64,000 nucleotides of DNA from Devriesea agamarum (GTDB lineage Bacteria > Actinomycetota > Actinomycetes > Actinomycetales > Dermabacteraceae): positions 372,001 to 436,000 of the forward strand of contig NZ_LN849456.1 of the NCBI RefSeq assembly GCF_900070355.1, written 5' to 3'. Positions 1 through 64,000 of the stretch are shown here, piece after piece (position 1 is the stretch's first letter; each line of letters begins with the position of its first letter). The notes beneath the pieces are model-generated. The model was not told the origin of the DNA and made no database searches. It saw only the letters and a program-made list of their open reading frames with translations. Both the position numbers and the translations under genes were made by a program.

Positions 1-172
1 CTCGAACGATGCCACCGCCGAGTCCGGATACCATGCCGATGACGGCGAAGCCGATGGCGTCAAAGCGCAGGCGCCGGGCTAGTGCACCGCCGACAATTCC
101 CATGACTACCACGCCGAGCAGGTCGAGGGCGCGTAAAAGTCCGTTGTCTGTCAGGAGGTCTCCGGGGGTCAC
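1..172 (-). CDS. TRIC-type membrane channel, partial (3' end off window)
   Basis: Only the N-terminal ~57 residues are present because the gene runs off the left edge. In this frame the protein reads a short hydrophilic start and then LDLLGVVVMGIVGGALARR and IGMVSGLGGGIVR, which is the two-helix, glycine-rich pattern of the YeeS/UPF0126 family now called trimeric intracellular cation (TRIC) channels. These are small membrane proteins with duplicated three-helix units that conduct monovalent cations. The start is placed at GTG 172; GTG 178 is also in frame. It is divergent from coaE across about 66 bases. The family call rests on the first helices only. Confidence 0.6.
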   Translation of the reverse strand, partial: MTPGDLLTDNGLLRALDLLGVVVMGIVGGALARRLRFDAIGFAVIGMVSGLGGGIVR

Positions 173-226
173 ACGCACACGATAGGGGTGTGGCCCGCTA
201 TCTGCCCACCCGCTGACTGCTCGTCG

Positions 227-232
227 TATGGT
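227..232 (+). promoter_or_regulatory. -10 box of a leaderless coaE promoter
   Basis: TATGGT lies exactly six bases before ATG 239, and there is no Shine-Dalgarno sequence. Transcription would begin at or next to the start codon. Confidence 0.5.
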
Positions 233-238
233 GATCTC

Positions 239-850
239 ATGCACGTGGTGGGTTTGACCGGTGGAATCGGCTCGGGGAAGTCAACGGTGGCGTCGATTTG
301 GCGTGGGGCTGGTGTGCCGGTTCTCGATTTGGACGCGATGTCACGGGCAGTTTTGGATGCCCCGGGTTCGCCGGGGGCGGGTTTGGCTATTGAGCGGTTT
401 GGGTCTCGAATTGTGGCGGCGGATGGCGCCATTGATCGTCAGGCGTTGGCGGCGATCGTGTTTGCGGATACTCGGGCACGGGCTGATCTGGAAGCCATTG
501 TGTTGGGCCGGGTTGATGCCGAGGTCAGACGCCAGCATGCGCTGTTGCAGGCGGAGGGTGCCCGGTTGGTGGTGCACGATAATCCGTTGCTTTTGGAGAA
601 GCGTCGCGAACGTGATTACGAGCTAGTGGTGGCTGTGCTGGCGAGGCGGGAGGATCGGCTCTTGCGGCTGGTGTCCGAACGAGGTCGTTCTCGGGAGTTC
701 TATGAATCGGTGATCGCTGCGCAGGTGAGTGATCTCGAGCGTGTGCGCAGAGCTGATGTGCTGGTGCTCAATACGGGGGGCAGGGATGTCCTTATGGATC
801 GTGCTCGCTGTGCCTGGGTTCGCGTGTGCGAACAGTTGAACTTCCACTAG
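239..850 (+). CDS. coaE: Dephospho-CoA kinase
   Basis: This 203-residue cytoplasmic enzyme phosphorylates the 3'-hydroxyl of dephospho-CoA, the last step of coenzyme A synthesis. The sequence opens MHVVGLTGGIGSGKST, a Walker A loop at residues 8-16, and carries the CoaE-type DxPLL motif as DNPLLLEK, where Asn replaces the usual hydrophobic residue. Length is normal for the short bacterial form without the C-terminal UPF0157 domain found in mycobacteria. An in-frame ATG at 188 would add 17 residues unlike the family, so ATG 239, preceded by a -10 box, is preferred. In actinobacteria coaE commonly precedes uvrB, as here with an MFS/ArsR pair inserted between. Confidence 0.95.
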   Translation: MHVVGLTGGIGSGKSTVASIWRGAGVPVLDLDAMSRAVLDAPGSPGAGLAIERFGSRIVAADGAIDRQALAAIVFADTRARADLEAIVLGRVDAEVRRQHALLQAEGARLVVHDNPLLLEKRRERDYELVVAVLARREDRLLRLVSERGRSREFYESVIAAQVSDLERVRRADVLVLNTGGRDVLMDRARCAWVRVCEQLNFH

Positions 851-852
851 GT

Positions 853-882
853 TATGTTCAAAACTGCGCACACATGAATATA
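853..882 (+). promoter_or_regulatory. Candidate ArsR operator overlapping the MFS promoter
   Basis: TATGTTCA (853-860) and TGAATATA (875-882) form an inverted repeat with 7 of 8 pairs and a 14-base spacer. The right arm overlaps the -10 box TATAGT (879-884) and the left arm covers the -35 position, so a bound dimer would block RNA polymerase. Assignment to the ArsR protein encoded downstream is inference. Confidence 0.45.
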
Positions 883-884
883 GT
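879..884 (+). promoter_or_regulatory. -10 box of the MFS gene
   Basis: TATAGT ends six bases before GTG 891. This spacing recurs across the window and favours GTG 891 over the in-frame GTG 885 as start. Confidence 0.5.
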
Positions 885-890
885 GTGGGG

Positions 891-2276
891 GTGCGGATTC
901 TTCATCCCCTTAAAAATCCTCTGTATCGACGGCTGTTTAGCGCCCAGGTGATCGCCCTCAGCGGCACCGGTATTGCCACCGTTGCTCTCGGGCTGCTGGC
1001 ATACCGTCTCAATCCGGAGCATGCCGGGGCAGTCCTCGGTACCGCACTTGCGATCAAAATGATCGCCTATGTTCTGGTTGCACCAGCAGCATCGGCACTG
1101 TTCGCCTGGATTTCACGGCGCAATCTTTTAGTGTCGGCAGACATTGTGCGCCTGGTCGCCGTTGTCCTTCTGCCTTTCGCCACGGATATCTGGCAGCTGT
1201 ACCTGTTGGTGTTTGTGCTTCAGGCTGCGTCAGCGACGTTTACCCCCGCATTCCAGGCGATGATTCCCCAGGTCATCACCGATGAGGATGAGTACACCTA
1301 CGCGCTGTCTCTGTCGCGCCTCGCCTACGACCTCGAAGCGGCTCTTTCTCCTCTCTGTGCGGCTGTTGTGTTAATGGTTCTGCCAGGACCGCAGTTGTTT
1401 TGGATAACCGCTGCGGGCTTTTCCTGCTCAGCGGCCATTGTGGCAACGAGTGCTCTACCTCGGCGCACGGGATTAGCTGAGCAAGAGAGAATGTGCATTG
1501 GTCGAACCAGGTCGCTGGTCAGCGCGGAAAAGCATTCTATTCTTGGGATGCTGGTTATGGGCGGTACACGGGCTCTCGGCGAACTTAGGCAGGGTGTCTC
1601 CCGAATGCGAGCGGGTTTTGCGTATTTCGGCGTGGACCCGGCGCTGCGGACACTGATTGCGCTCAATGTCGCAGTGTCCTTTGGGGGTGCCTTTGTTCTT
1701 GTGCAAACCGTGGTGATTGTCCGCGGTCCCTTGGGCGGAGGAGAGTCTTTCGTGGCGGTGATGCTTGCGATCAACGGGCTTGGATCCATGGTCGGGGCCT
1801 TCACCGTGCCCTCTGTTCTAGCTCGGATTGGTATTGCGCGCACCCAATTGGTCGGAGCGCTGGTACTAGCCGGTGCGATGCTCGCGCTCACTGCTGCGGT
1901 GCTGGTGACGTCCGTCGAGAACCTCCCGGTGGTGCTGGGAGTTTTATGGATGGCGATTGGTTTTGGCTGGGCCGTGGTGGAGACGCCGGTGGGGCAGTTG
2001 CTGCGGCAACGGGTGGCGCCCGCCGAGCTCCCGGACGTTTTTGCCGCCCAGTTTTCTCTATCGCACCTGTGTTGGCTCATGGCGTACCCGGTGGTTGGGT
2101 GGGTAGGAGGTTTGGGATTGACCACGTCCATCGGGGTATTAGCCGCTTTGACCTGTACAGGGACTGTTCTCGCCTGGTCTTCGATGCGAGGATGGCGGGT
2201 GCGGCAAAAATTGACCTGTGAAAATCGTGCTGGGGACCATGGAACGCCCCGAACGGGGACTGTGCGCCAGGCATAA
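891..2276 (+). CDS. MFS transporter, probable efflux protein
   Basis: A 461-residue major facilitator protein with about twelve hydrophobic segments and a short polar tail. It begins with a basic cytoplasmic stretch (PLKNPLYRRLFSAQ) followed by the first helix, typical of the drug/metal exporter type of MFS (the MFS_3/enterobactin-exporter-like group). Substrate cannot be read from sequence. It is followed after seven bases by an ArsR/SmtB repressor whose residues match a Zn/Co-type sensing site, and an operator-like repeat overlaps its promoter. This makes a metal-responsive exporter a reasonable inference, although MFS proteins are less usual metal exporters than CDF or P-type ATPases. The start GTG 891 is chosen from promoter spacing; GTG 885 is the alternative. 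Confidence 0.8.
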   Translation: MRILHPLKNPLYRRLFSAQVIALSGTGIATVALGLLAYRLNPEHAGAVLGTALAIKMIAYVLVAPAASALFAWISRRNLLVSADIVRLVAVVLLPFATDIWQLYLLVFVLQAASATFTPAFQAMIPQVITDEDEYTYALSLSRLAYDLEAALSPLCAAVVLMVLPGPQLFWITAAGFSCSAAIVATSALPRRTGLAEQERMCIGRTRSLVSAEKHSILGMLVMGGTRALGELRQGVSRMRAGFAYFGVDPALRTLIALNVAVSFGGAFVLVQTVVIVRGPLGGGESFVAVMLAINGLGSMVGAFTVPSVLARIGIARTQLVGALVLAGAMLALTAAVLVTSVENLPVVLGVLWMAIGFGWAVVETPVGQLLRQRVAPAELPDVFAAQFSLSHLCWLMAYPVVGWVGGLGLTTSIGVLAALTCTGTVLAWSSMRGWRVRQKLTCENRAGDHGTPRTGTVRQA

Positions 2277-2277
2277 T
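2272..2277 (+). promoter_or_regulatory. -10 box of a possible own promoter of arsR
   Basis: CATAAT overlaps the stop codon of the MFS gene and ends six bases before GTG 2284. The repressor may thus be made from its own leaderless mRNA as well as by readthrough. Confidence 0.4.
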
Positions 2278-2283
2278 CGTGGG

Positions 2284-2625
2284 GTGACTAATGCACCCGC
2301 GCCTGTTCCTGATCAGCACGAAATCGATATCGCGGTGTCCGTTCTTCGCCTTCTCGCAGATCCCACTCGCCTGACGATTCTGGCTATGTTGCACGGAACC
2401 GAGAAGTCGGTGGGGGAGATCAGCGAAATTCTCGGCAAACGAGGGCCGATGATTTCCCAGCATCTCGCTAAGCTCCGTGCCGGGCGGCTAGTGCTGGCTA
2501 GGCGGGATGGCACGAGCATTTTTTACTCTCAGCCCGATGAGCATATTGCGGCGTTAGTCTCCAACGTTCTCCATCATGCTGAGCATGAGCTGTACGACAA
2601 CCCGCCGCATCACCGTCGGCCCTGA
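2284..2625 (+). CDS. ArsR/SmtB-family metal-responsive repressor
   Basis: A 113-residue winged-helix repressor. Residues 21-80 give the ArsR fold (LRLLADPTRLTIL, then the recognition helix region PMISQHLAKLRAGRLV and the wing RRDGTSIFY). The last helix reads DEHIAALVSNVLHHAEH: Asp85, His87, His98 and His101 reproduce the spacing of the alpha-5 metal site of CzrA/SmtB (D-x-H-x10-H-x2-H), which binds Zn(II) or Co(II). No Cys pair of the arsenic or cadmium type is present. The neighbouring MFS gene is the likely target. An upstream in-frame start at 2218 would place 22 unrelated residues inside the MFS reading frame; GTG 2284 is preferred. Confidence 0.9.
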   Translation: MTNAPAPVPDQHEIDIAVSVLRLLADPTRLTILAMLHGTEKSVGEISEILGKRGPMISQHLAKLRAGRLVLARRDGTSIFYSQPDEHIAALVSNVLHHAEHELYDNPPHHRRP

Positions 2626-2727
2626 GCTACGCGTGGTGAGGTGACCGCTGGGCGTTGTGAAATGCGGAAGGGTTGCGCTCAGCGCTGAGAACCGTAAGGC
2701 CGCAGTTGGTATGTCGTAGGGGCGCAC

Positions 2728-2733
2728 TAGGCT
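2728..2733 (+). promoter_or_regulatory. -10 box of a leaderless uvrB promoter
   Basis: TAGGCT ends six bases before ATG 2740. No Shine-Dalgarno sequence is seen. Confidence 0.45.
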
Positions 2734-2739
2734 GACCGT

Positions 2740-4848
2740 ATGCGTCCAGTCACTGATCTTGTCCGTTCCGTTCATCCTTTTGAGGTGGTCTCGCAGTACC
2801 GCCCGTCGGGCGACCAGCCGCAGGCCATTGACGAACTCGCCCGGCGCATTGAAGCTGGTGAGCGTGATGTTGTTTTGCTCGGTGCCACCGGTACCGGCAA
2901 GAGCGCGACGACTGCGTGGCTGATTGAACGCTTGCAGCGCCCCACTTTGGTGATGGCGCACAACAAAACCTTGGCCGCGCAGCTCGCCAGTGAATTTCGG
3001 GAACTTCTGCCCCACAACGCTGTCGAGTACTTTGTGTCGTATTACGACTACTATCAGCCCGAGGCATACGTTCCGCAATCGGATACCTACATTGAAAAAG
3101 ACTCCTCTATCAACGCTGAGGTGGAACGGCTCAGGCACTCAGCGACTAATTCTCTTCTTACCCGTCGCGATGTGGTCGTGGTGTCTTCTGTCTCCTGCAT
3201 ATACGGGTTGGGTACCCCGCAGGAATATGTGGACCGCATGGTCCGGTTATCCGTGGGTGATTCCATCGACCGGGACGATCTCCTGCGTCGTTTCATCGGA
3301 ATGCAGTATGACCGCAACGACATCTCTTTCGTGCGTGGAACGTTCCGAGTTCGCGGAGACACGGTCGAGATTATTCCGATGTACGAAGAACTCGCGCTCA
3401 GAATTGAGTTCTTCGGAGATGAAATTGACGCGCTCTACACTCTGCACCCGGTCACCGGGGAGGTAATCCGGGAAGAACAGCAAATCCATGTCTTCCCTGC
3501 TTCTCACTACGTAGCCGGCCCTGAGCGCCTGGCGCGCGCGGTGGAGTCCATCGAAAAAGAGCTGGGCGAACGCCTGGCGGAGCTCGAATCCCAGAACAAG
3601 CTTTTGGAAGCTCAAAGGCTGCGCATGCGCACAACTCACGATCTGGAAATGCTGCGGCAGATGGGAACCACTAACGGGGTAGAAAACTATTCGCGTCACC
3701 TCGACGGACGCGGGCCGGGCACACCGCCGAACACCCTGTTGGATTATTTCCCAGAGGACTTCCTGCTCGTGCTGGATGAATCCCATCAAACCGTTCCGCA
3801 GATCGGGGCCATGTTCGAGGGAGATCGTTCTCGGAAGCGAACGCTGGTCGATTTCGGCTTCCGGCTTCCATCTGCACTGGACAATCGTCCTTTAACGTTT
3901 GATGAGTTCGTTGAGCGCACAGGCCAAACCGTGTATCTGTCGGCCACCCCCGCTGCGTACGAGTTGGAACGCAGCAACGGGGTGGTTGAACAGATCATCC
4001 GCCCCACCGGTTTAGTGGATCCCGAAATCATCATGAAGCCCGTGAAGGGGCAGATTGATGATCTACGAGCTGAAATTGAGCAGCGGGTAGGCAAAAATGA
4101 ACGAGTTTTGGTGACGACGCTGACCAAACGTATGGCGGAAGATCTCACCGATTATCTTCTCGAAAACGGGGTGCGGGTGCGGTATCTGCACTCGGATGTC
4201 GACACTCTGCGCCGGGTTGAGTTATTGCGCAGTCTGCGCCTGGGAGAGTTCGATGTTCTGGTGGGAATCAACCTTTTGCGAGAGGGCCTTGACCTGCCGG
4301 AGGTGTCCTTGGTCGCCATTTTGGATGCCGATAAGGAAGGCTTCTTGCGCTCGCGCACTTCGCTGATTCAGACCATCGGTCGTGCGGCCCGAAACGTATC
4401 CGGCGAAGTTCACATGTATGCCGATACCATTACCAACTCAATGCGTGAGGCCATCGACGAGACCAACCGGCGGCGCGAGAAACAGATCGCATACAACACA
4501 GAGCACGGCATCGATCCGCAGCCTCTGCGCAAAAAGATCGCTGATGTGACGGATATGCTCGCGCGAGAGGATATCGACACCGACACCCTGCTAGCGACCG
4601 ACTATCGTTCGGGCAAGGAACGCGTGGCCCGGGATCGCGCACGCAGCGCCGCCATTGATGCAGCGGGGCCGCGCACTTTGGACCTCGGTGATGACCCAGT
4701 CGGCGAGTTGACCCGGCTGATTGCCGATATGACCGAGCAAATGCACGCCGCTGCCGCGCAGCTACAGTTTGAACTCGCCGCCCGGCTCAGGGATGAAGTG
4801 GCAGACCTCAAGAGCGAGCTGAGGAACATCCAAGAGGGGCAGAAATAA
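2740..4848 (+). CDS. uvrB: UvrABC system helicase subunit UvrB
   Basis: This 702-residue protein is the damage-verifying subunit of nucleotide excision repair; it is loaded by UvrA and recruits UvrC. Visible features are the Walker A motif [13 protein letters not shown] near residue 48, the beta-hairpin [12 protein letters not shown] near 105, the DEAD-type box VLDESH near 345, helicase motifs [15 protein letters not shown] and [13 protein letters not shown], motif [11 protein letters not shown], and a C-terminal UVR domain (residues ~665-700) that contacts UvrC. Length and motif order are normal. It is expressed from its own promoter and meets an MBL hydrolase gene end to end 24 bases later. 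Confidence 0.98.
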
Positions 4849-4872
4849 GGCGGTGAGCGCAGCGCGAAGCGT

Positions 4873-5550
4873 CTACCATCCCCGTTCGCGCCACTTCTCC
4901 AAGTGCGGGCGTTCTGAGCCGAGTGTGGTGTCCGGCCCGTGCCCCGGATAAACCCAGGTGTCGTCATCCAGCACATCGAAAATGCGACCGGTGACGTCGT
5001 GAAACAGCTGGGAAAAGCGTTCCGGATCGCCCTGTGTGGCACCCACTCCGCCCGGGAATAGGGAGTCTCCGGTGAACAGATGGTTGCCGAAGAAATCTCC
5101 TCGGTACAGCAGTGCAATGGAGCCCGGGGTGTGTCCGCGCAGGCCAATCACCTCAAGGTTGTGCACACCCACCCGCACGATGTCACCGTGTCGTAGAAGC
5201 TGATCGGTGTGCACCGGTATGTTCGGCGCATCCTCGGGGCTGGCTGCGGTTCGAGCTGAAGTGGCAGCGACCACAGCTGACAGGGCTCCGACATGATCGT
5301 GGTGGCAGTGGGTCGTAACAATAGTGTCGAGACGACTTTCTTGAGAGCCTTCGCGCACCAGCCGCAGCAGTCTTGGCGCATCGGCGGCCGCATCGATCAT
5401 GAGCTGTGCACCGGTTAAACGGCAGGTCAGCAGGTAGGTGTTGTTATCCATAGGGCCTACCGCGACTTTGCGGATGATGAGGGTGTCGAGAATGCGGCGG
5501 TCTGTTGCGCCGCCGACCTCGACGTTTCCTGTGTAACGGTCCTCGAGCAT
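4873..5550 (-). CDS. MBL-fold metallohydrolase (glyoxalase II-like)
   Basis: A 225-residue metallo-beta-lactamase-fold protein. The metal motif is THCHHDHVG (residues ~80-88), followed by LRGHTPGSIAL, the aspartate in FTGDSLFPGG, and the last histidine in YPGHGPDTT. This set resembles hydroxyacylglutathione-hydrolase-like proteins, which bind two zinc ions and hydrolyse thioesters; the actual substrate in actinobacteria is not established. A homologue beside uvrB is common in this phylum, but a role in repair is not shown. It is convergent with uvrB and divergent from the sialidase gene. Confidence 0.85.
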   Translation of the reverse strand: MLEDRYTGNVEVGGATDRRILDTLIIRKVAVGPMDNNTYLLTCRLTGAQLMIDAAADAPRLLRLVREGSQESRLDTIVTTHCHHDHVGALSAVVAATSARTAASPEDAPNIPVHTDQLLRHGDIVRVGVHNLEVIGLRGHTPGSIALLYRGDFFGNHLFTGDSLFPGGVGATQGDPERFSQLFHDVTGRIFDVLDDDTWVYPGHGPDTTLGSERPHLEKWRERGW

Positions 5551-5556
5551 GCTTTT

Positions 5557-5562
5557 AGTATC
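5557..5562 (-). promoter_or_regulatory. -10 box of the MBL gene
   Basis: On the minus strand GATACT ends six bases before ATG 5550; no Shine-Dalgarno is present. Confidence 0.4.
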
Positions 5563-5623
5563 GCCTAATGCTGGCAGTGGTGGGTCAGTGGGGGCGGGTG
5601 AACTGCTGGATTAACCTCACTAG

Positions 5624-5641
5624 ACATCGGACATCCGATGT
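5624..5641. promoter_or_regulatory. Perfect palindrome, candidate operator of the sialidase gene
   Basis: ACATCGGA and TCCGATGT are perfect 8-base arms around a CA centre. The site lies 69 bases before the sialidase start, where a promoter is expected. Its form suits a GntR- or LacI-type dimer; the regulator is not in this window. Confidence 0.5.
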
Positions 5642-5709
5642 GTGTAGGCTCTGTCACAGTGAACGAGACTGCTGGCTCGCAGCATGTCGCCACTTCAAGG
5701 AGCACACCG

Positions 5710-7650
5710 ATGACGATGTCTCATCATGGACCTCACCCTTCACGCAGGATGTTGCTTTCGCTCGGGGCATGTGCGGCCATAGCGCCCGCTCTCACCTCAT
5801 GGACGCAACCTGCGGCGGCCGCCCAATACGCGCCGCTCCAACCCACTGCACCCGTTCCGATCTCTCCGAAACCCATCGTTATGTACCCACGTGTCCCTGC
5901 TCAACAGCTGAGCGATGCCAAACCCGTCGATCTCGCCGTGCGGTATTCGGGTATGTTCCCCCGCTATCGCATCCCCGCGATCGCCACTCTGTCCGATGGC
6001 AGCGTGCTCGCCGTCTATGACGGACGGCCAACCATGCACGATTTACCGTCGAACATCGCTGTTCTTGCGCGTCGTTCCCGCGATGAAGGACGGACCTGGG
6101 GACCAGTCGAAATCATTCGCAAGGAGGCAGCGCCGAAAGGTTTCGGTGATCCAAGCATCCTGGTGGATCAGACGACCAACCGCATAATCGTGTTCTACGC
6201 GGCATCAATTAAACAGGGATTCTTCGGTTCGGGAACCGGCACCGACCCCCAGGACCCCAACCTGTTGCACCCGGATATTTCGATTAGCGACGACGGAGGG
6301 AAAACCTGGACTCATCGTCGGCTCACCCAGCAGATTCGCGAACCAGAATGGGCTGGCATGTTCGCCTCATCCGGCGGCGGCACCCAGCTCAAGTACGGAC
6401 GGTTTGCCGGACGTCTGCTGCAGACATATGCCGTGAGGTACCAGGGCGCCAACTGGGCCATGGTGGCCTATTCCGACGACCATGGCGAGACCTGGAAGCA
6501 TTCACAGCTGGTGGGCCCAGGAGCCGACGAAAACAAGGTGGTCGAGCTCAGTGACGGCACCGTGATGCTGAATTCTCGGGCTAAACCTCGGCGCCTGATC
6601 GCCCGGTCTGTTGATGGAGGCGTCACTTTTACTCCCTTCAAGGCCGACCCGGCTTTGCTTGATCCTGCTAATAACGGGGATATTCGGCGCCTGTACCCAG
6701 ATGCAGCCCAGGGAAGTGATGCAGCGAAGATCCTGGTGTTCTCCAACACCGAGCATGAGCTCACTCGCCGTAATCTCGCGATTAAGGTCTCCTATGACGA
6801 CGGTGCCACCTGGTCGGGGCGGCTGATCGTCGATGAGGGCTCCAGTGGCTACTCGACCATGACGGTGCTTCCCAGCGGGGATATTGGCATGCTGTATGAG
6901 CGGTCGGCCTATGACGCGGTGAGTTTCTTACGGATTCCGCTCGCGAAGCTGAAAGGTCCTAGGACTTCACTCGAACTTGTATCCGGCTCGGCAAAAGCAG
7001 GAACAAAATCCAGCTTGACCGTGCGGGTACGGAACCTCAGCAAAACTGCGATTCCCGCGGGAACGCTTGAGGTGGTTGGCATAGCGGGAATGAAAACGGT
7101 GTCCATTGCCTGTCCAAGCATCGCCGCTAAGGCGAATGCTGATCTGAAGGTGGACGTTGAGTTTCCGGCGATATCCCAGGGCAAGGTTCCTGTGCGCTTC
7201 GTGCATAACGTTCCTGCCAATGGCGCCGAATCGGGGACGTCCACGGCGTACGCAGAAGTCACCGTTGATCACAACGGCGTGCCCGTCGGTGGTCTGATCG
7301 TGGAGCCGATGCACGACTCCACGTGGATAGGCGGTGCTGATGGAATCGTGGGTGATGTCATCTGGCCACACATTGCATTGCGTAACTGCGGCAACGTGAC
7401 CTTCAGCGATGTTGTTGTGAAGGACAGCAACGGACGGATGGCCCGATTCGACAAGATTGGTCCCGGGCAGATCACTCTGGTCCGCGATGCCGCACTGCAC
7501 CCGACTATTACAGCTGAGGATGTCGCCGCAGGTAAGTGGAGCACAACCTACACGGTGACCGGCAATGCTGGGGGCCGGGGAACCATGTCCTTCACGGCGC
7601 CGCTCGAGATTCGGCTGACGCCGCTGACCCCGGCCTCTGCTGCTGGGTGA
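5710..7650 (+). CDS. Secreted sialidase (exo-alpha-sialidase)
   Basis: A 646-residue GH33-type sialidase, which releases terminal sialic acid from host glycans. The N-terminus has an SRRMLLSLGA stretch (arginines 12-13) and a hydrophobic segment ending in PAAAAQ, a signal peptide possibly of the Tat type. The catalytic propeller (about 70-415) shows the YRIP motif (86-89, arginine of the triad), five Asp boxes (near 123, 192, 255, 300 and 361), the likely nucleophile Tyr381 in SGYSTM and Glu397 after it. Residues 420-640 form beta-rich, adhesion- or carbohydrate-binding-like repeats. No LPxTG or other wall anchor follows, so it is probably released. ATG 5710 has an AAGGAG site eight bases upstream. 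No sialic acid uptake or nan genes are nearby. Confidence 0.93.
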   Translation: MTMSHHGPHPSRRMLLSLGACAAIAPALTSWTQPAAAAQYAPLQPTAPVPISPKPIVMYPRVPAQQLSDAKPVDLAVRYSGMFPRYRIPAIATLSDGSVLAVYDGRPTMHDLPSNIAVLARRSRDEGRTWGPVEIIRKEAAPKGFGDPSILVDQTTNRIIVFYAASIKQGFFGSGTGTDPQDPNLLHPDISISDDGGKTWTHRRLTQQIREPEWAGMFASSGGGTQLKYGRFAGRLLQTYAVRYQGANWAMVAYSDDHGETWKHSQLVGPGADENKVVELSDGTVMLNSRAKPRRLIARSVDGGVTFTPFKADPALLDPANNGDIRRLYPDAAQGSDAAKILVFSNTEHELTRRNLAIKVSYDDGATWSGRLIVDEGSSGYSTMTVLPSGDIGMLYERSAYDAVSFLRIPLAKLKGPRTSLELVSGSAKAGTKSSLTVRVRNLSKTAIPAGTLEVVGIAGMKTVSIACPSIAAKANADLKVDVEFPAISQGKVPVRFVHNVPANGAESGTSTAYAEVTVDHNGVPVGGLIVEPMHDSTWIGGADGIVGDVIWPHIALRNCGNVTFSDVVVKDSNGRMARFDKIGPGQITLVRDAALHPTITAEDVAAGKWSTTYTVTGNAGGRGTMSFTAPLEIRLTPLTPASAAG

Positions 7651-7806
7651 TGCGTACAACCCGCGAACCGGGGTAGAAATACACGCCTTGGTACGGAGCG
7701 TGCAGATGGGGCCGACCAGGCCCCGAGCGGTGTGAATTGCGTTTGGTAGATGACGCGAGATGCTGCAATTGCCGCGGCCGCTCAGAGTCCGGTGGGTCCT
7801 GCTCAG

Positions 7807-7845
7807 GCGGCGCGATGTTCTCACAGTTGGTGGGCATCGCGCCGC
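7807..7845 (+). terminator. Strong hairpin downstream of the sialidase gene
   Basis: GCGGCGCGATG (7807-7817) pairs perfectly with CATCGCGCCGC (7835-7845) over a 17-base loop and is followed by a short TTT. It could end the sialidase transcript, although it is 157 bases after the stop codon and has a poor T-run. Confidence 0.4.
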
Positions 7846-7961
7846 TTTCGCATGGAGAGCGGATGGTGAGCGGTGCTGCCCGCAGTCGGTGTGCCGGTTT
7901 CACAATTAGCGTGACCGTTCGCGGGGAGCGGACCATCGGCTCGTTTGTCATACCCCCGCCT

Positions 7962-7967
7962 TAGGAT
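7962..7967 (+). promoter_or_regulatory. -10 box of a leaderless uvrA promoter
   Basis: TAGGAT ends six bases before GTG 7974. This spacing selects GTG 7974 rather than ATG 7977. Confidence 0.45.
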
Positions 7968-7973
7968 GACACG

Positions 7974-10817
7974 GTGATGGAAACCCTCGTCGTCCGCGGA
8001 GCACGCGAACACAATCTGAAGAATGTTGATATCCAGATCCCCCGAGATCAGCTAGTCGTCTTCTCGGGGCTGTCTGGGTCTGGCAAGTCCTCACTCGCAT
8101 TCGACACGATTTTTGCCGAAGGCCAGCGTCGCTACGTCGAGTCGTTATCCGCTTATGCGCGCCAGTTCCTCGGGCAGATGGATAAGCCGGATGTTGATTT
8201 CATCGGGGGACTGTCCCCAGCGGTTGCCATCGATCAGAAATCCACGAGCCGAAACCCCCGCTCCACGGTGGGAACGATCACAGAAATCTACGATTACCTG
8301 AGGCTTTTATTCTCCAGGGCAGGCACACAGCACTGTCCTAAATGCGGGGAAGAGGTCTCAGCATCCAGTGCTCAGCAGATTGTGGACACGATTTTGCGCC
8401 TGGACGAAGGCACCAGATTTCAAATCCTCGCTCCGGTTGTGCGCGGGCGCAAAGGGGAGTTTGTCGATCTGCTGGACTCGCTGCGGTCCCAGGGCTTTGC
8501 ACGGGCGAGGATTGACGCAACGGTGCGGCGACTCGATGAGTCCATCACGCTCGATAAGAAGTTCAAACACACCATTGAGGTCGTTGTGGACCGCCTCGTT
8601 GCGCGGCCCGATGCTCGCAGGCGTCTTACCGATTCAGTGGAAACTGCGTTGAAGATTGCCGAAGGAGTAGTTGTCCTCGACCTCGTCGATATGGACGACG
8701 ATGATCCCGCCCGCCAGCGCAGGTTCTCAGAAAAGCGTGCGTGTCCCAATGAGCATCCGCTGGCTATCGACGACATCGAGCCTCGGTCCTTCTCCTTTAA
8801 CGCACCCTATGGCGCCTGTCCGGACTGCACCGGGCTCGGTTCCCGGCTCGAAGTGGATCCCGAGTTGGTTGTTCCCGATGAGGAGCTTTCCCTTTCCCAG
8901 GGCGCGATCGCCCCGTGGGCCCAGAACTCAGCGGACTACCACCAACAGGTAATGTCCGGTCTTGCTGAAGAACTCGGATTCGATATGGATACTCCGTGGC
9001 GCGCGCTGCCCAAGCGGGCTAAAGATGCGCTATTGCACGGTAAAGACCACAAGGTCCACGTCCGGTATCGCAATCGTTTTGGGCGCGAGCGCATGTATTC
9101 CACCGGCTTCGAGGGGGTCATCCACTTCTTGAATCGGCGGCACGATGGCACCGAGTCTGATTGGGCGCGCGAGAAATACGAGGCCTATATGCGCCAGGTG
9201 CCATGTCAGACGTGTGGTGGGGCGAGGCTGCGTCCGGAAATTCTCGCCGTCACGGTCGGTGGCCGTTCTATCGCCGATGTCACCTCCATGTCTATTTCTG
9301 AGGCCTCAGAGTTTTTAGGGAGTCTTACGCTCGGTGCACGCCAAGCCAAAATCGCCGATAGCGTGTTAAAAGAGATCCGGGCTCGGCTTGGATTCTTACT
9401 CGACGTGGGTCTGGATTATCTGACCCTGGCCCGGGCCGCTGCCACGCTGTCGGGCGGTGAAGCTCAGCGTATTCGCCTTGCAACGCAGATCGGTTCCGGT
9501 TTGGTGGGTGTTCTCTACGTTCTGGATGAACCGTCCATCGGCCTTCATCAACGAGATAACCAGCGCCTGATTAAAACCTTGACCCGGTTGCGCGATCTCG
9601 GAAACACGCTGGTGGTCGTCGAACATGACGAAGATACGCTCAACGCTGCTGACTGGGTGGTCGATATCGGTCCGGCAGCCGGTGAACACGGCGGAAAAGT
9701 GGTGCATTCAGGAACGGTTGCCGCGCTGAAGAAGAATCGGGAATCACTGACCGGCCGCTATTTATCTGGCGAACTGTCAATCCCGGTGCCCTCCACCAGG
9801 CGCCCGATTGATCCGTCCCGGGTACTGACCGTGGTCGGAGCGCGCGAGAACAACCTCCAGTCCATTGATGTCACGTTCCCGCTCGGAACTCTCACCGCGG
9901 TCACAGGGGTCTCAGGATCGGGTAAATCGACGCTGGTCAACGATATTTTGTTCCAGACCCTCGCTCGGGAACTCAACCGTGCACGGACGGTGGCTGGGCG
10001 CCATAAGCGCGTCGAAGGACTGGAAAATCTCGACAAGGTGGTTCACGTTGATCAATCTCCGATAGGTCGTACCCCGCGCTCAAATCCTGCTACCTACACC
10101 GGTGTGTGGGATCACGTTCGCAAGCTTTTCGCGCAGACCAATGAGGCCAAGCTACGCGGGTACCAGCCTGGCCGGTTTTCGTTCAACGTTAAGGGCGGGC
10201 GCTGCGAGGCATGCTCTGGTGATGGCACTCTCAAAATTGAGATGAACTTCCTCCCGGACGTGTATGTCTTATGCGAAGAATGCAAGGGCGCTCGGTATAA
10301 CCGGGAAACCCTGGAAGTGCGTTTCAAAGGGAAAAACGTTGCCGATGTGCTCGACATGTCGATCGAAGAAGCCCTTGAGTTCTTTGACGCGGTGCCGCCG
10401 ATTCGACGTCAAATGCAAACCCTGGTGGATGTGGGTCTGGGGTATGTGCGGCTAGGCCAAAGTGCGCCAACCCTGTCCGGAGGGGAAGCGCAGCGCGTCA
10501 AACTCGCTTCGGAACTGCATAAACGCTCAAACGGACGCACCGTCTATGTGCTGGATGAGCCCACCACTGGTTTGCATTTCGACGATGTGCGAAAGCTGCT
10601 CGGTGTGCTCGACGGGCTGGTGGACAAAGGCAACACCGTGATCGTGATCGAACATAATCTCGATGTCATCAAAACCGCGGACTATGTCATCGACCTCGGT
10701 CCAGAAGGGGGGCACGGCGGCGGCAAAGTTATCGCCACCGGAACCCCCGAGGAGGTCGCCCGGGTTGAGGGCTCCTACACCGGTCACTATCTCGCGCCGA
10801 TGCTGGCATCAGCCTGA
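7974..10817 (+). CDS. uvrA: UvrABC system damage-recognition ATPase UvrA
   Basis: This 947-residue ABC-type ATPase dimer finds DNA lesions and loads UvrB. Two nucleotide-binding domains are visible: Walker [10 protein letters not shown] near residue 33 with signature [10 protein letters not shown] and Walker [13 protein letters not shown], then GVSGSGKST near 645 with [10 protein letters not shown] and [11 protein letters not shown]. Zinc fingers are seen as CxxC pairs ([33 protein letters not shown]). The start [17 protein letters not shown] matches the family. Its promoter is separate from uvrB. uvrC follows after 11 bases, so the two are probably one operon. Confidence 0.98.
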
Positions 10818-10828
10818 CGGTTGAGCGC

Positions 10829-12808
10829 ATGGCAGATCCCGTCACATACCGCCCCTCGCCGGGAAGTATTCCGACCACACCCGGGGTTTATCGTTTCCGC
10901 GACCAGGATGGCCGTGTCATCTACGTGGGGAAGGCAAAGAACCTCCGGGCGCGGCTCTCGAACTATTTTCAAGACCTCGCCTCGCTGCATCCACGCACCC
11001 GGCGGATGGTGACAACAGCGTGCTCCGTCGAATGGACGGTGGTCGGCACCGAAGTTGAGGCGCTCACCCTCGAATACTCCTGGATTAAAGAATTCGATCC
11101 GCGTTTCAATGTGAAGTTCAGGGACGATAAGTCCTACCCGTATCTCGCGGTTACCATGGGCGACAAGATTCCCCGGGCGCTGGTCACCCGACGGGCGAAA
11201 AAACCGGGGGATCGGTTCTTTGGTCCCTACACACATGTCTGGGCCATTCGAGAGACCCTGGATCTACTTCTGCGGGTTTTCCCCGTGCGCACCTGCTCTC
11301 CAGGTGTATATCGACGTGCTGAACGGTCCGCCCGCCCATGCCTGCTCGGATTTATCGATAAGTGTTCAGCTCCCTGCGTTGGCCGCATTGATGCGCAGCG
11401 CCACCATGAACTCGCAGAACAACTATGTGACTTCATGGCGGGTAACACCGGTAAATACGTCCGCAAACTTGAGGACGACATGCGTCGTGCCGCCGAAGAG
11501 CTCGATTTCGAGACTGCGGCCCGCTACCGCGATGACCTCCAAGCTTTGACCAAGGTGCGGGAAAAGAACACGGTGGTGCTCTCAGACGCCACCGATGCCG
11601 ATGTGATTGGTATTGCCATGGACGAGTTGGAAGCATCAATTCAGGTCTTCCACGTGCGCGGAGGGCGAATCAGAGGGCAGCGCGGCTGGACTGTTGAACT
11701 CGTGGATTCCTCAGGGCTAGAAGACCTGGTAGAGCGCACCTTGACCACGCTGTATGAAGATTCCCATGCCCCGAAAGAAGTGCTAGTTCCGCATCTTCCC
11801 AGCTCTTTGGATGAATTGCGTGCACATTTGGGCGCGAGCGTCGATATTAGAGTTCCCCAGCGGGGAGAAAAAAAGGACCTGCACGCGACAGTCACCGCCA
11901 ACGCCGCCGATGCTCTACGTCTACACAAATTACGGCGCACCGGAGATCTCACCGCTCGCTCCAAAGCACTGGAAGACCTCGCAACGGCGCTGGGCTTAGA
12001 TACCCCGCCACTGCGGATTGAATGCTACGACGTCTCGCATTCGCAGGGCACCAACGTAGTCGCCTCCATGGTGGTATTTGAAGATGGCTTGCCACGCAAA
12101 AGCGAATATCGCCGTTTCAGCATTAGGGGAGAAGCAGCCCGTGATGACACCGCATCCCTTCACGATGTGATCTCACGCCGTCTGGCCCGTCACCTTGCCG
12201 AACGGGACCGCACATGCACTAGCGAAGCCACAGCACCCGGTCATTTCACCCCTGAGGATCCTCAGATCGACAGTCCCGAGGCCGCCAACACGCTCAGCAC
12301 AAATATGGACCGTCGCTTTGCGTACCCACCCTCGCTGATCGTGGTCGACGGAGGACCAGCCCAGGTCGCCGCAGCCCAGGCCGCCTTCGATGAACACGGG
12401 ATTACCGATATCGCATTAGTTGGCCTGGCTAAACGACTGGAAGAGGTGTGGCTGCCCGGAGATGAATTCCCCGTCATCCTCCCTCGCACCAGTGATGCGC
12501 TTTTTCTGTTACAGCGCTTGCGAGACGAAGCCCACCGCTTTGCTATTGCCTTTCACCGCTCGAAACGGGGCCGGGCAATGCAAGAAAGCATTCTTGATCA
12601 AATCTCGGGTCTCGGACCGAAACGGCGAGCGGCTTTGCTAGCACAGTTCACCACCGTGAAAGCTCTTCGCGCAGCAGATCCCCAGGAGATCGCGAAAGTT
12701 CCTGGTTTCGGGCCCGCGTTAGCGGAGCAGGTGTGGCGGGCACTACAATCCGAGAAGGAGGAACCAGCGGTAAATATGACCACGGGTGAGATCCTCGATC
12801 CGAGCTAG
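10829..12808 (+). CDS. uvrC: UvrABC system endonuclease subunit UvrC
   Basis: This 659-residue nuclease makes both incisions in excision repair. Domains in order: GIY-YIG nuclease at the N-terminus ([26 protein letters not shown], cited here in part, residues ~17-40), UVR domain near 210-240 ([23 protein letters not shown] region), the RNase H-like domain for 5' incision ([19 protein letters not shown] near 400 and VVDGGPAQ near 505), and a helix-hairpin-helix tail ([22 protein letters not shown]). A poorly conserved acidic insert lies near residues 455-490. It lies directly after uvrA and before rapZ. Confidence 0.97.
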
Positions 12809-12869
12809 AGCGCTGACAATGACATGTCTGCGGATGAGAACGACCTGAAAGGACGAGGAGAACCTGCAT

Positions 12870-13868
12870 ATGACAAAGTCACCGGGCCCTGATTCAGTAA
12901 CTCCGTCCCCGGACCCCAGTTCCGATACCACAGAGCCCCTGCCGCCCGATATCTCTGCTGAGACTGCATCCCAGCGCGATCACTGCGCGTCAGCCTCGGA
13001 CATATCGCGTCAGCCCGAGATCGTCATCATCACCGGGCTTGCTGGCGCCGGACGGGAGACAGCGGCTCATGCCCTGGAGGACCTGGGCTGGTATGTCGTC
13101 TACAACATCGCTCCTCAGCTGATCAAAACCCTGTACGACCTCCAATCCCAGGCCGAAGGCCGTGACACTCGGTTTGCCTGTGTGGTTGACCCTCGCAGCG
13201 GCCCCTTCTTCTCTGAACTACCTGAAATCTTGCATGAGCTGGCGCGAGTAGAAATTCGTCCACGGCTCGTTTTCCTCACCGCTGACGAACAGACCCTAGT
13301 GCGTCGGTTTGATTCCGTGCGCCGTCCGCACCCCCTACAGGGTGACGAAGGCGTCCTCGAGGGGATCCGAAGGGAACGCGAACAGCTGGCGCCACTAAAA
13401 AAGCTGGCGGATGTTTTGGTCGACACGTCGGCTCTGAATGTTCACCAGCTCACGATGCGAATGCGAACAGCCTTCGGATCCGCCGAAGACCAACGGTTAA
13501 CCATCAATGTGATGTCGTTCGGATTCAAATACGGCATTCCTTTGGAAGCAGACCACGTTAGTGACGTCCGGTTTATCCCCAACCCCTATTGGATTCCTGA
13601 ACTGCGCCCATTGCGCGGCATCGACGATGAAGTTGCCGAGTTCGTTCTCGGGGCAGCTAATGCCGAAGAATTTGTTGGCGCGTATCTCGACATGCTGGCT
13701 CCGGTTCTGCGCGGTTATCGCACGGAGAATAAACACTTCACAACCCTGGCATTTGGCTGCACCGGCGGTAAACACCGGTCCGTTGCTATTGCCGAACGCA
13801 TCGGGGAGGACCTTCGCCGCAGCGGACATGTAGTGCGGGTACGGCACCGCGATTTGGGGCGGGAATGA
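12870..13868 (+). CDS. rapZ: RNase adapter/nucleotide-binding protein RapZ (YvcJ)
   Basis: A 332-residue member of the RapZ/YvcJ family, NTP-binding proteins that in proteobacteria guide RNase E to GlmZ and in Gram-positives have a less clear role. About 50 low-complexity, Pro/Ser/Asp-rich residues precede the domain. The P-loop reads GLAGAGRETA (56-65), where the usual Ser of GRST is Glu63. The C-terminal signature GCTGGKHRSVAIAERI is intact. It overlaps yvcK by four bases (ATGA), forming the rapZ-yvcK-whiA group typical of Gram-positives. GAGGAG lies upstream of ATG 12870. Confidence 0.93.
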   Translation: MTKSPGPDSVTPSPDPSSDTTEPLPPDISAETASQRDHCASASDISRQPEIVIITGLAGAGRETAAHALEDLGWYVVYNIAPQLIKTLYDLQSQAEGRDTRFACVVDPRSGPFFSELPEILHELARVEIRPRLVFLTADEQTLVRRFDSVRRPHPLQGDEGVLEGIRREREQLAPLKKLADVLVDTSALNVHQLTMRMRTAFGSAEDQRLTINVMSFGFKYGIPLEADHVSDVRFIPNPYWIPELRPLRGIDDEVAEFVLGAANAEEFVGAYLDMLAPVLRGYRTENKHFTTLAFGCTGGKHRSVAIAERIGEDLRRSGHVVRVRHRDLGRE

Positions 13869-14884
13869 AACGCCAGATCGTGAGTCCCGATGCTGGGGAT
13901 CGCGCCCGGATTCGGCGGTACACAACCGGTCCTTATGCTGTGCGCGGGCCCAAAGTGGTTGCACTCGGAGGTGGACACGGGCTCGCTGCGAATCTTCGAG
14001 CCCTGAGGCATTTATCGGATGATCTCACCGCCGTGGTGACGGTGGCAGATAACGGAGGGTCCTCGGGCAGAATCCGGGCGCAGCTTCCCGTATTACCTCC
14101 TGGTGATTTGAGAATGGCCTTAGCGGCACTATGTGATGATTCCGACTGGGGCCTCGTGTGGCATGACGTGGTGCAACATCGGTTTGAAACCGACGGCGAC
14201 CTCACGGGGCATGCGCTAGGAAATCTGTTGATCGTGGCCCTCTGGCAGATACTTGACGACCCGGTGGCAGGCCTACAGCAGGTGGGGGCGCTGCTGGGGG
14301 CACGCGGCACTGTGCTTCCTATGGCGCTGGAACCGCTGGATATTGAGGCCGAAGTGGTGATGCGGGGAGTCCGTCGGCTCATCCGTGGCCAGGCCCAAGT
14401 GGCGCGAGCCGAGGGAGTCGTCGATCAACTCCGGTTATCTCCAGCAGATCCCGAAGTTCCAGAACAAGCCATCCGAGCCATTGAACAAGCGGACTGGGTG
14501 ATTGCCGGTCCTGGCTCCTGGTATACCTCAGTTCTTCCGCATTTCATGGTGCCGCAGTTAGCGGATGCACTCCGACGGAGCCAAGCTCGAATATGCATTA
14601 CGATGAATCTTTCTGCCGGGGTCAGTGAGACCGAGGGTATGACGAGCAGCGACCTCCTCAGGGTCTTGCTCGAGCGGGCTAAGGGGCGCAGTTTCGATGC
14701 CCTGGTGGCTGACCCGACGTGTTTGGACGATGCTCTCGACCTCGCAGAGTTTGCAGAGTCGCACGGGATCCATACCGTCTTGCGGCAGGTATCAATCGGG
14801 GATGGAACGGCCCGGCATGACCCAGTGCGTCTCGCTGCGGCGTACCGTGACGTCTTCGATTCGGTATTTTCGGACGTGGAGTAA
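13865..14884 (+). CDS. yvcK: YvcK-family (gluconeogenesis factor) protein
   Basis: A 339-residue CofD-like protein of the YvcK family, which binds UDP-sugars and supports cell-wall synthesis and growth on gluconeogenic carbon in Bacillus and mycobacteria. Visible motifs are [18 protein letters not shown] at residues ~31-48, [14 protein letters not shown], the [12 protein letters not shown] segment, and [13 protein letters not shown] around residue 215. It overlaps rapZ by four bases and precedes whiA by 11 bases. Length is normal. Confidence 0.93.
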
Positions 14885-14895
14885 GGGAGAGGTTC

Positions 14896-15873
14896 ATGGC
14901 GCTGACCGCGTCCGTTAAAGAAGAGCTGGCACGAGTTGAGGTCACCAAGCCGTCGTGTCGTAAAGCTGAAGTCGCCGCTATTTTGCGTTTTGCGGGCGGT
15001 CTGCATTTGGTTGCCGGACGGATCGCCATTGAGGTTGAACTCGATGTGGCGGCGGCGGCCCGGCGTTTACGACGCGATGTGCAGGAACTGTACGGCCACA
15101 GCAGTGAACTTGCGGTGCTAGCGCCGTCGGGTATCCGTCGTACCACCCGCTATCTGGTGCGAGTGCTCGGGGATGGGCAGATTCTCGCGCGGCAGACCGG
15201 ACTGCTCGATGCGCGTGGACACCCGGTGAGGGGGATGCCTCCTCAGATTGTCGGGGGTGCGATGCACGATGCCGAAGCTGCGTGGCGCGGAGCGTTTTTG
15301 GCCCACGGTTCGCTCACCGAACCTGGTCGCAGCGCAGCCTTGGAACTGACTTGCCCTGGACCGGAGGCGGCGCTGGCCATGGTTGGGGCAGCCCGGAGGC
15401 TGGGAATCGCCTCCAAAGCGCGGGAAGTGCGCGGTGTGGACCGGGTAGTGATGCGCGACGGCGACGCCATTGCGGCCTTACTCACCCGGCTCGGCGCGCA
15501 CGAAACTGTGTTGGTGTGGGAAGAGCGCAGAATGCGTCGCGAGGTGCGGGCGACAGCTAATCGCCTCGCGAATTTTGACGACGCTAACCTGCGCCGCAGT
15601 GCCAGAGCTGCGGTGGCCGCCGGGGCCCGAGTGGAAAGGGCGTTGGAGATCCTGGGGGATCGCACCCCGGAGCATCTGCGCGCCGCGGGTTTACTGCGGA
15701 TTGCCCATAAGCAGGCCAGCCTGGAAGAGCTGGGGGCGCTTGCGGATCCGCCCATGACGAAGGATGCGGTGGCGGGTCGAATTCGGCGTCTGCTCGCGAT
15801 GGCCGATAAACAAGCCGAGGCAGACGGCATCCCCGGCACAGACGTCAATCTCGGATCTGAGCAGGTGGACTGA
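14896..15873 (+). CDS. whiA: Sporulation/division regulator WhiA
   Basis: A 325-residue DNA-binding protein combining an N-terminal LAGLIDADG homing-endonuclease-like fold (residues ~1-215) without nuclease function and a C-terminal helix-turn-helix region ([29 protein letters not shown], in part, residues ~278-310). In Streptomyces it acts with WhiB to switch on division genes; homologues in non-sporulating actinobacteria and Firmicutes affect division and chromosome segregation. Start ATG 14896 has a GGGAGAGG site. It closes the rapZ-yvcK-whiA operon. Confidence 0.95.
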
Positions 15874-17380
<1,507 letters not shown>

Positions 17381-17402
17381 GCATCACGCCGTTTCTTACG
17401 TG

Positions 17403-17438
17403 AGAGCCCGCGTGGTACCCCGGTGCCACGCGGGCTCT
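17403..17438 (+). terminator. Terminator between gap and pgk
   Basis: AGAGCCCGCGTGG (17403-17415) pairs perfectly with CCACGCGGGCTCT (17426-17438) over a ten-base loop. The T-run is short. It may lower pgk-tpiA expression relative to gap. Confidence 0.7.
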
Positions 17439-17488
17439 TGCCGATCCATGCCCGGTTTGAATCGGGTATCAGCACTGCTAGGAGTGAT

Positions 17489-18688
17489 ATGAAGACCATC
17501 GAAAGTCTCGGAGAGCTGCGCGGAAAGCGCGTTCTTGTCCGCAGCGATCTCAATGTGCCGTTGGACGGCACCACCATCACCGATGACGGGCGTATCCGCG
17601 CCTCTATCCCGACGATCAAGAAGCTTTCGGATGCCGGAGCCAAGGTCATTGTCGTGGCTCACCTCGGTCGCCCCAAGGGCACCCCGGACGAGAAGTACTC
17701 GCTGAAACCAGTGGTTGCTCGCATGAGTGAACTGCTCGGCCGTCCCGTGGCGTTCGCCACCGATACCGTCGGTGAGAGCGCACATGAAACCGTTGCCGCT
17801 CTCGGCGAAGGTGACGTAGCGATTCTTGAAAACCTTCGCTTCAATGCGGGAGAGACCAGCAAGGACGAGGCCGAGCGGACCGAGTTTGCCAAGCAACTTG
17901 CTGAACTCGCCGACGCCTTTGTTTCCGACGGATTCGGCGTTGTGCACCGCAAGCAGGCTTCTGTCTACGACGTGGCCAAGCTGCTTCCGGCGGCAACCGG
18001 TGGCCTCGTGCTCAACGAGGTGGAATCGCTGCGCAAGGTGACCGATGAGCCTGCCCGCCCGTTCGTGGTGATCCTGGGCGGCGCGAAGGTTGCCGACAAG
18101 CTCGGGGTGATTGAAAACCTGCTGGACAAGGCTGACCGCATTCTCATTGGCGGCGGTATGTCCTACACCTTCCAGAAGGCGCTCGGTTACGAGATCGGAA
18201 AGTCTCTGCTCGACGAGGGCCAGATTGAGACTGTCAAGAGCTACATGGAGCGGGCTAAGGCCAATGGCGTTGAGCTGGTCCTGCCCGTTGATGCCGTGAT
18301 CGCTCCTGAGTTCGGTCCGAACGGCCCGGCCAGCGTGGTCGCCTCCGATGCGATTCCTGCCGATCAGGAAGGCATGGATATTGGCCCGAAGACCCGCGAG
18401 CTTTTCGCGGAGAAGATCCGGGACGCCAAGACGGTGTTCTGGAATGGGCCGATGGGCGTATTTGAATTTGAACTTTTCGCAGAGGGCACCAAGGCCGTTG
18501 CAGAAGCTTTGGCTGAGTGTGAAGGTTTCACCGTGGTCGGTGGCGGCGATTCCGCGTCCGCTATCCGTAACCTAGGTTTCGATGAAGCGAAGTTCTCGCA
18601 CATTTCGACCGGTGGCGGTGCCAGCCTCGAACTGATCGAGGGCAAGGAACTGCCGGGCATCGCGATCCTTGAGGAGGAAGCTAAGTGA
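17489..18688 (+). CDS. pgk: Phosphoglycerate kinase
   Basis: This 399-residue glycolytic kinase transfers phosphate from 1,3-bisphosphoglycerate to ADP. The N-terminal substrate-binding domain shows [14 protein letters not shown] (about residues 14-27) and [10 protein letters not shown], the C-terminal nucleotide-binding domain [25 protein letters not shown] and GGGDSASA. The open frame extends to 17423, but that extension runs through the terminator arm; ATG 17489 with an AGGAG site just upstream matches the family. The stop overlaps tpiA by four bases. Confidence 0.97.
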
Positions 18689-19467
18689 CCACCCGCACCC
18701 CGCTCATGGCGGGTAACTGGAAGATGAACCTCGACTACAAGCAGGGCCTGGCTTTGGTTGAAGAACTAGGGGACAAACTGGCAGCAGCTGGCCACGACTA
18801 CAACGCGGTCGAGGTGGCGGTCCTGCCCCCGTTCGTCGACATCCGGACGGTGCAGACCGCGGTTGACGCGGGCAAGCTCGGTCTGGCCTACGGCGGCCAG
18901 GATATCTCCGCTCATGAATCCGGTGCCTACACCGGTGAGGTATCCGGTTCCATGCTGAAGGCGCTCGGTTGCACGTATGCAGCCGTGGGGCACTCTGAAC
19001 GTCGCCAGTACCATGGCGAGGACGAAGCCATCACGAACGCTAAGGTAAAGGCCGCATTTGCCGCGGGCCTGGTGCCGATTCTGTGCGTCGGTGAGCCGCT
19101 GGAAGAGCGCAAAGCCGGTAAGCATGTTGAGTACACCATCGCACAGCTCGAGGGCGGCATCGAAGGGCTGCCTGCCGAAGATGCCAAGCGTATCGTCATC
19201 GCTTATGAGCCTGTGTGGGCGATTGGCACCGGCGAGGTAGCGACCCCTGAGGATGCTCAGGAAGTCTGCCACGAAATCCGGGAGTTCCTCCGGGTCCAGT
19301 ACGGTCCCGAGGTTGCTGATGCGGTGCGTGTCCTCTACGGCGGCAGCGTCAAGGCGGACAATGTGAAGCAGATTATGGCTAAGGAAGACGTCGACGGGGC
19401 TCTTGTTGGCGGAGCATCCCTGAAGGCCGATGGCTTTGCCGCGATCGCAACCTACCAGAAAGCCTGA
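18685..19467 (+). CDS. tpiA: Triose-phosphate isomerase
   Basis: This 260-residue TIM-barrel enzyme interconverts dihydroxyacetone phosphate and glyceraldehyde-3-phosphate. Visible motifs are GNWKMN at residues 10-15 (catalytic Lys), the catalytic His in GHSERR, and [10 protein letters not shown] with the catalytic Glu and loop 6, then YGGSVKADN. The GTG start overlaps the pgk stop (GTGA), indicating translational coupling. A long hairpin follows 20 bases after the stop. Confidence 0.97.
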
Positions 19468-19487
19468 TCCGGTTTTTAACAGCGTGA

Positions 19488-19523
19488 GGCCCGGTGCCGA
19501 TCTCATGAGATCGACACCGGGCC
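19488..19523 (+). terminator. Terminator of the gap-pgk-tpiA cluster
   Basis: GGCCCGGTG and CACCGGGCC form the lower stem, followed after one mismatch by CGATCTC/GAGATCG with a two-base turn. The stem is 16 pairs long; only a weak T-stretch follows. Confidence 0.75.
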
Positions 19524-19665
19524 GCGTTTGTATCTAGGCGGTGCCTGAGGCTGGGCCTGTCGGTGAGCTCGTGTACCTACCTCATCGTGTGTGGTGCCGG
19601 TGGGACGGTTGAGGTGCGGCGGCGTTAACCTGCCTATCACGCAAGCGCTTGGTCCTCACTGGGGA

Positions 19666-21087
19666 CTACGTGGCTGTTTTCGAGTGAGAGCTATGGGTGA
19701 GACGATGCGCGTCGTGATGGAAAGACGATTCGTCGGGAACTTGGTCGAGATTTGAACCAGAGATTAGCTGCAACCGGTCCAGGCTGGAGCGCAAATCTTT
19801 CAGCAGCATTTGCGCCATATCGACGCTAAAACCATGGCGGATCACGAGGCGCTGCACAGCCTGCTTGTCCTGCGCCGGAGGCAACGTATAGGCGGGAACG
19901 AGCCAGCCACGGCAGCGCAGTTCATCGGCTAGTCGGAAGAGATTGAGACCACAATCGGGATCTTTGAGCTTCCAGGTGACAGCGGGGATTCCGCGCTGTG
20001 GGTCTGCATCGAAAATCAACTCGAAAGGTCCCATGCCTTCGATCTCACGGGCAAGCAGCTGACCAACCTCGTAGCAGGCGCCTTGGACATTGGTGTACCC
20101 GCGTCGGCCGAGATGAATGAATGAGTAGTAGGAGGCGACAACCTGGCCGCCGGGACGCGAAAAATTGAGGTTAAACGTTGGCATCATGCCACCGAGGTAG
20201 TTCACCTCAAAAACGAGCTCTCGGGGGAGGTCATCGCGGCTGCGCCACAGTGCCCAGCCTGCTCCAAGCGGTGCCAACCCGGTTTTATGCCCGGATAGGT
20301 TCATCGACTTCACACGTTCTTGCCGGAAATCCCAGGGGATCTGCGGCGCGGTGAATGCGGCGACGAAACCCCCGGAGGCGGCGTCTACATGGACGGGAAC
20401 ATCTAGCCCGGTGCGTTCTTGCAGCTCATCTAGAGCTTGGCAGATCCCGGCGACGTCTTCAAACAGTCCGGTAAATGTTTGACCAAAGGTTGCGACGACA
20501 GCGATGGTGTTCTCGTCGCAAGCGTCGGCGGCCATCTCAGGGGTCATCACATACCCCTCGGGCATAGGTAGTTCGCGCAGTTCCACATCGAAATAGGTGG
20601 CGAATTTTTCCCAGCACACCTGCACCGGCCCGCAGACTAAATTCGGACGGGTGGTGTCTTTGCCTTCTGCGCGGCGCTTTGCGCGCCAACGCCATTTCGC
20701 GGCGAGTCCTCCGAGCATGGCCGCTTCGCTGGACCCAGTGGTGGAGGTTCCGACTGCGTGCTCGGCGTCTGGCACATGGAGGAGATCTGCGAGCATGCGG
20801 ATGCATCGCGCTTCAAGCTCTGAAGTTTGAGGGTATTCGTCTTTGTCGATGATGTTTTTTGTCAGCGACTCGTCCATGAGCTTGCGAGTTTCGTCGTCCA
20901 CCCAGGTGGTGCAGAACGTCGCGAGGTTCATACGAGCAACGCCGTCTAAATACAGTTCGTCGTGAACCAGCTGGTATGCCTCGCGGGAGGGGCGAGGGTT
21001 TTCGGGGAACTGGGTGCTGGGGGACGGTTCGCGCATGGTGCGAGCGGCAAAAACATCCGCGGTATGGTCGGGGATTGCTGAGTCCAT
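19666..21087 (-). CDS. gadB: Glutamate decarboxylase
   Basis: A 473-residue PLP-dependent decarboxylase converting glutamate to GABA while consuming a proton, a known acid-resistance reaction. The sequence has the substrate and cofactor region TSTTGSSEAAMLGGLA (near 113-128), VDAASGG, and the PLP lysine in LSGHKTGLAPLG, where the family more often has HKYGL. The C-terminus is a hydrophilic, His-rich tail (residues ~450-473) in place of the E. coli-type autoinhibitory end. No GadC-type glutamate/GABA antiporter gene adjoins it. It is in opposite orientation inside the otherwise conserved tpiA-secG junction, which suggests insertion. An AAGGAG site precedes ATG 21087. Confidence 0.92.
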   Translation of the reverse strand: MDSAIPDHTADVFAARTMREPSPSTQFPENPRPSREAYQLVHDELYLDGVARMNLATFCTTWVDDETRKLMDESLTKNIIDKDEYPQTSELEARCIRMLADLLHVPDAEHAVGTSTTGSSEAAMLGGLAAKWRWRAKRRAEGKDTTRPNLVCGPVQVCWEKFATYFDVELRELPMPEGYVMTPEMAADACDENTIAVVATFGQTFTGLFEDVAGICQALDELQERTGLDVPVHVDAASGGFVAAFTAPQIPWDFRQERVKSMNLSGHKTGLAPLGAGWALWRSRDDLPRELVFEVNYLGGMMPTFNLNFSRPGGQVVASYYSFIHLGRRGYTNVQGACYEVGQLLAREIEGMGPFELIFDADPQRGIPAVTWKLKDPDCGLNLFRLADELRCRGWLVPAYTLPPAQDKQAVQRLVIRHGFSVDMAQMLLKDLRSSLDRLQLISGSNLDQVPDESSFHHDAHRLTHSSHSKTAT

Positions 21088-21332
21088 CGAGAAAACACTC
21101 TCCTTCAGGAGATGATTGGCTGGCGCTACGAGACTGCGAGACTCCGTGTGTATCCGTTGATGTCGATTTAACCGGGTGTCACTGACCTCCTTGCTAAAGT
21201 TTCGTGAGAGTTAGCTGAACGCTAAAGATCTCTGTGGGCGCTATAGATGACGTTCGGCAGATGCTGGCCTATCCTAGAAAAGATGCCGCAATGTCATTGC
21301 GACCCAACTCAACGACCCGGAGGACCTGTCCC

Positions 21333-21587
21333 GTGGACATCCTGAAGATTGCCCTGCAGTCCGTGCTCGCTCTCACGAGCATCCTGCTGATTCTGCTCGT
21401 GCTTTTGCACAAAGGAAAAGGCGGCGGTCTGTCTGACATGTTCGGCGGTGGCATCTCCACATCGGCGGGCTCATCGGGTGTCGCAGAACGCAACCTCAAC
21501 CGCATTACGGTAGCCATCGCAATTATTTGGGTGCTCAGCATCGCGGGTATTGGCGTCATCGACCGATTCGCTGCCGTCGCTGGCTGA
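21333..21587 (+). CDS. secG: Preprotein translocase subunit SecG
   Basis: An 84-residue membrane protein with two helices (residues ~3-24 and ~57-78) joined by the conserved loop LLHKGKGGGLSDMFGGG. SecG stimulates the SecYE channel during protein export. GTG 21333 is preceded by GGAGG; an upstream in-frame ATG at 21234 would add 33 residues unlike any SecG. In relatives secG follows tpiA directly; here gadB separates them. Confidence 0.93.
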   Translation: MDILKIALQSVLALTSILLILLVLLHKGKGGGLSDMFGGGISTSAGSSGVAERNLNRITVAIAIIWVLSIAGIGVIDRFAAVAG

Positions 21588-21603
21588 GCAGTCTCGACGC
21601 TGA

Positions 21604-21867
21604 AGCAGCGCCCATTCTACGTTAGCGCTGAGGGCGTTAGTCACAGATAGGTTAAAGGGGTACCTGCTGCGACATAACGCTTCGCAAATGTTGCTCGCTG
21701 ACGTACACGACGTGTCGCAACCGACCATCTCCCGCGTCTATTACCGGATGCTGCTCCTGGTGCCTGGTGCCTGGTGCCTGGTGCGCCAAGCGTTGTCCTT
21801 CGCAGGGATCAGCCTGGCTGACGCCATGGACCAGAAACAGCACAGCTCCACCAAACATCAGCTGTGA
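21604..21867 (+). mobile_element. Transposase N-terminal remnant (IS5-like)
   Basis: An open frame without a good start reads LRALVTDRLKGYLLRHN, then ASQMLLADVHDVSQPTISRVY, then LSFAGISLADAMD before a stop. The middle part is the helix-turn-helix found at the N-terminus of IS5-group DDE transposases (SQPTISR signature). The DDE domain is absent. A 7-base tandem repeat has expanded inside it. I infer an old, truncated insertion sequence left between secG and the esterase. Confidence 0.6.
21757..21784. repeat. Four tandem copies of CTGGTGC
   Basis: Four perfect 7-base units lie inside the transposase remnant. Each extra unit shifts the frame, so the array is a typical slippage site in decayed DNA. 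Confidence 0.85.
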
Positions 21868-21872
21868 ACAGC

Positions 21873-22721
21873 CTACGCCAGTGGGCCAAACACCCACTTG
21901 AGAGCGTCAGGGAGAAGCACACCACCGTGGTTCAGGCTGTGCCCTCCATCCCCTACAACAAGACGAAAGTCATATCCCGCCTCAGCGAGTGCCGCGGCAA
22001 CACGCAGGTTCTCAGCGAACCAATTCCTCTCCGGCGCATCCCAATTCAGGTCGCGACGGGCGGCTTGTTGGAAGATGCGAAGCGGCTTCCTCTCGGCGTG
22101 CGCAATTAGTTCCGGGTAGGGGTTTCCGCCGGGCATCTGAGCAAAGCTTGACAGAAAGCAAATGAGGCGCCGAAATCGGTCAGATCGCATCCATGCGACT
22201 GTGAACGCAGCATTGCCTCCACTGCTTCCCCCGCAAATACCCCATCGTTCAGGATCGTCGGAAAGGTTGAACCGTGCAGTCACCAGCGGAACAATCTCCT
22301 CAATGAGAAACGTGGCATAGCGGTCATCGAATGCGTCATACTCGCTATTGCGGTTCTTCGGGTTCTCAGAATCCGTGAATACGCCAGGGTTAACGAACAC
22401 GCCTATCGTGCAGGGAATTGACGAATGATGATTTAAATTGTCGAGGACAATCCCGCCGCGAACCTCGCCGGCAGGGTCGAAGTACCACCATCCGTCATTA
22501 AAGACCATAAGACCCGCCGGCTCTTCCGGGGTGTAGCAGGCAGGAACATGGATCCAGACTTTCCGCGAGGTTCCGGGATAGACTTCACTGCATTCCCAAA
22601 GCAGCTCATACGTCTTTCCAGTAGGTATGTCTTGGTGTATCTCTGAATCGGGGCCGTGCGCGTAAACAAGCGGGGCATCGTCGTCAACGGGGAGCTTTTG
22701 AAACGGGACTTGTGTCGGCAA
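21873..22721 (-). CDS. Alpha/beta-hydrolase esterase (Fes/enterochelin-esterase-like)
   Basis: A 282-residue member of the putative-esterase (D-type alpha/beta hydrolase) family that includes enterochelin esterase-like proteins and S-formylglutathione hydrolases. The nucleophile elbow is GICGGSSGGNAAF near residue 163 and the catalytic His is in DGGHSLNHGG near residue 259. There is no signal peptide, so it is cytoplasmic. The substrate is unknown; no siderophore genes are near. The start is probably TTG 22721 with AGGGG upstream, which is an uncommon codon, so a later start is possible. It is flanked by transposase debris on one side and unassigned DNA on the other and is likely an acquired gene. 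Confidence 0.75.
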   Translation of the reverse strand: MPTQVPFQKLPVDDDAPLVYAHGPDSEIHQDIPTGKTYELLWECSEVYPGTSRKVWIHVPACYTPEEPAGLMVFNDGWWYFDPAGEVRGGIVLDNLNHHSSIPCTIGVFVNPGVFTDSENPKNRNSEYDAFDDRYATFLIEEIVPLVTARFNLSDDPERWGICGGSSGGNAAFTVAWMRSDRFRRLICFLSSFAQMPGGNPYPELIAHAERKPLRIFQQAARRDLNWDAPERNWFAENLRVAAALAEAGYDFRLVVGDGGHSLNHGGVLLPDALKWVFGPLA

Positions 22722-23314
22722 ACAGGGAACCCCTACGGTCGTAATCCTGGCATCTCAGAGTAAATTAGCGGACGCGCAAGCGCCTCGCTAAACGACCGGA
22801 ACTGAGATGGGTTGGGCAAGACAGAGCCAATGGAGCTCACTCCGTAGCCTACCGTTAGTTGTGGGCGGTGTCATAGCGCCGAAGCAACGCTCCCGGTCGG
22901 CAGGGTTTAATCGGTGAGGTGTGCGGATGGCGCGAGCGGGTTGACGTTCAGTGACAGGTCGGGAATCTCAACGGCGTCCAAAGCCGGTTGCTCCGAGCGC
23001 AGAATCGCTCTTCACCTGGGATGATGCACCCTTGGTGCTCTCCAGGGAACTCCACCGGAACTCGACGAAGACTCGCGACTACCAGGCGGTGAGCGGACGT
23101 GAGAGCACCGTGGGGGCCTGGCGCGGCGCCTGTCCTGGTGCCTGCGCCGGCTGCCCGGCTTCGGCCAGATCCCGCCAAACAAGAACGGCCCGGCCCTGGC
23201 CGGATACGGGGCCTTGACCTCTCCCGGTGGGACGCCGAAAAGATCACCGCCGTGGCCCGCGCCATCAACACCAGCCCCGGCGTATCCTCGACTGCTGCAT
23301 ATAGCTGCATATAT

Positions 23315-23371
23315 GAGCCGGGTCCGATCTGAGCGGAAGCATGTGCTGACCGCACAGATCGGACCTGGCTC
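23315..23371. repeat. 17-bp inverted repeat with long loop
   Basis: GAGCCGGGTCCGATCTG and CAGATCGGACCTGGCTC pair at 16 of 17 positions around a 23-base loop. A directly repeated GCTGCATATA word precedes it. It may be an IS terminal structure or a second terminator for the minus-strand operon. Confidence 0.6.
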
Positions 23372-23402
23372 CATTCATTCCTGAGGGTGAGACCCTGAGA
23401 CT

Positions 23403-23427
23403 GGCGCTCACACCGACAGTGAGCGCC
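23403..23427 (-). terminator. Terminator of the tal-zwf-opcA/pgl operon
   Basis: GGCGCTCAC and GTGAGCGCC form a perfect nine-pair stem with a seven-base loop, 18 bases after the stop codon at 23445 on the minus strand. Confidence 0.65.
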
Positions 23428-23444
23428 TAAGAACAGGTCCCTGC

Positions 23445-25145
23445 TCAGGAACCGAGCTTGCTCGCAGAGGCCTCGTCTAAGAACCAGATCGTCTCATCCA
23501 AGCCCCGCACCGACGACGCCGGGGTCTGGTGAGGAGTCGGCTCACCATGCCCACGAAGCACCGCATCTGCTTTCTCCTCGCCGGCGACCAACAGCATCAC
23601 TGTCCGCGCACTGTTCAATGCCGAGAACGTGAGTGAAATTCGCTCCGGCGGTGGTTTGGGTGAATTTCGCACCGCCGTCACCACCCGGTCCGTGCACCTC
23701 TGGTCCGGATGATCGGGGAACAGGGAGGCGACGTGACCGTCAGGACCCATCCCCAGCATAAGTACGTCGAAGAAAGCAGCCCCACGAGTGCGGAACTGAG
23801 TTTCACCGCCCGCAACGGCAAGCTGCTGGGCGTACCAAGCTGCAGCATCATCGAGGCTCATACCGCTGTCAGCCGACGGCATCCGATGCACATGGCCGGC
23901 AGGGATATCGAGCGCATCGTCTAGCAGCTGATAGATCTCATGATCATTGCGCTCTGAACTGTCATCAGCCACGAACCGTTCATCACCCCACCACAGGTGC
24001 ACCGCCGACAGATCGATCTCTGCCTTTTTCGCGGCAGCAGGCAGAGCCGCAGCGACCCGCGAACCCACGGTGCCACCCGTGAGCACGAGGTGCGCAACCT
24101 GGCGCTCTGCAATGGCGTCACGCAACGCCGCCACCGCGGTATCTGCGGCTTCCTCGACCAACTGATCGACGCCAGAGCACACCACATCGCGCGGAGCAGG
24201 TTTGCCGATGGCGTACTCGGAGCAATCGCTGATTCCACTAAAGGCATGGGCGAGCACCTCGCCGTACACTTCGTCGGGATCGAGCCTGCGCAGTTCCTGA
24301 CTCAGGCACTCCCACAGTGTTGGGCGCGTCATCGTGACCCGCTGATCAGTGACCTCACCCGGCAGAGTCATCACAACGGTTTCGTCGTCTTCCCGCGAGA
24401 TGACGATATCGCCGTCCTCCCGATGCAAACGCACTTCGCGCAGTCCTACGTATCCGTCTTCAGCCGGCTCTAGCTGAGCAGATAGCCCAAGCGCAACCTC
24501 CAACCACGAGGTCATCAGGATGACCGCCGGATGATCGGTATCACCCACCACAGTGACGCCAGACGGGGTCGAGAGCGGCGGAACGTCCACGGCGGTAGCC
24601 AAAAGACCCCGCCAGGCAGTCAGACGCGGCCAGTTCAAATCTGTATCGCCCTGCTGGTAACCCCTCCTCAGACGCTTCAGGGTAGCCTTAGGATCTTCGC
24701 AAGTCAGCGCGTCAGTAATGCGGCGCTGAGACATGCGACCGAGTACGTCCTGAGAAGGCGCAGCCGGAGGCCGGGATGGCCACCACGTCACAATCGGAGC
24801 GTCGGGCAGCAACAGGGGAGTGATGAGCGTGTCAACGCCGCTGACCACTTGGCCGCGTGCATGCAAGATCACCACTTCACCCGCACCTGCGTCGCGGCCC
24901 ACCCGGATTTCGGCGTCGAGGGTGTCGTCATCGGCTTCTGGGTCGGTAGCGAGCACGATCACCCGGCAGGGGTGCTCAAGGCTGGCTTGAACCGCCGCGG
25001 TAATGGGCTCCTCCATATGGTCCGCAGGGGTCACGATGACCAAGGTGAGAACCCGTCCGAGGGTGAATGCACCCCCGGTTTCGCGGATCGAGACGAGGTT
25101 CTTATCGACCTCGCCCGCGGTGGTATTCGTCAGGTATTTGATCAC
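23445..25145 (-). CDS. Fused OpcA (G6PD assembly protein) and 6-phosphogluconolactonase
   Basis: A 566-residue two-domain protein. Residues ~1-300 match OpcA, the actinobacterial factor needed for active glucose-6-phosphate dehydrogenase (GGAFTLGRVLTLVIVT near the start, then TPLLLPDAPIVTWWPSRPP, in part). Residues ~320-566 match DevB-type 6-phosphogluconolactonase, with LTGGTVGSRVAAAL, VHLWWGDERFV and MLGMGPDGHVASLFP. The two are normally adjacent separate genes (opcA, pgl); here no stop separates them. The GTG start at 25145 overlaps the zwf stop (GTGA) and has GGAG and AAGG upstream; a GTG at 25157 is less likely. The fusion would place the lactonase on the enzyme that makes its substrate. 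Confidence 0.9.
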   Translation of the reverse strand: MIKYLTNTTAGEVDKNLVSIRETGGAFTLGRVLTLVIVTPADHMEEPITAAVQASLEHPCRVIVLATDPEADDDTLDAEIRVGRDAGAGEVVILHARGQVVSGVDTLITPLLLPDAPIVTWWPSRPPAAPSQDVLGRMSQRRITDALTCEDPKATLKRLRRGYQQGDTDLNWPRLTAWRGLLATAVDVPPLSTPSGVTVVGDTDHPAVILMTSWLEVALGLSAQLEPAEDGYVGLREVRLHREDGDIVISREDDETVVMTLPGEVTDQRVTMTRPTLWECLSQELRRLDPDEVYGEVLAHAFSGISDCSEYAIGKPAPRDVVCSGVDQLVEEAADTAVAALRDAIAERQVAHLVLTGGTVGSRVAAALPAAAKKAEIDLSAVHLWWGDERFVADDSSERNDHEIYQLLDDALDIPAGHVHRMPSADSGMSLDDAAAWYAQQLAVAGGETQFRTRGAAFFDVLMLGMGPDGHVASLFPDHPDQRCTDRVVTAVRNSPKPPPERISLTFSALNSARTVMLLVAGEEKADAVLRGHGEPTPHQTPASSVRGLDETIWFLDEASASKLGS

Positions 25146-26683
25146 GGCCTTCTCCACGTTCTTCCGTCGCGGGCGAGCATTTCATGGGCGGTATCCGGCC
25201 CCCAGGTTCCTGCGCGATAGGTCGCTGGGCGTCCGTCTTCGGCCCAGAACGCGGTGATGGGATCGAGAATCTTCCACGACAATTCGACCTCATTCTGGCG
25301 CGGGAACAACGGCGGGTCGCCGAGCAGCACATCCAGAATCAATCGTTCGTACGCCTCCGGGGAGGCTTCGGTAAACGAAGATCCGTAGGCAAAGTCCATG
25401 GTGACGTCGCGCACTTCCATCTGAGTGCCGGGCACCTTGGAGCCAAACCGCATGGTCACACCTTCGTCGGGCTGAACCCGAATCACAATGGCATTTTGCC
25501 CAAGGTCAGCCGTATCGGTGGAGCGGAAGGGAAGGAACGGAGCACGTTTGTACACGACCGCAATTTCCGTGACCCTTCGTCCGAGGCGTTTGCCTGCACG
25601 CAGATAGAACGGGACCCCAGCCCAGCGGCGGGTTGCAATATCCAAACGCATCGCCGCGAAGGTTTCCGTCCGTGAGTCAGCGGGAATACCGTTTTCCTCG
25701 AGGTACCCAGGAACCTGCACTCCGCCTTGCCACCCTGCCACGTACTGCCCACGGGCCGTGTGCGCGCCGAGGTCGGAGGGCAGCTCTACTGCGGCCAGCA
25801 CCTTTTCCTTTTCGGCCCGCAGATCTTGAGCGGCGAACGAAATCGGCTCTTCCATTGCGGTGAGTGCGAGCAGCTGTAGCAAATGGTTTTGGATTACGTC
25901 GCGAGCAGTGCCGATGCCGTCGTAATAACCAGCCCTAGAACCGATACCGATGTCTTCGGCCATGGTGATCTGCACATGGTCCACGTAATTAGCGTTCCAG
26001 GTGGGCTCAAACATCTGGTTGGCAAACCGCAGAGCCAGCAGGTTCTGGACGGTTTCTTTACCCAGATAGTGGTCGATGCGGAACACATCGCCGGGGCTAA
26101 AGACCTTTTCCACCACGTCGTTCAGTTCCCGGGCGGAGCTGAGATCGTGGCCGAAAGGCTTTTCAATCACCACGCGGCGCCAAGAGTCTTGGCCGGGGGA
26201 GTTCAAACCGGAGTCGGCGAGTTGTCCGCAGACTTCGGGGAAGGCTCCGGGCGGGATCGACAGGTAGAAGGCATGGTTGCCGCCCGTCCCGCGGGTTTCG
26301 TCGAGTTCCCCCACCACCTTGGTGAGCTCGTCGTATGCTGCTTTATCGTCGAATTCACCGGTGACAAAGCGTAGGCCCGAGGCTAATTGATCAAATACGG
26401 ACTGGCGGAAACCGGTACGAGAACTCGCCTGAACGCATTCTTTGACGTAGTTCGCGAACTGTTCATGAGACCAGTCACGCCGTCCAAACCCGACCAGGCC
26501 GAAACTTGGCGGAAGCAACCCTCGATTGGAAAGGTCGTAAATAGCTGGCAGCAGCTTCTTTTTTGCGAGGTCTCCGGTGACGCCAAACATCACCATAGAG
26601 CTCGGCCCAGCGATGCGTGGCAACCGGCGATCTCGGGGATCGCGCAAAGGATTGAGCCAAGACGCAGCGTTATCTGCGGTCAT
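25142..26683 (-). CDS. zwf: Glucose-6-phosphate dehydrogenase
   Basis: This 513-residue enzyme oxidises glucose-6-phosphate to 6-phosphogluconolactone with NADP, the entry step of the oxidative pentose-phosphate pathway. The nucleotide-binding motif FGVTGDLAKKKLLPA is at residues ~33-47, the active-site motif RIDHYLGKETVQN near 200, and the C-terminal half is complete. ATG 26683 overlaps the stop of tal (TCATGA); the frame extends further upstream but only through the tal coding sequence. The stop overlaps the OpcA-Pgl start, so tal, zwf and opcA-pgl are translationally coupled. Confidence 0.97.
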   Translation of the reverse strand: MTADNAASWLNPLRDPRDRRLPRIAGPSSMVMFGVTGDLAKKKLLPAIYDLSNRGLLPPSFGLVGFGRRDWSHEQFANYVKECVQASSRTGFRQSVFDQLASGLRFVTGEFDDKAAYDELTKVVGELDETRGTGGNHAFYLSIPPGAFPEVCGQLADSGLNSPGQDSWRRVVIEKPFGHDLSSARELNDVVEKVFSPGDVFRIDHYLGKETVQNLLALRFANQMFEPTWNANYVDHVQITMAEDIGIGSRAGYYDGIGTARDVIQNHLLQLLALTAMEEPISFAAQDLRAEKEKVLAAVELPSDLGAHTARGQYVAGWQGGVQVPGYLEENGIPADSRTETFAAMRLDIATRRWAGVPFYLRAGKRLGRRVTEIAVVYKRAPFLPFRSTDTADLGQNAIVIRVQPDEGVTMRFGSKVPGTQMEVRDVTMDFAYGSSFTEASPEAYERLILDVLLGDPPLFPRQNEVELSWKILDPITAFWAEDGRPATYRAGTWGPDTAHEMLARDGRTWRRP

Positions 26684-27816
26684 GAATGCTTCTCCGTAGC
26701 ATTGGTTCGGAATGTCTTCGAGGAGTTCTCGACGGCATTTAAGAGTTTTTCCCAAGCCACCTCGAACTTGTCAACGCCTTCGCGTTCGAGGACATCCCAC
26801 ACCTCATCGAGATCGACACCGACAGACTCAATGTCCGAGATCGTGTCGTGGGCTGAGGACAGCTGATCGAGGATGGTGGTTCCGTCGAATGCGCTGTGGT
26901 CGGCGGCAGCTTTTAGGGTCTTCTCCGGCACGGTGTTGACCACCGGGTTGGCAACGAGGCCGTCCACGTAGAGCGTGTCCGGGTAGGCAGGATCTTTGAC
27001 ACCCGTGGATGCCCACAGGCAGCGCTGCACACGTGCGCCCTGCGCGGCCAGCGCCTTAAATCGTTCGCAGTCACGCACGTTCTGAAAAGTCTCGAACGCG
27101 AGCTGGGCGTTGGCCAGCCCTAGATGGCCGCGCAGGCCGAGCGCCTCGTCGGTGCCGATGTGGGTCAGCCTGCGATCCACCTCGGTATCGACCCGGGAGA
27201 CGAAGAACGATGCGACCGAATGAATGGACGACAGATCACGACCGGCCGCTGCGGCTTGTTCAAGGCCCGCCATATAGGCCTCAGTGACCGCGGTGTAGCG
27301 GTCGAGGGAGAAAATCAAGGTGACATTGACGCTGATGCCCTCGGCAATGGCCGCAGTGATCGCAGGCAGCCCCTCCGATGTGGCTGGGATTTTGATCATG
27401 ACATTCGGCCGATCGACCAGGGAATGCAGGTGGCGAGCCTGGGCGATTGTTTCTTCGGTGCGGTGTGCCAGGCGCGGATCGACTTCGATGCTGACGCGTC
27501 CGTCGATACCGTCGGTGCGCTCAAACACAGGGCGCATGAGATCGCACGCTGCACGAACATCGTCCGTGGTGAGTTTTTCGATGATCTGTTCGGTGGTGGC
27601 TCCGCCCGAGGCGAGCTGGGCGATGTCATCGTCGTAGTCGTCGGACTGGGAGATGGCAGCCTCGAAAATCGACGGGTTCGTGGTGACCCCGACGATGTTC
27701 ATGTCGCTCATAAAAGCGGCGAGGTTACCTGAGGTGATGCGGTGTCGAGAGAGGTCGTCGAGCCAGAGGGAGACTCCGGCCTCGCTGAGGGCCTTAATCC
27801 GAGGATTGTGTGTCAT
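26680..27816 (-). CDS. tal: Transaldolase
   Basis: A 378-residue transaldolase of the actinobacterial/cyanobacterial TalB-type, transferring a dihydroxyacetone unit between sugar phosphates. The Schiff-base lysine is in VMIKIPATSEGL near residue 140; GVTTNPSIF lies near residue 39 and NVTLIFSLDRY follows the lysine. ATG 27816 is preceded by AAAGGACG; the longer frame to 27861 would run through the hairpin at 27840-27867. Its stop overlaps the zwf start. Confidence 0.96.
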   Translation of the reverse strand: MTHNPRIKALSEAGVSLWLDDLSRHRITSGNLAAFMSDMNIVGVTTNPSIFEAAISQSDDYDDDIAQLASGGATTEQIIEKLTTDDVRAACDLMRPVFERTDGIDGRVSIEVDPRLAHRTEETIAQARHLHSLVDRPNVMIKIPATSEGLPAITAAIAEGISVNVTLIFSLDRYTAVTEAYMAGLEQAAAAGRDLSSIHSVASFFVSRVDTEVDRRLTHIGTDEALGLRGHLGLANAQLAFETFQNVRDCERFKALAAQGARVQRCLWASTGVKDPAYPDTLYVDGLVANPVVNTVPEKTLKAAADHSAFDGTTILDQLSSAHDTISDIESVGVDLDEVWDVLEREGVDKFEVAWEKLLNAVENSSKTFRTNATEKHS

Positions 27817-27839
27817 CGTCCGTCCTTTCGGAAATGGAG

Positions 27840-27867
27840 CCGGGGGTGGGCGGAAACCCACCCCCGG
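27840..27867 (-). terminator. Hairpin between tkt and tal
   Basis: CCGGGGGTGGG and CCCACCCCCGG form a perfect eleven-pair stem with a six-base loop, 62 bases after the tkt stop. The T-run is absent, so it may end or only reduce transcription from tkt into tal. Confidence 0.65.
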
Positions 27868-27928
27868 ATAGGAACGATCAAGCGCTGGCGTCGATGCGGC
27901 GATACCGGTAAGACGCCAGGGCAGGACG

Positions 27929-30025
27929 TCAGCCGCGTGCTGCGGTTAAGGATTCCTTGGCGCGTTCCACGACGTGCTCGGTGGTGAAACCGAACTCGCG
28001 GAACAGAGTCTTGGAGTCTCCCGACGCACCGAAGTGTTCGAGCGAGACGGCTCGGCCATGCGCCCCAAGCAAGCGGTACCACGGCATGGCGATCCCGGCT
28101 TCAACGCTCACCCTGGCAGTGACCGAAGGCGGCAGCACCTCGTCCTGGTAGGCCTGGTCCTGTTCATCAAACCATTCCAGGCAGGGCACTGAGACCAGGC
28201 GAGTAGCGATACCTTCACCCTCGAGCACCTTCTGTGCTTCAGCGGCGATCTGCACCTCCGAACCGGTTGCCAGGAGGATGAGGTCCGGGGTTGAGGACGA
28301 TGCCTCTTTCATGATGTAGGCGCCACGGGCCAAACCATCAGCCGAGGCGTACTCGTCGCGGTCAAATGTGGGCACTGCTTGGCGGCTCAAAATCAGCCCG
28401 ACGGGACCGCGGTCGCGCTCGAGCAGAGCCTTCCACGCCTGGGCGGTTTCGTTGGCATCGGCCGGGCGCACAATCGACAGACCTGGAATCGCACGGTACG
28501 CGGCGAGGTGCTCGACCGGCTGGTGGGTCGGGCCATCCTCGCCGAGGCCGATGGAGTCGTGGGTCCACACGTACGTGACAGGCAGGTCCATCACCGCGGC
28601 GAGGCGGACTGCTCCGCGCATGTAGTCGCTGAAGGTGAAGAATGTGCCACCGTAGGGGCGGGTGAGGCCGTCCAATGCGATGCCCGACAGGATAGATCCC
28701 ATGGCGTGCTCGCGGATACCGAAGTGCAGCGTACGACCGTAGGGGTCGCCCTGGAACTCTTCAGTGGAGCGATGCGCCGGGATGAATGAGGATTCACCCT
28801 TCATGGTGGTGTTGTTGGAACCGGCCAGGTCGGCGCTGCCGCCCCAGAGTTCCGGCATCACCGGTGCCAGAGCGCTCAGCACGGCGCCTGACGCTGCGCG
28901 TGTGGCCACGCCCTTGGCGTCGGGTTCAAAGGTGGGTAACGCCTCGGCGAAGCCTTCGGGCAGTGCCCGCTCGCGCAGGCGGGTGAGAAGGTCGGCCTGT
29001 TTCGGATGGGATGAGGCCCACTCATTGAAGGAACGATCCCATTCGGAGCGAGCATGGTGGCCGCGTTCGGCGAGACGACGGGTATGGGCGATGACTTCGT
29101 CTTCCACCTGGAAATTTTGGTTCGGATCGAAGCCGAGAATTTCTTTGAGCGCAGCGACTTCGTCGGTTCCCAGTTTTGCGCCGTGAGCGCCGTGGGTGCC
29201 CTGTGCATGGGGGGAGGGCCACGCAATGATGGTGCGCAGTGCGATGAAGGAGGGCTTGTCGGTGACTTTCTGGGCTTCGGCAATGGCTTCTTTAAGGGCG
29301 GCAACGTCTTCGATGTATTCGCCGGTGCGCCGCCAATCGACCCGCTGGGTGTGCCAGCCGTAAGCGTCGTAGCGGGCGAGAACATCTTCGGTGAAGGCGA
29401 TATCGGTATGGCCTTCGATGGAGATGTCGTTGTCGTCCCAGATCACGATCAGGTTGCCAAGCTCCTGGGTTCCGGCAAGCGAGGATGCCTCGCTGGTGAC
29501 GCCTTCTTCCAGGTCGCCGTCTGAGGCGAGAACATAGACGAAGTGGTCAAACGGGCTCGCACCGGCTGCGGCGCCCGGATCAAGGAGTCCGCGTTCCCGG
29601 CGAGCGGCCATCGCCATACCCACGGCGGAGGCGAGTCCCTGACCAAGCGGGCCGGTTGTGATCTCCACGCCGTCGGTGTGCTTGTACTCGGGATGCCCCG
29701 GGGTCTTGGAACCAAACGTGCGAAGTGCTTCGAGGTCCTTGAGTTCGAGACCGAAACCGCCGAGGTACAGCTGAATGTACTGGGTGAGACTGGAATGCCC
29801 GCAAGATAGGACGAAACGGTCTCGTCCGAGCCAGTGTGTGTCGGATGGGTCATGCCGCATGACGTCCTGGTACAGCAGATAGGCCACCGGAGCGAGACTG
29901 ATCGCGGTACCTGGGTGGCCGTTTCCGACCTTCTCAACCGCGTCGGCAGCGAGGATGCGCACGGTATCCACAGCGCGTTTGTCAAGGTCATTCCAGCCCT
30001 CTGGCGCGATGAAGGATGTGGTCAC
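27929..30025 (-). CDS. tkt: Transketolase
   Basis: This 698-residue thiamine-diphosphate enzyme moves two-carbon units in the non-oxidative pentose-phosphate pathway. Visible are GNGHPGTAISLAP near residue 35, the ThDP/Mg motif ASDGDLEEG to DDNDISIEG near 155-190, and the transketolase motif GEDGPTHQPVEHLAAYR near 470. GTG 30025 has GAAGGGAT upstream and replaces a longer frame starting at 30085 that would add 20 unrelated residues across the palindrome at 30055-30074. It is divergent from ctaB, the usual actinobacterial arrangement. Confidence 0.97.
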   Translation of the reverse strand: MTTSFIAPEGWNDLDKRAVDTVRILAADAVEKVGNGHPGTAISLAPVAYLLYQDVMRHDPSDTHWLGRDRFVLSCGHSSLTQYIQLYLGGFGLELKDLEALRTFGSKTPGHPEYKHTDGVEITTGPLGQGLASAVGMAMAARRERGLLDPGAAAGASPFDHFVYVLASDGDLEEGVTSEASSLAGTQELGNLIVIWDDNDISIEGHTDIAFTEDVLARYDAYGWHTQRVDWRRTGEYIEDVAALKEAIAEAQKVTDKPSFIALRTIIAWPSPHAQGTHGAHGAKLGTDEVAALKEILGFDPNQNFQVEDEVIAHTRRLAERGHHARSEWDRSFNEWASSHPKQADLLTRLRERALPEGFAEALPTFEPDAKGVATRAASGAVLSALAPVMPELWGGSADLAGSNNTTMKGESSFIPAHRSTEEFQGDPYGRTLHFGIREHAMGSILSGIALDGLTRPYGGTFFTFSDYMRGAVRLAAVMDLPVTYVWTHDSIGLGEDGPTHQPVEHLAAYRAIPGLSIVRPADANETAQAWKALLERDRGPVGLILSRQAVPTFDRDEYASADGLARGAYIMKEASSSTPDLILLATGSEVQIAAEAQKVLEGEGIATRLVSVPCLEWFDEQDQAYQDEVLPPSVTARVSVEAGIAMPWYRLLGAHGRAVSLEHFGASGDSKTLFREFGFTTEHVVERAKESLTAARG

Positions 30026-30054
30026 GGGATATCCCTTCGTCAAGAACACATGAG

Positions 30055-30074
30055 TTGCACAGACTCCTGTGCAA
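30055..30074. promoter_or_regulatory. Perfect inverted repeat in the tkt-ctaB divergent region
   Basis: TTGCACAG and CTGTGCAA are perfect arms around ACTC. The repeat lies 30 bases before the tkt start and 56 bases before the ctaB start, where it could act as an operator for tkt. Confidence 0.45.
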
Positions 30075-30117
30075 GCTTTTACCACTCTAGTCAGGTGCGC
30101 CTGAGTAGTGCCTGGCC

Positions 30118-30123
30118 TAGACT
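30118..30123 (+). promoter_or_regulatory. -10 box of a leaderless ctaB promoter
   Basis: TAGACT ends six bases before GTG 30130; no Shine-Dalgarno is present. Confidence 0.45.
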
Positions 30124-30129
30124 GGCAAG

Positions 30130-31203
30130 GTGACCTCCCCGACTCGTCCCCTCCTCAATGACCGCGGCTACGGTCTGAGCTCGGGCGATTTCCGCGATGA
30201 CGCGGATCAGTCTGGCCGCACCACGGGTGCTGGACAGGCCAACGCTGAGCTCGACCATGATGCATCGCGGTGCGACACGCCCGGGGTGCCCTCCGCAGTT
30301 CGGACGCGCGGACGCTGGGCAACCTGGCGGTCCACTGCGCGTGCCTATGTGGCCTTGACCAAGCCTCGCATTATCGAGTTGCTTCTGATCACCACGATTC
30401 CGACCATGTTCTTAGCTGCCGGTGGATTCCCATCCTGGTGGCTCATCGCAGCCACGGTGATCGGAGGGTATCTGGCCGCCGGTGGTGCGAACGCCCTGAA
30501 CTGTTACTTGGACCGCGATATCGACGCGCGGATGAAACGAACTAAGAATCGTCCGATTGTTACCGGCGAAGTGGGGCCCCGAGCTGCCGTGGTGTTCGGC
30601 CTATCGCTGTCGGTGCTGTCGGCGATTTGGTTATGGGTTCTTGTCAACCCGGTGTCATCCCTGCTCGCGGTCGCGGCGATTTTGCTCTACGTGGTGTTTT
30701 ACACCATGGTGCTTAAGCGACGGACCAGCCAGAACATCGTGTGGGGAGGGGTGGCAGGATGCTTCCCCGTCCTCATCGGTTGGTCCTCAGTGACCGGCAC
30801 TGTGTCCTGGTCGGCTGTTTTCTTATTCCTGGTGATTTTCTTCTGGACTCCGCCGCACTATTGGCCGCTGGCAGAGAAATTCACGGAGGACTACCGGCGC
30901 GCCGGTGTGCCCATGCTTCCGGTGGTTGCCTCACGGCGCACTGTGTCCTTGCAGATGATCGGACACACGGTGGCGATGTTGCTAGCCAGCTTTGCCATTA
31001 TTCCGTTGGAGGGAACCGGCATTGTGTACGGGGTGGCCGCGGTCGGGTGCGGAGCCTGGTTCCTGGCACTGGTCATCCGTTATGCGGTCCGGGTGCATCG
31101 AGGGGTGACCGGTAAGGCGTTGAACCCAATGGGCGTTTTCCACGCCTCAATTACCTATCTGACCTTGCTGTTTGTAGCGCTCGCGATTGATCCGTTCGTC
31201 TGA
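30130..31203 (+). CDS. ctaB: Protoheme IX farnesyltransferase (heme O synthase)
   Basis: A 357-residue UbiA-family membrane prenyltransferase that attaches farnesyl to heme B to give heme O for cytochrome oxidases. The first aspartate motif is [19 protein letters not shown] (about residues 123-141) and the second region [13 protein letters not shown] follows near 255. Seven to nine hydrophobic segments follow a polar 60-residue N-terminal extension. It is divergent from tkt as in other actinobacteria. xerD begins five bases after the stop. Confidence 0.95.
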
Positions 31204-31207
31204 GCCG

Positions 31208-32236
31208 ATGCCCACGGGAACAGATCTTCCCGCGGTGCTCAACCGGGTGATCGATCGTTATCTTGCCTACTTGCGGATAGAGCGAGGCCTCGCGGCCAAT
31301 ACGATCAGCGCGTATCGACGCGATCTCACACGGTATGTCCACTATCTCGTAGCCGCCTGTCCGGACCATGCCCCTGATGCGCTACTGGCCTCGGTCGATC
31401 CTCACACCGTGTCCGAATACATCGCGGTGCTACGCACGGGTGAGGATGGAGGAAAACCTCTCGGTGCGGCGTCCGCGGGTCGTGCCCTGGCCGCAATGAG
31501 AGGCCTGCATCGTTTTCTTGCCGATGAGGATGCTCCGTCGTTCGCTGTTCGTGCGGCCCCACCTAGGTCACACCTGGTTGGTCCGGGGGCTGCCACAGAT
31601 GACCCAACCCGGGATATTACTCCTCCTCGCAGACCCGACCGGTTACCTAAAGCACTCGGCGTTGACGAGGTATTGCGCCTGATGGAGACTGCGCACGGCG
31701 ATGCGCCTGGCTTGCTAGGCCCCGAGCGCGGAGTGCGAGATGCCGCCCTATTGGAGTTGCTGTATGGAACCGGCGCGCGGATCTCAGAGGCAGTGGGGCT
31801 GGATGTCGATGACATCGACTGTGAGCGGGCAGAAGTGCTGCTCACCGGCAAAGGTAATAAGCAGAGGATTGTTCCGGTTGGTCGGTACGCGCTGGAGGCA
31901 GTGTCGGCGTATTTGGTTCGGGGGCGACCGGCTCTCGCTAGGCGCGGCACCGGATCATCGGCGCTGTTTCTCGGTATTCGCGGGACGCGTCTGACCCGTC
32001 AGGCCGCATGGGCAGTGGTGCGCGAGATCGCTGAACGGACCGGGATCGCCGAGTCCTTTGGACCCCACACCCTGCGACACAGTTATGCGACCCATCTGGT
32101 GCAGGGCGGAGCAGATGTGCGGACGGTTCAAGAGCTCCTCGGGCACGCCTCGCTCACCACGACCCAGATGTACACCAGGGTCACGGTGGACTCACTGCGG
32201 GAATCGTGGGCGCTGGCCCATCCGCGTGCGCGCTGA
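31208..32236 (+). CDS. xerD: Tyrosine recombinase XerD
   Basis: A 342-residue tyrosine recombinase that, with XerC, resolves chromosome dimers at dif. The SAM-like core-binding domain covers residues ~12-105 and the catalytic domain carries Arg in [12 protein letters not shown], Lys in [21 protein letters not shown] (His and Arg), the His in [10 protein letters not shown] and the nucleophile Tyr in MYTRV. An upstream frame start at 31187 lies inside ctaB; ATG 31208 is preferred. A linker of about 35 residues between the domains is somewhat long. It precedes parA, the conserved actinobacterial order. Confidence 0.95.
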
Positions 32237-32501
32237 GACGAAGGCGCGATTGAGGTGGTAGCTCGGGTGGTATATCCGGTTGTCGAACCATCCTTCATGG
32301 CTCGCGGGTCTCACGAGGATGCCGGAAAGAGCTGTGGGATGCTCAGTTCACCCCGTCCCGGACTACACTGAAAACACCTTCCCCGACGGGAGGTTTCTAA
32401 TGGTCCGGTGTCCAAGCATCACGCATTGCTCGTGACCGCAGGCCGCATCCTCAGTCGGGGGAACCGACCGTCCTACACGTGAGCAGGAAGTAACCGACGA
32501 C
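32237..32501. other. xerD-parA intergenic region with a candidate small ORF
   Basis: This 265-base gap contains GCTCGGGTGGTAT at 32261, resembling the 18-bp repeats near 16 kb. A TACACT hexamer near 32363 could start a leader. After GGGAGG a short frame ATG 32400 to TGA 32435 encodes MVRCPSITHCS, and an overlapping GTG frame starting near 32409 encodes about 24 residues ending GNRPSYT. Neither is supported beyond its ribosome-binding context. Confidence 0.35.
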
Positions 32502-33374
32502 GTGAGCCACGACAACAGGCAGACGCTGGATATTGATCTCGGCCCCACCGGTCGGCCCCGGCAGAGCTTTCCTGAGCCTCCTGCACTGACCTCCCACGGT
32601 CCTGCGCGGGTTATTTCGATGGTCAATCAAAAGGGTGGGGTTGGGAAAACAACCAGCACGATTAACCTCGGCGCTGCCCTGGCTGAGTACGGTCGGAAGG
32701 TCCTGCTAGTGGATCTGGACCCTCAGGGGGCACTTAGCGCGGGCATGGGAGTGAGCTCATACGATCTTGACGTCACTGTCTATAACCTCTTGCTTGAACC
32801 CGATCACGATATTCGGGACGTCATTCGTACCACTGACACGCCTGATCTGGACGTGTTGCCTGCCAACATCGATCTCTCAGCCGCCGAAGTGCAGCTGGTG
32901 AACGAGGTGGCACGCGAGATGTCTCTGGCGAGGGTTTTGCGGCCCATTTTGGATGATTACGACGTGGTTTTGATCGACTGCCAACCCTCGCTCGGGCTGC
33001 TCACAGTCAATGCACTGGCCGCAAGCCATGGCGTCATCATCCCCCTAGAGTGCGAGTTTTTTGCGCTGCGCGGGGTTGCGCTTTTGGTCGAGACCATCGA
33101 GAAAGTTCAAGATCGCATCAACCCGCGGCTCGAAATCGATGGAATCCTCGCCACCATGTTCGACGCTCGCACGCTGCACACCCGCGAGGTAGTGGCCAGA
33201 GTGGTGGAAGCCTTCCCCGATAAGGTTTTCCACACGGTGATCAATCGGACGGTGAAATTCCCGGACGCATCGGTTGCGGCAGAACCAATTACGAGCTTCG
33301 CGGCCACGCATTCCGGCGCGGAAGCCTATCGTTCCCTTGCCCGTGAACTAATTGCACGCGGCGGCGCTGCGTAA
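32502..33374 (+). CDS. ParA-family ATPase
   Basis: A 290-residue deviant Walker-type ATPase of the ParA/Soj family. The P-loop NQKGGVGKTTSTINLG lies at residues ~44-59, VLLVDLDPQG follows, then DYDVVLIDCQPSLGLLTVNAL. It corresponds by position to Mtb Rv1708, the second ParA-like protein encoded between xerD and scpA, whose role is not settled (it is not the oriC-linked ParA). The GTG start has AGGAAG upstream. Its stop overlaps the rluB start by one base (TAATG), so scpA and scpB, which usually follow, are missing here. Confidence 0.9.
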   Translation: MSHDNRQTLDIDLGPTGRPRQSFPEPPALTSHGPARVISMVNQKGGVGKTTSTINLGAALAEYGRKVLLVDLDPQGALSAGMGVSSYDLDVTVYNLLLEPDHDIRDVIRTTDTPDLDVLPANIDLSAAEVQLVNEVAREMSLARVLRPILDDYDVVLIDCQPSLGLLTVNALAASHGVIIPLECEFFALRGVALLVETIEKVQDRINPRLEIDGILATMFDARTLHTREVVARVVEAFPDKVFHTVINRTVKFPDASVAAEPITSFAATHSGAEAYRSLARELIARGGAA

Positions 33375-34213
33375 TGGTGAAGCAGAGGCGGCGCAGCGCA
33401 TTTACTCCACCGCGCACGGTGCGTTTACGCGACGGTGAAGGCTCAGTGCGTTCTACGCCCGAGCTTGAGACTATCCATGTTGATGGCGGTGAGCGTTTGC
33501 AGAAGATCCTCGCGCAGGCTGGTCTGGGATCTCGTCGCGCCTGCGAGGTTCTGATCGGCCAGGGCCGTGTGTGTGTCGATGGCGTGACTGTCACCGAACA
33601 GGGCATACGAGTGGATCCCCGAACCCAGGCCATTCATGTCGATGGTCGCCGGATTAGGGTGGGCGAGGACAAACTGACCTTAGTGCTGAACAAGCCCCGC
33701 CATGTGGTGACCTCCCTATCTGATCCAGAAGGGCGACGTGATCTCACCGAATTTATTGCCCAAGCTGGGCGGCGGTTAGTCCACGTGGGCCGTCTCGACT
33801 ATGAGACGGAAGGTTTACTGCTTTTGACCGATGACGGAGATCTAGCGCATCGCCTGACCCATCCGAGCTTTGAGGTCACAAAAACCTACGTCTGCGCCTT
33901 CCCCTGCCGCGGCACTTTTCCCCGCGGTCTACTCAAAGCCCTTCGCGACGGAGTGGACCTTGAAGATGGCCCGGCGAAAGCTGATCGGGCCCGGATGCTT
34001 GCCCACGACGGTCGTGAAGCGGTTGTTGAGCTCAGCCTGCACGAGGGACGCAACCGGATTGTCCGGCGCATGTTTGAATCCCAAGGCTTTACCCTGACCC
34101 GGCTAGTGCGCACCCGAATCGGACCGGTTTTACTCGGAGATCTGCGGTCGGGTCAGACTCGAAAACTCACGGACCAGGAGCTTGGGACTCTGTACGCCGA
34201 GGTCGGATTGTGA
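33374..34213 (+). CDS. rluB: Large-subunit rRNA pseudouridine synthase RluB-type
   Basis: A 279-residue RsuA/RluB-family pseudouridine synthase. An S4 RNA-binding domain occupies residues ~35-95 (LQKILAQAGLGSRRACE), and the catalytic domain carries the aspartate in VGRLDYETEGLLLLTDDG near residue 143, with HEGRNRIVRRMF at the C-terminal side. By family it modifies 23S rRNA near position 2605. ATG 33374 overlaps the parA stop, and its own stop overlaps tyrA (GTGA), forming a tightly coupled operon. Confidence 0.93.
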   Translation: MVKQRRRSAFTPPRTVRLRDGEGSVRSTPELETIHVDGGERLQKILAQAGLGSRRACEVLIGQGRVCVDGVTVTEQGIRVDPRTQAIHVDGRRIRVGEDKLTLVLNKPRHVVTSLSDPEGRRDLTEFIAQAGRRLVHVGRLDYETEGLLLLTDDGDLAHRLTHPSFEVTKTYVCAFPCRGTFPRGLLKALRDGVDLEDGPAKADRARMLAHDGREAVVELSLHEGRNRIVRRMFESQGFTLTRLVRTRIGPVLLGDLRSGQTRKLTDQELGTLYAEVGL

Positions 34214-35358
34214 CTGGTGCCCGTGGGCCCGACCCGACGGGTGAGGGCTCATCCACGTTGATCAAAGGTCCAGTACGTCTCATCGGAACCGGCCTGATCG
34301 GCGGCTCACTGGGCCTGGCCTTACGGCGACAGGGAATAGACGTCCATATCGAAGATATTTCGCCGGGGACAGCAGCTCTCGCCGTGGACATGGGAGTCGG
34401 CCGGATCATCGAGGCTGGTGAGGGTCATCCGCAGCTCGTGCTGGTGGCGGCTCCTCCCGACGTGGCGGGCCGTATTGTCGCCCGAGCCCTCGATGAGTAT
34501 CCCTCCGCAGTGATTGCCGATGTGGCGAGTGTGAAGGGGCACGTGCTTGCAGAAGTTACAACGCTCGCAGCACCGAAGAATCTTTCGCGGTATGTTGGCG
34601 CCCACCCGATGGCAGGCAGAGAAGTGACCGGGGTCATGGCAGCTCGGGCTGACCTGTTCGGAGGTCGCCCGTTCGTGATTACACCCCACGCTGGGAGCGA
34701 CCCAGCTGCGGTGCGCACGCTGACCTCACTGGCCGTTGACCTCGGCGCATTTCCCGTCGAGATGGACGCGGCGTTGCACGACGAAGCGGTTGCTTACGTC
34801 TCCCACGTTCCGCAACTCGTGGCGAGCCTGCTGGCGACACGTCTACTCGATGCTCCTGACCGAGCTTTGGACCTTGCGGGACAGGGGCTGCGTGACACCA
34901 CCCGGATTGCTGCCTCGGACCCGCGCCTATGGGTTGAGATCCTGACCGGAAACACGCAGGCGCTGAAGCCGGTTCTGTCTGGGCTGCGGGATGACCTCAA
35001 TACGGTGCTGGATGCTTTGGAAGGCCGTGGGCAGCTGCGCAGAAGCATTGCTGAGACCATTGCTAACGGAAACCGCGGCGTCGCCCGGATTCCAGGGAAG
35101 CATGGCGGGCGAGCCGATGCCTTTGCGGAACTGACCGTGATTGTGCCCGACCGCGCCGGAAAACTAGCGGGTTTGCTCGCAGATATCGGGGATGCGGGTA
35201 TTAACCTAGAGGATCTCAGACTGGAACATTCTGTGGGGCAGGACGTCGGTTTAGCCCATGTCTCGGTTCAGCCCAGCGACCGCACAAGCCTTGAACGCAC
35301 CCTCACCGCCGGTGGGTGGAAAATTGCGTCGACGGAAGACGGTGACGGTGCCCGGTAG
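34210..35358 (+). CDS. tyrA: Prephenate dehydrogenase with ACT domain
   Basis: A 382-residue enzyme converting prephenate to 4-hydroxyphenylpyruvate for tyrosine synthesis. The Rossmann motif IGTGLIGGSLGLALR is at residues ~25-39; DVASVKG, GAHPMAGRE and the substrate region DEAVAYVSHVPQLVAS follow. Residues ~305-375 form an ACT domain (LTVIVPDRAGKLAGLLADIG), the usual site of feedback binding by an amino acid. Its GTG overlaps the rluB stop. Its position between rluB and cmk is seen in Micrococcales. Confidence 0.93.
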   Translation: MTGARGPDPTGEGSSTLIKGPVRLIGTGLIGGSLGLALRRQGIDVHIEDISPGTAALAVDMGVGRIIEAGEGHPQLVLVAAPPDVAGRIVARALDEYPSAVIADVASVKGHVLAEVTTLAAPKNLSRYVGAHPMAGREVTGVMAARADLFGGRPFVITPHAGSDPAAVRTLTSLAVDLGAFPVEMDAALHDEAVAYVSHVPQLVASLLATRLLDAPDRALDLAGQGLRDTTRIAASDPRLWVEILTGNTQALKPVLSGLRDDLNTVLDALEGRGQLRRSIAETIANGNRGVARIPGKHGGRADAFAELTVIVPDRAGKLAGLLADIGDAGINLEDLRLEHSVGQDVGLAHVSVQPSDRTSLERTLTAGGWKIASTEDGDGAR

Positions 35359-35361
35359 ACT
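35356..35361 (+). promoter_or_regulatory. -10 box before cmk-der
   Basis: TAGACT overlaps the end of tyrA and ends six bases before an in-frame GTG at 35368. A transcript starting there could be read leaderless from GTG 35368 or from ATG 35395 with GGAGG. Confidence 0.4.
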
Positions 35362-35394
35362 TTCTCGGTGCAACCGGCCCAATCGGAGGAATAC

Positions 35395-37512
35395 ATGATT
35401 GCCCATCGCCCGCTCATCGTCGCGATTGACGGACCATCTGGTTCGGGCAAGTCCACCGTCTCGCGCCGGGTAGCTGACCATCTCGACGGAGGTTATCTCG
35501 ATACCGGTGCAATGTATCGCGCTGCCACCTGGTCGTGTCTGCAGCTGGGGGTTGACCTTAACGACCAGGCTGCTGTGGCCGAAACAGTTGCGCGCCTAGA
35601 CTTTTCGCTCAGCACCGACCCATCCGATCCCCGCCTCGTGGTGGATGGACAGGCGTTGGACAGTGAACTGCGTACGGAGGACATCACCCGGGTGGTTAGC
35701 ACTGTCGCCACGAACATTGAGGTTCGGGCGATTATGCAGCGCATGCAGCGAGCCTTGATTGAGCGGACTGCTCGAAGTCGAGGGGCCTGTGTGGCCGAGG
35801 GGCGAGACATCACCACGGTGGTAGCTCCGGACGCCGATGTGCGGATTTTGTTGACCGCGAGTGACGAAGCGAGGATGGCACGCCGGGCACGCCAACTAAA
35901 TTTGGACGGGGCCGATACCGATCCGTCGGTCACCGAACGCATGCAGGACCAGGTGCTGCGCAGAGACCGCGATGACGCCACCGTGTCCCAATTTCTTACC
36001 GCCGCAGACGGCGTGATGACCATTGATACTTCAGATCTCGATATTGATCAGGTCGTATCAGTTGTGCTCGATGAGGTTGAGGCTGCTCGGCGCGAGAATG
36101 CCCTACGCGAGGGGCTGGGGGACTATGACCTCGATGAGGATGATCTCGCACTGCTCGACAATTCGCAGTTCGATGACTTATCTGAGGACACACCCCGGAC
36201 GTTGCCGGTGCTCGCCGTGGTGGGCCGCCCCAATGTTGGCAAATCAACGCTGGTGAACCGGATTCTTGGCCGGCGTGAAGCGGTGGTAGAAGACGTTCCC
36301 GGTGTGACCCGCGACCGAGTTTTCTACCCTGCTGAATGGTCAGGTCGCGACTTTTTACTGGTGGATACCGGGGGATGGGAAGGCAAAGTTCAGGGCATCG
36401 CCTATCGGATTGCTGAGCAGGCTGAAGCCGCTGTTGAGCTCGCCGACGCGGTGCTCTTTGTCGTCGATGCCAATGTCGGCATGACCACGACCGATGAACA
36501 ACTGGTGAAGGTTCTGCGGCGCAGTGGACGCCCGGTCATCTTGGCAGCAAACAAAGTCGATGACGAGCGCGGCGAGATCGAAGCTGCGGCGCTGTGGAAC
36601 CTTGGACTTGGCCAGCCGTATCCGGTCTCCGCGTTACATGGGCGAGGCTCAGGCGATCTGCTCGACGCCGTGCTGGATGCGTTGCCGCAAGAGGGTAGGG
36701 GATTGGCGCCCCAAAGTGGTCCCCGGCGAGTAGCGTTGGTGGGACGTCCGAACGTCGGTAAGTCGTCACTGCTGAATCAGCTTGCGGGCACTAACCGCGT
36801 GGTGGTTGATGATGTTGCGGGCACGACCCGGGATCCCGTGGACGAACTCATTGAATTGGGTGGGCGCACCTGGACTTTTGTGGATACCGCGGGCATTCGC
36901 CGGCGGGTGGCGCAGAGCCGCGGCGCAGATTTTTACGCCTCTCTGCGGACGCAGTCAGCGTTGGAAAAGGCTGAGGTAGCGATTGTTCTGCTCGAGGCTA
37001 GCGAGACGATTTCCACCCAAGACCTCAAGATCATCGATATGGTGCTTGAATCCGGGCGTGCGCTGGTGATTGCCTTCAATAAATGGGATTTGATCGATGA
37101 AGAGCGACGGCATCAATTAGAGCGCGAGATTGAAAAAGATCTGGCGCATGTGAGCTGGGCTCCTCGGGTGAATCTCTCGGCTCGCACCGGTCGCCACACA
37201 GAGAAGCTGGTTCCGGCTCTGGATCGGGCGTTGGCCTCGTGGGACACTCGGGTTCCGACTGCTCGGTTGAACGCATTTCTGGGAACGTTGGTTGCTGCTC
37301 ATCCTCATCCGTTGCGCGGTGGCAAGCAGTCCCGGATCCTTTTTGCCACCCAGGCTCGCACCCGGCCGCCGAGGTTTGTCATTTTCGCTAGCGGGTTCCT
37401 CGAGCACGGTTACCGTCGCTTTATTGAGCGCCGTCTGCGCGAAGACTTCGAGTTCACGGGGACTCCGCTCGAGATTGGTGTGCGAGTTCGGGAAAAGCGT
37501 AAGCTTCGCTGA
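35395..37512 (+). CDS. Bifunctional cytidylate kinase / ribosome-assembly GTPase Der
   Basis: A 705-residue fusion. Residues ~1-225 are cytidylate kinase (P-loop [31 protein letters not shown], and [17 protein letters not shown]), phosphorylating CMP. Residues ~265-705 are Der/EngA, with two GTPase domains ([12 protein letters not shown] with ANKVD, then [12 protein letters not shown] with FNKWD) and a KH-like C-terminal domain; Der matures the 50S subunit. cmk and der are neighbours in other actinobacteria, and this joined form is known from some of them. ATG 35395 has GGAGG; GTG 35368 is an alternative start six bases after a -10 box, adding nine residues. Confidence 0.95.
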
Positions 37513-37518
37513 TTCTGT

Positions 37519-37578
37519 ATCAATGTTGGCCGCATCAATGTTGGCCGCATCAATGTTGGCCGCATCAATGTTGGCCCC
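37519..37578. repeat. Four 15-bp tandem repeats just after cmk-der
   Basis: Four copies of ATCAATGTTGGCCGC, the last with one change, begin six bases after the Der stop codon. The unit is a multiple of three and stays in the Der frame (encoding INVGR), with the next stop at 37582-37584. Confidence 0.9.
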
Positions 37579-37713
37579 TCTTGATGTGGGCTGAGTGCCA
37601 TGGCTTTTGCGCTTTTACGTTGGCTGTGCCTTGAACCGGGTTCGACCCGAGGTGGGTGGACGGTTCTGCGGGTTGCGCTTCGCGGCTGACTGTAGGTGGC
37701 GAATGATAGTCCG

Positions 37714-37719
37714 TAGAAT
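37714..37719 (+). promoter_or_regulatory. -10 box of a leaderless TM2-gene promoter
   Basis: TAGAAT ends six bases before ATG 37726, with no Shine-Dalgarno sequence. Confidence 0.5.
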
Positions 37720-37725
37720 AGCTCT

Positions 37726-38673
37726 ATGAGCAACCCGTATGAGTCTATGCGCCCGGATCGACCGTCTTCAGATGAGAATGCTCAGGGCTCTCCTTATGTT
37801 GACCCATCAGTTCAGGAATCCCCTGACCAGGTCGTTCAGCCGCCCGAACCGGCAGCTGAGGCAGCCTCCGACGCGCCAACTCAGGCAGTGCCCGGGCCGG
37901 TAACTGAGGCAACGCCCGAACGGGCAGTGCCGGGGGCTTCAGAGCAGCTACGTCCGGCAACGCCGGAGCACCCGGTGAGCTTTGACCCCTACAGTCAACC
38001 TGGCAGTGACCACTCCACTGCGGTAAGTGCCGTCCCTAACGGATCACCCACTCAGCCCAGTGACGCCGCTAACCAGCCAAGCGGTTCGACGGCTCTGCCC
38101 GGTCATACTTCTGCTCAGTACGGCACTCCTGCCGCTCAGCCTGCTCCCGGAACCACTCAGCCCGGTGGGGCGATGCTGGGCTCGGATTCAACGGGATGGA
38201 CCGCACCTGCTCAGTCGTGGCCCCAAGGCGCACCGAATGGGTCCTACACGAACACCCACCAAGACCCGTATCAGGGATACCAGGGCCAGGCTTATCAGAG
38301 TCAGACATATCAGGGGCAGGGGTACCAAAGCCAGGCCTATCAAGGTCAAGGATATCCAGGACAGGGATATCAGGGGCAGCCCGGATATAACAACGGTGCT
38401 CCCGGACAACCTCCTGCCGGGGCATATCCTGCGCAGCAGGGACCGAGCCGCATCCTGTGCGGTCTGCTCGCAATTCTTATCGGCTCACTAGGCATCCACC
38501 GATTCATCATGGGGTACACCGGGCTCGGTGTTCTCATGCTGCTGCTATCGGTGCTGAGCTGTGGCATCCTCGCCCCGTTAGTGTGGATATGGGCTTTGAT
38601 CGAGGGCATTTTGATCCTGACGAAGAGTGAGTCGTTCGTCAATGACGCGCACGGACGTCCGCTTACTGATTGA
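37726..38673 (+). CDS. TM2-domain membrane protein with Gln/Gly/Tyr repeats
   Basis: A 315-residue protein of unknown function. Residues 1-180 are low-complexity, rich in Pro, Ser, Ala and Gln. Residues ~181-220 are short repeats of the form YQGQ(A/G)YQSQ. Residues ~241-300 are a TM2 domain: SRILCGLLAILIGSLGIHRF, then a second helix GVLMLLLSVLSCGILAPLVWIW (in part), with the conserved G-x-x-x-x-H-R-F junction. A short polar tail follows. Proteins of this plan are common in actinobacteria and of unestablished role; the long repeat region probably lies on one membrane face as a flexible arm. It has its own promoter. Confidence 0.85.
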   Translation: MSNPYESMRPDRPSSDENAQGSPYVDPSVQESPDQVVQPPEPAAEAASDAPTQAVPGPVTEATPERAVPGASEQLRPATPEHPVSFDPYSQPGSDHSTAVSAVPNGSPTQPSDAANQPSGSTALPGHTSAQYGTPAAQPAPGTTQPGGAMLGSDSTGWTAPAQSWPQGAPNGSYTNTHQDPYQGYQGQAYQSQTYQGQGYQSQAYQGQGYPGQGYQGQPGYNNGAPGQPPAGAYPAQQGPSRILCGLLAILIGSLGIHRFIMGYTGLGVLMLLLSVLSCGILAPLVWIWALIEGILILTKSESFVNDAHGRPLTD

Positions 38674-38844
38674 TCCCGAAAGCCGCACCTCAATTCCACG
38701 AAGAGCTTATGTATCGCGGTCAATCGGCCTCGTTTATATACCGGCCAGGGTGATCGATAGCCATCGAGGGTGTTCTCATGTCGCCTCGCCACACATGGTT
38801 CCTGTGCGATAAACGCGATTGACCCCGGGCCGGATACTGATCAC

Positions 38845-38850
38845 TACACT
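38845..38850 (+). promoter_or_regulatory. -10 box of the NUDIX gene
   Basis: TACACT ends seven bases before ATG 38858. A TTGACC hexamer at 38819 could be the -35 box, although its 20-base spacer is long. Confidence 0.4.
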
Positions 38851-38857
38851 GATCCTT

Positions 38858-39325
38858 ATGGCTACCCCTGACTTCGTGCTTTCCCTGCGAGAGAAAATCG
38901 GTCATGCGCCACTGTGGTTGTCTGGAGTGACGGCGATCGTCCTCAAAGACGACCAGGTTCTGTGCGTGCGTCGATCCGATAATCATCAATGGACGCCGGT
39001 CACTGGAATTATCGACCCCGGTGAAGAACCAGCCCGTGCGGCGGCACGGGAAGTTCTTGAAGAAACTGCCGTCGTCGCACGAGCAGAACGATTGCTATCT
39101 GTCCAAACCGTCGGGCCGGTAACATATGACAATGGTGACGTGACGGAATATCTGGATTTATGTTTTGGGATGCGTTACATCTCGGGTGATCCTCATCCCG
39201 CTGATGGCGAAAACATAGACGCCCAGTTCTTCCCGCTATCAGCCCTCCCGGAGATGAATGAGCGCTTCCGCTATGCCGTGAAGCAGGCTGTAGACGGCGG
39301 TCAGGACACTCAATTCATCGCTTAG
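38858..39325 (+). CDS. NUDIX hydrolase
   Basis: A 155-residue NUDIX hydrolase. The Nudix box is intact from Gly in GIIDPGEEPARAAAREVLEETAV (cited in part; G-x5-E-x7-REVLEE), which binds Mg and cleaves nucleoside diphosphates linked to other groups. The substrate is not predictable; TPVTGIIDPGE resembles the MutT-like/ADP-ribose group. The upstream frame to 38819 is passed over because ATG 38858 follows a -10 box at leaderless distance. It stands alone. Confidence 0.9.
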   Translation: MATPDFVLSLREKIGHAPLWLSGVTAIVLKDDQVLCVRRSDNHQWTPVTGIIDPGEEPARAAAREVLEETAVVARAERLLSVQTVGPVTYDNGDVTEYLDLCFGMRYISGDPHPADGENIDAQFFPLSALPEMNERFRYAVKQAVDGGQDTQFIA

Positions 39326-39621
39326 CACCGAGTATGCACGTCTGCCATTGCTGTGGCATCAAAGATGGTATTTAACGGTTGAAACTCGTCTCGGCTGGGC
39401 GATGAATGGTCACGGCAAACTACTCGGCAAGAGCTTCGTGGCGTCATGGATGGTTGATCATCTATGTGGCATGGCGTGCATCTATGTAGCAGGGCATATC
39501 TTTAACCCGCTATCGGGTAGCCGCGAGATGGCGGCTATTGTGCGCCACTGCTGATTTAAGGCATCGTCGGCACCCTCGGTGGACCCACAAAGATGTATGC
39601 TGGTGAGCCACATCACTCGCC
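39326..39621. other. Intergenic region before the sugar ABC operon
   Basis: No gene is supported in these 296 bases. The word CATCTATGT occurs twice 22 bases apart near 39459 and 39480, and a small ACCCG/CGGGT hairpin lies near 39510. TATGCT at 39596-39601 is a candidate -10 box for the following operon. Confidence 0.45.
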
Positions 39622-41043
39622 GTGGATGAAGGGGTCGATGACGCCGTGGTAAAACCTTCTGCTTATTCATCATCGCCGCGGTATCCAAGCCGCAGAACGA
39701 TTATGCAATGCCTGCTTGGATCGGCTGTTGCGGCCCCCATACTTCCCCTGGTTGGGTGTGCAAGTCAGAGTGGTCCCACAACCTTGCGTGTGGCCTACCA
39801 GCAGTTTGGTTCGGGAACCCTTCTGGAGCAATGGGTTGACCGCGGAGCCCGAGGGTACGCCGCAAAGCATCCTGATCAAAGGGTTGAGCGTGTTCCCATC
39901 GTTGCTTCCGAAAACGACTATTTCACTAAAAATGAATTACTCATGTCCTCACCGAGGACCTCCCCGGACGTGGTCTTTGAAGACACGTTCATCTTGCTCT
40001 CTGACGTAGGAGCTGGCTATCTGCGGCCGCTCGACGAGTATGTCAATCAATGGGAGGACTGGGGGAAAGTCATCCCGGCGTCAAAGAAAGCCGTCACGGG
40101 GGAGGATGGCCATATTTACGGGGTTCCGGTCAGCACCGACACGCGTGCCATCTGGTATAACCGAGAACTCTTCCAACGTGCCGGTCTACCCGCGAATTTT
40201 GCGCCTAAAACGTGGCAGGAGATTCTGGACGCTGCGCGGACCCTGAAGCAGAAGCTCCCCGATGTCACCCCATTATTTCTTTTCTCCGGCAAACCTCAGG
40301 GTGAAAAAGCATCGATGCAGGGGTTTGAGATGCTCCTGTACGGGACCGGCTCGTCCCTCTACAACAAGGAAACACGCAAGTGGGTGTTAGGGTCACAGGG
40401 ATTCGTCGATGCACTATCGTTCGTGAAAACCATCTTCCAGCAGGAGCTCACGCTACCGCTGGCACAAAACTTGGACCCGAATATTTCGGAAACGATTTAC
40501 ACCCGGCTGATCCCCGAGGGGAAACTTGCCATGATTGTTGACGGTTCCTGGATCAGCCAAAACTGGGACGCGAATGCACCTAAACCCTGGCCTGAGTGGG
40601 CGAAGACGATGGCGCTGGCGAAGATGCCAACCCAGCACGGACAGGGCAAAGGGTGGGTCACCCTTTCTGGTGGCTGGTGCTGGACGATACCCCATAATTC
40701 CCATTCTCCTGACCGCGCATTCGAGATGATCAAGGCGCTATGCACCACGGAAAGTCTCGTGAAGCGGTCGATCGAAGACAATAACATCACCGTTCGCAGC
40801 GATGTTGCCGCGGATAAGAAGTACCAGACATATTCGCCGAAGGTCGCGTTTTTCACCTCACTCGTACCGGGGGCTGATTATCGGCCGGCCCTACCGGTAT
40901 ATCCCGAGGTGTCGTCCGCAATTCAGCAAGCCATGGAGCAAGTCATGACTGGGACCATGACCCCGCAGCAAGCCACAGACGCCTATGACAAAACCGTGAT
41001 CGAAATTGTCGGGGCGGACCACAGCAAAAGGTCGCAGCGATGA
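39622..41043 (+). CDS. Sugar ABC transporter substrate-binding lipoprotein
   Basis: A 473-residue family-1 extracellular solute-binding protein. The N-terminus carries basic residues, a hydrophobic segment and the lipobox LPLVGC (Cys near 46), so it should be lipid-anchored outside the membrane. The mature part has the usual patterns (SPDVVFEDT, GHIYGVPVSTDTRAIWYNRELF, GKLAMIVDGSW). It belongs to the maltose/oligosaccharide CUT1 type; the sugar is unknown. The start is uncertain: GTG 39622 is used; GTG 39646 has AAGGGG upstream. Its stop overlaps the first permease gene. Confidence 0.9.
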   Translation: MDEGVDDAVVKPSAYSSSPRYPSRRTIMQCLLGSAVAAPILPLVGCASQSGPTTLRVAYQQFGSGTLLEQWVDRGARGYAAKHPDQRVERVPIVASENDYFTKNELLMSSPRTSPDVVFEDTFILLSDVGAGYLRPLDEYVNQWEDWGKVIPASKKAVTGEDGHIYGVPVSTDTRAIWYNRELFQRAGLPANFAPKTWQEILDAARTLKQKLPDVTPLFLFSGKPQGEKASMQGFEMLLYGTGSSLYNKETRKWVLGSQGFVDALSFVKTIFQQELTLPLAQNLDPNISETIYTRLIPEGKLAMIVDGSWISQNWDANAPKPWPEWAKTMALAKMPTQHGQGKGWVTLSGGWCWTIPHNSHSPDRAFEMIKALCTTESLVKRSIEDNNITVRSDVAADKKYQTYSPKVAFFTSLVPGADYRPALPVYPEVSSAIQQAMEQVMTGTMTPQQATDAYDKTVIEIVGADHSKRSQR

Positions 41044-41996
41044 GCGGATCGGCTAGTGGATATAACGCATCGGTGGCCGAGGATCGGACCGAACGAGTGG
41101 TGAGGCATCGGCGGCGAACACTCGGCAATAGGCTGACTGCGTTGCGGGCAGTCCCCATGCTGCCCGCCGTGGTTCTTTTGCTCGTGTTTATGGCCGGGCC
41201 AATCATCTACAGCGTCTACTTGGCATTTACGGATAAAGCCATTCGTGGGGCGGGAGCCGCCCACACCAGCATGGTTGGGATCGATAATTTCACCAAAGCT
41301 CTCGTTGAGCCAGGGTTTTGGAACTCTGTCGTTTTAACCATTATCTTTACCGTGATTTCGGCGGTGATCGGTCAGAATGTGCTCGGCATGGTGCTGGCGC
41401 TGCTCATGCAAAAAGCCCATCGAGTTGTCACTGCGATCGTCACAGCTGTGGTGATCGCGGCCTGGATTCTTCCCGAGGTAGTCGCCGGATACCTGCTGTA
41501 TACGTTCTTCGCTGGGGACGGCAGCTTGAACACGATCCTGTCGACACTGGGCTTGCCCACTCAGGATCTTCTTTACAGTGCGCCGATTATTGCGGTGAGT
41601 TTTGCCAATATTTGGCGCGGCACCGCGTTTTCGATGCTGGTGTACTCGGCGGCGCTCGGCAATATCCCGGATGACATGTACGAGTCCGCTGCTCTGGATG
41701 GGGCTGGGGCGGTGAGACGTTTTACCTCGCTCACGCTGCCCCTACTACGGCCAGCACTGGCAACCAACTTGATGCTGATTACGTTGCAGACACTTTCCGT
41801 GTTCGGGCTGATCTTCGTGATGACGGGCGGAGGGCCTGCGCATAAAAGCCAGACGCTTCCCCTCTACATGTATGAACAGGCATTTTCCTATGGCCAGCTT
41901 GGCTATGGCACCGCTGTTGCGTTGTTGTTACTACTGATCGGGGCAGTGGCCTCACTTATCTATTTGAAGCTGTTGCCCGAGGAGGATAAGGCATGA
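41040..41996 (+). CDS. Sugar ABC transporter permease (MalF type)
   Basis: A 318-residue inner-membrane permease with about six helices. The EAA loop that contacts the ATPase is ESAALDGAGAVRRFTSLTLPLL (in part, near residue 218). It opens with a basic cytoplasmic tail. It overlaps the binding-protein gene by four bases and the second permease gene by four bases. Confidence 0.93.
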   Translation: MSGSASGYNASVAEDRTERVVRHRRRTLGNRLTALRAVPMLPAVVLLLVFMAGPIIYSVYLAFTDKAIRGAGAAHTSMVGIDNFTKALVEPGFWNSVVLTIIFTVISAVIGQNVLGMVLALLMQKAHRVVTAIVTAVVIAAWILPEVVAGYLLYTFFAGDGSLNTILSTLGLPTQDLLYSAPIIAVSFANIWRGTAFSMLVYSAALGNIPDDMYESAALDGAGAVRRFTSLTLPLLRPALATNLMLITLQTLSVFGLIFVMTGGGPAHKSQTLPLYMYEQAFSYGQLGYGTAVALLLLLIGAVASLIYLKLLPEEDKA

Positions 41997-42898
41997 CTGC
42001 CACGGTGAGCTCAGCGTCAACATCCCGCGCCGGATCCAAACATGCTGAATCCAATCATCACGCGTCTAAACGCCGCTCACGATCCCGCCGGACCAGGTCG
42101 CTGACCAGCGTGCTGATGGTGCTGATCGGCCTGACTTTCGTGATTCCGCTGGCATGGGTGATCCTGGCGTCGTTTGACACCGAAGCATCGCTCTCTGTGA
42201 AAATGCCGCATGACTGGAGCTTCGGAAATTACGCAGCAATTCTCAATGAAAAGACAACCTTCCGGCCCCTGTGGAATTCGTTGCTGCTATGCGGAGGAGC
42301 CACCGTGCTCACCATGGCCGCATCCATTCTTTGCGCGTACCCGCTGTCGCGTTATCGGTTCCGCGCAAAGCGACCGTTCTTGCTCACGATTATCTTCGCG
42401 ACGGGACTGCCGATCACGGCCATCATGATCCCGGTGTATTCGATGTTTGTGCAGGTGAATCTGATTGATTCAATGTTCGGCGCCATTTTATTCTTGGCCG
42501 CATCGTCCTTGCCATACGCCATCTTCCTCACCAAGGGATTTATGGATTCGGTTCCGCTGGAGATCGAAGAAAATGCCTGGACAGAAGGTGCCGGGATTTA
42601 TCGCACCCTATGGTCGATTGTGATTCCGCTGATGAAGTCGGGGCTCTCAGTAGCAACTATCTTCACGTTTGTGTCCATGTGGGGGAACTTTTTCGTCCCC
42701 TTCATGTTGCTACTGAGCCCCGACAAACTTCCAGCCGCAGTCACGCTCTACACCTTCTCGTCGCAGTACGGCCAGGTTGCTTATGGTCAGCTCGCCGCGT
42801 TTGCCATCGTGTATTCGCTACCGGTTGTTGCCCTGTACCTGATTCTCGGACGCAAGCTCGGAACCGGGTTCGTGGCAGCAGGCGGTCTCAAAGGGTGA
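41993..42898 (+). CDS. Sugar ABC transporter permease (MalG type)
   Basis: A 301-residue permease with an N-terminal Ser/Arg-rich tail and six helices; the EAA loop is EENAWTEGAGIYRTLWSIVIPL (in part, near residue 195). With the preceding two genes it forms a CUT1 importer. No ATPase gene follows, so a shared MsiK-type ATPase elsewhere in the genome is expected, as is common in actinobacteria. The next gene is convergent. Confidence 0.93.
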   Translation: MTATVSSASTSRAGSKHAESNHHASKRRSRSRRTRSLTSVLMVLIGLTFVIPLAWVILASFDTEASLSVKMPHDWSFGNYAAILNEKTTFRPLWNSLLLCGGATVLTMAASILCAYPLSRYRFRAKRPFLLTIIFATGLPITAIMIPVYSMFVQVNLIDSMFGAILFLAASSLPYAIFLTKGFMDSVPLEIEENAWTEGAGIYRTLWSIVIPLMKSGLSVATIFTFVSMWGNFFVPFMLLLSPDKLPAAVTLYTFSSQYGQVAYGQLAAFAIVYSLPVVALYLILGRKLGTGFVAAGGLKG

Positions 42899-42931
42899 AA
42901 GGCGCACGCTTCGACTGCGCGGCATCTCTGC

Positions 42932-44020
42932 TTAGAGCTTCACGACCATCTTTCCGGTGTTCGCACCATCGAGCAGGTCGATAAAGGCTTGCGGTGCATT
43001 TTCGATCCCTTCGCGAACGGTTTCGTTCCAGCGGATAGAGCCATCGGCGACGTGCGGCACAATCACCCGGTGGAACTCCTCACGCAGATCTGCATACTTC
43101 GAGACGATGAAACCGCGAAGCGTCAGCCGCTTACCGATCGCCTGAGCGAGGTTGCGAGGTGCCGCGGGAGGCTCAGTGGAGTTGTACTGTGAGATAGCGC
43201 CACACATGGCCACGCGACCGTCTAAACGCAGAGACGAGATCGCGGCTTCCAGGTGTTCGCCGCCCACGTTATCGAAGTAGACGTCGATTCCGTCCGGTGC
43301 AGCGTGGCGAAGCTGTTCAGCCACCGGAGCATCGTGATAGTTGAATGCCGCATCGAATCCGAGGTCACGAAGGTAGCTGACTTTCTCCGCGCTACCTGCG
43401 CTACCGACGACGCGGGAGGCCCCGAGAATCCGAGCGATCTGTCCAACCAAGGACCCCACGGCCCCGGCTGCTCCCGACACAAAAACTGCATCGCCTTGCG
43501 CGAACTCCGCAGCCGCGGTGAGCCCGGCGTATGCGGTGAGCCCCGGCATGCCGAGCACGCCTAGGTATGCCGATGCGGGAACCGATGAAATATCGACCGG
43601 CGTTGCCGATGCCGCATCGAGAACCGCATGCTCGCGCCATCCCAATCCGTGCAGCACAGTGCTTCCCACCTCGATCGCCTCAGAACGTGAGGCTATGACT
43701 GTGCCCACGGCCCCGCCATCTAGCGGGGCGTCCACGGCGAATGGCGGGACGTAACTCGGCACGTCATTCATTCGTCCGCGCATGTATGGATCTACCGACA
43801 TCACCGTGTTACGAACCAGGATCTGTCCATCGCTGAGCTCCGGAACGGCAACGTCCACGAGCCGGAAGTTTTCTGGGACGGGTCGCCCCTGTGGGCGGGA
43901 GGCCAGGTGGATTTCTTTGGTGCTGGTGGGACGTTTCGTTCCCTGGACGGGCTGCGAGGTTGCAGACTGCTCAGCGTGATGGGTGCTCTGATCGGTCTGG
44001 GAGAGATCTTCGTGATTCAT
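42932..44020 (-). CDS. NADP-dependent medium-chain oxidoreductase (CurA/PTGR type)
   Basis: A 362-residue zinc-independent medium-chain reductase. After about 35 polar residues the protein matches the family that reduces double bonds of alpha,beta-unsaturated carbonyls (CurA, YncB, prostaglandin reductase): SVDPYMRGRM near residue 75, GMPGLTAYAGL, the NADP motif VSGAAGAVGSLVGQIA, YFDNVGGEHLEAA and the C-terminal GKMVVKL. AAGGAG precedes ATG 44020. It faces the sugar permease gene and lies downstream of ohr in the same direction, which suggests but does not prove a shared response to reactive oxidants. Confidence 0.9.
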   Translation of the reverse strand: MNHEDLSQTDQSTHHAEQSATSQPVQGTKRPTSTKEIHLASRPQGRPVPENFRLVDVAVPELSDGQILVRNTVMSVDPYMRGRMNDVPSYVPPFAVDAPLDGGAVGTVIASRSEAIEVGSTVLHGLGWREHAVLDAASATPVDISSVPASAYLGVLGMPGLTAYAGLTAAAEFAQGDAVFVSGAAGAVGSLVGQIARILGASRVVGSAGSAEKVSYLRDLGFDAAFNYHDAPVAEQLRHAAPDGIDVYFDNVGGEHLEAAISSLRLDGRVAMCGAISQYNSTEPPAAPRNLAQAIGKRLTLRGFIVSKYADLREEFHRVIVPHVADGSIRWNETVREGIENAPQAFIDLLDGANTGKMVVKL

Positions 44021-44082
44021 TGGGCTCCTTGAGGTGAGCGAAGGTGAACGTGTGTACGCCGGCGTCGCCGAGAGAGTGATGC

Positions 44083-44505
44083 TCAGTCGTCAGTGACGGT
44101 GATGGAGACATCGATGTTGTTCCGGGTGGCGTTGCTGTACGGGCATACCTGGTGTGCCCGGTCCACCAGCTGGCGGGCGGTCTCGTGGGGCAGCTCGGGG
44201 ATGACGACTTCCAGCTGCACGGATAGCTCGAATCCTCCTTCGGACGTGGGGGAGATGCTGACCCGTGCGCCGACGCTTGATTCACCAAGGTCTGCTTTGG
44301 CGTGCTTGGCCACGAGCTGGAGAGCGGAGTGGAAACATGCCGCGTATCCGGCGGCAAACAGAAGCTCGGGGTTGGGTGCACCACCTGCGCCGCCCATCTC
44401 AGCGGGGATGGCGAGGTCGAGATCTAGCAGACCATCGGAGGTGCGCACGTGTCCGTTGCGGCCAGCTCCGGTGGCGAGTGCTTCGGCGGTGTATAGCGCG
44501 GTCAT
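44083..44505 (-). CDS. ohr: Organic hydroperoxide resistance protein
   Basis: A 140-residue OsmC/Ohr-family thiol peroxidase that reduces organic hydroperoxides using two cysteines. They lie in GYAACFHSAL (near residue 60) and in QVCPYSNATRNNIDV (near 125), and the catalytic Arg is expected in the N-terminal part. The start is ATG 44505 with AGGAG, rather than the longer frame to 44565. The OhrR-type gene is 134 bases upstream in the same orientation. Confidence 0.95.
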   Translation of the reverse strand: MTALYTAEALATGAGRNGHVRTSDGLLDLDLAIPAEMGGAGGAPNPELLFAAGYAACFHSALQLVAKHAKADLGESSVGARVSISPTSEGGFELSVQLEVVIPELPHETARQLVDRAHQVCPYSNATRNNIDVSITVTDD

Positions 44506-44545
44506 AGTGTGCTCCTGTATGTAGGTGGTGTTGCGGTTTCTTGGG

Positions 44546-44565
44546 GTGGCCCGGTATAGGGCCAC
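44546..44565 (-). other. Hairpin between ohrR and ohr
   Basis: GTGGCCC and GGGCCAC pair over a six-base loop. It could act as a weak terminator or processing site that separates ohrR and ohr levels. Confidence 0.4.
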
Positions 44566-44639
44566 TGTAAGTATTTTGGGTGTTTTAGATGCCTGGGGTT
44601 GTGGATAGTCGGTGTCGGTGTCGATACCGGTTAGATGGT

Positions 44640-45113
44640 CTATGTCCTCGCTGAGTGAGCCGAAGTTGAGCGCTCTTCGGTTGTCTCTGGCATTAGGGAA
44701 TGCGTGATGCGTCGGGCCAGGGTGTGGAGCGTGCTTAATTCGTCGGCACTGAGGTCGAGTCGTTCGGCAAGGCAGGAACGAATATGCATGGCGGATGTTT
44801 TGAGCGCCCGACCGTCGTCGGTGAGATGAATGCTCACGCGTCGCGCATCGTGGGCTCCGCGTTGCCGGGTGATGACGCCGCGCTGCTCGAGTCGTCGCAG
44901 CAGGGGTGAGAGAGTTCCGCTATCGAGTCGAAGGTGATCAGAGAGAGCGCTGACCGTTTGCCCATCCTGTTCCCACAGCACCATCAGTACGAGGTATTGG
45001 GGGTAGGTGAGATCTAGCCGGTCGAGTTCGGCCCGGTAGGCGTTTTGAGTTGCCCGGGCGGCGGTGTACAGCGCAAAGCAGAGCTGGGTGTCGAGAACTC
45101 GATCAGTAGCCAC
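44640..45113 (-). CDS. ohrR: MarR-family peroxide-sensing repressor OhrR
   Basis: A 157-residue MarR-type winged-helix repressor. The reactive cysteine of OhrR proteins is present early in LDTQLCFALYTAARA (about Cys12), followed by LTYPQYLVLMVLWE and the recognition helix and wing LRLDSGTLSPLLRRLEQRG to GAHDARRVSI. Oxidation of this cysteine by organic peroxides releases DNA. GTG 45113 is chosen because it lies seven bases after CAATAT (-10) and because the longer frame would cover the operator. It sits upstream of ohr, its likely target with itself. Confidence 0.93.
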   Translation of the reverse strand: MATDRVLDTQLCFALYTAARATQNAYRAELDRLDLTYPQYLVLMVLWEQDGQTVSALSDHLRLDSGTLSPLLRRLEQRGVITRQRGAHDARRVSIHLTDDGRALKTSAMHIRSCLAERLDLSADELSTLHTLARRITHSLMPETTEERSTSAHSART

Positions 45114-45120
45114 CCCCAAA

Positions 45121-45126
45121 ATATTG
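45121..45126 (-). promoter_or_regulatory. -10 box of ohrR
   Basis: On the minus strand CAATAT ends seven bases before GTG 45113, and it lies in the edge of the operator. Confidence 0.4.
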
Positions 45127-45148
45127 CACACAATTTAATTGTGCGCAA
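45124..45148. promoter_or_regulatory. OhrR operator
   Basis: TTGCACACAATT and AATTGTGCGCAA form 12-base arms with one mismatch around a single T. The core ACAATT-AATTGT matches the established OhrR binding pattern. It overlaps the ohrR -10 region. Confidence 0.75.
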
Positions 45149-45297
45149 CCAAACCTGGTGGGTTGGGGGGCAGAGGTGCAGATGTTCCGATGTGCAGGCG
45201 CCCGAGTTTATGGACGGCTGGTCATCGGGCGCCTTCAGCTAGTCGTGACGAGCCCGATGACCCCGACAGTTACCTCGTGGACCTTCAGACGGCAGTC

Positions 45298-47298
45298 TTA
45301 CCGGCTGACGGAAGAGGTGTTGTTCTCGTCCTTGTCTCGCTGCTGGCTGAGACGCTGAGTCCAGCGATACAGACCGAGCACAATCGCGATAAAGACGATC
45401 ACGCCGATCCAGTCAGCGGCCGTGGCAAAGCTGTCAGACACGATAGCCAGAGGCTCTTCCGACCCGGTCGCCGCGACAATGCCCGCAAACGCCACACCAA
45501 AGAGGCTTTCGCCGACGATCAGACCGGTGGCCAGCAAAACTCCGAACCGCTTTGCTCGCCCGGGGTTAGCGCTGCGCTTGGCCCACCGGTCGTACAGCAG
45601 ACCGAGCATCGAGCCCACCGGAATCATGAGGGTGAGGGCGACGGGTAGATACATTCCCATTCCCACGGCGAGCGGCGGGAGGGCGAGACGCTTTGATTTC
45701 CTCTTCAGCAACTCGTCGACGATGATCACCCCGACACCGATCAAAGCGCCAAGCCCAATCAGGCCCCAGTCTAGAGAGCCACCGAACACACCTTTGGCTA
45801 GCGACGAAATCAGCGATGCCTGAGGAGAGGCGAGTGCATTAGGCCCGGCGCCAGGGGTTCCCACGAATCCGAAGCCGGTTGTCATGAGCTGGAGTACGGG
45901 CGGAATAATCAGCGATCCAAATCCTACCCCGATCAGCAGTGCAACCTGCTGCTTCCAGGGCGTGGCCCCCACCAGCTGACCCGTCTTGAGGTCTTGCAGA
46001 TTGTCGTTTGAGATCGTGGCCACGCTAAAGACCACCGCAGCGGTGAAGAGGGTGTAGGCAACCAGTGCCGCCGTCTGATCGGGCCCGTTTGAGCCGTGAG
46101 TGACCTTGATGATCAACGCCGCAAGGATAACCACCAGGATGCCCACCCCGGAGATTGGGCTATTGGAGGCTCCAATCAGGCCTGCCATGTATCCGCACAC
46201 TGAGGCGACAAAAAGACCGATCAACAAAACGAAGATGACGCTGACGGCAATCAGAGTTCCGGTGCTGCCCTCCAGCGCCGTGCCCTGCAGGAAGGACCAC
46301 AGCAAGATACCCACCGGAATCATGGACAGCAGGACCACGAGGGCCACGATGGTGATTGGGATGTCGCGTTCGGTCCTTGGAATGTGGGCGCCGGTGCGTC
46401 GCACACGGTTGGACGCCAGTGACTCCTTAATTCCGCGAACGATGGGCGTAATAATCGTGACCAGCGCCCACAGGGCGGCAACAGCAATGGCGCCCGCGCC
46501 AATGAAGCGAACGTCTTGGGAAAAGAATGTGTTGACGGCGTCCGTCACGTCGCCATGTGCGGGTAGGTGTCCAGAAGAAATGGTTGGCAGCAAAATCCCG
46601 AAGGAAATGACTAGACCGACCAGCATCGCGATGCCGACGGTGATGCCCACCAGATGTCCAATCCCGATGAGGGCTAGTGACAGGCTGGATCCAATCAACG
46701 TGCCGCCAGATCCGACTCGGAGGGTTGCTGAGAGCGCGTTACTCGCGACCTTCAACGCAGACAGCACAGAAAATCCGACCGAGGCAATTGTGCCCGCGAT
46801 AATGATGTGCAGACCGCGCTTGTTCTCCTCGGCTCCCTCTGTGCTGTCGCCGACTCGAAGCACCTCGGCGCCAGCGACGCCTTCAGGGTAGGGGAGGTCT
46901 GAACCGGTGACTAAAGCGCGTCGCAGTGGAATGGAGTACATGACGCCCAGCGCGCCACCGATGGCGCATAGCGCAGCAGTGGTCCAGTAGGGGAAGCCAC
47001 TCCACCAGCCGACCATCACCAGGCCCGGTAACACGAAAATGATTGCCGACAGCGTTCCTGCCGCCGAAGCGATCGTCTGCACGATGTTGTTTTCCATCAG
47101 CGTGTGGCTGGCGAAGTAACGCAGAATCGCCATTGAGATCACTGCGGCAGGGATTGAGGTGGCGAAAGTCAGACCCACCTTCAATCCGAGGTAGACGTTC
47201 GCAGCTGTAAACACCAGTGTGATGATGCCGCCGATAATGATGCTTCGGATCGTCAACTCGCGCACCGCAGATGCCCCGGTCGCTTTTACTTCAGACAA
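45298..47298 (-). CDS. OPT-family oligopeptide/metal-chelate transporter
   Basis: A 666-residue membrane protein with about sixteen helices. It belongs to the OPT superfamily (bacterial oligopeptide branch): RSIIIGGIITLVFTAANVYLGLKVGLTFATSIPAA (in part, residues ~18-52), NIVQTIASAAGTLSA near 70-85 and SDLPYPEGVAGAEVL near 133. OPT proteins use the proton gradient to import oligopeptides or related chelates. The start is probably TTG 47298 with GAAGGG upstream, an uncommon start codon. It is divergent from the DASS transporter. Confidence 0.9.
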   Translation of the reverse strand: MSEVKATGASAVRELTIRSIIIGGIITLVFTAANVYLGLKVGLTFATSIPAAVISMAILRYFASHTLMENNIVQTIASAAGTLSAIIFVLPGLVMVGWWSGFPYWTTAALCAIGGALGVMYSIPLRRALVTGSDLPYPEGVAGAEVLRVGDSTEGAEENKRGLHIIIAGTIASVGFSVLSALKVASNALSATLRVGSGGTLIGSSLSLALIGIGHLVGITVGIAMLVGLVISFGILLPTISSGHLPAHGDVTDAVNTFFSQDVRFIGAGAIAVAALWALVTIITPIVRGIKESLASNRVRRTGAHIPRTERDIPITIVALVVLLSMIPVGILLWSFLQGTALEGSTGTLIAVSVIFVLLIGLFVASVCGYMAGLIGASNSPISGVGILVVILAALIIKVTHGSNGPDQTAALVAYTLFTAAVVFSVATISNDNLQDLKTGQLVGATPWKQQVALLIGVGFGSLIIPPVLQLMTTGFGFVGTPGAGPNALASPQASLISSLAKGVFGGSLDWGLIGLGALIGVGVIIVDELLKRKSKRLALPPLAVGMGMYLPVALTLMIPVGSMLGLLYDRWAKRSANPGRAKRFGVLLATGLIVGESLFGVAFAGIVAATGSEEPLAIVSDSFATAADWIGVIVFIAIVLGLYRWTQRLSQQRDKDENNTSSVSR

Positions 47299-47707
47299 CG
47301 TCTGTCCCTTCTCGGTCCTTCAGATGAAGGTGCTCGCGCATCTACCGCCAGGTGTCACGGGCGCCCAGTATGGAGACATCCACCAACCCCGCCGTGCGCG
47401 TGAGCGCGCACAAGGTGTAGACAGATGTGCGCTAGGGCAGGTGGTGTCATCACACGTACGGGTCCAAGTAGATCACAGATGGCACTCAGATGGGGCTAAC
47501 CTCAAGGAATGGATGCAGCATTGAGCGCTGATCGCCGAGACTTTCAACTCAGGCAAAAAAGCAGTTTCTCTCAGCTGTTTTGAAGTATCGGCTTTTACGC
47601 TACACGCATCGTTTTCGAGTGTAGAAAACGATGCGGACTGGGCGTTCTGCCACCGGTAAAGCAGACCGTGCTGCAGCTCGCCCGTTGGCTGAGGAGCAAT
47701 GTGACCG
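47299..47707. other. Divergent control region of OPT and DASS transporters
   Basis: This 409-base gap has no supported gene. It holds a GTGCGCG/CGCGCAC hairpin at 47394-47411 and a longer perfect inverted repeat at 47605-47635, and must contain promoters for both transporters. Confidence 0.6.
47605..47635. promoter_or_regulatory. Perfect 12-bp inverted repeat upstream of the DASS gene
   Basis: CGCATCGTTTTC and GAAAACGATGCG pair perfectly over GAGTGTA, 72 bases before the DASS start. It may be an operator or, read as RNA, a leader hairpin. Confidence 0.55.
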
Positions 47708-49141
47708 ATGTCTAAGAAATCGACATTCGCAGTTAACTGGGTGATGGTGATCAAGGTTGTGGTGATACTTGCCGTAACGATCGCTATATTCTTTATTCCG
47801 CCGCAGGGGGTTAATCCACGCGGAATGCATATGCTGGCCATTTTTATTGGAACGATCCTTGGTCTCATTTTGCAGCCGCTACCGACAGCGTCGGTGTCAC
47901 TGATCGGGCTGGCAGCAGCGATGGTGACCGGCACCATGCACGTGAAAGGTGAAGCGCTATCCGGCTTCAGCAATTCATCAGTGTGGTTAATTGTGGCCGC
48001 ATTCTTTATTGCGGAGGGATTCTTGGTCACCGGGTTGGGTCGACGAATCGCTCTGCTGTTCATTAGAGTGCTCGGTCGCTCCACGCTCGGGCTCGCCTAC
48101 GGAATGGCCCTCACCGATCTTGTGCTTGCACCGGCAACCCCGTCGAATACGGCCCGCGCAGGCGGGGTGGTGTACCCAATCATCGCATCGCTCAGTCGTG
48201 AACAGGGCTCAACCCCCGAATCTGACGAGTCGCGGCGGCGAGTCGGCTCCTACCTTTCGATGACCGCGGTGCAAGTCAATGCAGTCACCGCGGCAATGTT
48301 CGTGACGGCTATGGCAGGGAACCCTATTGCCAAAGCCGCTGCGGCAAAAGCCGGAATTGATATTTCGTGGGGAACCTGGACTTTAGCCGCGCTCGTCCCC
48401 GGATTAGTGCTCATTGGTTTGGTTCCGTTGGTGATGCGATGGATCTATAAACCGACTCTTCTGAAAACTCCCGATGCGCCTCGAGTTGCTCGTGAGGAAC
48501 TAGTAAAACTCGGTCGGATGAGCGGGGGAGAATGGGTGATGGCCGGAACTTTTGTGCTGCTACTCGTGCTATGGATTTTCTCGGCTCAGTTGCATATCGC
48601 GGCCACCGCATCGGCATTTCTCGGAATCGGTATTTTGCTGATAACCAGGGTTCTCAGCTGGAGGAATCTAGCTGCCAACGCCTCGGCCTGGAGCACACTT
48701 ATATTTTTTGCGGTTCTCGTGGGCATGGCCAACCAACTCAATAAACTGGGCGTGATCGGATGGCTGGGACGCACCGTGGCAGCATCCATTCACGGTCTAC
48801 CATGGATGCTTGCCTTCGCCATCTTGTGCATTGTGTACTTCTACGCGCACTACCTCTTCGCCTCGAATACCGCCCAGATCGTTGCGATGTACGCAGTTTT
48901 CCTCAGTGCCGCGGTGGCGGTAGGAACCCCGGCACTCTTCGCCGCGCTGATCTTTGGTTTCATCGGGAACCTCTTCGGCGGCCTCACCCACTACGCCTCC
49001 GGACCTGCTGGCGTGATTTACGGATCCGGGTTCGTAAAAACGACGGAGTGGTTCCGAGTCGGCTTCCTCATGAGCATCGTGTTTATCGCGGTGTGGGCCG
49101 TGGTCGGGGGCTTGTGGATGAAGCTCTTAGGGATGTGGTGA
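47708..49141 (+). CDS. DASS-family dicarboxylate/anion symporter
   Basis: A 477-residue membrane protein of the divalent-anion:sodium symporter family (CitT/SodiT1-like). It shows about twelve helices, the family SNT-type motif in APATPSNTARAGGV (near 137-150) and again HYLFASNTAQIVAMYAVFL near 385-400. Plant and bacterial relatives move 2-oxoglutarate, malate, succinate or tartrate. GAGGAG precedes the ATG by 11 bases. It is convergent with sdhCAB across a shared terminator, which fits but does not prove a role in C4-dicarboxylate supply. Confidence 0.9.
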   Translation: MSKKSTFAVNWVMVIKVVVILAVTIAIFFIPPQGVNPRGMHMLAIFIGTILGLILQPLPTASVSLIGLAAAMVTGTMHVKGEALSGFSNSSVWLIVAAFFIAEGFLVTGLGRRIALLFIRVLGRSTLGLAYGMALTDLVLAPATPSNTARAGGVVYPIIASLSREQGSTPESDESRRRVGSYLSMTAVQVNAVTAAMFVTAMAGNPIAKAAAAKAGIDISWGTWTLAALVPGLVLIGLVPLVMRWIYKPTLLKTPDAPRVAREELVKLGRMSGGEWVMAGTFVLLLVLWIFSAQLHIAATASAFLGIGILLITRVLSWRNLAANASAWSTLIFFAVLVGMANQLNKLGVIGWLGRTVAASIHGLPWMLAFAILCIVYFYAHYLFASNTAQIVAMYAVFLSAAVAVGTPALFAALIFGFIGNLFGGLTHYASGPAGVIYGSGFVKTTEWFRVGFLMSIVFIAVWAVVGGLWMKLLGMW

Positions 49142-49147
49142 ATCCGC

Positions 49148-49261
49148 AGACCGCATCAGTTGAGATGGACCCGAACAGCCGAGAAGGATCTGAATAGCTG
49201 AGAAGGACCAGAACAGTCGAGGAGGATCTGGACATTCGAGATGGACTGTAACAGCTGACAA
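49148..49261. repeat. Degenerate 19-bp tandem repeat
   Basis: Six units of 19 bases follow the DASS stop codon, at 49148, 49167, 49186, 49205, 49224 and 49243. The consensus is close to GGAYCNGAACAGYYGAGAA; unit 1 and unit 2 differ at five positions. The reverse complement shares a CTCGGCTGT core with the 18-bp array near 16 kb. Confidence 0.75.
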
Positions 49262-49265
49262 AAAG

Positions 49266-49299
49266 GGGGGGACGCCGAGATGTCGATCGGCGTCCCCCC
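49266..49299. terminator. Bidirectional terminator between DASS and sdhB
   Basis: GGGGGGACGCCGA and TCGGCGTCCCCCC form a perfect 13-pair stem with an eight-base loop, flanked by an A-run on the left and TT on the right, suitable for both converging transcripts. Confidence 0.85.
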
Positions 49300-49331
49300 T
49301 TATGTCTTAGACGGCAAGCCGCCCACCCGAC

Positions 49332-50081
49332 CTAATCATCTTTATGGCGCAGCACACGACGCAAGCGTTCCCGGTTGACTGCGGCGACCGCACTGAGCGG
49401 GATGCCTGCCGGGCAGACTGGAACGCATTCGCCGTAGACGGAGCAGGGACCGAACTCGGCCTCCAGCTCATCTCCAATCGCTTGTGCCCGGCGGCCGCGT
49501 TCCTGTTTGGCATTGGGGAAGAAAGTCAGATGCATAAGTTTGGATCCGGCAAACAGGTTTGCGGCTCCATTTGGACAGGCCGCTACGCATGCGCCGCAGC
49601 CGATGCAGGCGGCAAAATCGAGACCAAGTTCCGCCTCGTCATGGGTGATGGGCACGCTATCGGCGTCGGCTGCGGTTCCCGCGTCTACGGCAACATGCCC
49701 GCCCGCCGCAATGACTCGATCTAAGGCAGAACGATCCACGGCGAGGTCACGCACAACCGGGAATGCCGCCGAGCGGAACGGTTCAATCCGCACGTGGTCA
49801 CTGCCTAAACTGCGCACATGCTGTTTGCATGAGGGAGTGTTTGGAACCGGACCATGCGGAACACCATCCACGGTGACGCCGCAGGTTCCACAGATCCCTT
49901 CGCGGCAGTCAGAATCGAAGACCACAGGTTCATGCCCATCGGACACCAACTGTTCGTTGAGCCGGTCAAGTAGCTCCAGCAGCGACATGTCATCGCTGGC
50001 GTCATCCACCCGATAGGTTTCAAAATGGCCGTTACTGGACGATGTTTGCCGCCAGATGTCGAGCGTAAGAGTCCTGGTCAT
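49332..50081 (-). CDS. sdhB: Succinate dehydrogenase/fumarate reductase iron-sulfur subunit
   Basis: This 249-residue subunit passes electrons from the flavoprotein to quinone. The [2Fe-2S] cysteines are in SDCREGICGTCGV and NTPSCKQHV, the [4Fe-4S] in CIGCGACVAACPNGA and the [3Fe-4S] set in CSVYGECVPVCPAGI. Its ATG overlaps the sdhA stop. With sdhC and sdhA it makes the SdhCAB complex; the order and the single cytochrome b subunit match actinobacterial menaquinone-linked enzymes of the Corynebacterium/Bacillus type. Confidence 0.95.
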   Translation of the reverse strand: MTRTLTLDIWRQTSSSNGHFETYRVDDASDDMSLLELLDRLNEQLVSDGHEPVVFDSDCREGICGTCGVTVDGVPHGPVPNTPSCKQHVRSLGSDHVRIEPFRSAAFPVVRDLAVDRSALDRVIAAGGHVAVDAGTAADADSVPITHDEAELGLDFAACIGCGACVAACPNGAANLFAGSKLMHLTFFPNAKQERGRRAQAIGDELEAEFGPCSVYGECVPVCPAGIPLSAVAAVNRERLRRVLRHKDD

Positions 50082-52042
50082 GCGTAGTTCCTCGTCTGCA
50101 GTGGGACGGCTGTGAAAGTGAGTGGTTCAGCGTGCCGAATCAAACGGTCGGGTGCATGTTCCCACGCAGATACAAAGCACCACTCCTCATCATTGCGAAG
50201 TGCTTCACCCGAGTCGGTTTGATGCTCAGCCCGGAAATGTGCGCCGCAGGACTCATCGCGGTCCAATGCGTCAACGCACATCAGATGAGCGAGGTCGAGG
50301 TAATCGGCCACTCGGCCGGCACGTTCAAGTTCCTGGTTGAGGCGATCCCCGGAGCCGATCACCTTGACCTGCGACGCATACGATGCCCGCAACTCCTCGA
50401 TCTCCTCGATTGCCTGGATGAGTCCGTCGGCCGTGCGAGTAACGCCGCAACCGCGATAGAGGATGTCTCCGAGCTCACGATGAATAGAGTCGGGGGAGCG
50501 GGTTCCTCCCGGAGCAAGAAACGCGTCGATCTGCTGCTGAACGTCCGAGAGCGCCGCGAGCACAGCGGGGTGGTCCTCGTCGAGAACTGATTCCCCGAGG
50601 TGGCCGGCGAGATAATTGGGCACGCTGTACGGGAGCGTGAACCATCCGTCCACGCATGCGGACAGCAGTGAGTTTGCACCCAGACGATTTGCGCCATGAT
50701 AGGACCAGCTCGCTTCACCACCGACGAACAAGCCGTCGAGGTTCGACATTTGGTCGTAGTCCGTCCACAGGCCGCCCATGGCGAAATGCGCTCCCGGAGC
50801 GATGCGCATAGGCACCGAGTACGGATCGTCGCCGGTTGCGTTCTCGTACATTTCGAGTAGGTTGCCGTAGCGCTCAGTGATGACATTTTTACCGAGCCGC
50901 TGGACCGCCTGCGTGAGATCCAAGTACACGCTGTTGCGCAGAGGCCCCACGCCTCGGCCCGCATCAATTTCATGCCGGGCGGCCCGTGAGGCGACATCGC
51001 GCGGTGTCAGATTTCCAAATGCCGGATAGCGACGTTCCAGGTAGTAATCGCGATCCTGTTCTGGGATGTCGTGCGGAGCTCTGGTATCACCAGGCTTCTT
51101 CGGCACCCAGATCCGACCGTCATTGCGCAGTGATTCGCTCATCAAAATCGTTTTGGATTGCCACGGTGAGCTAATCGGCAACGCGGTCGGATGGAACTGA
51201 ATGAACGACGGGGATGCGAACAGTGCGCCCCGTCGGTGGGCGCGAAAGGCCGCTGTGACATTGGAGTTTTTCGCCAAGGTGGATTTGGCGAAAACGTTGC
51301 CGTAGCCGCCGGAGGCAATCACCACCGCGTGAGCGGTCACCGGATAGATGCGCCCGGTCAGCAGGTCCCGCACGATAATTCCGCGGGCTCGACCGTCGGT
51401 AACGATCAGATCCAGCATCTCCGTGCGGGTATGAAGCGTCACGGTGCCGCGCGACACCTGCCGTTGCAATGCCTGCGAGGCTGCAAGCTGTAGCTGCTGA
51501 CCGGTCTGACCTCGGGTGTAGTACGTGCGGGACACCTGGACGCCGCCGAAAGACCGGGTGGCGAGCTGACCGCCGTATTCCCGGGCGAAGGGTGCCCCAA
51601 TTGCCGCCATATGGTCGATCACGCGACAGGATTCTTGGGCCAGCCGAAATGCATCGGCTTCCCGGCCTCTGAAGTCGCCACCTTTAACGGTGTCTTTGAC
51701 GAATCGTTCCAGTGAATCGTTATCCACTTTGCGAGCCCGCGACGCGTTGATCCCACCCTGAGCGGCCACGCTGTGGGCGCGACGCGGCGAATCGTGGAAG
51801 GTGAAGGAGTCAACCTGGTAACCGAGCTCGCCCAGTGCGGCTGCGCAGCCCGCCCCTGCCAGTCCGGTGCCGATCACCAGTACCCGAAACTTTCGGCGGT
51901 TTGCCGGAGAGACCAGACGGTACTCGAACCGGCGACGATCCCATGCTGTGACGGGGTCACCGGTCGGTACGTGGCCATCCAGTTCACCGCCGAGGGCTCG
52001 GTATTGCGATAGCTGATCCGTCATTGACTGCATGTCACTCAT
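50078..52042 (-). CDS. sdhA: Succinate dehydrogenase/fumarate reductase flavoprotein subunit
   Basis: This 654-residue subunit binds FAD covalently and oxidises succinate to fumarate. Seen are the dinucleotide motif VIGTGLAGAGCAAALGELG (about residues 55-73), the FAD-linking His in RAHSVAAQGGINAS, the catalytic region SFIQFHPTALP, and GGLWTDYDQMSNLDGLFVGGEA (in part) near 415. Length and class match the type in Bacillus and Corynebacterium. It overlaps sdhC and sdhB by four bases each. Confidence 0.95.
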   Translation of the reverse strand: MSDMQSMTDQLSQYRALGGELDGHVPTGDPVTAWDRRRFEYRLVSPANRRKFRVLVIGTGLAGAGCAAALGELGYQVDSFTFHDSPRRAHSVAAQGGINASRARKVDNDSLERFVKDTVKGGDFRGREADAFRLAQESCRVIDHMAAIGAPFAREYGGQLATRSFGGVQVSRTYYTRGQTGQQLQLAASQALQRQVSRGTVTLHTRTEMLDLIVTDGRARGIIVRDLLTGRIYPVTAHAVVIASGGYGNVFAKSTLAKNSNVTAAFRAHRRGALFASPSFIQFHPTALPISSPWQSKTILMSESLRNDGRIWVPKKPGDTRAPHDIPEQDRDYYLERRYPAFGNLTPRDVASRAARHEIDAGRGVGPLRNSVYLDLTQAVQRLGKNVITERYGNLLEMYENATGDDPYSVPMRIAPGAHFAMGGLWTDYDQMSNLDGLFVGGEASWSYHGANRLGANSLLSACVDGWFTLPYSVPNYLAGHLGESVLDEDHPAVLAALSDVQQQIDAFLAPGGTRSPDSIHRELGDILYRGCGVTRTADGLIQAIEEIEELRASYASQVKVIGSGDRLNQELERAGRVADYLDLAHLMCVDALDRDESCGAHFRAEHQTDSGEALRNDEEWCFVSAWEHAPDRLIRHAEPLTFTAVPLQTRNYA

Positions 52043-52764
52043 TGCAACACCCCTAGCAAAACGAATACCGGAATCGACGCGTTCGCGATCATCACCAGCA
52101 CAGCTACCGCACCCGAGACCACGAGGGCCACCTGGCGGGTCCGCTGACCGGTCACGCCGAGGTCGTGCGCCGCGGTCCAGATCCCGTGGGAAATGTGCGC
52201 GGCAAGGATGACCATGGCGAGGATGTAAAACGCCGCCGGCAAAGGCCTTTGGAAACTCGCAATTAAGTTTTCGTAGGCGTAGCTCTGGGCTGTTGTCGCA
52301 TGTTCAAACCCGCTGCTTGCAAACGGGTGAGTGCCCGTGGTCAGATCGAGAATGTGGAAGATGATGAACGCTAAGAGCACAATGCCGGTGACCAGCATCG
52401 TCCGCGCGGTAAATGACCTCAACCCCATGTTTTTACGGCGGTGCGGACCACGCGCCTTGCGAGCCCGCGCCGCGAGCACCACCGAGCACCCAACATGCGC
52501 GATCAAGCAGAGCAGGAGCACCACCCGCATAATCCACAGCAGAGCTTCGTAGGGTAGCAACGGCTCAAGCCCTGCGCGCAACCAATGCGCATAGGCGTTG
52601 AAATCATCGGGGCCTAGAAACACCTTCAGATTGCCGATCATGTGGACGAACACGAATGCTGCAAAAATCAGCCCCGTTATCGCCATGATCGTTTTGCACG
52701 CGAAATTAGAAAGTCGCGCCCGCCCCTTCGCAGACCCGGCTGTATCCTGCGTCACAGCTGCCAT
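52039..52764 (-). CDS. sdhC: Succinate dehydrogenase cytochrome b subunit
   Basis: A 241-residue membrane anchor with five helices, of the b558 type that carries heme and the quinone site. Candidate heme-ligand histidines lie in FVFVHMIGNLKVF (about residue 41), LIAHVGCSVV, FIIFHILDLTTG and LAAHISHGIWTA, matching the di-heme pattern. It is first in the sdhCAB operon. Confidence 0.93.
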   Translation of the reverse strand: MAAVTQDTAGSAKGRARLSNFACKTIMAITGLIFAAFVFVHMIGNLKVFLGPDDFNAYAHWLRAGLEPLLPYEALLWIMRVVLLLCLIAHVGCSVVLAARARKARGPHRRKNMGLRSFTARTMLVTGIVLLAFIIFHILDLTTGTHPFASSGFEHATTAQSYAYENLIASFQRPLPAAFYILAMVILAAHISHGIWTAAHDLGVTGQRTRQVALVVSGAVAVLVMIANASIPVFVLLGVLQ

Positions 52765-52855
52765 GTGCCGAGCCTACGCCCGTTCGACATCTCATGCCGG
52801 GACCTTTGGGTAGAAGGTCACGGGGCCGGGGTGTAGAGGCAGAGCTGTTCGGTGT

Positions 52856-54406
52856 CTATCCCATGTCCGAAGTGTTTTTAGCGAGTCTGTGAATGCTGGC
52901 TGCGCTGAAGATCGCTGTTGCGAGCACGGCTATGACCAGTGTCAACAGGAGGCTAGGGTCGGTGAGGTTCGCGGCCCAGCTCCACGGGACAAACAACCCA
53001 ACCTGATGCCGGAGCGCCTGGTTTCCTCCAACCAGCAGACCCGCGATGGTCCCCGCAACCGTGATCATAAGAGTGAGAAGTGTTCCGGCGGTAGACATGA
53101 GCCAGGTGCTGAAGCTCAGCAGCATCATGCCGAATATCGAAAGCGCCGCGATAGCGCGCAGGAGCCCGCCTATGGTCGGCGTGAGACCGTACGCCGCAAG
53201 TACGGATCCGATCACCGCAAGAACAACGATTCCCCCCTCAATTGTGATCAGTCGCAAAGCATGGGTTGTGACCGACGGTGCACGAGTGGCGACCGCCCGC
53301 ATCCCGCCTTGCCAGCGAGAAATGGCGATGGTCGGCAAAATGCCGCACCCAAGGGGAAGAATAAACAGACCGAACACCAATACCGTGTTGTCAGGTGTGA
53401 GATATAGGCGCAGCCATGCGATCACGGCGATGCAGGCAACTACGAGAACTCCGATCCCGGAGCGCCGAAGCGCCGCACCGCAGACCGAACGCCCGCATGG
53501 AATGGTGATCCGCGAGACACGTGCTGATGCTGATCCACGTTCCCGATAGTTAGCCGGGGGTATGCGTCGCCCGTTGCGATGGGGGATTGCCGCACGACGC
53601 ATCCTGTGCTCTGACCACCTTGCTAGCGCCACGCGAACGAAGCATAAGAGAAGTCCAATCGCGATGGACAAGGCTATCGCCCACCCCGTCCCCGACACGG
53701 GTTCTCCACCGAGCGCCGTGCCATTCGCATGCGTTCCCAGGAGCGTAAGAGTAGGCCTGATCAGCCAAGCTGACGGCACAAATGGCCACACAGAGGTTTC
53801 GGCCGTGAGCACACCACTGATGACAACGATGAGAGCTGTCACAACAGCTGCGGCTGGGCCAGCAGCTTCAGTAACCAGCCTCAGGCAAACGATATATCCG
53901 ACGGCTGCTGCTAAGCAGATCGCAGTGAGTGCCAACATGTCCCGTACGGGATCGAGGATGCTGCCGAGTGATAAACCTGTGAGGATCCAATAGCACAGTA
54001 GCGCTGTCAGAAAATGCGTGAGATACAGGACGAGCGTCCACCACAGGAGAATCAGCGACCCGGCTGCTGACTTCAGCGAGGGATCAACGGCCCGCACAGA
54101 TAAGACGCGGGCAGAATTTCTTTCGACGATGCAGATATAGGCCGCGACGGCCGCGAGAAATCCGGGACCAATCGCGACGACCCACATGTTTTGGTGAGCT
54201 AGAACCCTCTCCCATGAGACTGGTCCCGACAACACCAGCAGGCCCATCGTGAGACCAGAGATAATTAGCGCCACGGCCCCCGCGGCCCAAATGGGGGATC
54301 GCAACCAGACACTAAACCAAGCGGAGACGACAGCAGAAGCGCGAGCGGAGGCAGCGACAGTGCCCTGTGCGCCGCAGTCCATGTCCTTTGACCTGACGGA
54401 GCTCAT
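52856..54406 (-). CDS. ABC transporter permease, ABC-2-like
   Basis: A 516-residue membrane protein with about twelve hydrophobic segments in two similar halves. Residues ~265-310 form an Arg-rich cytoplasmic loop between them. It has no recognised signature beyond the ABC-2-like plan and is assigned from its overlap (ATGA) with the upstream ATPase gene. Pairs of this type export peptides, antibiotics or lipids; no immunity or bacteriocin genes are next to it. Confidence 0.7.
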   Translation of the reverse strand: MSSVRSKDMDCGAQGTVAASARASAVVSAWFSVWLRSPIWAAGAVALIISGLTMGLLVLSGPVSWERVLAHQNMWVVAIGPGFLAAVAAYICIVERNSARVLSVRAVDPSLKSAAGSLILLWWTLVLYLTHFLTALLCYWILTGLSLGSILDPVRDMLALTAICLAAAVGYIVCLRLVTEAAGPAAAVVTALIVVISGVLTAETSVWPFVPSAWLIRPTLTLLGTHANGTALGGEPVSGTGWAIALSIAIGLLLCFVRVALARWSEHRMRRAAIPHRNGRRIPPANYRERGSASARVSRITIPCGRSVCGAALRRSGIGVLVVACIAVIAWLRLYLTPDNTVLVFGLFILPLGCGILPTIAISRWQGGMRAVATRAPSVTTHALRLITIEGGIVVLAVIGSVLAAYGLTPTIGGLLRAIAALSIFGMMLLSFSTWLMSTAGTLLTLMITVAGTIAGLLVGGNQALRHQVGLFVPWSWAANLTDPSLLLTLVIAVLATAIFSAASIHRLAKNTSDMG

Positions 54407-55101
54407 GCGAGCACTCCTGACGTCGCCGCAAAATATGCGCGCTCCAGGTCACCGTCTGGCGCGAAATTCACCAATAAACCTGAATATGCGGTTTGGCCGG
54501 AGACAATGCAGGTAATCTGGTCGGCAACCGCAGCAACTTCGCTGAGCACGTGGGAAGAGAACAACACCGTCCGACCGCTGCGCCCGAGCGCTTTAACTAA
54601 CTCGCGCACCTCCCGAACCCCTTCTGGATCTAGACCATTTTGCGGCTCATCGAGAATCACGAGTTCCGGGTCTCCGAGTAGAGCAATCGCGGTTGCTAGA
54701 CGACTTCGCATCCCCGTGGAGAACTTGCGGGTGCGACGGTGTTGAACCGATGTCAAACCAGTAACCTCTAGGGCTTTCTCAATGGCCCCGCCACCGACGC
54801 CGATCAACTTCGCGTGCACGGCGAGATTCTGTCGGGCACTGAGGTGAGCGTAGAAGCTGGGACCGTCAACCGACGCTCCAATTCGCGCCAGTGCTGCCCG
54901 CTTCCACGGCTCACCAAATAGCGTCACCGTTCCCGACTCCGGGGGTAGAAGCCCCAGAAGTGTACGCAACGTCGTCGACTTTCCGGCGCCATTCGGGCCC
55001 AGCAAACCCGTGACGGTTCCCGGCTGCATCGTAAGATCCACACCGCGAAGAACCTGCTGGCGTCCGCGGCGTCTCCATATCTGCCTCATCTCCACGATCA
55101 C
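54403..55101 (-). CDS. ABC transporter ATPase (BcrA-like exporter type)
   Basis: A 232-residue ATPase with Walker A GLLGPNGAGKSTTLRTLLG near residue 29, the signature in FSTGMRSRLATA, where SxGM replaces the usual SGGQ as in BcrA-type exporters, Walker B ELVILDEPQNGLDP and the switch His in LFSSHVLSEV. The start is taken as GTG 55101; the frame extends to 55167 but upstream residues do not fit. It is divergent from a two-component system, an arrangement seen in antimicrobial-resistance exporters. Confidence 0.88.
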   Translation of the reverse strand: MIVEMRQIWRRRGRQQVLRGVDLTMQPGTVTGLLGPNGAGKSTTLRTLLGLLPPESGTVTLFGEPWKRAALARIGASVDGPSFYAHLSARQNLAVHAKLIGVGGGAIEKALEVTGLTSVQHRRTRKFSTGMRSRLATAIALLGDPELVILDEPQNGLDPEGVREVRELVKALGRSGRTVLFSSHVLSEVAAVADQITCIVSGQTAYSGLLVNFAPDGDLERAYFAATSGVLA

Positions 55102-55176
55102 ACGGTCAATTGTTCTACCACCAGCACAAACACACATCCATCGACCGTGCCAGTATCGGTAGGGCACCGCTCATCC

Positions 55177-55221
55177 TTCGATAGGAGGAGGTGGGTTACG
55201 AGCAGGTATCCTCCCATCGAA
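55177..55221. promoter_or_regulatory. Inverted repeat in the ABC/two-component divergent region
   Basis: TTCGATAGGAGGA (55177-55189) and TCCTCCCATCGAA (55209-55221) match at 12 of 13 pairs over 19 bases. It lies between the divergent genes and is a candidate site for the response regulator. Confidence 0.45.
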
Positions 55222-55354
55222 CCAGTGATGTTCGATGTGGGTATTCCTGGTAGTTGTCGTTGATAATCTCGGACGTGGTCTTGGCGCCGCGAGGAGCTCT
55301 CACGATGATCACGAAGTGCGCATGAGCGAGTACGGCAGGGTGGTGAGCTAAACA

Positions 55355-56560
55355 GTGATGGCAGGACGAGAACTGTGTGCGGCCATGCGGCGCACCATGC
55401 CGGCGGACCGCGTGCTCGCGGGCTTCGGACTGTTGATCGCGGGGCTGTATTGGGTGATAGCACTGAGCCCGGATTCCCACTCGCAGGATTTGGTCGATGT
55501 GGTCATGGCGATTGTGAACACCGGGCTCGCAATCTGCCTTCTTATCCGCAATGTCTTTCCGATTTCGGTCGCGGTTGCCACCGGGATTTGGCTAGCAATT
55601 ATGGCCGGCACCGACTTGCTGACCGTATCCCCTTTAAGCACCTCTCCGCTGCTCATCACCGCTCCACTAGTGCTGCTGACTCTCACCAGATACGCACCGT
55701 CTCATGTCCCGGGAATTATCGCGCTCGTGATCGGTGTGGTCGGAAGCCTTATCAGTCCTGTCGTGCAGAGCGCGGTGGCGCCGGGATGGGCATATGCCGC
55801 GCATGTTGCTGTCCTCGCTGTTGCGTATCTGTGGGGCCGTTGGCGCAGACAGGAGTCAGAATTTCGCGAACGCGAACTGGAAGCGAACGCGGAGCTTGCG
55901 AGGGCGGAGGAACGAAACCGACTCATCGCAGAGCTTCACGATATTCTCGGCCACAGCCTCACTGTGATCTATGCACAGGCCAATGCGCAGGTTGCCCGCA
56001 ACAGTTCCGACCCGGACACTCGAGAATCCCTCCGTGCGATACGAGATGTCTCGAAGTCAGCTTTGGGTGACCTGAGATCGCTCGTGGGGTCAACCGCCTC
56101 AACTGCCGATTCTCCACCGACTTCTCCGCCAACCGGGATAGTCCAGATCCCGAATCTGCTCACATCGGCTCGGATGAGCGGGATTGAGATCAGGGCCCAG
56201 ATTCCCGATGGACCTGGGCTCTTGGAGTTGAATAAAGAAATCTCTCCCCGGACGAGTCTTACTATTACTCGATGCGTCCAAGAAGGACTCACCAACGTTC
56301 TGAGGCACGGTGATTCAGCCCATGGCATCGATATTGAGTTATCTCGAGACTCGCGCCAGATAGCACTGCGTATTAGCAACGCCATTCCTCAGCATCACCG
56401 AGAGCGCCCTGGGTCCTCTGGTCTGGGTCTAAAAAATCTCCGGGCGCGGGTGACTGCGCTCGGAGGGCATATCGAGATCGGACAGGCCGAGCGTAATCAG
56501 CGGATGTTTGAGATGAAGGTTTATCTGCCTCTCGAGGGTGCAAGCTACGGTAAGAGCTAA
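55355..56560 (+). CDS. Sensor histidine kinase (NarL-system, HisKA_3)
   Basis: A 401-residue membrane kinase. Six hydrophobic segments fill residues ~20-165, then a coiled linker (REREL and following) leads to the phosphoacceptor motif AELHDILGHSLTV near His197, and an HATPase domain ends with SGLGLKNLRARVTALGGHIE (about 355-374). The large membrane part and lack of a big external loop suggest intramembrane sensing. It is ten bases before the response regulator and divergent from the ABC exporter, the probable regulated target. Confidence 0.92.
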   Translation: MMAGRELCAAMRRTMPADRVLAGFGLLIAGLYWVIALSPDSHSQDLVDVVMAIVNTGLAICLLIRNVFPISVAVATGIWLAIMAGTDLLTVSPLSTSPLLITAPLVLLTLTRYAPSHVPGIIALVIGVVGSLISPVVQSAVAPGWAYAAHVAVLAVAYLWGRWRRQESEFRERELEANAELARAEERNRLIAELHDILGHSLTVIYAQANAQVARNSSDPDTRESLRAIRDVSKSALGDLRSLVGSTASTADSPPTSPPTGIVQIPNLLTSARMSGIEIRAQIPDGPGLLELNKEISPRTSLTITRCVQEGLTNVLRHGDSAHGIDIELSRDSRQIALRISNAIPQHHRERPGSSGLGLKNLRARVTALGGHIEIGQAERNQRMFEMKVYLPLEGASYGKS

Positions 56561-56569
56561 GGAGGCGTC

Positions 56570-57274
56570 GTGCCGATACGCGTTGGAATTGTCGATGATC
56601 AGTCCTTGCTCGTGTCCGCATTCGCTGCTCTCGTCGAGACAGCGTCAGATATGACCGTGGTGGCGACAGCACTCAGTGGCGCGGAAGCGCTTGAGATCGT
56701 CTCGACCACTGATATCGATGTGCTCCTCATGGACGTAAAAATGCCGGATATGAGCGGACTGGACATCACTCGCGTCATCGCCGCCCGGGCCGATAGACCT
56801 CGCATCCTCATGTTGACGACTTTCAACATCAATGAATATGTGACTGAAGCCCTCCGATCCGGTGCGCGCGGATTTATCTTTAAAGACGCCAACTCCGAGG
56901 AGTTTCTTGACGCCATCCGAAGTGTCCACGCTGGACGGATGGTTCTTGCGAATGAAGCTGCGCATCATGTGGCGGAAGCGCTAAGAGTAAGACCTGATGG
57001 AGTCGGGGCCGAGGATGCAACCTCCAAACCGCAGACCCATTCCGGCGCCGAACGGGGTGTCTCAGTGGATACGGCTTTGAGGGATCTGAGGGTGCGACTG
57101 ACCCCGAGAGAGCAGCAGGTCCTCGTTTTGGTTGGCAAAGGTCGCACTAACCCGGAAATTGCGAGGGAGCTATTCATTGCCGAGACCACGGTGAAGTCCC
57201 ATGTAAGCAGCCTGCTATCAAAACTGGGATGCCGTGATCGGGTAGGGCTTGCCGTTCTCGTAAACCGGCGTTAA
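56570..57274 (+). CDS. NarL/LuxR-family response regulator
   Basis: A 234-residue regulator. The receiver domain has IVDDQSLL near residue 7, the phosphoacceptor Asp in LLMDVKMPD (about Asp54) and GARGFIFKD; a LuxR-type helix-turn-helix is at the C-terminus (LTPREQQVLVLVGKG, ETTVKSHVSSLLSKLG). A linker of about 45 residues between the domains is longer than usual. The GTG start has AAGGAGG. Confidence 0.94.
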   Translation: MPIRVGIVDDQSLLVSAFAALVETASDMTVVATALSGAEALEIVSTTDIDVLLMDVKMPDMSGLDITRVIAARADRPRILMLTTFNINEYVTEALRSGARGFIFKDANSEEFLDAIRSVHAGRMVLANEAAHHVAEALRVRPDGVGAEDATSKPQTHSGAERGVSVDTALRDLRVRLTPREQQVLVLVGKGRTNPEIARELFIAETTVKSHVSSLLSKLGCRDRVGLAVLVNRR

Positions 57275-57282
57275 GTGCAGCA

Positions 57283-57317
57283 AAGCCCAGGTGAAAACAC
57301 CGTTCTCACCTGGGCTT
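57283..57317. terminator. Terminator after the response regulator and tRNA-Pro
   Basis: AAGCCCAGGTGA and TCACCTGGGCTT pair perfectly over an 11-base loop, between converging transcripts of the response regulator and tRNA-Pro. Confidence 0.8.
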
Positions 57318-57322
57318 ATCTG

Positions 57323-57396
<74 letters not shown>

Positions 57397-57739
57397 TCCG
57401 GCCCCGAAGGACCGAGAAGCAGCATATCCGAGCTTGTGGCAACATGCGAACCGAGAGGCTGTGACGCCCGACACCGATGTGGGTGTTCTCATTTTGGCGT
57501 CGTCGATACCGCGCAGGTTTTGCTCTGCGATGTCCTTGCCCGCTACGGTGTGCTCGGTCTCGATTGCTCTGCATTGAGCCTAGTCAGCGGCCAGTTTTCC
57601 TGTCGGTGAGGGAATGAGTGCTCGCACTATGTCCGACTCGAGCTTGTATGCCCATCACACCCGGCGTCGTGACGGCGCGCCACCGCTCGAACCTCGACCT
57701 CCCCATCATGTCTCCAACCCCGTTCGGAAGGTTTGTCTT
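57397..57739. other. Intergenic region between tRNA-Pro and the MBL gene
   Basis: This 343-base gap shows no supported gene. It should contain the tRNA-Pro promoter (minus strand) and a promoter for the MBL gene, but I cannot pick them with confidence. Confidence 0.5.
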
Positions 57740-58492
57740 ATGTATACACTTCACCAGGCTGCTCCTGGCGTGTTCTTTGCGGAAACTGCCCTGGTGAACT
57801 GGGTGATCTTGCGTGATGCTCGCGGGGTCACGCTGATCGACACGGGTTATCCCGGGCAACGCGACGATGTGCTGGCCTCGATTCGGGAAACGGGAGCTGA
57901 GCTGGCTGATCTTCGGGCCATTTTGATCACGCACGCCCACGTGGACCACTTGGGAAGCGCCCAGTTTCTGCAGGAGACCTACGGGGTTCCTGTCTATGTG
58001 TCGGCGCAGGAAGAGACGAATGCTCGGGGCGTAGAGCATTTCAGCTTGACGGCTGCGGGCTTGCTGCGCCGCATATACAAGCCCGGTGTTTTGCCGTGGT
58101 TGCGCAAGGCTCTCACCGTCGGGGTGCAGAAAAAGGCTCATGTCAGTGCTCCGACCATTTTGAGCGCGCTGGCGCTTAAGGATCTTCCCGGGTCCCCAAC
58201 TGCTGTAGTGACACCTGGGCATACCCCCGGGCATACCTGCTACCACCTCGCGGGCCAGGGCGTTTTGGTATCGGGTGATGCGCTTGTGACCGGTCATCCG
58301 ATTGCGCGGAGCAATGGCCCACAGCTACTTCCGGCGATGTTTGACCACGACCGGGAGAAAGCTGCCGCTGCGTTGCAAGTGATCGGGCAGGTCGATGCCA
58401 ATATTTTGCTTCCCGGGCACGGGTCGATGATGCGCATTACCGCCCGCGAGGCGTGTCAGGCGGCGCAACGAGCACTCGGTTCAACGGGCTGA
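57740..58492 (+). CDS. MBL-fold metallohydrolase
   Basis: A 250-residue metallo-beta-lactamase-fold enzyme. The metal motif THAHVDHLGSA is near residue 71, followed by VVTPGHTPGHTCYHL (about 152-166), SGDALVTGHP and the final His in LPGHG. The set is the common glyoxalase II/lactonase-like pattern; the substrate is unknown. ATG 57740 has GGAAGG; the frame continues upstream to 57614 but those 42 residues do not look like the family. Confidence 0.88.
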   Translation: MYTLHQAAPGVFFAETALVNWVILRDARGVTLIDTGYPGQRDDVLASIRETGAELADLRAILITHAHVDHLGSAQFLQETYGVPVYVSAQEETNARGVEHFSLTAAGLLRRIYKPGVLPWLRKALTVGVQKKAHVSAPTILSALALKDLPGSPTAVVTPGHTPGHTCYHLAGQGVLVSGDALVTGHPIARSNGPQLLPAMFDHDREKAAAALQVIGQVDANILLPGHGSMMRITAREACQAAQRALGSTG

Positions 58493-58572
58493 TAGCAAGC
58501 ACCACGCCTAATGGCCCCACCGTATAGTCCCCACCGTGCGGCTACGCCTAAGGTACGCAAGGCCACGTATGC

Positions 58573-58605
58573 GCAGCGTTTATAAGAATCTGTGCAGCGT
58601 TTATA
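58573..58605 (+). repeat. Direct repeat GCAGCGTTTATA, 21-base period
   Basis: Two identical copies (58573-58584 and 58594-58605) are spaced by exactly two helical turns. The second runs into the -10 box of the GNAT gene. It could be a binding site for a regulator of that gene. Confidence 0.5.
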
Positions 58606-58609
58606 GGAT
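58604..58609 (+). promoter_or_regulatory. -10 box of the leaderless GNAT gene
   Basis: TAGGAT ends six bases before ATG 58616; no Shine-Dalgarno is present. Confidence 0.45.
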
Positions 58610-58615
58610 GGCGAC

Positions 58616-59248
58616 ATGGTTGAGCCGATCCCTTTGCGCCTTCGCCCATGGCGGCGTAAGGACGCGGAGGAGCTGTGCCGGCTGTGTGTCAGCGATCCAG
58701 AGCTTGAGCGGCAGTTTCCGTCACCACTTCGGACTGTTCGTGACGCACGGGCTTGGATTGAGCGGTGGGCACTCGGGGTCACACCCAGGGCTACCGCGGC
58801 CCAGGATGAAGGGCAGTATCAAGACAGCGCGCGTGATCGCCTCATTCTCGCGGTGACCCACGAGCACACCGGCGCTGTTCTCGGCAACGTGGCGGTGGCG
58901 TACTTCGACAGGCATCGCAATGGTTGGTTTTCTTATTGGACTGCGAAAGAGATGCGGGGGAGAGGCGTAGCCTCCAGAGCAGCCACGGCGTTTGCGAATT
59001 ACCTTCTCCGATTGGGTATCGCGCGTCGGCTAGAGCTTGGTTACCGGGCGAACAATCCTGCATCGGCAGCGGTCGCCCGGCATGCGGGATTTGTCGTCGA
59101 AGGCCGTGAACGCGAGAAATTTGTTATTGACGGTGATGCCGTGGATGTGATCACCTGCGCCCGCCTCGCGAGGGACCCTTGGCCGCATGAACCTGCGAAT
59201 GTGCACATCGCAGCATTGAGGTCGTCGGTGCCCACTTTGGGTGCCTAA
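58616..59248 (+). CDS. GNAT-family N-acetyltransferase (RimJ/RimL type)
   Basis: A 210-residue acetyltransferase of the RimJ/RimL branch (LRLRPWRRKDAEELCRL start). The acetyl-CoA site is MRGRGVASRAATAFANYL near 115-132, and ANNPASAAVARHAGFVVEGREREKF (in part) is the usual C-terminal motif. It may acetylate a protein N-terminus or a small molecule; the target is not predictable. The last ~30 residues are a family-atypical tail. Confidence 0.9.
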   Translation: MVEPIPLRLRPWRRKDAEELCRLCVSDPELERQFPSPLRTVRDARAWIERWALGVTPRATAAQDEGQYQDSARDRLILAVTHEHTGAVLGNVAVAYFDRHRNGWFSYWTAKEMRGRGVASRAATAFANYLLRLGIARRLELGYRANNPASAAVARHAGFVVEGREREKFVIDGDAVDVITCARLARDPWPHEPANVHIAALRSSVPTLGA

Positions 59249-59474
59249 CTGGTTTGCCTGGTCAAATGATCCCCAAGTCTTGTTTACCCCTGTCTTTTTG
59301 TGTGTGCGCACAGCCCCTGCACATGTCACTATGAGGGGACCTTGCTATTCAATGTGAACGCACTGGATACAGCTTGGCGACCGTCCGCTATCGATTCGGT
59401 TGTCAGCACATGGAGTCGCAAGGTTTTGGAACGTTACACTATGTACTTGGCGCAGCAGGGGAAGGCAGGTCACC

Positions 59475-60014
59475 ATGACTGAGATGACGGGGCGCGACCC
59501 AGAGGAATCGGGAGCTTCCGCAGCCCAGCCGGGCCGTGAACGCGGCGATGCTCATTCAGGTCATACTCACGACGCTCGTTTGGATCAGACCTCAACTCTG
59601 CACGCGCTTTCACTAACTGACTTCGCTGATGAGATCGAACACGGTCTGAGTGTTCAGGATCGTCAAGCTATTGATGCTCTTCCGCAGGGCTCCGCGTTGC
59701 TCATTGTGCGCAAAGGCCCTAATCTCGGGGCTCGCTTCCTTCTGGACGCTGATAAGACGGTGGCCGGCCGCGGGCCAAAAAGCGAAATCTTTCTCGACGA
59801 TGTGACGGTGTCGCGTAAGCACGCGGCATTTTTGCGGGACGGGGACTCGTTCTTGGTGCGGGATCTCGGATCGCTGAATGGAACCTATGTCGGGCGGGAT
59901 CGGGTCGATGAGGCGCGGCTTCTGCCGGGCCAGGAGGTGCAGATCGGGAAGTACCGTCTCACCTTCCATCCCTGTGACCCCTCTGTCCCGGATGACTTCG
60001 CGGGACGGGGCTGA
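59475..60014 (+). CDS. garA: FHA-domain regulator GarA/OdhI type
   Basis: A 179-residue FHA protein. The C-terminal domain (~80-170) reads GRGPKSEIFLDDVTVSRKH and DLGSLNGTYVG, with the conserved phosphothreonine-binding Arg, Ser, His and Asn. An N-terminal TST segment in DQTSTLHALSL near residue 38 is the place of the kinase-phosphorylated threonines in GarA/OdhI, which when unphosphorylated inhibit 2-oxoglutarate dehydrogenase and, in mycobacteria, act on glutamate dehydrogenase. The motif here differs from the canonical ETTS. It is followed by ftsR, the actinobacterial order. Confidence 0.9.
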   Translation: MTEMTGRDPEESGASAAQPGRERGDAHSGHTHDARLDQTSTLHALSLTDFADEIEHGLSVQDRQAIDALPQGSALLIVRKGPNLGARFLLDADKTVAGRGPKSEIFLDDVTVSRKHAAFLRDGDSFLVRDLGSLNGTYVGRDRVDEARLLPGQEVQIGKYRLTFHPCDPSVPDDFAGRG

Positions 60015-60022
60015 CGGCATCT

Positions 60023-60718
60023 ATGGCAGCATCGGCGTCACGGCGGGCGTCGTCGACGACCGGCAGGCTCAGCATCGGCCAGGTGCTTGAGCTTGTTCGC
60101 GATGAATTCCCTGAGCTCACTCATTCCAAGCTTCATTTCCTCGAAGCTCAGGGTCTCATTACTCCTGATCGCACCCCGTCGGGTTATCGGAAGTACAGTC
60201 GTGATGACGTCGATACCCTGTTATTCGTGCTTCGGGCTCAACGCGACCGGTTCTGGCCGCTGAAGGTCATCAAGGAACACCTCGCGACGAACGGGCCCTC
60301 CTCTGAGGTGACCTCCATCGCTCGTCATAGCGGACCGAGTGCGCAACCTGTTCGGGTCAAGTTTGATCGGGTCGGTATGTGCCGCGAAGCCCAGATTGAC
60401 GAGGAGTTCCTGGCCGAACTTGAGGAGTTTGGTTTTCTTCCGCGCCGCGGTCTGTTTTTTGGCCAGGCTGATGTGGAGATCGCTCGTGCGGCCCGGGAAC
60501 TTGCCGACGAGGGCCTGCATCCGCGCCATCTCGTCATGGTTCGGACGGCTGTTGGGCGTCAGGCTCATATGCTGCGTTCTGTTGCCGAGCCTCGGAAGAA
60601 TCGTAAAAGCGCCGATGCTCATGGGGAGGCCGAAACAGTGGCTCATGACCTGGGGGAGTCGTTAATAACGTTGCATAATGCCTTACTGCGGGTAACCCTC
60701 GACGTGGCTCAGGAGTGA
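60023..60718 (+). CDS. ftsR: MerR-family transcriptional regulator FtsR
   Basis: A 231-residue MerR-type regulator. After about 13 residues the helix-turn-helix (LSIGQVLELVRDEFPELTHSKLHFLEAQGLI, in part) and wing (GYRKYSRDDVD) appear, followed by a large central domain, as in Rv1828 and FtsR of Corynebacterium, which affects ftsZ expression and division. No Shine-Dalgarno lies before ATG 60023; translation is probably coupled to garA, whose stop is eight bases upstream. The gene that usually comes next (a bifunctional nuclease, DUF151) is missing. Confidence 0.9.
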   Translation: MAASASRRASSTTGRLSIGQVLELVRDEFPELTHSKLHFLEAQGLITPDRTPSGYRKYSRDDVDTLLFVLRAQRDRFWPLKVIKEHLATNGPSSEVTSIARHSGPSAQPVRVKFDRVGMCREAQIDEEFLAELEEFGFLPRRGLFFGQADVEIARAARELADEGLHPRHLVMVRTAVGRQAHMLRSVAEPRKNRKSADAHGEAETVAHDLGESLITLHNALLRVTLDVAQE

Positions 60719-60866
60719 GAACCTTCCAGACGTGAGACCGGTGTGGCGCATTCGGCATGCGACACGCCGCCGGTAACGCCCTGCCGGTCATGGTCGTATG
60801 GCGGTAGTCTTGAGGTCAAGGTCCTTGCTTACTTCCCCCTTGAAGGACCCATAGACGGAGGTTACC

Positions 60867-61451
60867 GTGAGTTCGACTGGTCCATTCAATAGGACAACCC
60901 AGTCCAGCGTCCCCGCCGACTCGGTGCAGGGAGTGCTGTTTGACGAGGTTGCGGATGCACCTGACGAGTTCGGCTATCGCGGTCCCGCCGCATGTAAAGC
61001 GGCCGGTATTACCTATCGTCAGCTCGATTACTGGGCGCGGACGGGTCTGGTGGAACCAAGTGTCCGCTCGGCGTCAGGATCGGGTACCCAGAGACTGTAT
61101 GGCTTCCGGGACATCCTTGTGCTCAAGGTGGTGAAACGGCTGCTGGACACGGGGGTGTCGTTGCAGCAGATCCGGGTCGCCGTGGCAGCTCTGCGTGAAC
61201 GCGGTGTGGATGATCTTGCGCAGATCACCTTAATGTCAGATGGTGCCTCGGTGTACGAATGCACGTCAGCTGAAGATGTTTTCGACTTGGTCCAGGGGGG
61301 CCAAGGCGTATTCGGTATTGCGGTAGGCCGGGTGTGGCGCGAAGTTGAGACCTCGCTGGCCGTGCTTCCGAGTGTCCGTGCCGATGGGGACCAGGAACTG
61401 GCTCTTCACGACGAGTTGGCGGCGCGGCGTCGGGCCCGCATGACAGGCTGA
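60867..61451 (+). CDS. MerR-family transcriptional regulator (Rv1830-like)
   Basis: A 194-residue MerR-type protein with a helix-turn-helix at residues ~36-100 (GPAACKAAGITYRQLDYWARTGLV, in part, then TQRLYGFRDILVLKVVKRLLDTG) and a C-terminal region that may dimerise. It corresponds to the second MerR gene of the garA-ftsR cluster (Rv1830 in mycobacteria). GGAGG precedes the GTG start. A hairpin terminator follows. Confidence 0.9.
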   Translation: MSSTGPFNRTTQSSVPADSVQGVLFDEVADAPDEFGYRGPAACKAAGITYRQLDYWARTGLVEPSVRSASGSGTQRLYGFRDILVLKVVKRLLDTGVSLQQIRVAVAALRERGVDDLAQITLMSDGASVYECTSAEDVFDLVQGGQGVFGIAVGRVWREVETSLAVLPSVRADGDQELALHDELAARRRARMTG

Positions 61452-61471
61452 CCCTCACCCAGACCTACGGT

Positions 61472-61493
61472 GACCTCACGACACAGTGAGGTC
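61472..61493 (+). terminator. Hairpin after the second merR gene
   Basis: GACCTCAC and GTGAGGTC form a perfect eight-pair stem with a six-base loop, 21 bases after the stop. Confidence 0.6.
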
Positions 61494-61589
61494 TCGATGA
61501 TCCTGGTCTTCAGTGATCCCGTATTTCACCGCAGAATAGTTCGCCTATTTTGATGTGCCCGATGTCGCTGCGAACAGGGCTGGTTTCGT

Positions 61590-61941
61590 TTAATGGCAAC
61601 TTAGTTCGACGAACCCGTCTTCAGAGGCGTTGAGTTTGGCCAGGTCACCGCGTAGCCGAAGCAGATCTCTTGGGACGGGATGCCGCGCTCCTCGCGGATG
61701 CTTTCGGTGATCAAAATGGGCTCCGAGATAGTGATCTCAAAGCGGAAACCCTTCACGGAGCTCTCGCACAAGCGCATCCTTGGAATTTTCTCCGACATCC
61801 ACCTTGCCGCCCGGTAGAAACCAGCCGTGCCTCCCTTCGACGGCGTACGGCAGCACACGGTCTCCGTCTCGAATGATTGCGGCTGATCGAAGCTTGGGGC
61901 TACCTCGTGAATCGGTCCATTCGATGTCGCGTCTGGCTCAT
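61590..61941 (-). pseudogene. Frameshifted NUDIX hydrolase remnant
   Basis: On the minus strand the three frames together give one NUDIX protein: MSQTR then IEWTDSRGSPKLRSAAIIRDG, HGWFLPGGKVDVGENSKDAL to VRELREG in one frame; after a shift at that point GFRFEITISEPILITES and IREERGIPSQEICFGYAVTW in another; and NASEDGFVELS in the third. The Nudix box is broken at its last Glu. At least three small indels are required. It starts three bases after the ParA stop and was probably in the same operon. I see no sign of a programmed frameshift. Confidence 0.8.
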
Positions 61942-61944
61942 AGT

Positions 61945-62736
61945 TCAGGCATCCATTTTTGCTTCCATGACGCGTGCCAGAAGCTGATCAAACTGCTCCG
62001 TTAAAACCTTGCCGCTGGCCCCTTCATACGTGTGCAAAGGCACTGCGCTACCCTGCGCCTGCTGAAGCCCTACGCGTTCTTCGATCACCGGTTCGAGTAC
62101 CAGATCGCCGAACAACTCGCGCAGCTCATCTAGGCGGAACTGGTGTTCAACGGAACGAGGACGATACCGGTTGACCACGAGCCCCAACGGCAGCAGATTC
62201 GGTGCAAGACCCTGCTCGCGCAGTTCCGCAATTACTTTCAATGCCCGGTCGGCGGCGGTGACGGAGAAGATCCCCGGTTCGCACACGACGAGGCCTCGGT
62301 CTGCGGCTGTTAGTCCCATCTGGGTTAAGCCGTTGAGTGAGGGCGGGCAGTCAATCAAGATGAGGTCGTATTCGCGTTCGCGTTTAAGCAGCGCTTCGCG
62401 CAAACGTCGCAGAGTGCGCGTGGCAGGGGTAGGAGAGTCAAGGCGACCCGAGGCATGTGAACCGGGAATGATATCGAGAGCGGTGCGTGCATTTTCCGCC
62501 CACGGGGTCGAAATAATGGCGCGCTCCGTGGTGTCTGTACGACCGGATGCGATCACCTCAGCGATATCAATTCCGTGCGCGGGCTCACCGAGAAGCCCGA
62601 GCGTGGTATCTCCCTGGGGGTCAAGGTCGATCACCAGGGCGCTTAGGCCGCGATGCAGCGCCGCAGATGCGAGACCGAGCGTCACTGACGTCTTTCCGAC
62701 CCCGCCTTTTAATGAGCAAATACTCAGCGTGAACAC
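61945..62736 (-). CDS. ParA/MinD-like ATPase
   Basis: A 263-residue deviant Walker ATPase. The P-loop SLKGGVGKTSVTLGLA is at residues ~8-23, ALVIDLDPQGDTTLGLLG follows, and YDLILIDCPPSLNGLTQMGL carries Walker B. It lacks a ParB partner gene, so it is not a standard partition system; roles in positioning of proteins or envelopes are possible. The GTG start lies seven bases after a TAGAGT hexamer (62744-62749). Downstream is the broken NUDIX gene. Confidence 0.85.
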   Translation of the reverse strand: MFTLSICSLKGGVGKTSVTLGLASAALHRGLSALVIDLDPQGDTTLGLLGEPAHGIDIAEVIASGRTDTTERAIISTPWAENARTALDIIPGSHASGRLDSPTPATRTLRRLREALLKREREYDLILIDCPPSLNGLTQMGLTAADRGLVVCEPGIFSVTAADRALKVIAELREQGLAPNLLPLGLVVNRYRPRSVEHQFRLDELRELFGDLVLEPVIEERVGLQQAQGSAVPLHTYEGASGKVLTEQFDQLLARVMEAKMDA

Positions 62737-62982
62737 GTTAGGAACTCTACCGTGTCAGGTAGGGCACTTCGTCTGAACGGCACGAAGATCTTCATCCCAT
62801 GTCACTCTCAATTCACGTGATTCTGACCGCTATAGCAGAAAGCTTGGCTTTCTGGTCAAGGACGCAACGGGGTGAACGAGTATCCACGAGCGCGGCGCTC
62901 ACGGGGCGGTCGCCCACCCGAAACCGAGCCCGAGCATCGTTGAGGCGGTTCCCGCTATACCAGGCGGGCGTGTTTGGGTCCG
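62737..62982. other. Intergenic region between ParA and the TIGR03085-like gene
   Basis: No gene is supported here. It contains the ParA promoter box at 62744-62749 and a CAGAAAGC/GCTTTCTG hairpin at 62836-62854 with a three-base loop, which may terminate the upstream minus-strand gene. Confidence 0.45.
62744..62749 (-). promoter_or_regulatory. -10 box of the ParA-like gene
   Basis: On the minus strand TAGAGT ends seven bases before GTG 62736. Confidence 0.4.
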
Positions 62983-63621
62983 CTAAAAACCTTGGCGGCC
63001 TTGTTTCAGCGCTTCGATAGCTCTCGGGTCGCCTTCCACCCAGACATCGGCAACATCTTGACGCCCAAAAGCCCACAGCACCAATTCGCAGGGTAAACCG
63101 TATACCCTCACGCTGCCCTGCTGGCCGCGGGAGGCGCGAATGCCGCCGTACGCAGAGACGAGAATGACGTCCACATCCGCGGACACCAGCAGGCGTCCTG
63201 CCCCGCCTAGAGCGTTCCACAGTTCCTTCTGTGACTGTTCGCTAAGCGGACGCGCATGCCATGTTGGCTGTGCCCGGAGGAGGTCTTCATGGTGAATGTA
63301 GTACTCGAGGGTGTTCATCAACGGATCCATGAGCCGGACCGGAGAGAAACGCTGAGGCCCACCGCGGAACACTTCGACCCGTTCAACCCACGGCCGCTCC
63401 TCCCATCGACGATGGTGCTCGCGGGCGATCTTTTGAGCAGGAGACAGCGGAAGAACAGATGCTAAGAGCAGATCGGGTCTGCGTTCACGCAACACAAGAT
63501 GTTCGAGGAGATCATCTGCGCACCAACCGGCGCATAGGGTAGGCGCCTTTGGGCCGAGAACCAGCAAGGCGTCGGCCAGGCGTGTGCGTTCGAGCCGGGA
63601 CAGGGAGCACCGCGTGGTCAT
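62983..63621 (-). CDS. TIGR03085-like DinB-fold metal-binding protein
   Basis: A 212-residue protein with the pattern of the actinobacterial TIGR03085 family, related to mycothiol-dependent maleylpyruvate isomerase (DinB-like four-helix bundle). Support includes the N-terminal LSRLERTRLADAL, the metal-site candidates in DLLEHLVLRERRPD (His near 40) and YYIHHEDLLRAQ (near 110), and the C-terminal GLPCELVLWAFGR. The substrate is unknown. The mRNA looks leaderless (TAGTAT six bases before ATG). Confidence 0.75.
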   Translation of the reverse strand: MTTRCSLSRLERTRLADALLVLGPKAPTLCAGWCADDLLEHLVLRERRPDLLLASVLPLSPAQKIAREHHRRWEERPWVERVEVFRGGPQRFSPVRLMDPLMNTLEYYIHHEDLLRAQPTWHARPLSEQSQKELWNALGGAGRLLVSADVDVILVSAYGGIRASRGQQGSVRVYGLPCELVLWAFGRQDVADVWVEGDPRAIEALKQGRQGF

Positions 63622-63627
63622 GTTGAC

Positions 63628-63633
63628 ATACTA
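63628..63633 (-). promoter_or_regulatory. -10 box of the TIGR03085-like gene
   Basis: On the minus strand TAGTAT ends six bases before ATG 63621. Confidence 0.45.
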
Positions 63634-63734
63634 CGTTGCGTGGAAACATCTCGATGGGAAAACGCATGAGATTGGATAGTTTGCGCGAGATTCCGCGCGC
63701 ATAACAATGTTATCCACCTACTCAGCTGCGATGA

Positions 63735-64000
63735 TCAGGACTCAGAGGCAAGGTCAGATGAGTTTTGTTTTGTTGTCAGCGATATTGCTTTGCGGTAACC
63801 GGTATCAAAGTCAATTATTTCGACATCGATTACTCCGTGTCCGTCCAAGCGGTAACGTTCTTCGATCAGATCACCTGCGGATTCGTCCTCCGGTGAGAGT
63901 CGATGTACCTCGTATTGCTGGAGATCTGTGCCATCCGCTTCAGCATTTTGCAATTCGGGGGTAAGCGGAAAAAGTACATGCCCAAAGGGAAAAACGCACC
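63735..64000 (-). CDS. Hypothetical protein, partial (5' end off window)
   Basis: The frame stays open to the right edge and reads FPFGHVLFPLTPELQ into the acidic C-terminal part with DGHGVIDVEIIDFDTGYRKAI near the end. A TTG at 63953 is not needed as a start because residues upstream in the same frame look coding. The 88 visible residues match no family I recognise. The stop is at 63735. Confidence 0.5.
   Translation of the reverse strand, partial: CVFPFGHVLFPLTPELQNAEADGTDLQQYEVHRLSPEDESAGDLIEERYRLDGHGVIDVEIIDFDTGYRKAISLTTKQNSSDLASES

Follow-up and report, generated by a model that had tools for sequence, protein, structure and literature searches.

Loss of SMC-ScpAB across the family Dermabacteraceae and a conserved nuclease-free JetABC/MksFEB complex, a candidate chromosomal condensin

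A review describes Smc, ScpA, and ScpB as occurring in almost all actinobacteria (PMC4255298). The Jet and Mks complexes have equivalent subunits, namely JetC or MksB (the SMC ATPase), JetA or MksF (the kleisin), and JetB or MksE (the KITE protein). JetABC is the SMC motor, and cutting is done by JetD (PMC10586767, PMC10123090); suppression of plasmid transformation in Bacillus subtilis required all four Jet subunits (PMC10586767). Corynebacterium glutamicum retains Smc-ScpAB, and its Mks acts against plasmids (PMC10123090); in this bacterium, smc is dispensable because FtsK compensates (PMC11898615). The nuclease-free MksBEF of Pseudomonas aeruginosa is reported to help organize the chromosome (PMC10586767), and this organism also has SMC (PMC7485682). 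MukBEF apparently took over from Smc-ScpAB in its lineage (PMC10586767). For Bifidobacterium longum, only a distant MksBEF homolog is reported, and in three gut species, a known condensin was not detected (PMC10197239). How Wadjet, MksBEF, MukBEF, and Smc-ScpAB are related by descent is presented as an unsettled question (PMC10586767). In the literature searched, to the extent that the texts were accessible, we found no report of SMC loss or of a sole Mks complex in Dermabacteraceae.

We analyzed a 64-kb stretch of the Devriesea agamarum genome (hereafter, the window; C1:372001-436000) and compared the genes found there and elsewhere in this genome with these systems. Smc-ScpAB is the usual condensin of the order (342/361 sampled non-family genomes) and is present in one family member, G044; here, none of its three subunits was matched over the cut-off. 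The complex that is present resembles P. aeruginosa MksBEF in consisting of an SMC ATPase of the Jet/Mks kind, a KITE protein, and a kleisin and in the absence of the JetD partner, and differs from it in that MksBEF coexists with SMC, whereas D. agamarum has lost SMC-ScpAB and has the three genes spread out. With the type I Wadjet (JetABCD, MksBEFG) of C. glutamicum, it shares homologous JetA, JetB, and JetC (PF11855, PF13835, and PADLOC JetC1) and the order F-E-B; unlike that system, the conserved copy in Dermabacteraceae lacks JetD/MksG, has spread-out genes, and has lost an N-terminal motif of JetB. The compact jetABCD operon of type I Wadjets is not seen in D. agamarum, where the genes span 9.3 kb with other open reading frames (ORFs) interspersed. 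Enterobacterial MukBEF is a precedent for the displacement of Smc-ScpAB by a Muk-type complex (PMC10586767), in another lineage; no MukB family was among the 12 Pfam matches of the D. agamarum JetC.

The parA-rluB junction and the absence of SMC-ScpAB

The neighborhood in the window consists of the following features, all on the forward strand:

31187..32236, forward: xerD-like tyrosine recombinase (PF00589, 1.7e-44; PF02899, 1e-14), the upstream marker of the conserved neighborhood
32502..33374, forward: parA-like ATPase (PF13614, 8.5e-62), of the kind that precedes scpA in other Actinomycetes
33372..33376, forward: TAATG, overlap of the parA stop and the rluB start, read from the sequence; the scpA-scpB site in 71/71 named outgroup loci
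33374..34213, forward: rluB-like 23S rRNA pseudouridine synthase with S4 and PseudoU_synth_2 domains (PF00849, 3.3e-21; PF01479, 9.6e-12)
34210..35358, forward: tyrA-like prephenate dehydrogenase (PF02153, 9.1e-21; PF20463, 1.7e-17), a downstream marker
35368..37512, forward: ORF of 714 aa (ORF and translation), a downstream marker that, by inspection, resembles a cytidylate kinase-GTPase Der fusion

The last A of the parA stop codon TAA (33372-33374) is the first base of the rluB ATG, with zero intervening sequence, so that the overlap and the absence of scpA and scpB between the two genes, as described in the original prediction, are borne out by the sequence. Using the window ParA as the query, we compared named genomes. 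Among the best 80 of 586 loci, parA is followed by scpA and then scpB in all 71 loci from outside Dermabacteraceae, which makes the order parA-scpA-scpB-rluB, taken as standard in the prediction, the norm and the absence in D. agamarum real. Within the same best 80 of 586, rluB lies 1.5-2.8 kb after parA in 68 of these 71 outgroup loci and had zero matches within the sequence examined at the other three, and the nine loci from Dermabacteraceae, including Brachybacterium, have the direct junction, their parA and rluB matches lying 15-111 bp apart. The parA-like ATPase was matched in all 47 genomes of our family sample, which may overlap with the nine named loci; the junction is direct, with zero ScpA and ScpB matches at the parA locus, in all 39 SMC-less genomes of this sample whose locus was examined. 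The D. agamarum genome encodes a second ParA that adjoins parB and is separate from the parA in the window.

This genome, the one to which the genome-wide ScpA search was applied, is complete (one contig, 2.96 Mb, 99.99% complete), and the six-frame search of it yielded 0 ScpA matches (PF02616) at E<=10, with 9/14 controls over the cut-off, and 0 ScpB matches (PF04079) at E<=1. Relocation of the two genes, which the prediction had named as the outcome that would reduce the observation to a rearrangement, is thus refuted. There was also no SMC match over the cut-off (TIGR02168/SMC_prok_B, 567 bits); 11 weak matches were obtained at E<=0.01, and the top one, at 31.4 bits, is the JetC frame. In agreement with this result, the smc site is empty: ftsY has no preceding smc, and the gene after it, which by position is ffh, gives another, weaker TIGR00064 match.

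In the family sample (47 genomes, 42 of them with completeness >=90% and contamination <=5%), neither ScpB nor SMC was detected over the cut-off in 46, the same cut-offs being exceeded in 9/14 (ScpB) and 10/14 (SMC_prok_B) controls. ScpB matches below the cut-off were found in 11 of the SMC-less genomes, with a best E of 0.0046. The sole exception is G044, whose proteins were checked; in this genome, smc immediately precedes ftsY, and scpA follows parA, with scpB about 32 kb away (L154, L153, and L001) and zero rluB matches in L153 or L154. We regard the family-wide loss of SMC-ScpAB in Dermabacteraceae as secure. The suggestion that the organism lacks ScpAB was true and understated, given that SMC is also without a match over the cut-off and that the loss is family-wide. 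The variant in which ScpAB was lost and SMC retained, which the prediction considered the notable case, was rejected for lack of any SMC match over the cut-off.

A conserved JetABC/MksFEB set without JetD

All three JetABC/MksFEB genes were identified in D. agamarum, outside the window:

C1:1332092-1335481, reverse: JetC/MksB, 1129 aa (PADLOC JetC1, PDLC00518, 1156 bits; PF13555; PF13558)
C1:1336635-1337372, reverse: JetB/MksE (PF13835, 1.9e-41; PF21980 MksE, 5.7e-10)
C1, about 1339929-1341395, reverse: JetA/MksF (PF11855, 3.1e-130, 435.7 bits)
L165, 8636-9373, and relatives: JetB N-terminus with the lost motif

JetC/MksB and JetA/MksF were each found in all 34 SMC-less family genomes sampled, and G044 has both (35/35 for JetA); JetB/MksE was found in 46/46 SMC-less family genomes and in G044 (47/47). 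For G017, the recorded JetA belongs to the second, Wadjet copy rather than to the conserved one.

In the JetC tree, the 18 conserved proteins group in a single clade (SH-aLRT 100) that excludes the JetC of G044 and the two second copies, belonging to Wadjets, that were included. The nearest neighbors of this clade are type I Wadjets; the deeper order of the tree is unsure because it was built with a quick method and produced long-branch warnings. Between the tree of the conserved JetC and that of ParA, RluB, and XerD (17 taxa), 8/14 splits are common, and there is no conflict at 95%. Walker A, signature, and Walker B motifs are invariant in all 18 aligned conserved JetC. Identity to the D. agamarum proteins is 69-77% for JetC, 64-74% for JetA, and 62-67% for JetB; the housekeeping proteins used for comparison showed 63-73% (RluB), 50-59% (XerD), and 80-86% (ParA). 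With dN/dS values of 0.04-0.27 (five pairs, three genes), these data demonstrate purifying selection and vertical inheritance of MksFEB.

Where an SMC-less genome has the three genes on the same contig, the order F-E-B on a single strand is always retained (30/30). In these 30 genomes, the A-B-C span is 5.5-81.5 kb, with a median of 24 kb, and is compact solely in G045 and G046; G017 was left out of this count, as were G011, G018, and G019, whose genes are split between contigs. The span is 5.4-5.6 kb in 13 systems chosen for comparison (nine from other families and four Wadjet copies from this family). An operon into which other genes insert without the loss of any member looks like one encoding a housekeeping complex.

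The JetB motif L(W/F)..D, located just before DUF4194, is absent in 17/17 conserved family copies and present in 46/47 other Jet/Mks proteins, all but that of G044. The candidate interpretation of this motif as the docking site of JetD was weakened: it is kept in the JetD-less systems of SMC-bearing genomes (8/8), so that docking of the nuclease is not its whole meaning, and the alignment of solved JetB chains is poor at the motif.

For JetD itself (PF09983), there were 0 matches and 0 candidates in the D. agamarum genome. The whole-genome search yielded zero JetD_C matches in 28/34 sampled SMC-less family genomes. In four (G006, G017, G019, and G036), JetD_C is near a second, separate JetC copy; in addition to the conserved copy, these genomes carry another JetA-B-C set, apart from it, that has JetD close by. 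G024 has a short JetD_C frame of 241 aa, far from its JetC, and G002 one of 74 aa. A custom JetD model, built from 13 sequences free of frames overlapping the JetC 3' end, matched 30/30 Wadjet loci, 10 of which contributed to the model, as well as both family Wadjet loci read (L260 and L262) and the G044 locus, also in the model. The same model had zero matches in the examined stretches of the 18 conserved loci; in three of these (L279, L280, and L261), the sequence behind JetC is short (0.7 to 1.6 kb), and there the whole-genome JetD_C search decides.

The absence of JetD does not by itself indicate a takeover, since JetC without JetD is common beside SMC: no JetD_C match was obtained in 61/133 SMC-bearing non-family genomes with JetC, and as a stand-alone proof, the missing nuclease was rejected for this reason. 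These 61 genomes may represent a reservoir of Mks complexes without the nuclease. The JetD model gave zero matches at the eight SMC-bearing, JetD-less loci that were read (L264-L271); in these loci, JetA, JetB, and JetC are compact, and JetD was not found.

Timing of the loss and the order-wide sample

In a tree of ParA and XerD with 15 outgroup rows from named genomes, of which 5 were less than half filled, all 17 SMC-less rows group together (100/99), and G044 is the weakly supported sister of this clade (82/58). A single loss on the stem of the SMC-less clade would explain this topology; because the family is one clade, it counts as one event.

The order-wide sample comprised 396 genomes (361 non-family and 35 family genomes), with SMC scored at E<=1e-60. 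At this threshold, SMC was detected in 342/361 non-family genomes vs 1/35 family genomes; 327 of the 343 matching genomes exceed the curated cut-off. The SMC-less genomes number 53/396, with 34 from the family of the window and 19 others, of which 15 belong to a single family (code f4), which we guess may be Bifidobacteriaceae, and the remaining ones are G160, G202, G366, and G371. Outside the family of the window, JetC is present in 6/19 SMC-less vs 133/342 SMC-bearing genomes, so that an order-wide association of SMC absence with JetC presence was rejected as proof, and the argument rests on conservation within the family. Zero JetC matches were obtained in 13 of the 19 non-family SMC-less genomes, and thus, no condensin was found in these 13: SMC loss needs no substitute, and cells apparently can live with neither SMC nor JetC.

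A possible chromosomal role of MksFEB

The explanation that we favor, with a probability of roughly 0.58, is that a nuclease-free complex of the Wadjet type is now the chromosomal condensin of the SMC-less Dermabacteraceae. Under this scenario, the ancestor of these bacteria, once it had diverged from the G044 lineage, would have lost the entire SMC-ScpAB, that is, smc beside ftsY and scpA-scpB between parA and rluB, and in the same lineage, a type I Wadjet/Mks complex without JetD/MksG would have become fixed. By analogy with P. aeruginosa MksBEF and enterobacterial MukBEF, MksFEB would most likely act on the chromosome as an ATP-driven, loop-extruding condensin; given the absence of JetD, it should act on DNA without cleavage, and segregation of the origin would stay with ParABS. 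We infer chromosome folding by MksFEB and its standing in for SMC-ScpAB, and folding appears to be the likeliest use of this complex in cells without SMC-ScpAB. As for the earlier suggestion that another complex is used, the conserved MksFEB/JetABC set without the nuclease gives it substance, and the chromosomal part of the role is what we deduce.

The odds lean slightly toward a further proposition, that this is a second, independent case, after MukBEF, of a nuclease-free Wadjet-type complex becoming the only condensin of a lineage and displacing Smc-ScpAB. If so, an anti-plasmid machine would have been converted in nature into one that organizes the chromosome, and a single family would display both states: four genomes carry a separate Wadjet with JetD in addition to the disarmed, spread-out copy that the examined SMC-less members have. 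The complete disappearance of SMC-ScpAB combined with the retention of nuclease-free JetABC in one family makes the question of origin testable.

The strongest alternative, which we consider unlikely although it deserves serious attention, is that the family has no chromosomal condensin at all, with ParABS and FtsK sufficing and MksFEB engaged, for example, in repair or silencing of foreign DNA. The dispensability of C. glutamicum smc via FtsK (PMC11898615) fits this possibility, as do the 13 genomes of the order without SMC and JetC and the frequency of nuclease-less JetC beside SMC, where it need not be a condensin. The segregation machinery is also in place: ParB was matched in 43/47 family genomes, ParA and ParB are adjacent in D. 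agamarum, and the 3.5 kb beside its parB (L278, 2786-6276) contain 10 parS-like sites with <=2 mismatches, where 0.01 are expected. Against this alternative, all three MksFEB subunits are kept, inherited vertically and conserved about as well as housekeeping proteins, a pattern that demands a core function, and chromosome organization is a reported role of P. aeruginosa MksBEF, which has no nuclease either (PMC10586767).

It is considerably less probable that MksFEB remains a defense system, whether through a nuclease provided in trans or by restricting plasmids without cutting. The affinity of the conserved JetC clade to type I Wadjets and the separate, JetD-associated JetA-B-C sets of G006, G017, G019, and G036 are compatible with such a role, which is, however, at odds with the lack of a JetD_C match in 28/34 sampled SMC-less genomes, with the vertical inheritance of a complex whose genes are spread over up to 82 kb, and with the requirement of all four Jet subunits for plasmid suppression in B. 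subtilis (PMC10586767). Finally, that the SMC-ScpAB genes were relocated or escaped assembly or annotation is extremely improbable, despite the scpB of G044 being able to sit 32 kb from parA-scpA and the sub-cut-off ScpB matches in 11 SMC-less genomes, considering the negative six-frame search of a 99.99% complete, single-contig genome and the 45 further family genomes that also lack a match over the cut-off.

The SMC-less Dermabacteraceae offer cells where ParB-parS must act without SMC to load. No parS-like sites were detected within the 64-kb window. Between 1 and 16 such sites occur near parB in 16 other family genomes, several genomes of the Brachybacterium type having just 1-3. A parS pattern special to the SMC-less members was not found, G044 having 14 sites near parB. 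The D. agamarum ParB (L278, 6820-8856, equivalent to C1:1996819-1998855, reverse strand) has a usual-looking start, MTQKRGLGRGLGALIP, which is separated from the ParB_N domain by a stretch of about 400 residues rich in Ala, Gly, Ser, Thr, and Lys with a VDMFF-like motif. Inserts in front of ParB_N are 184-429 residues long across the nine family genomes examined, including G044.
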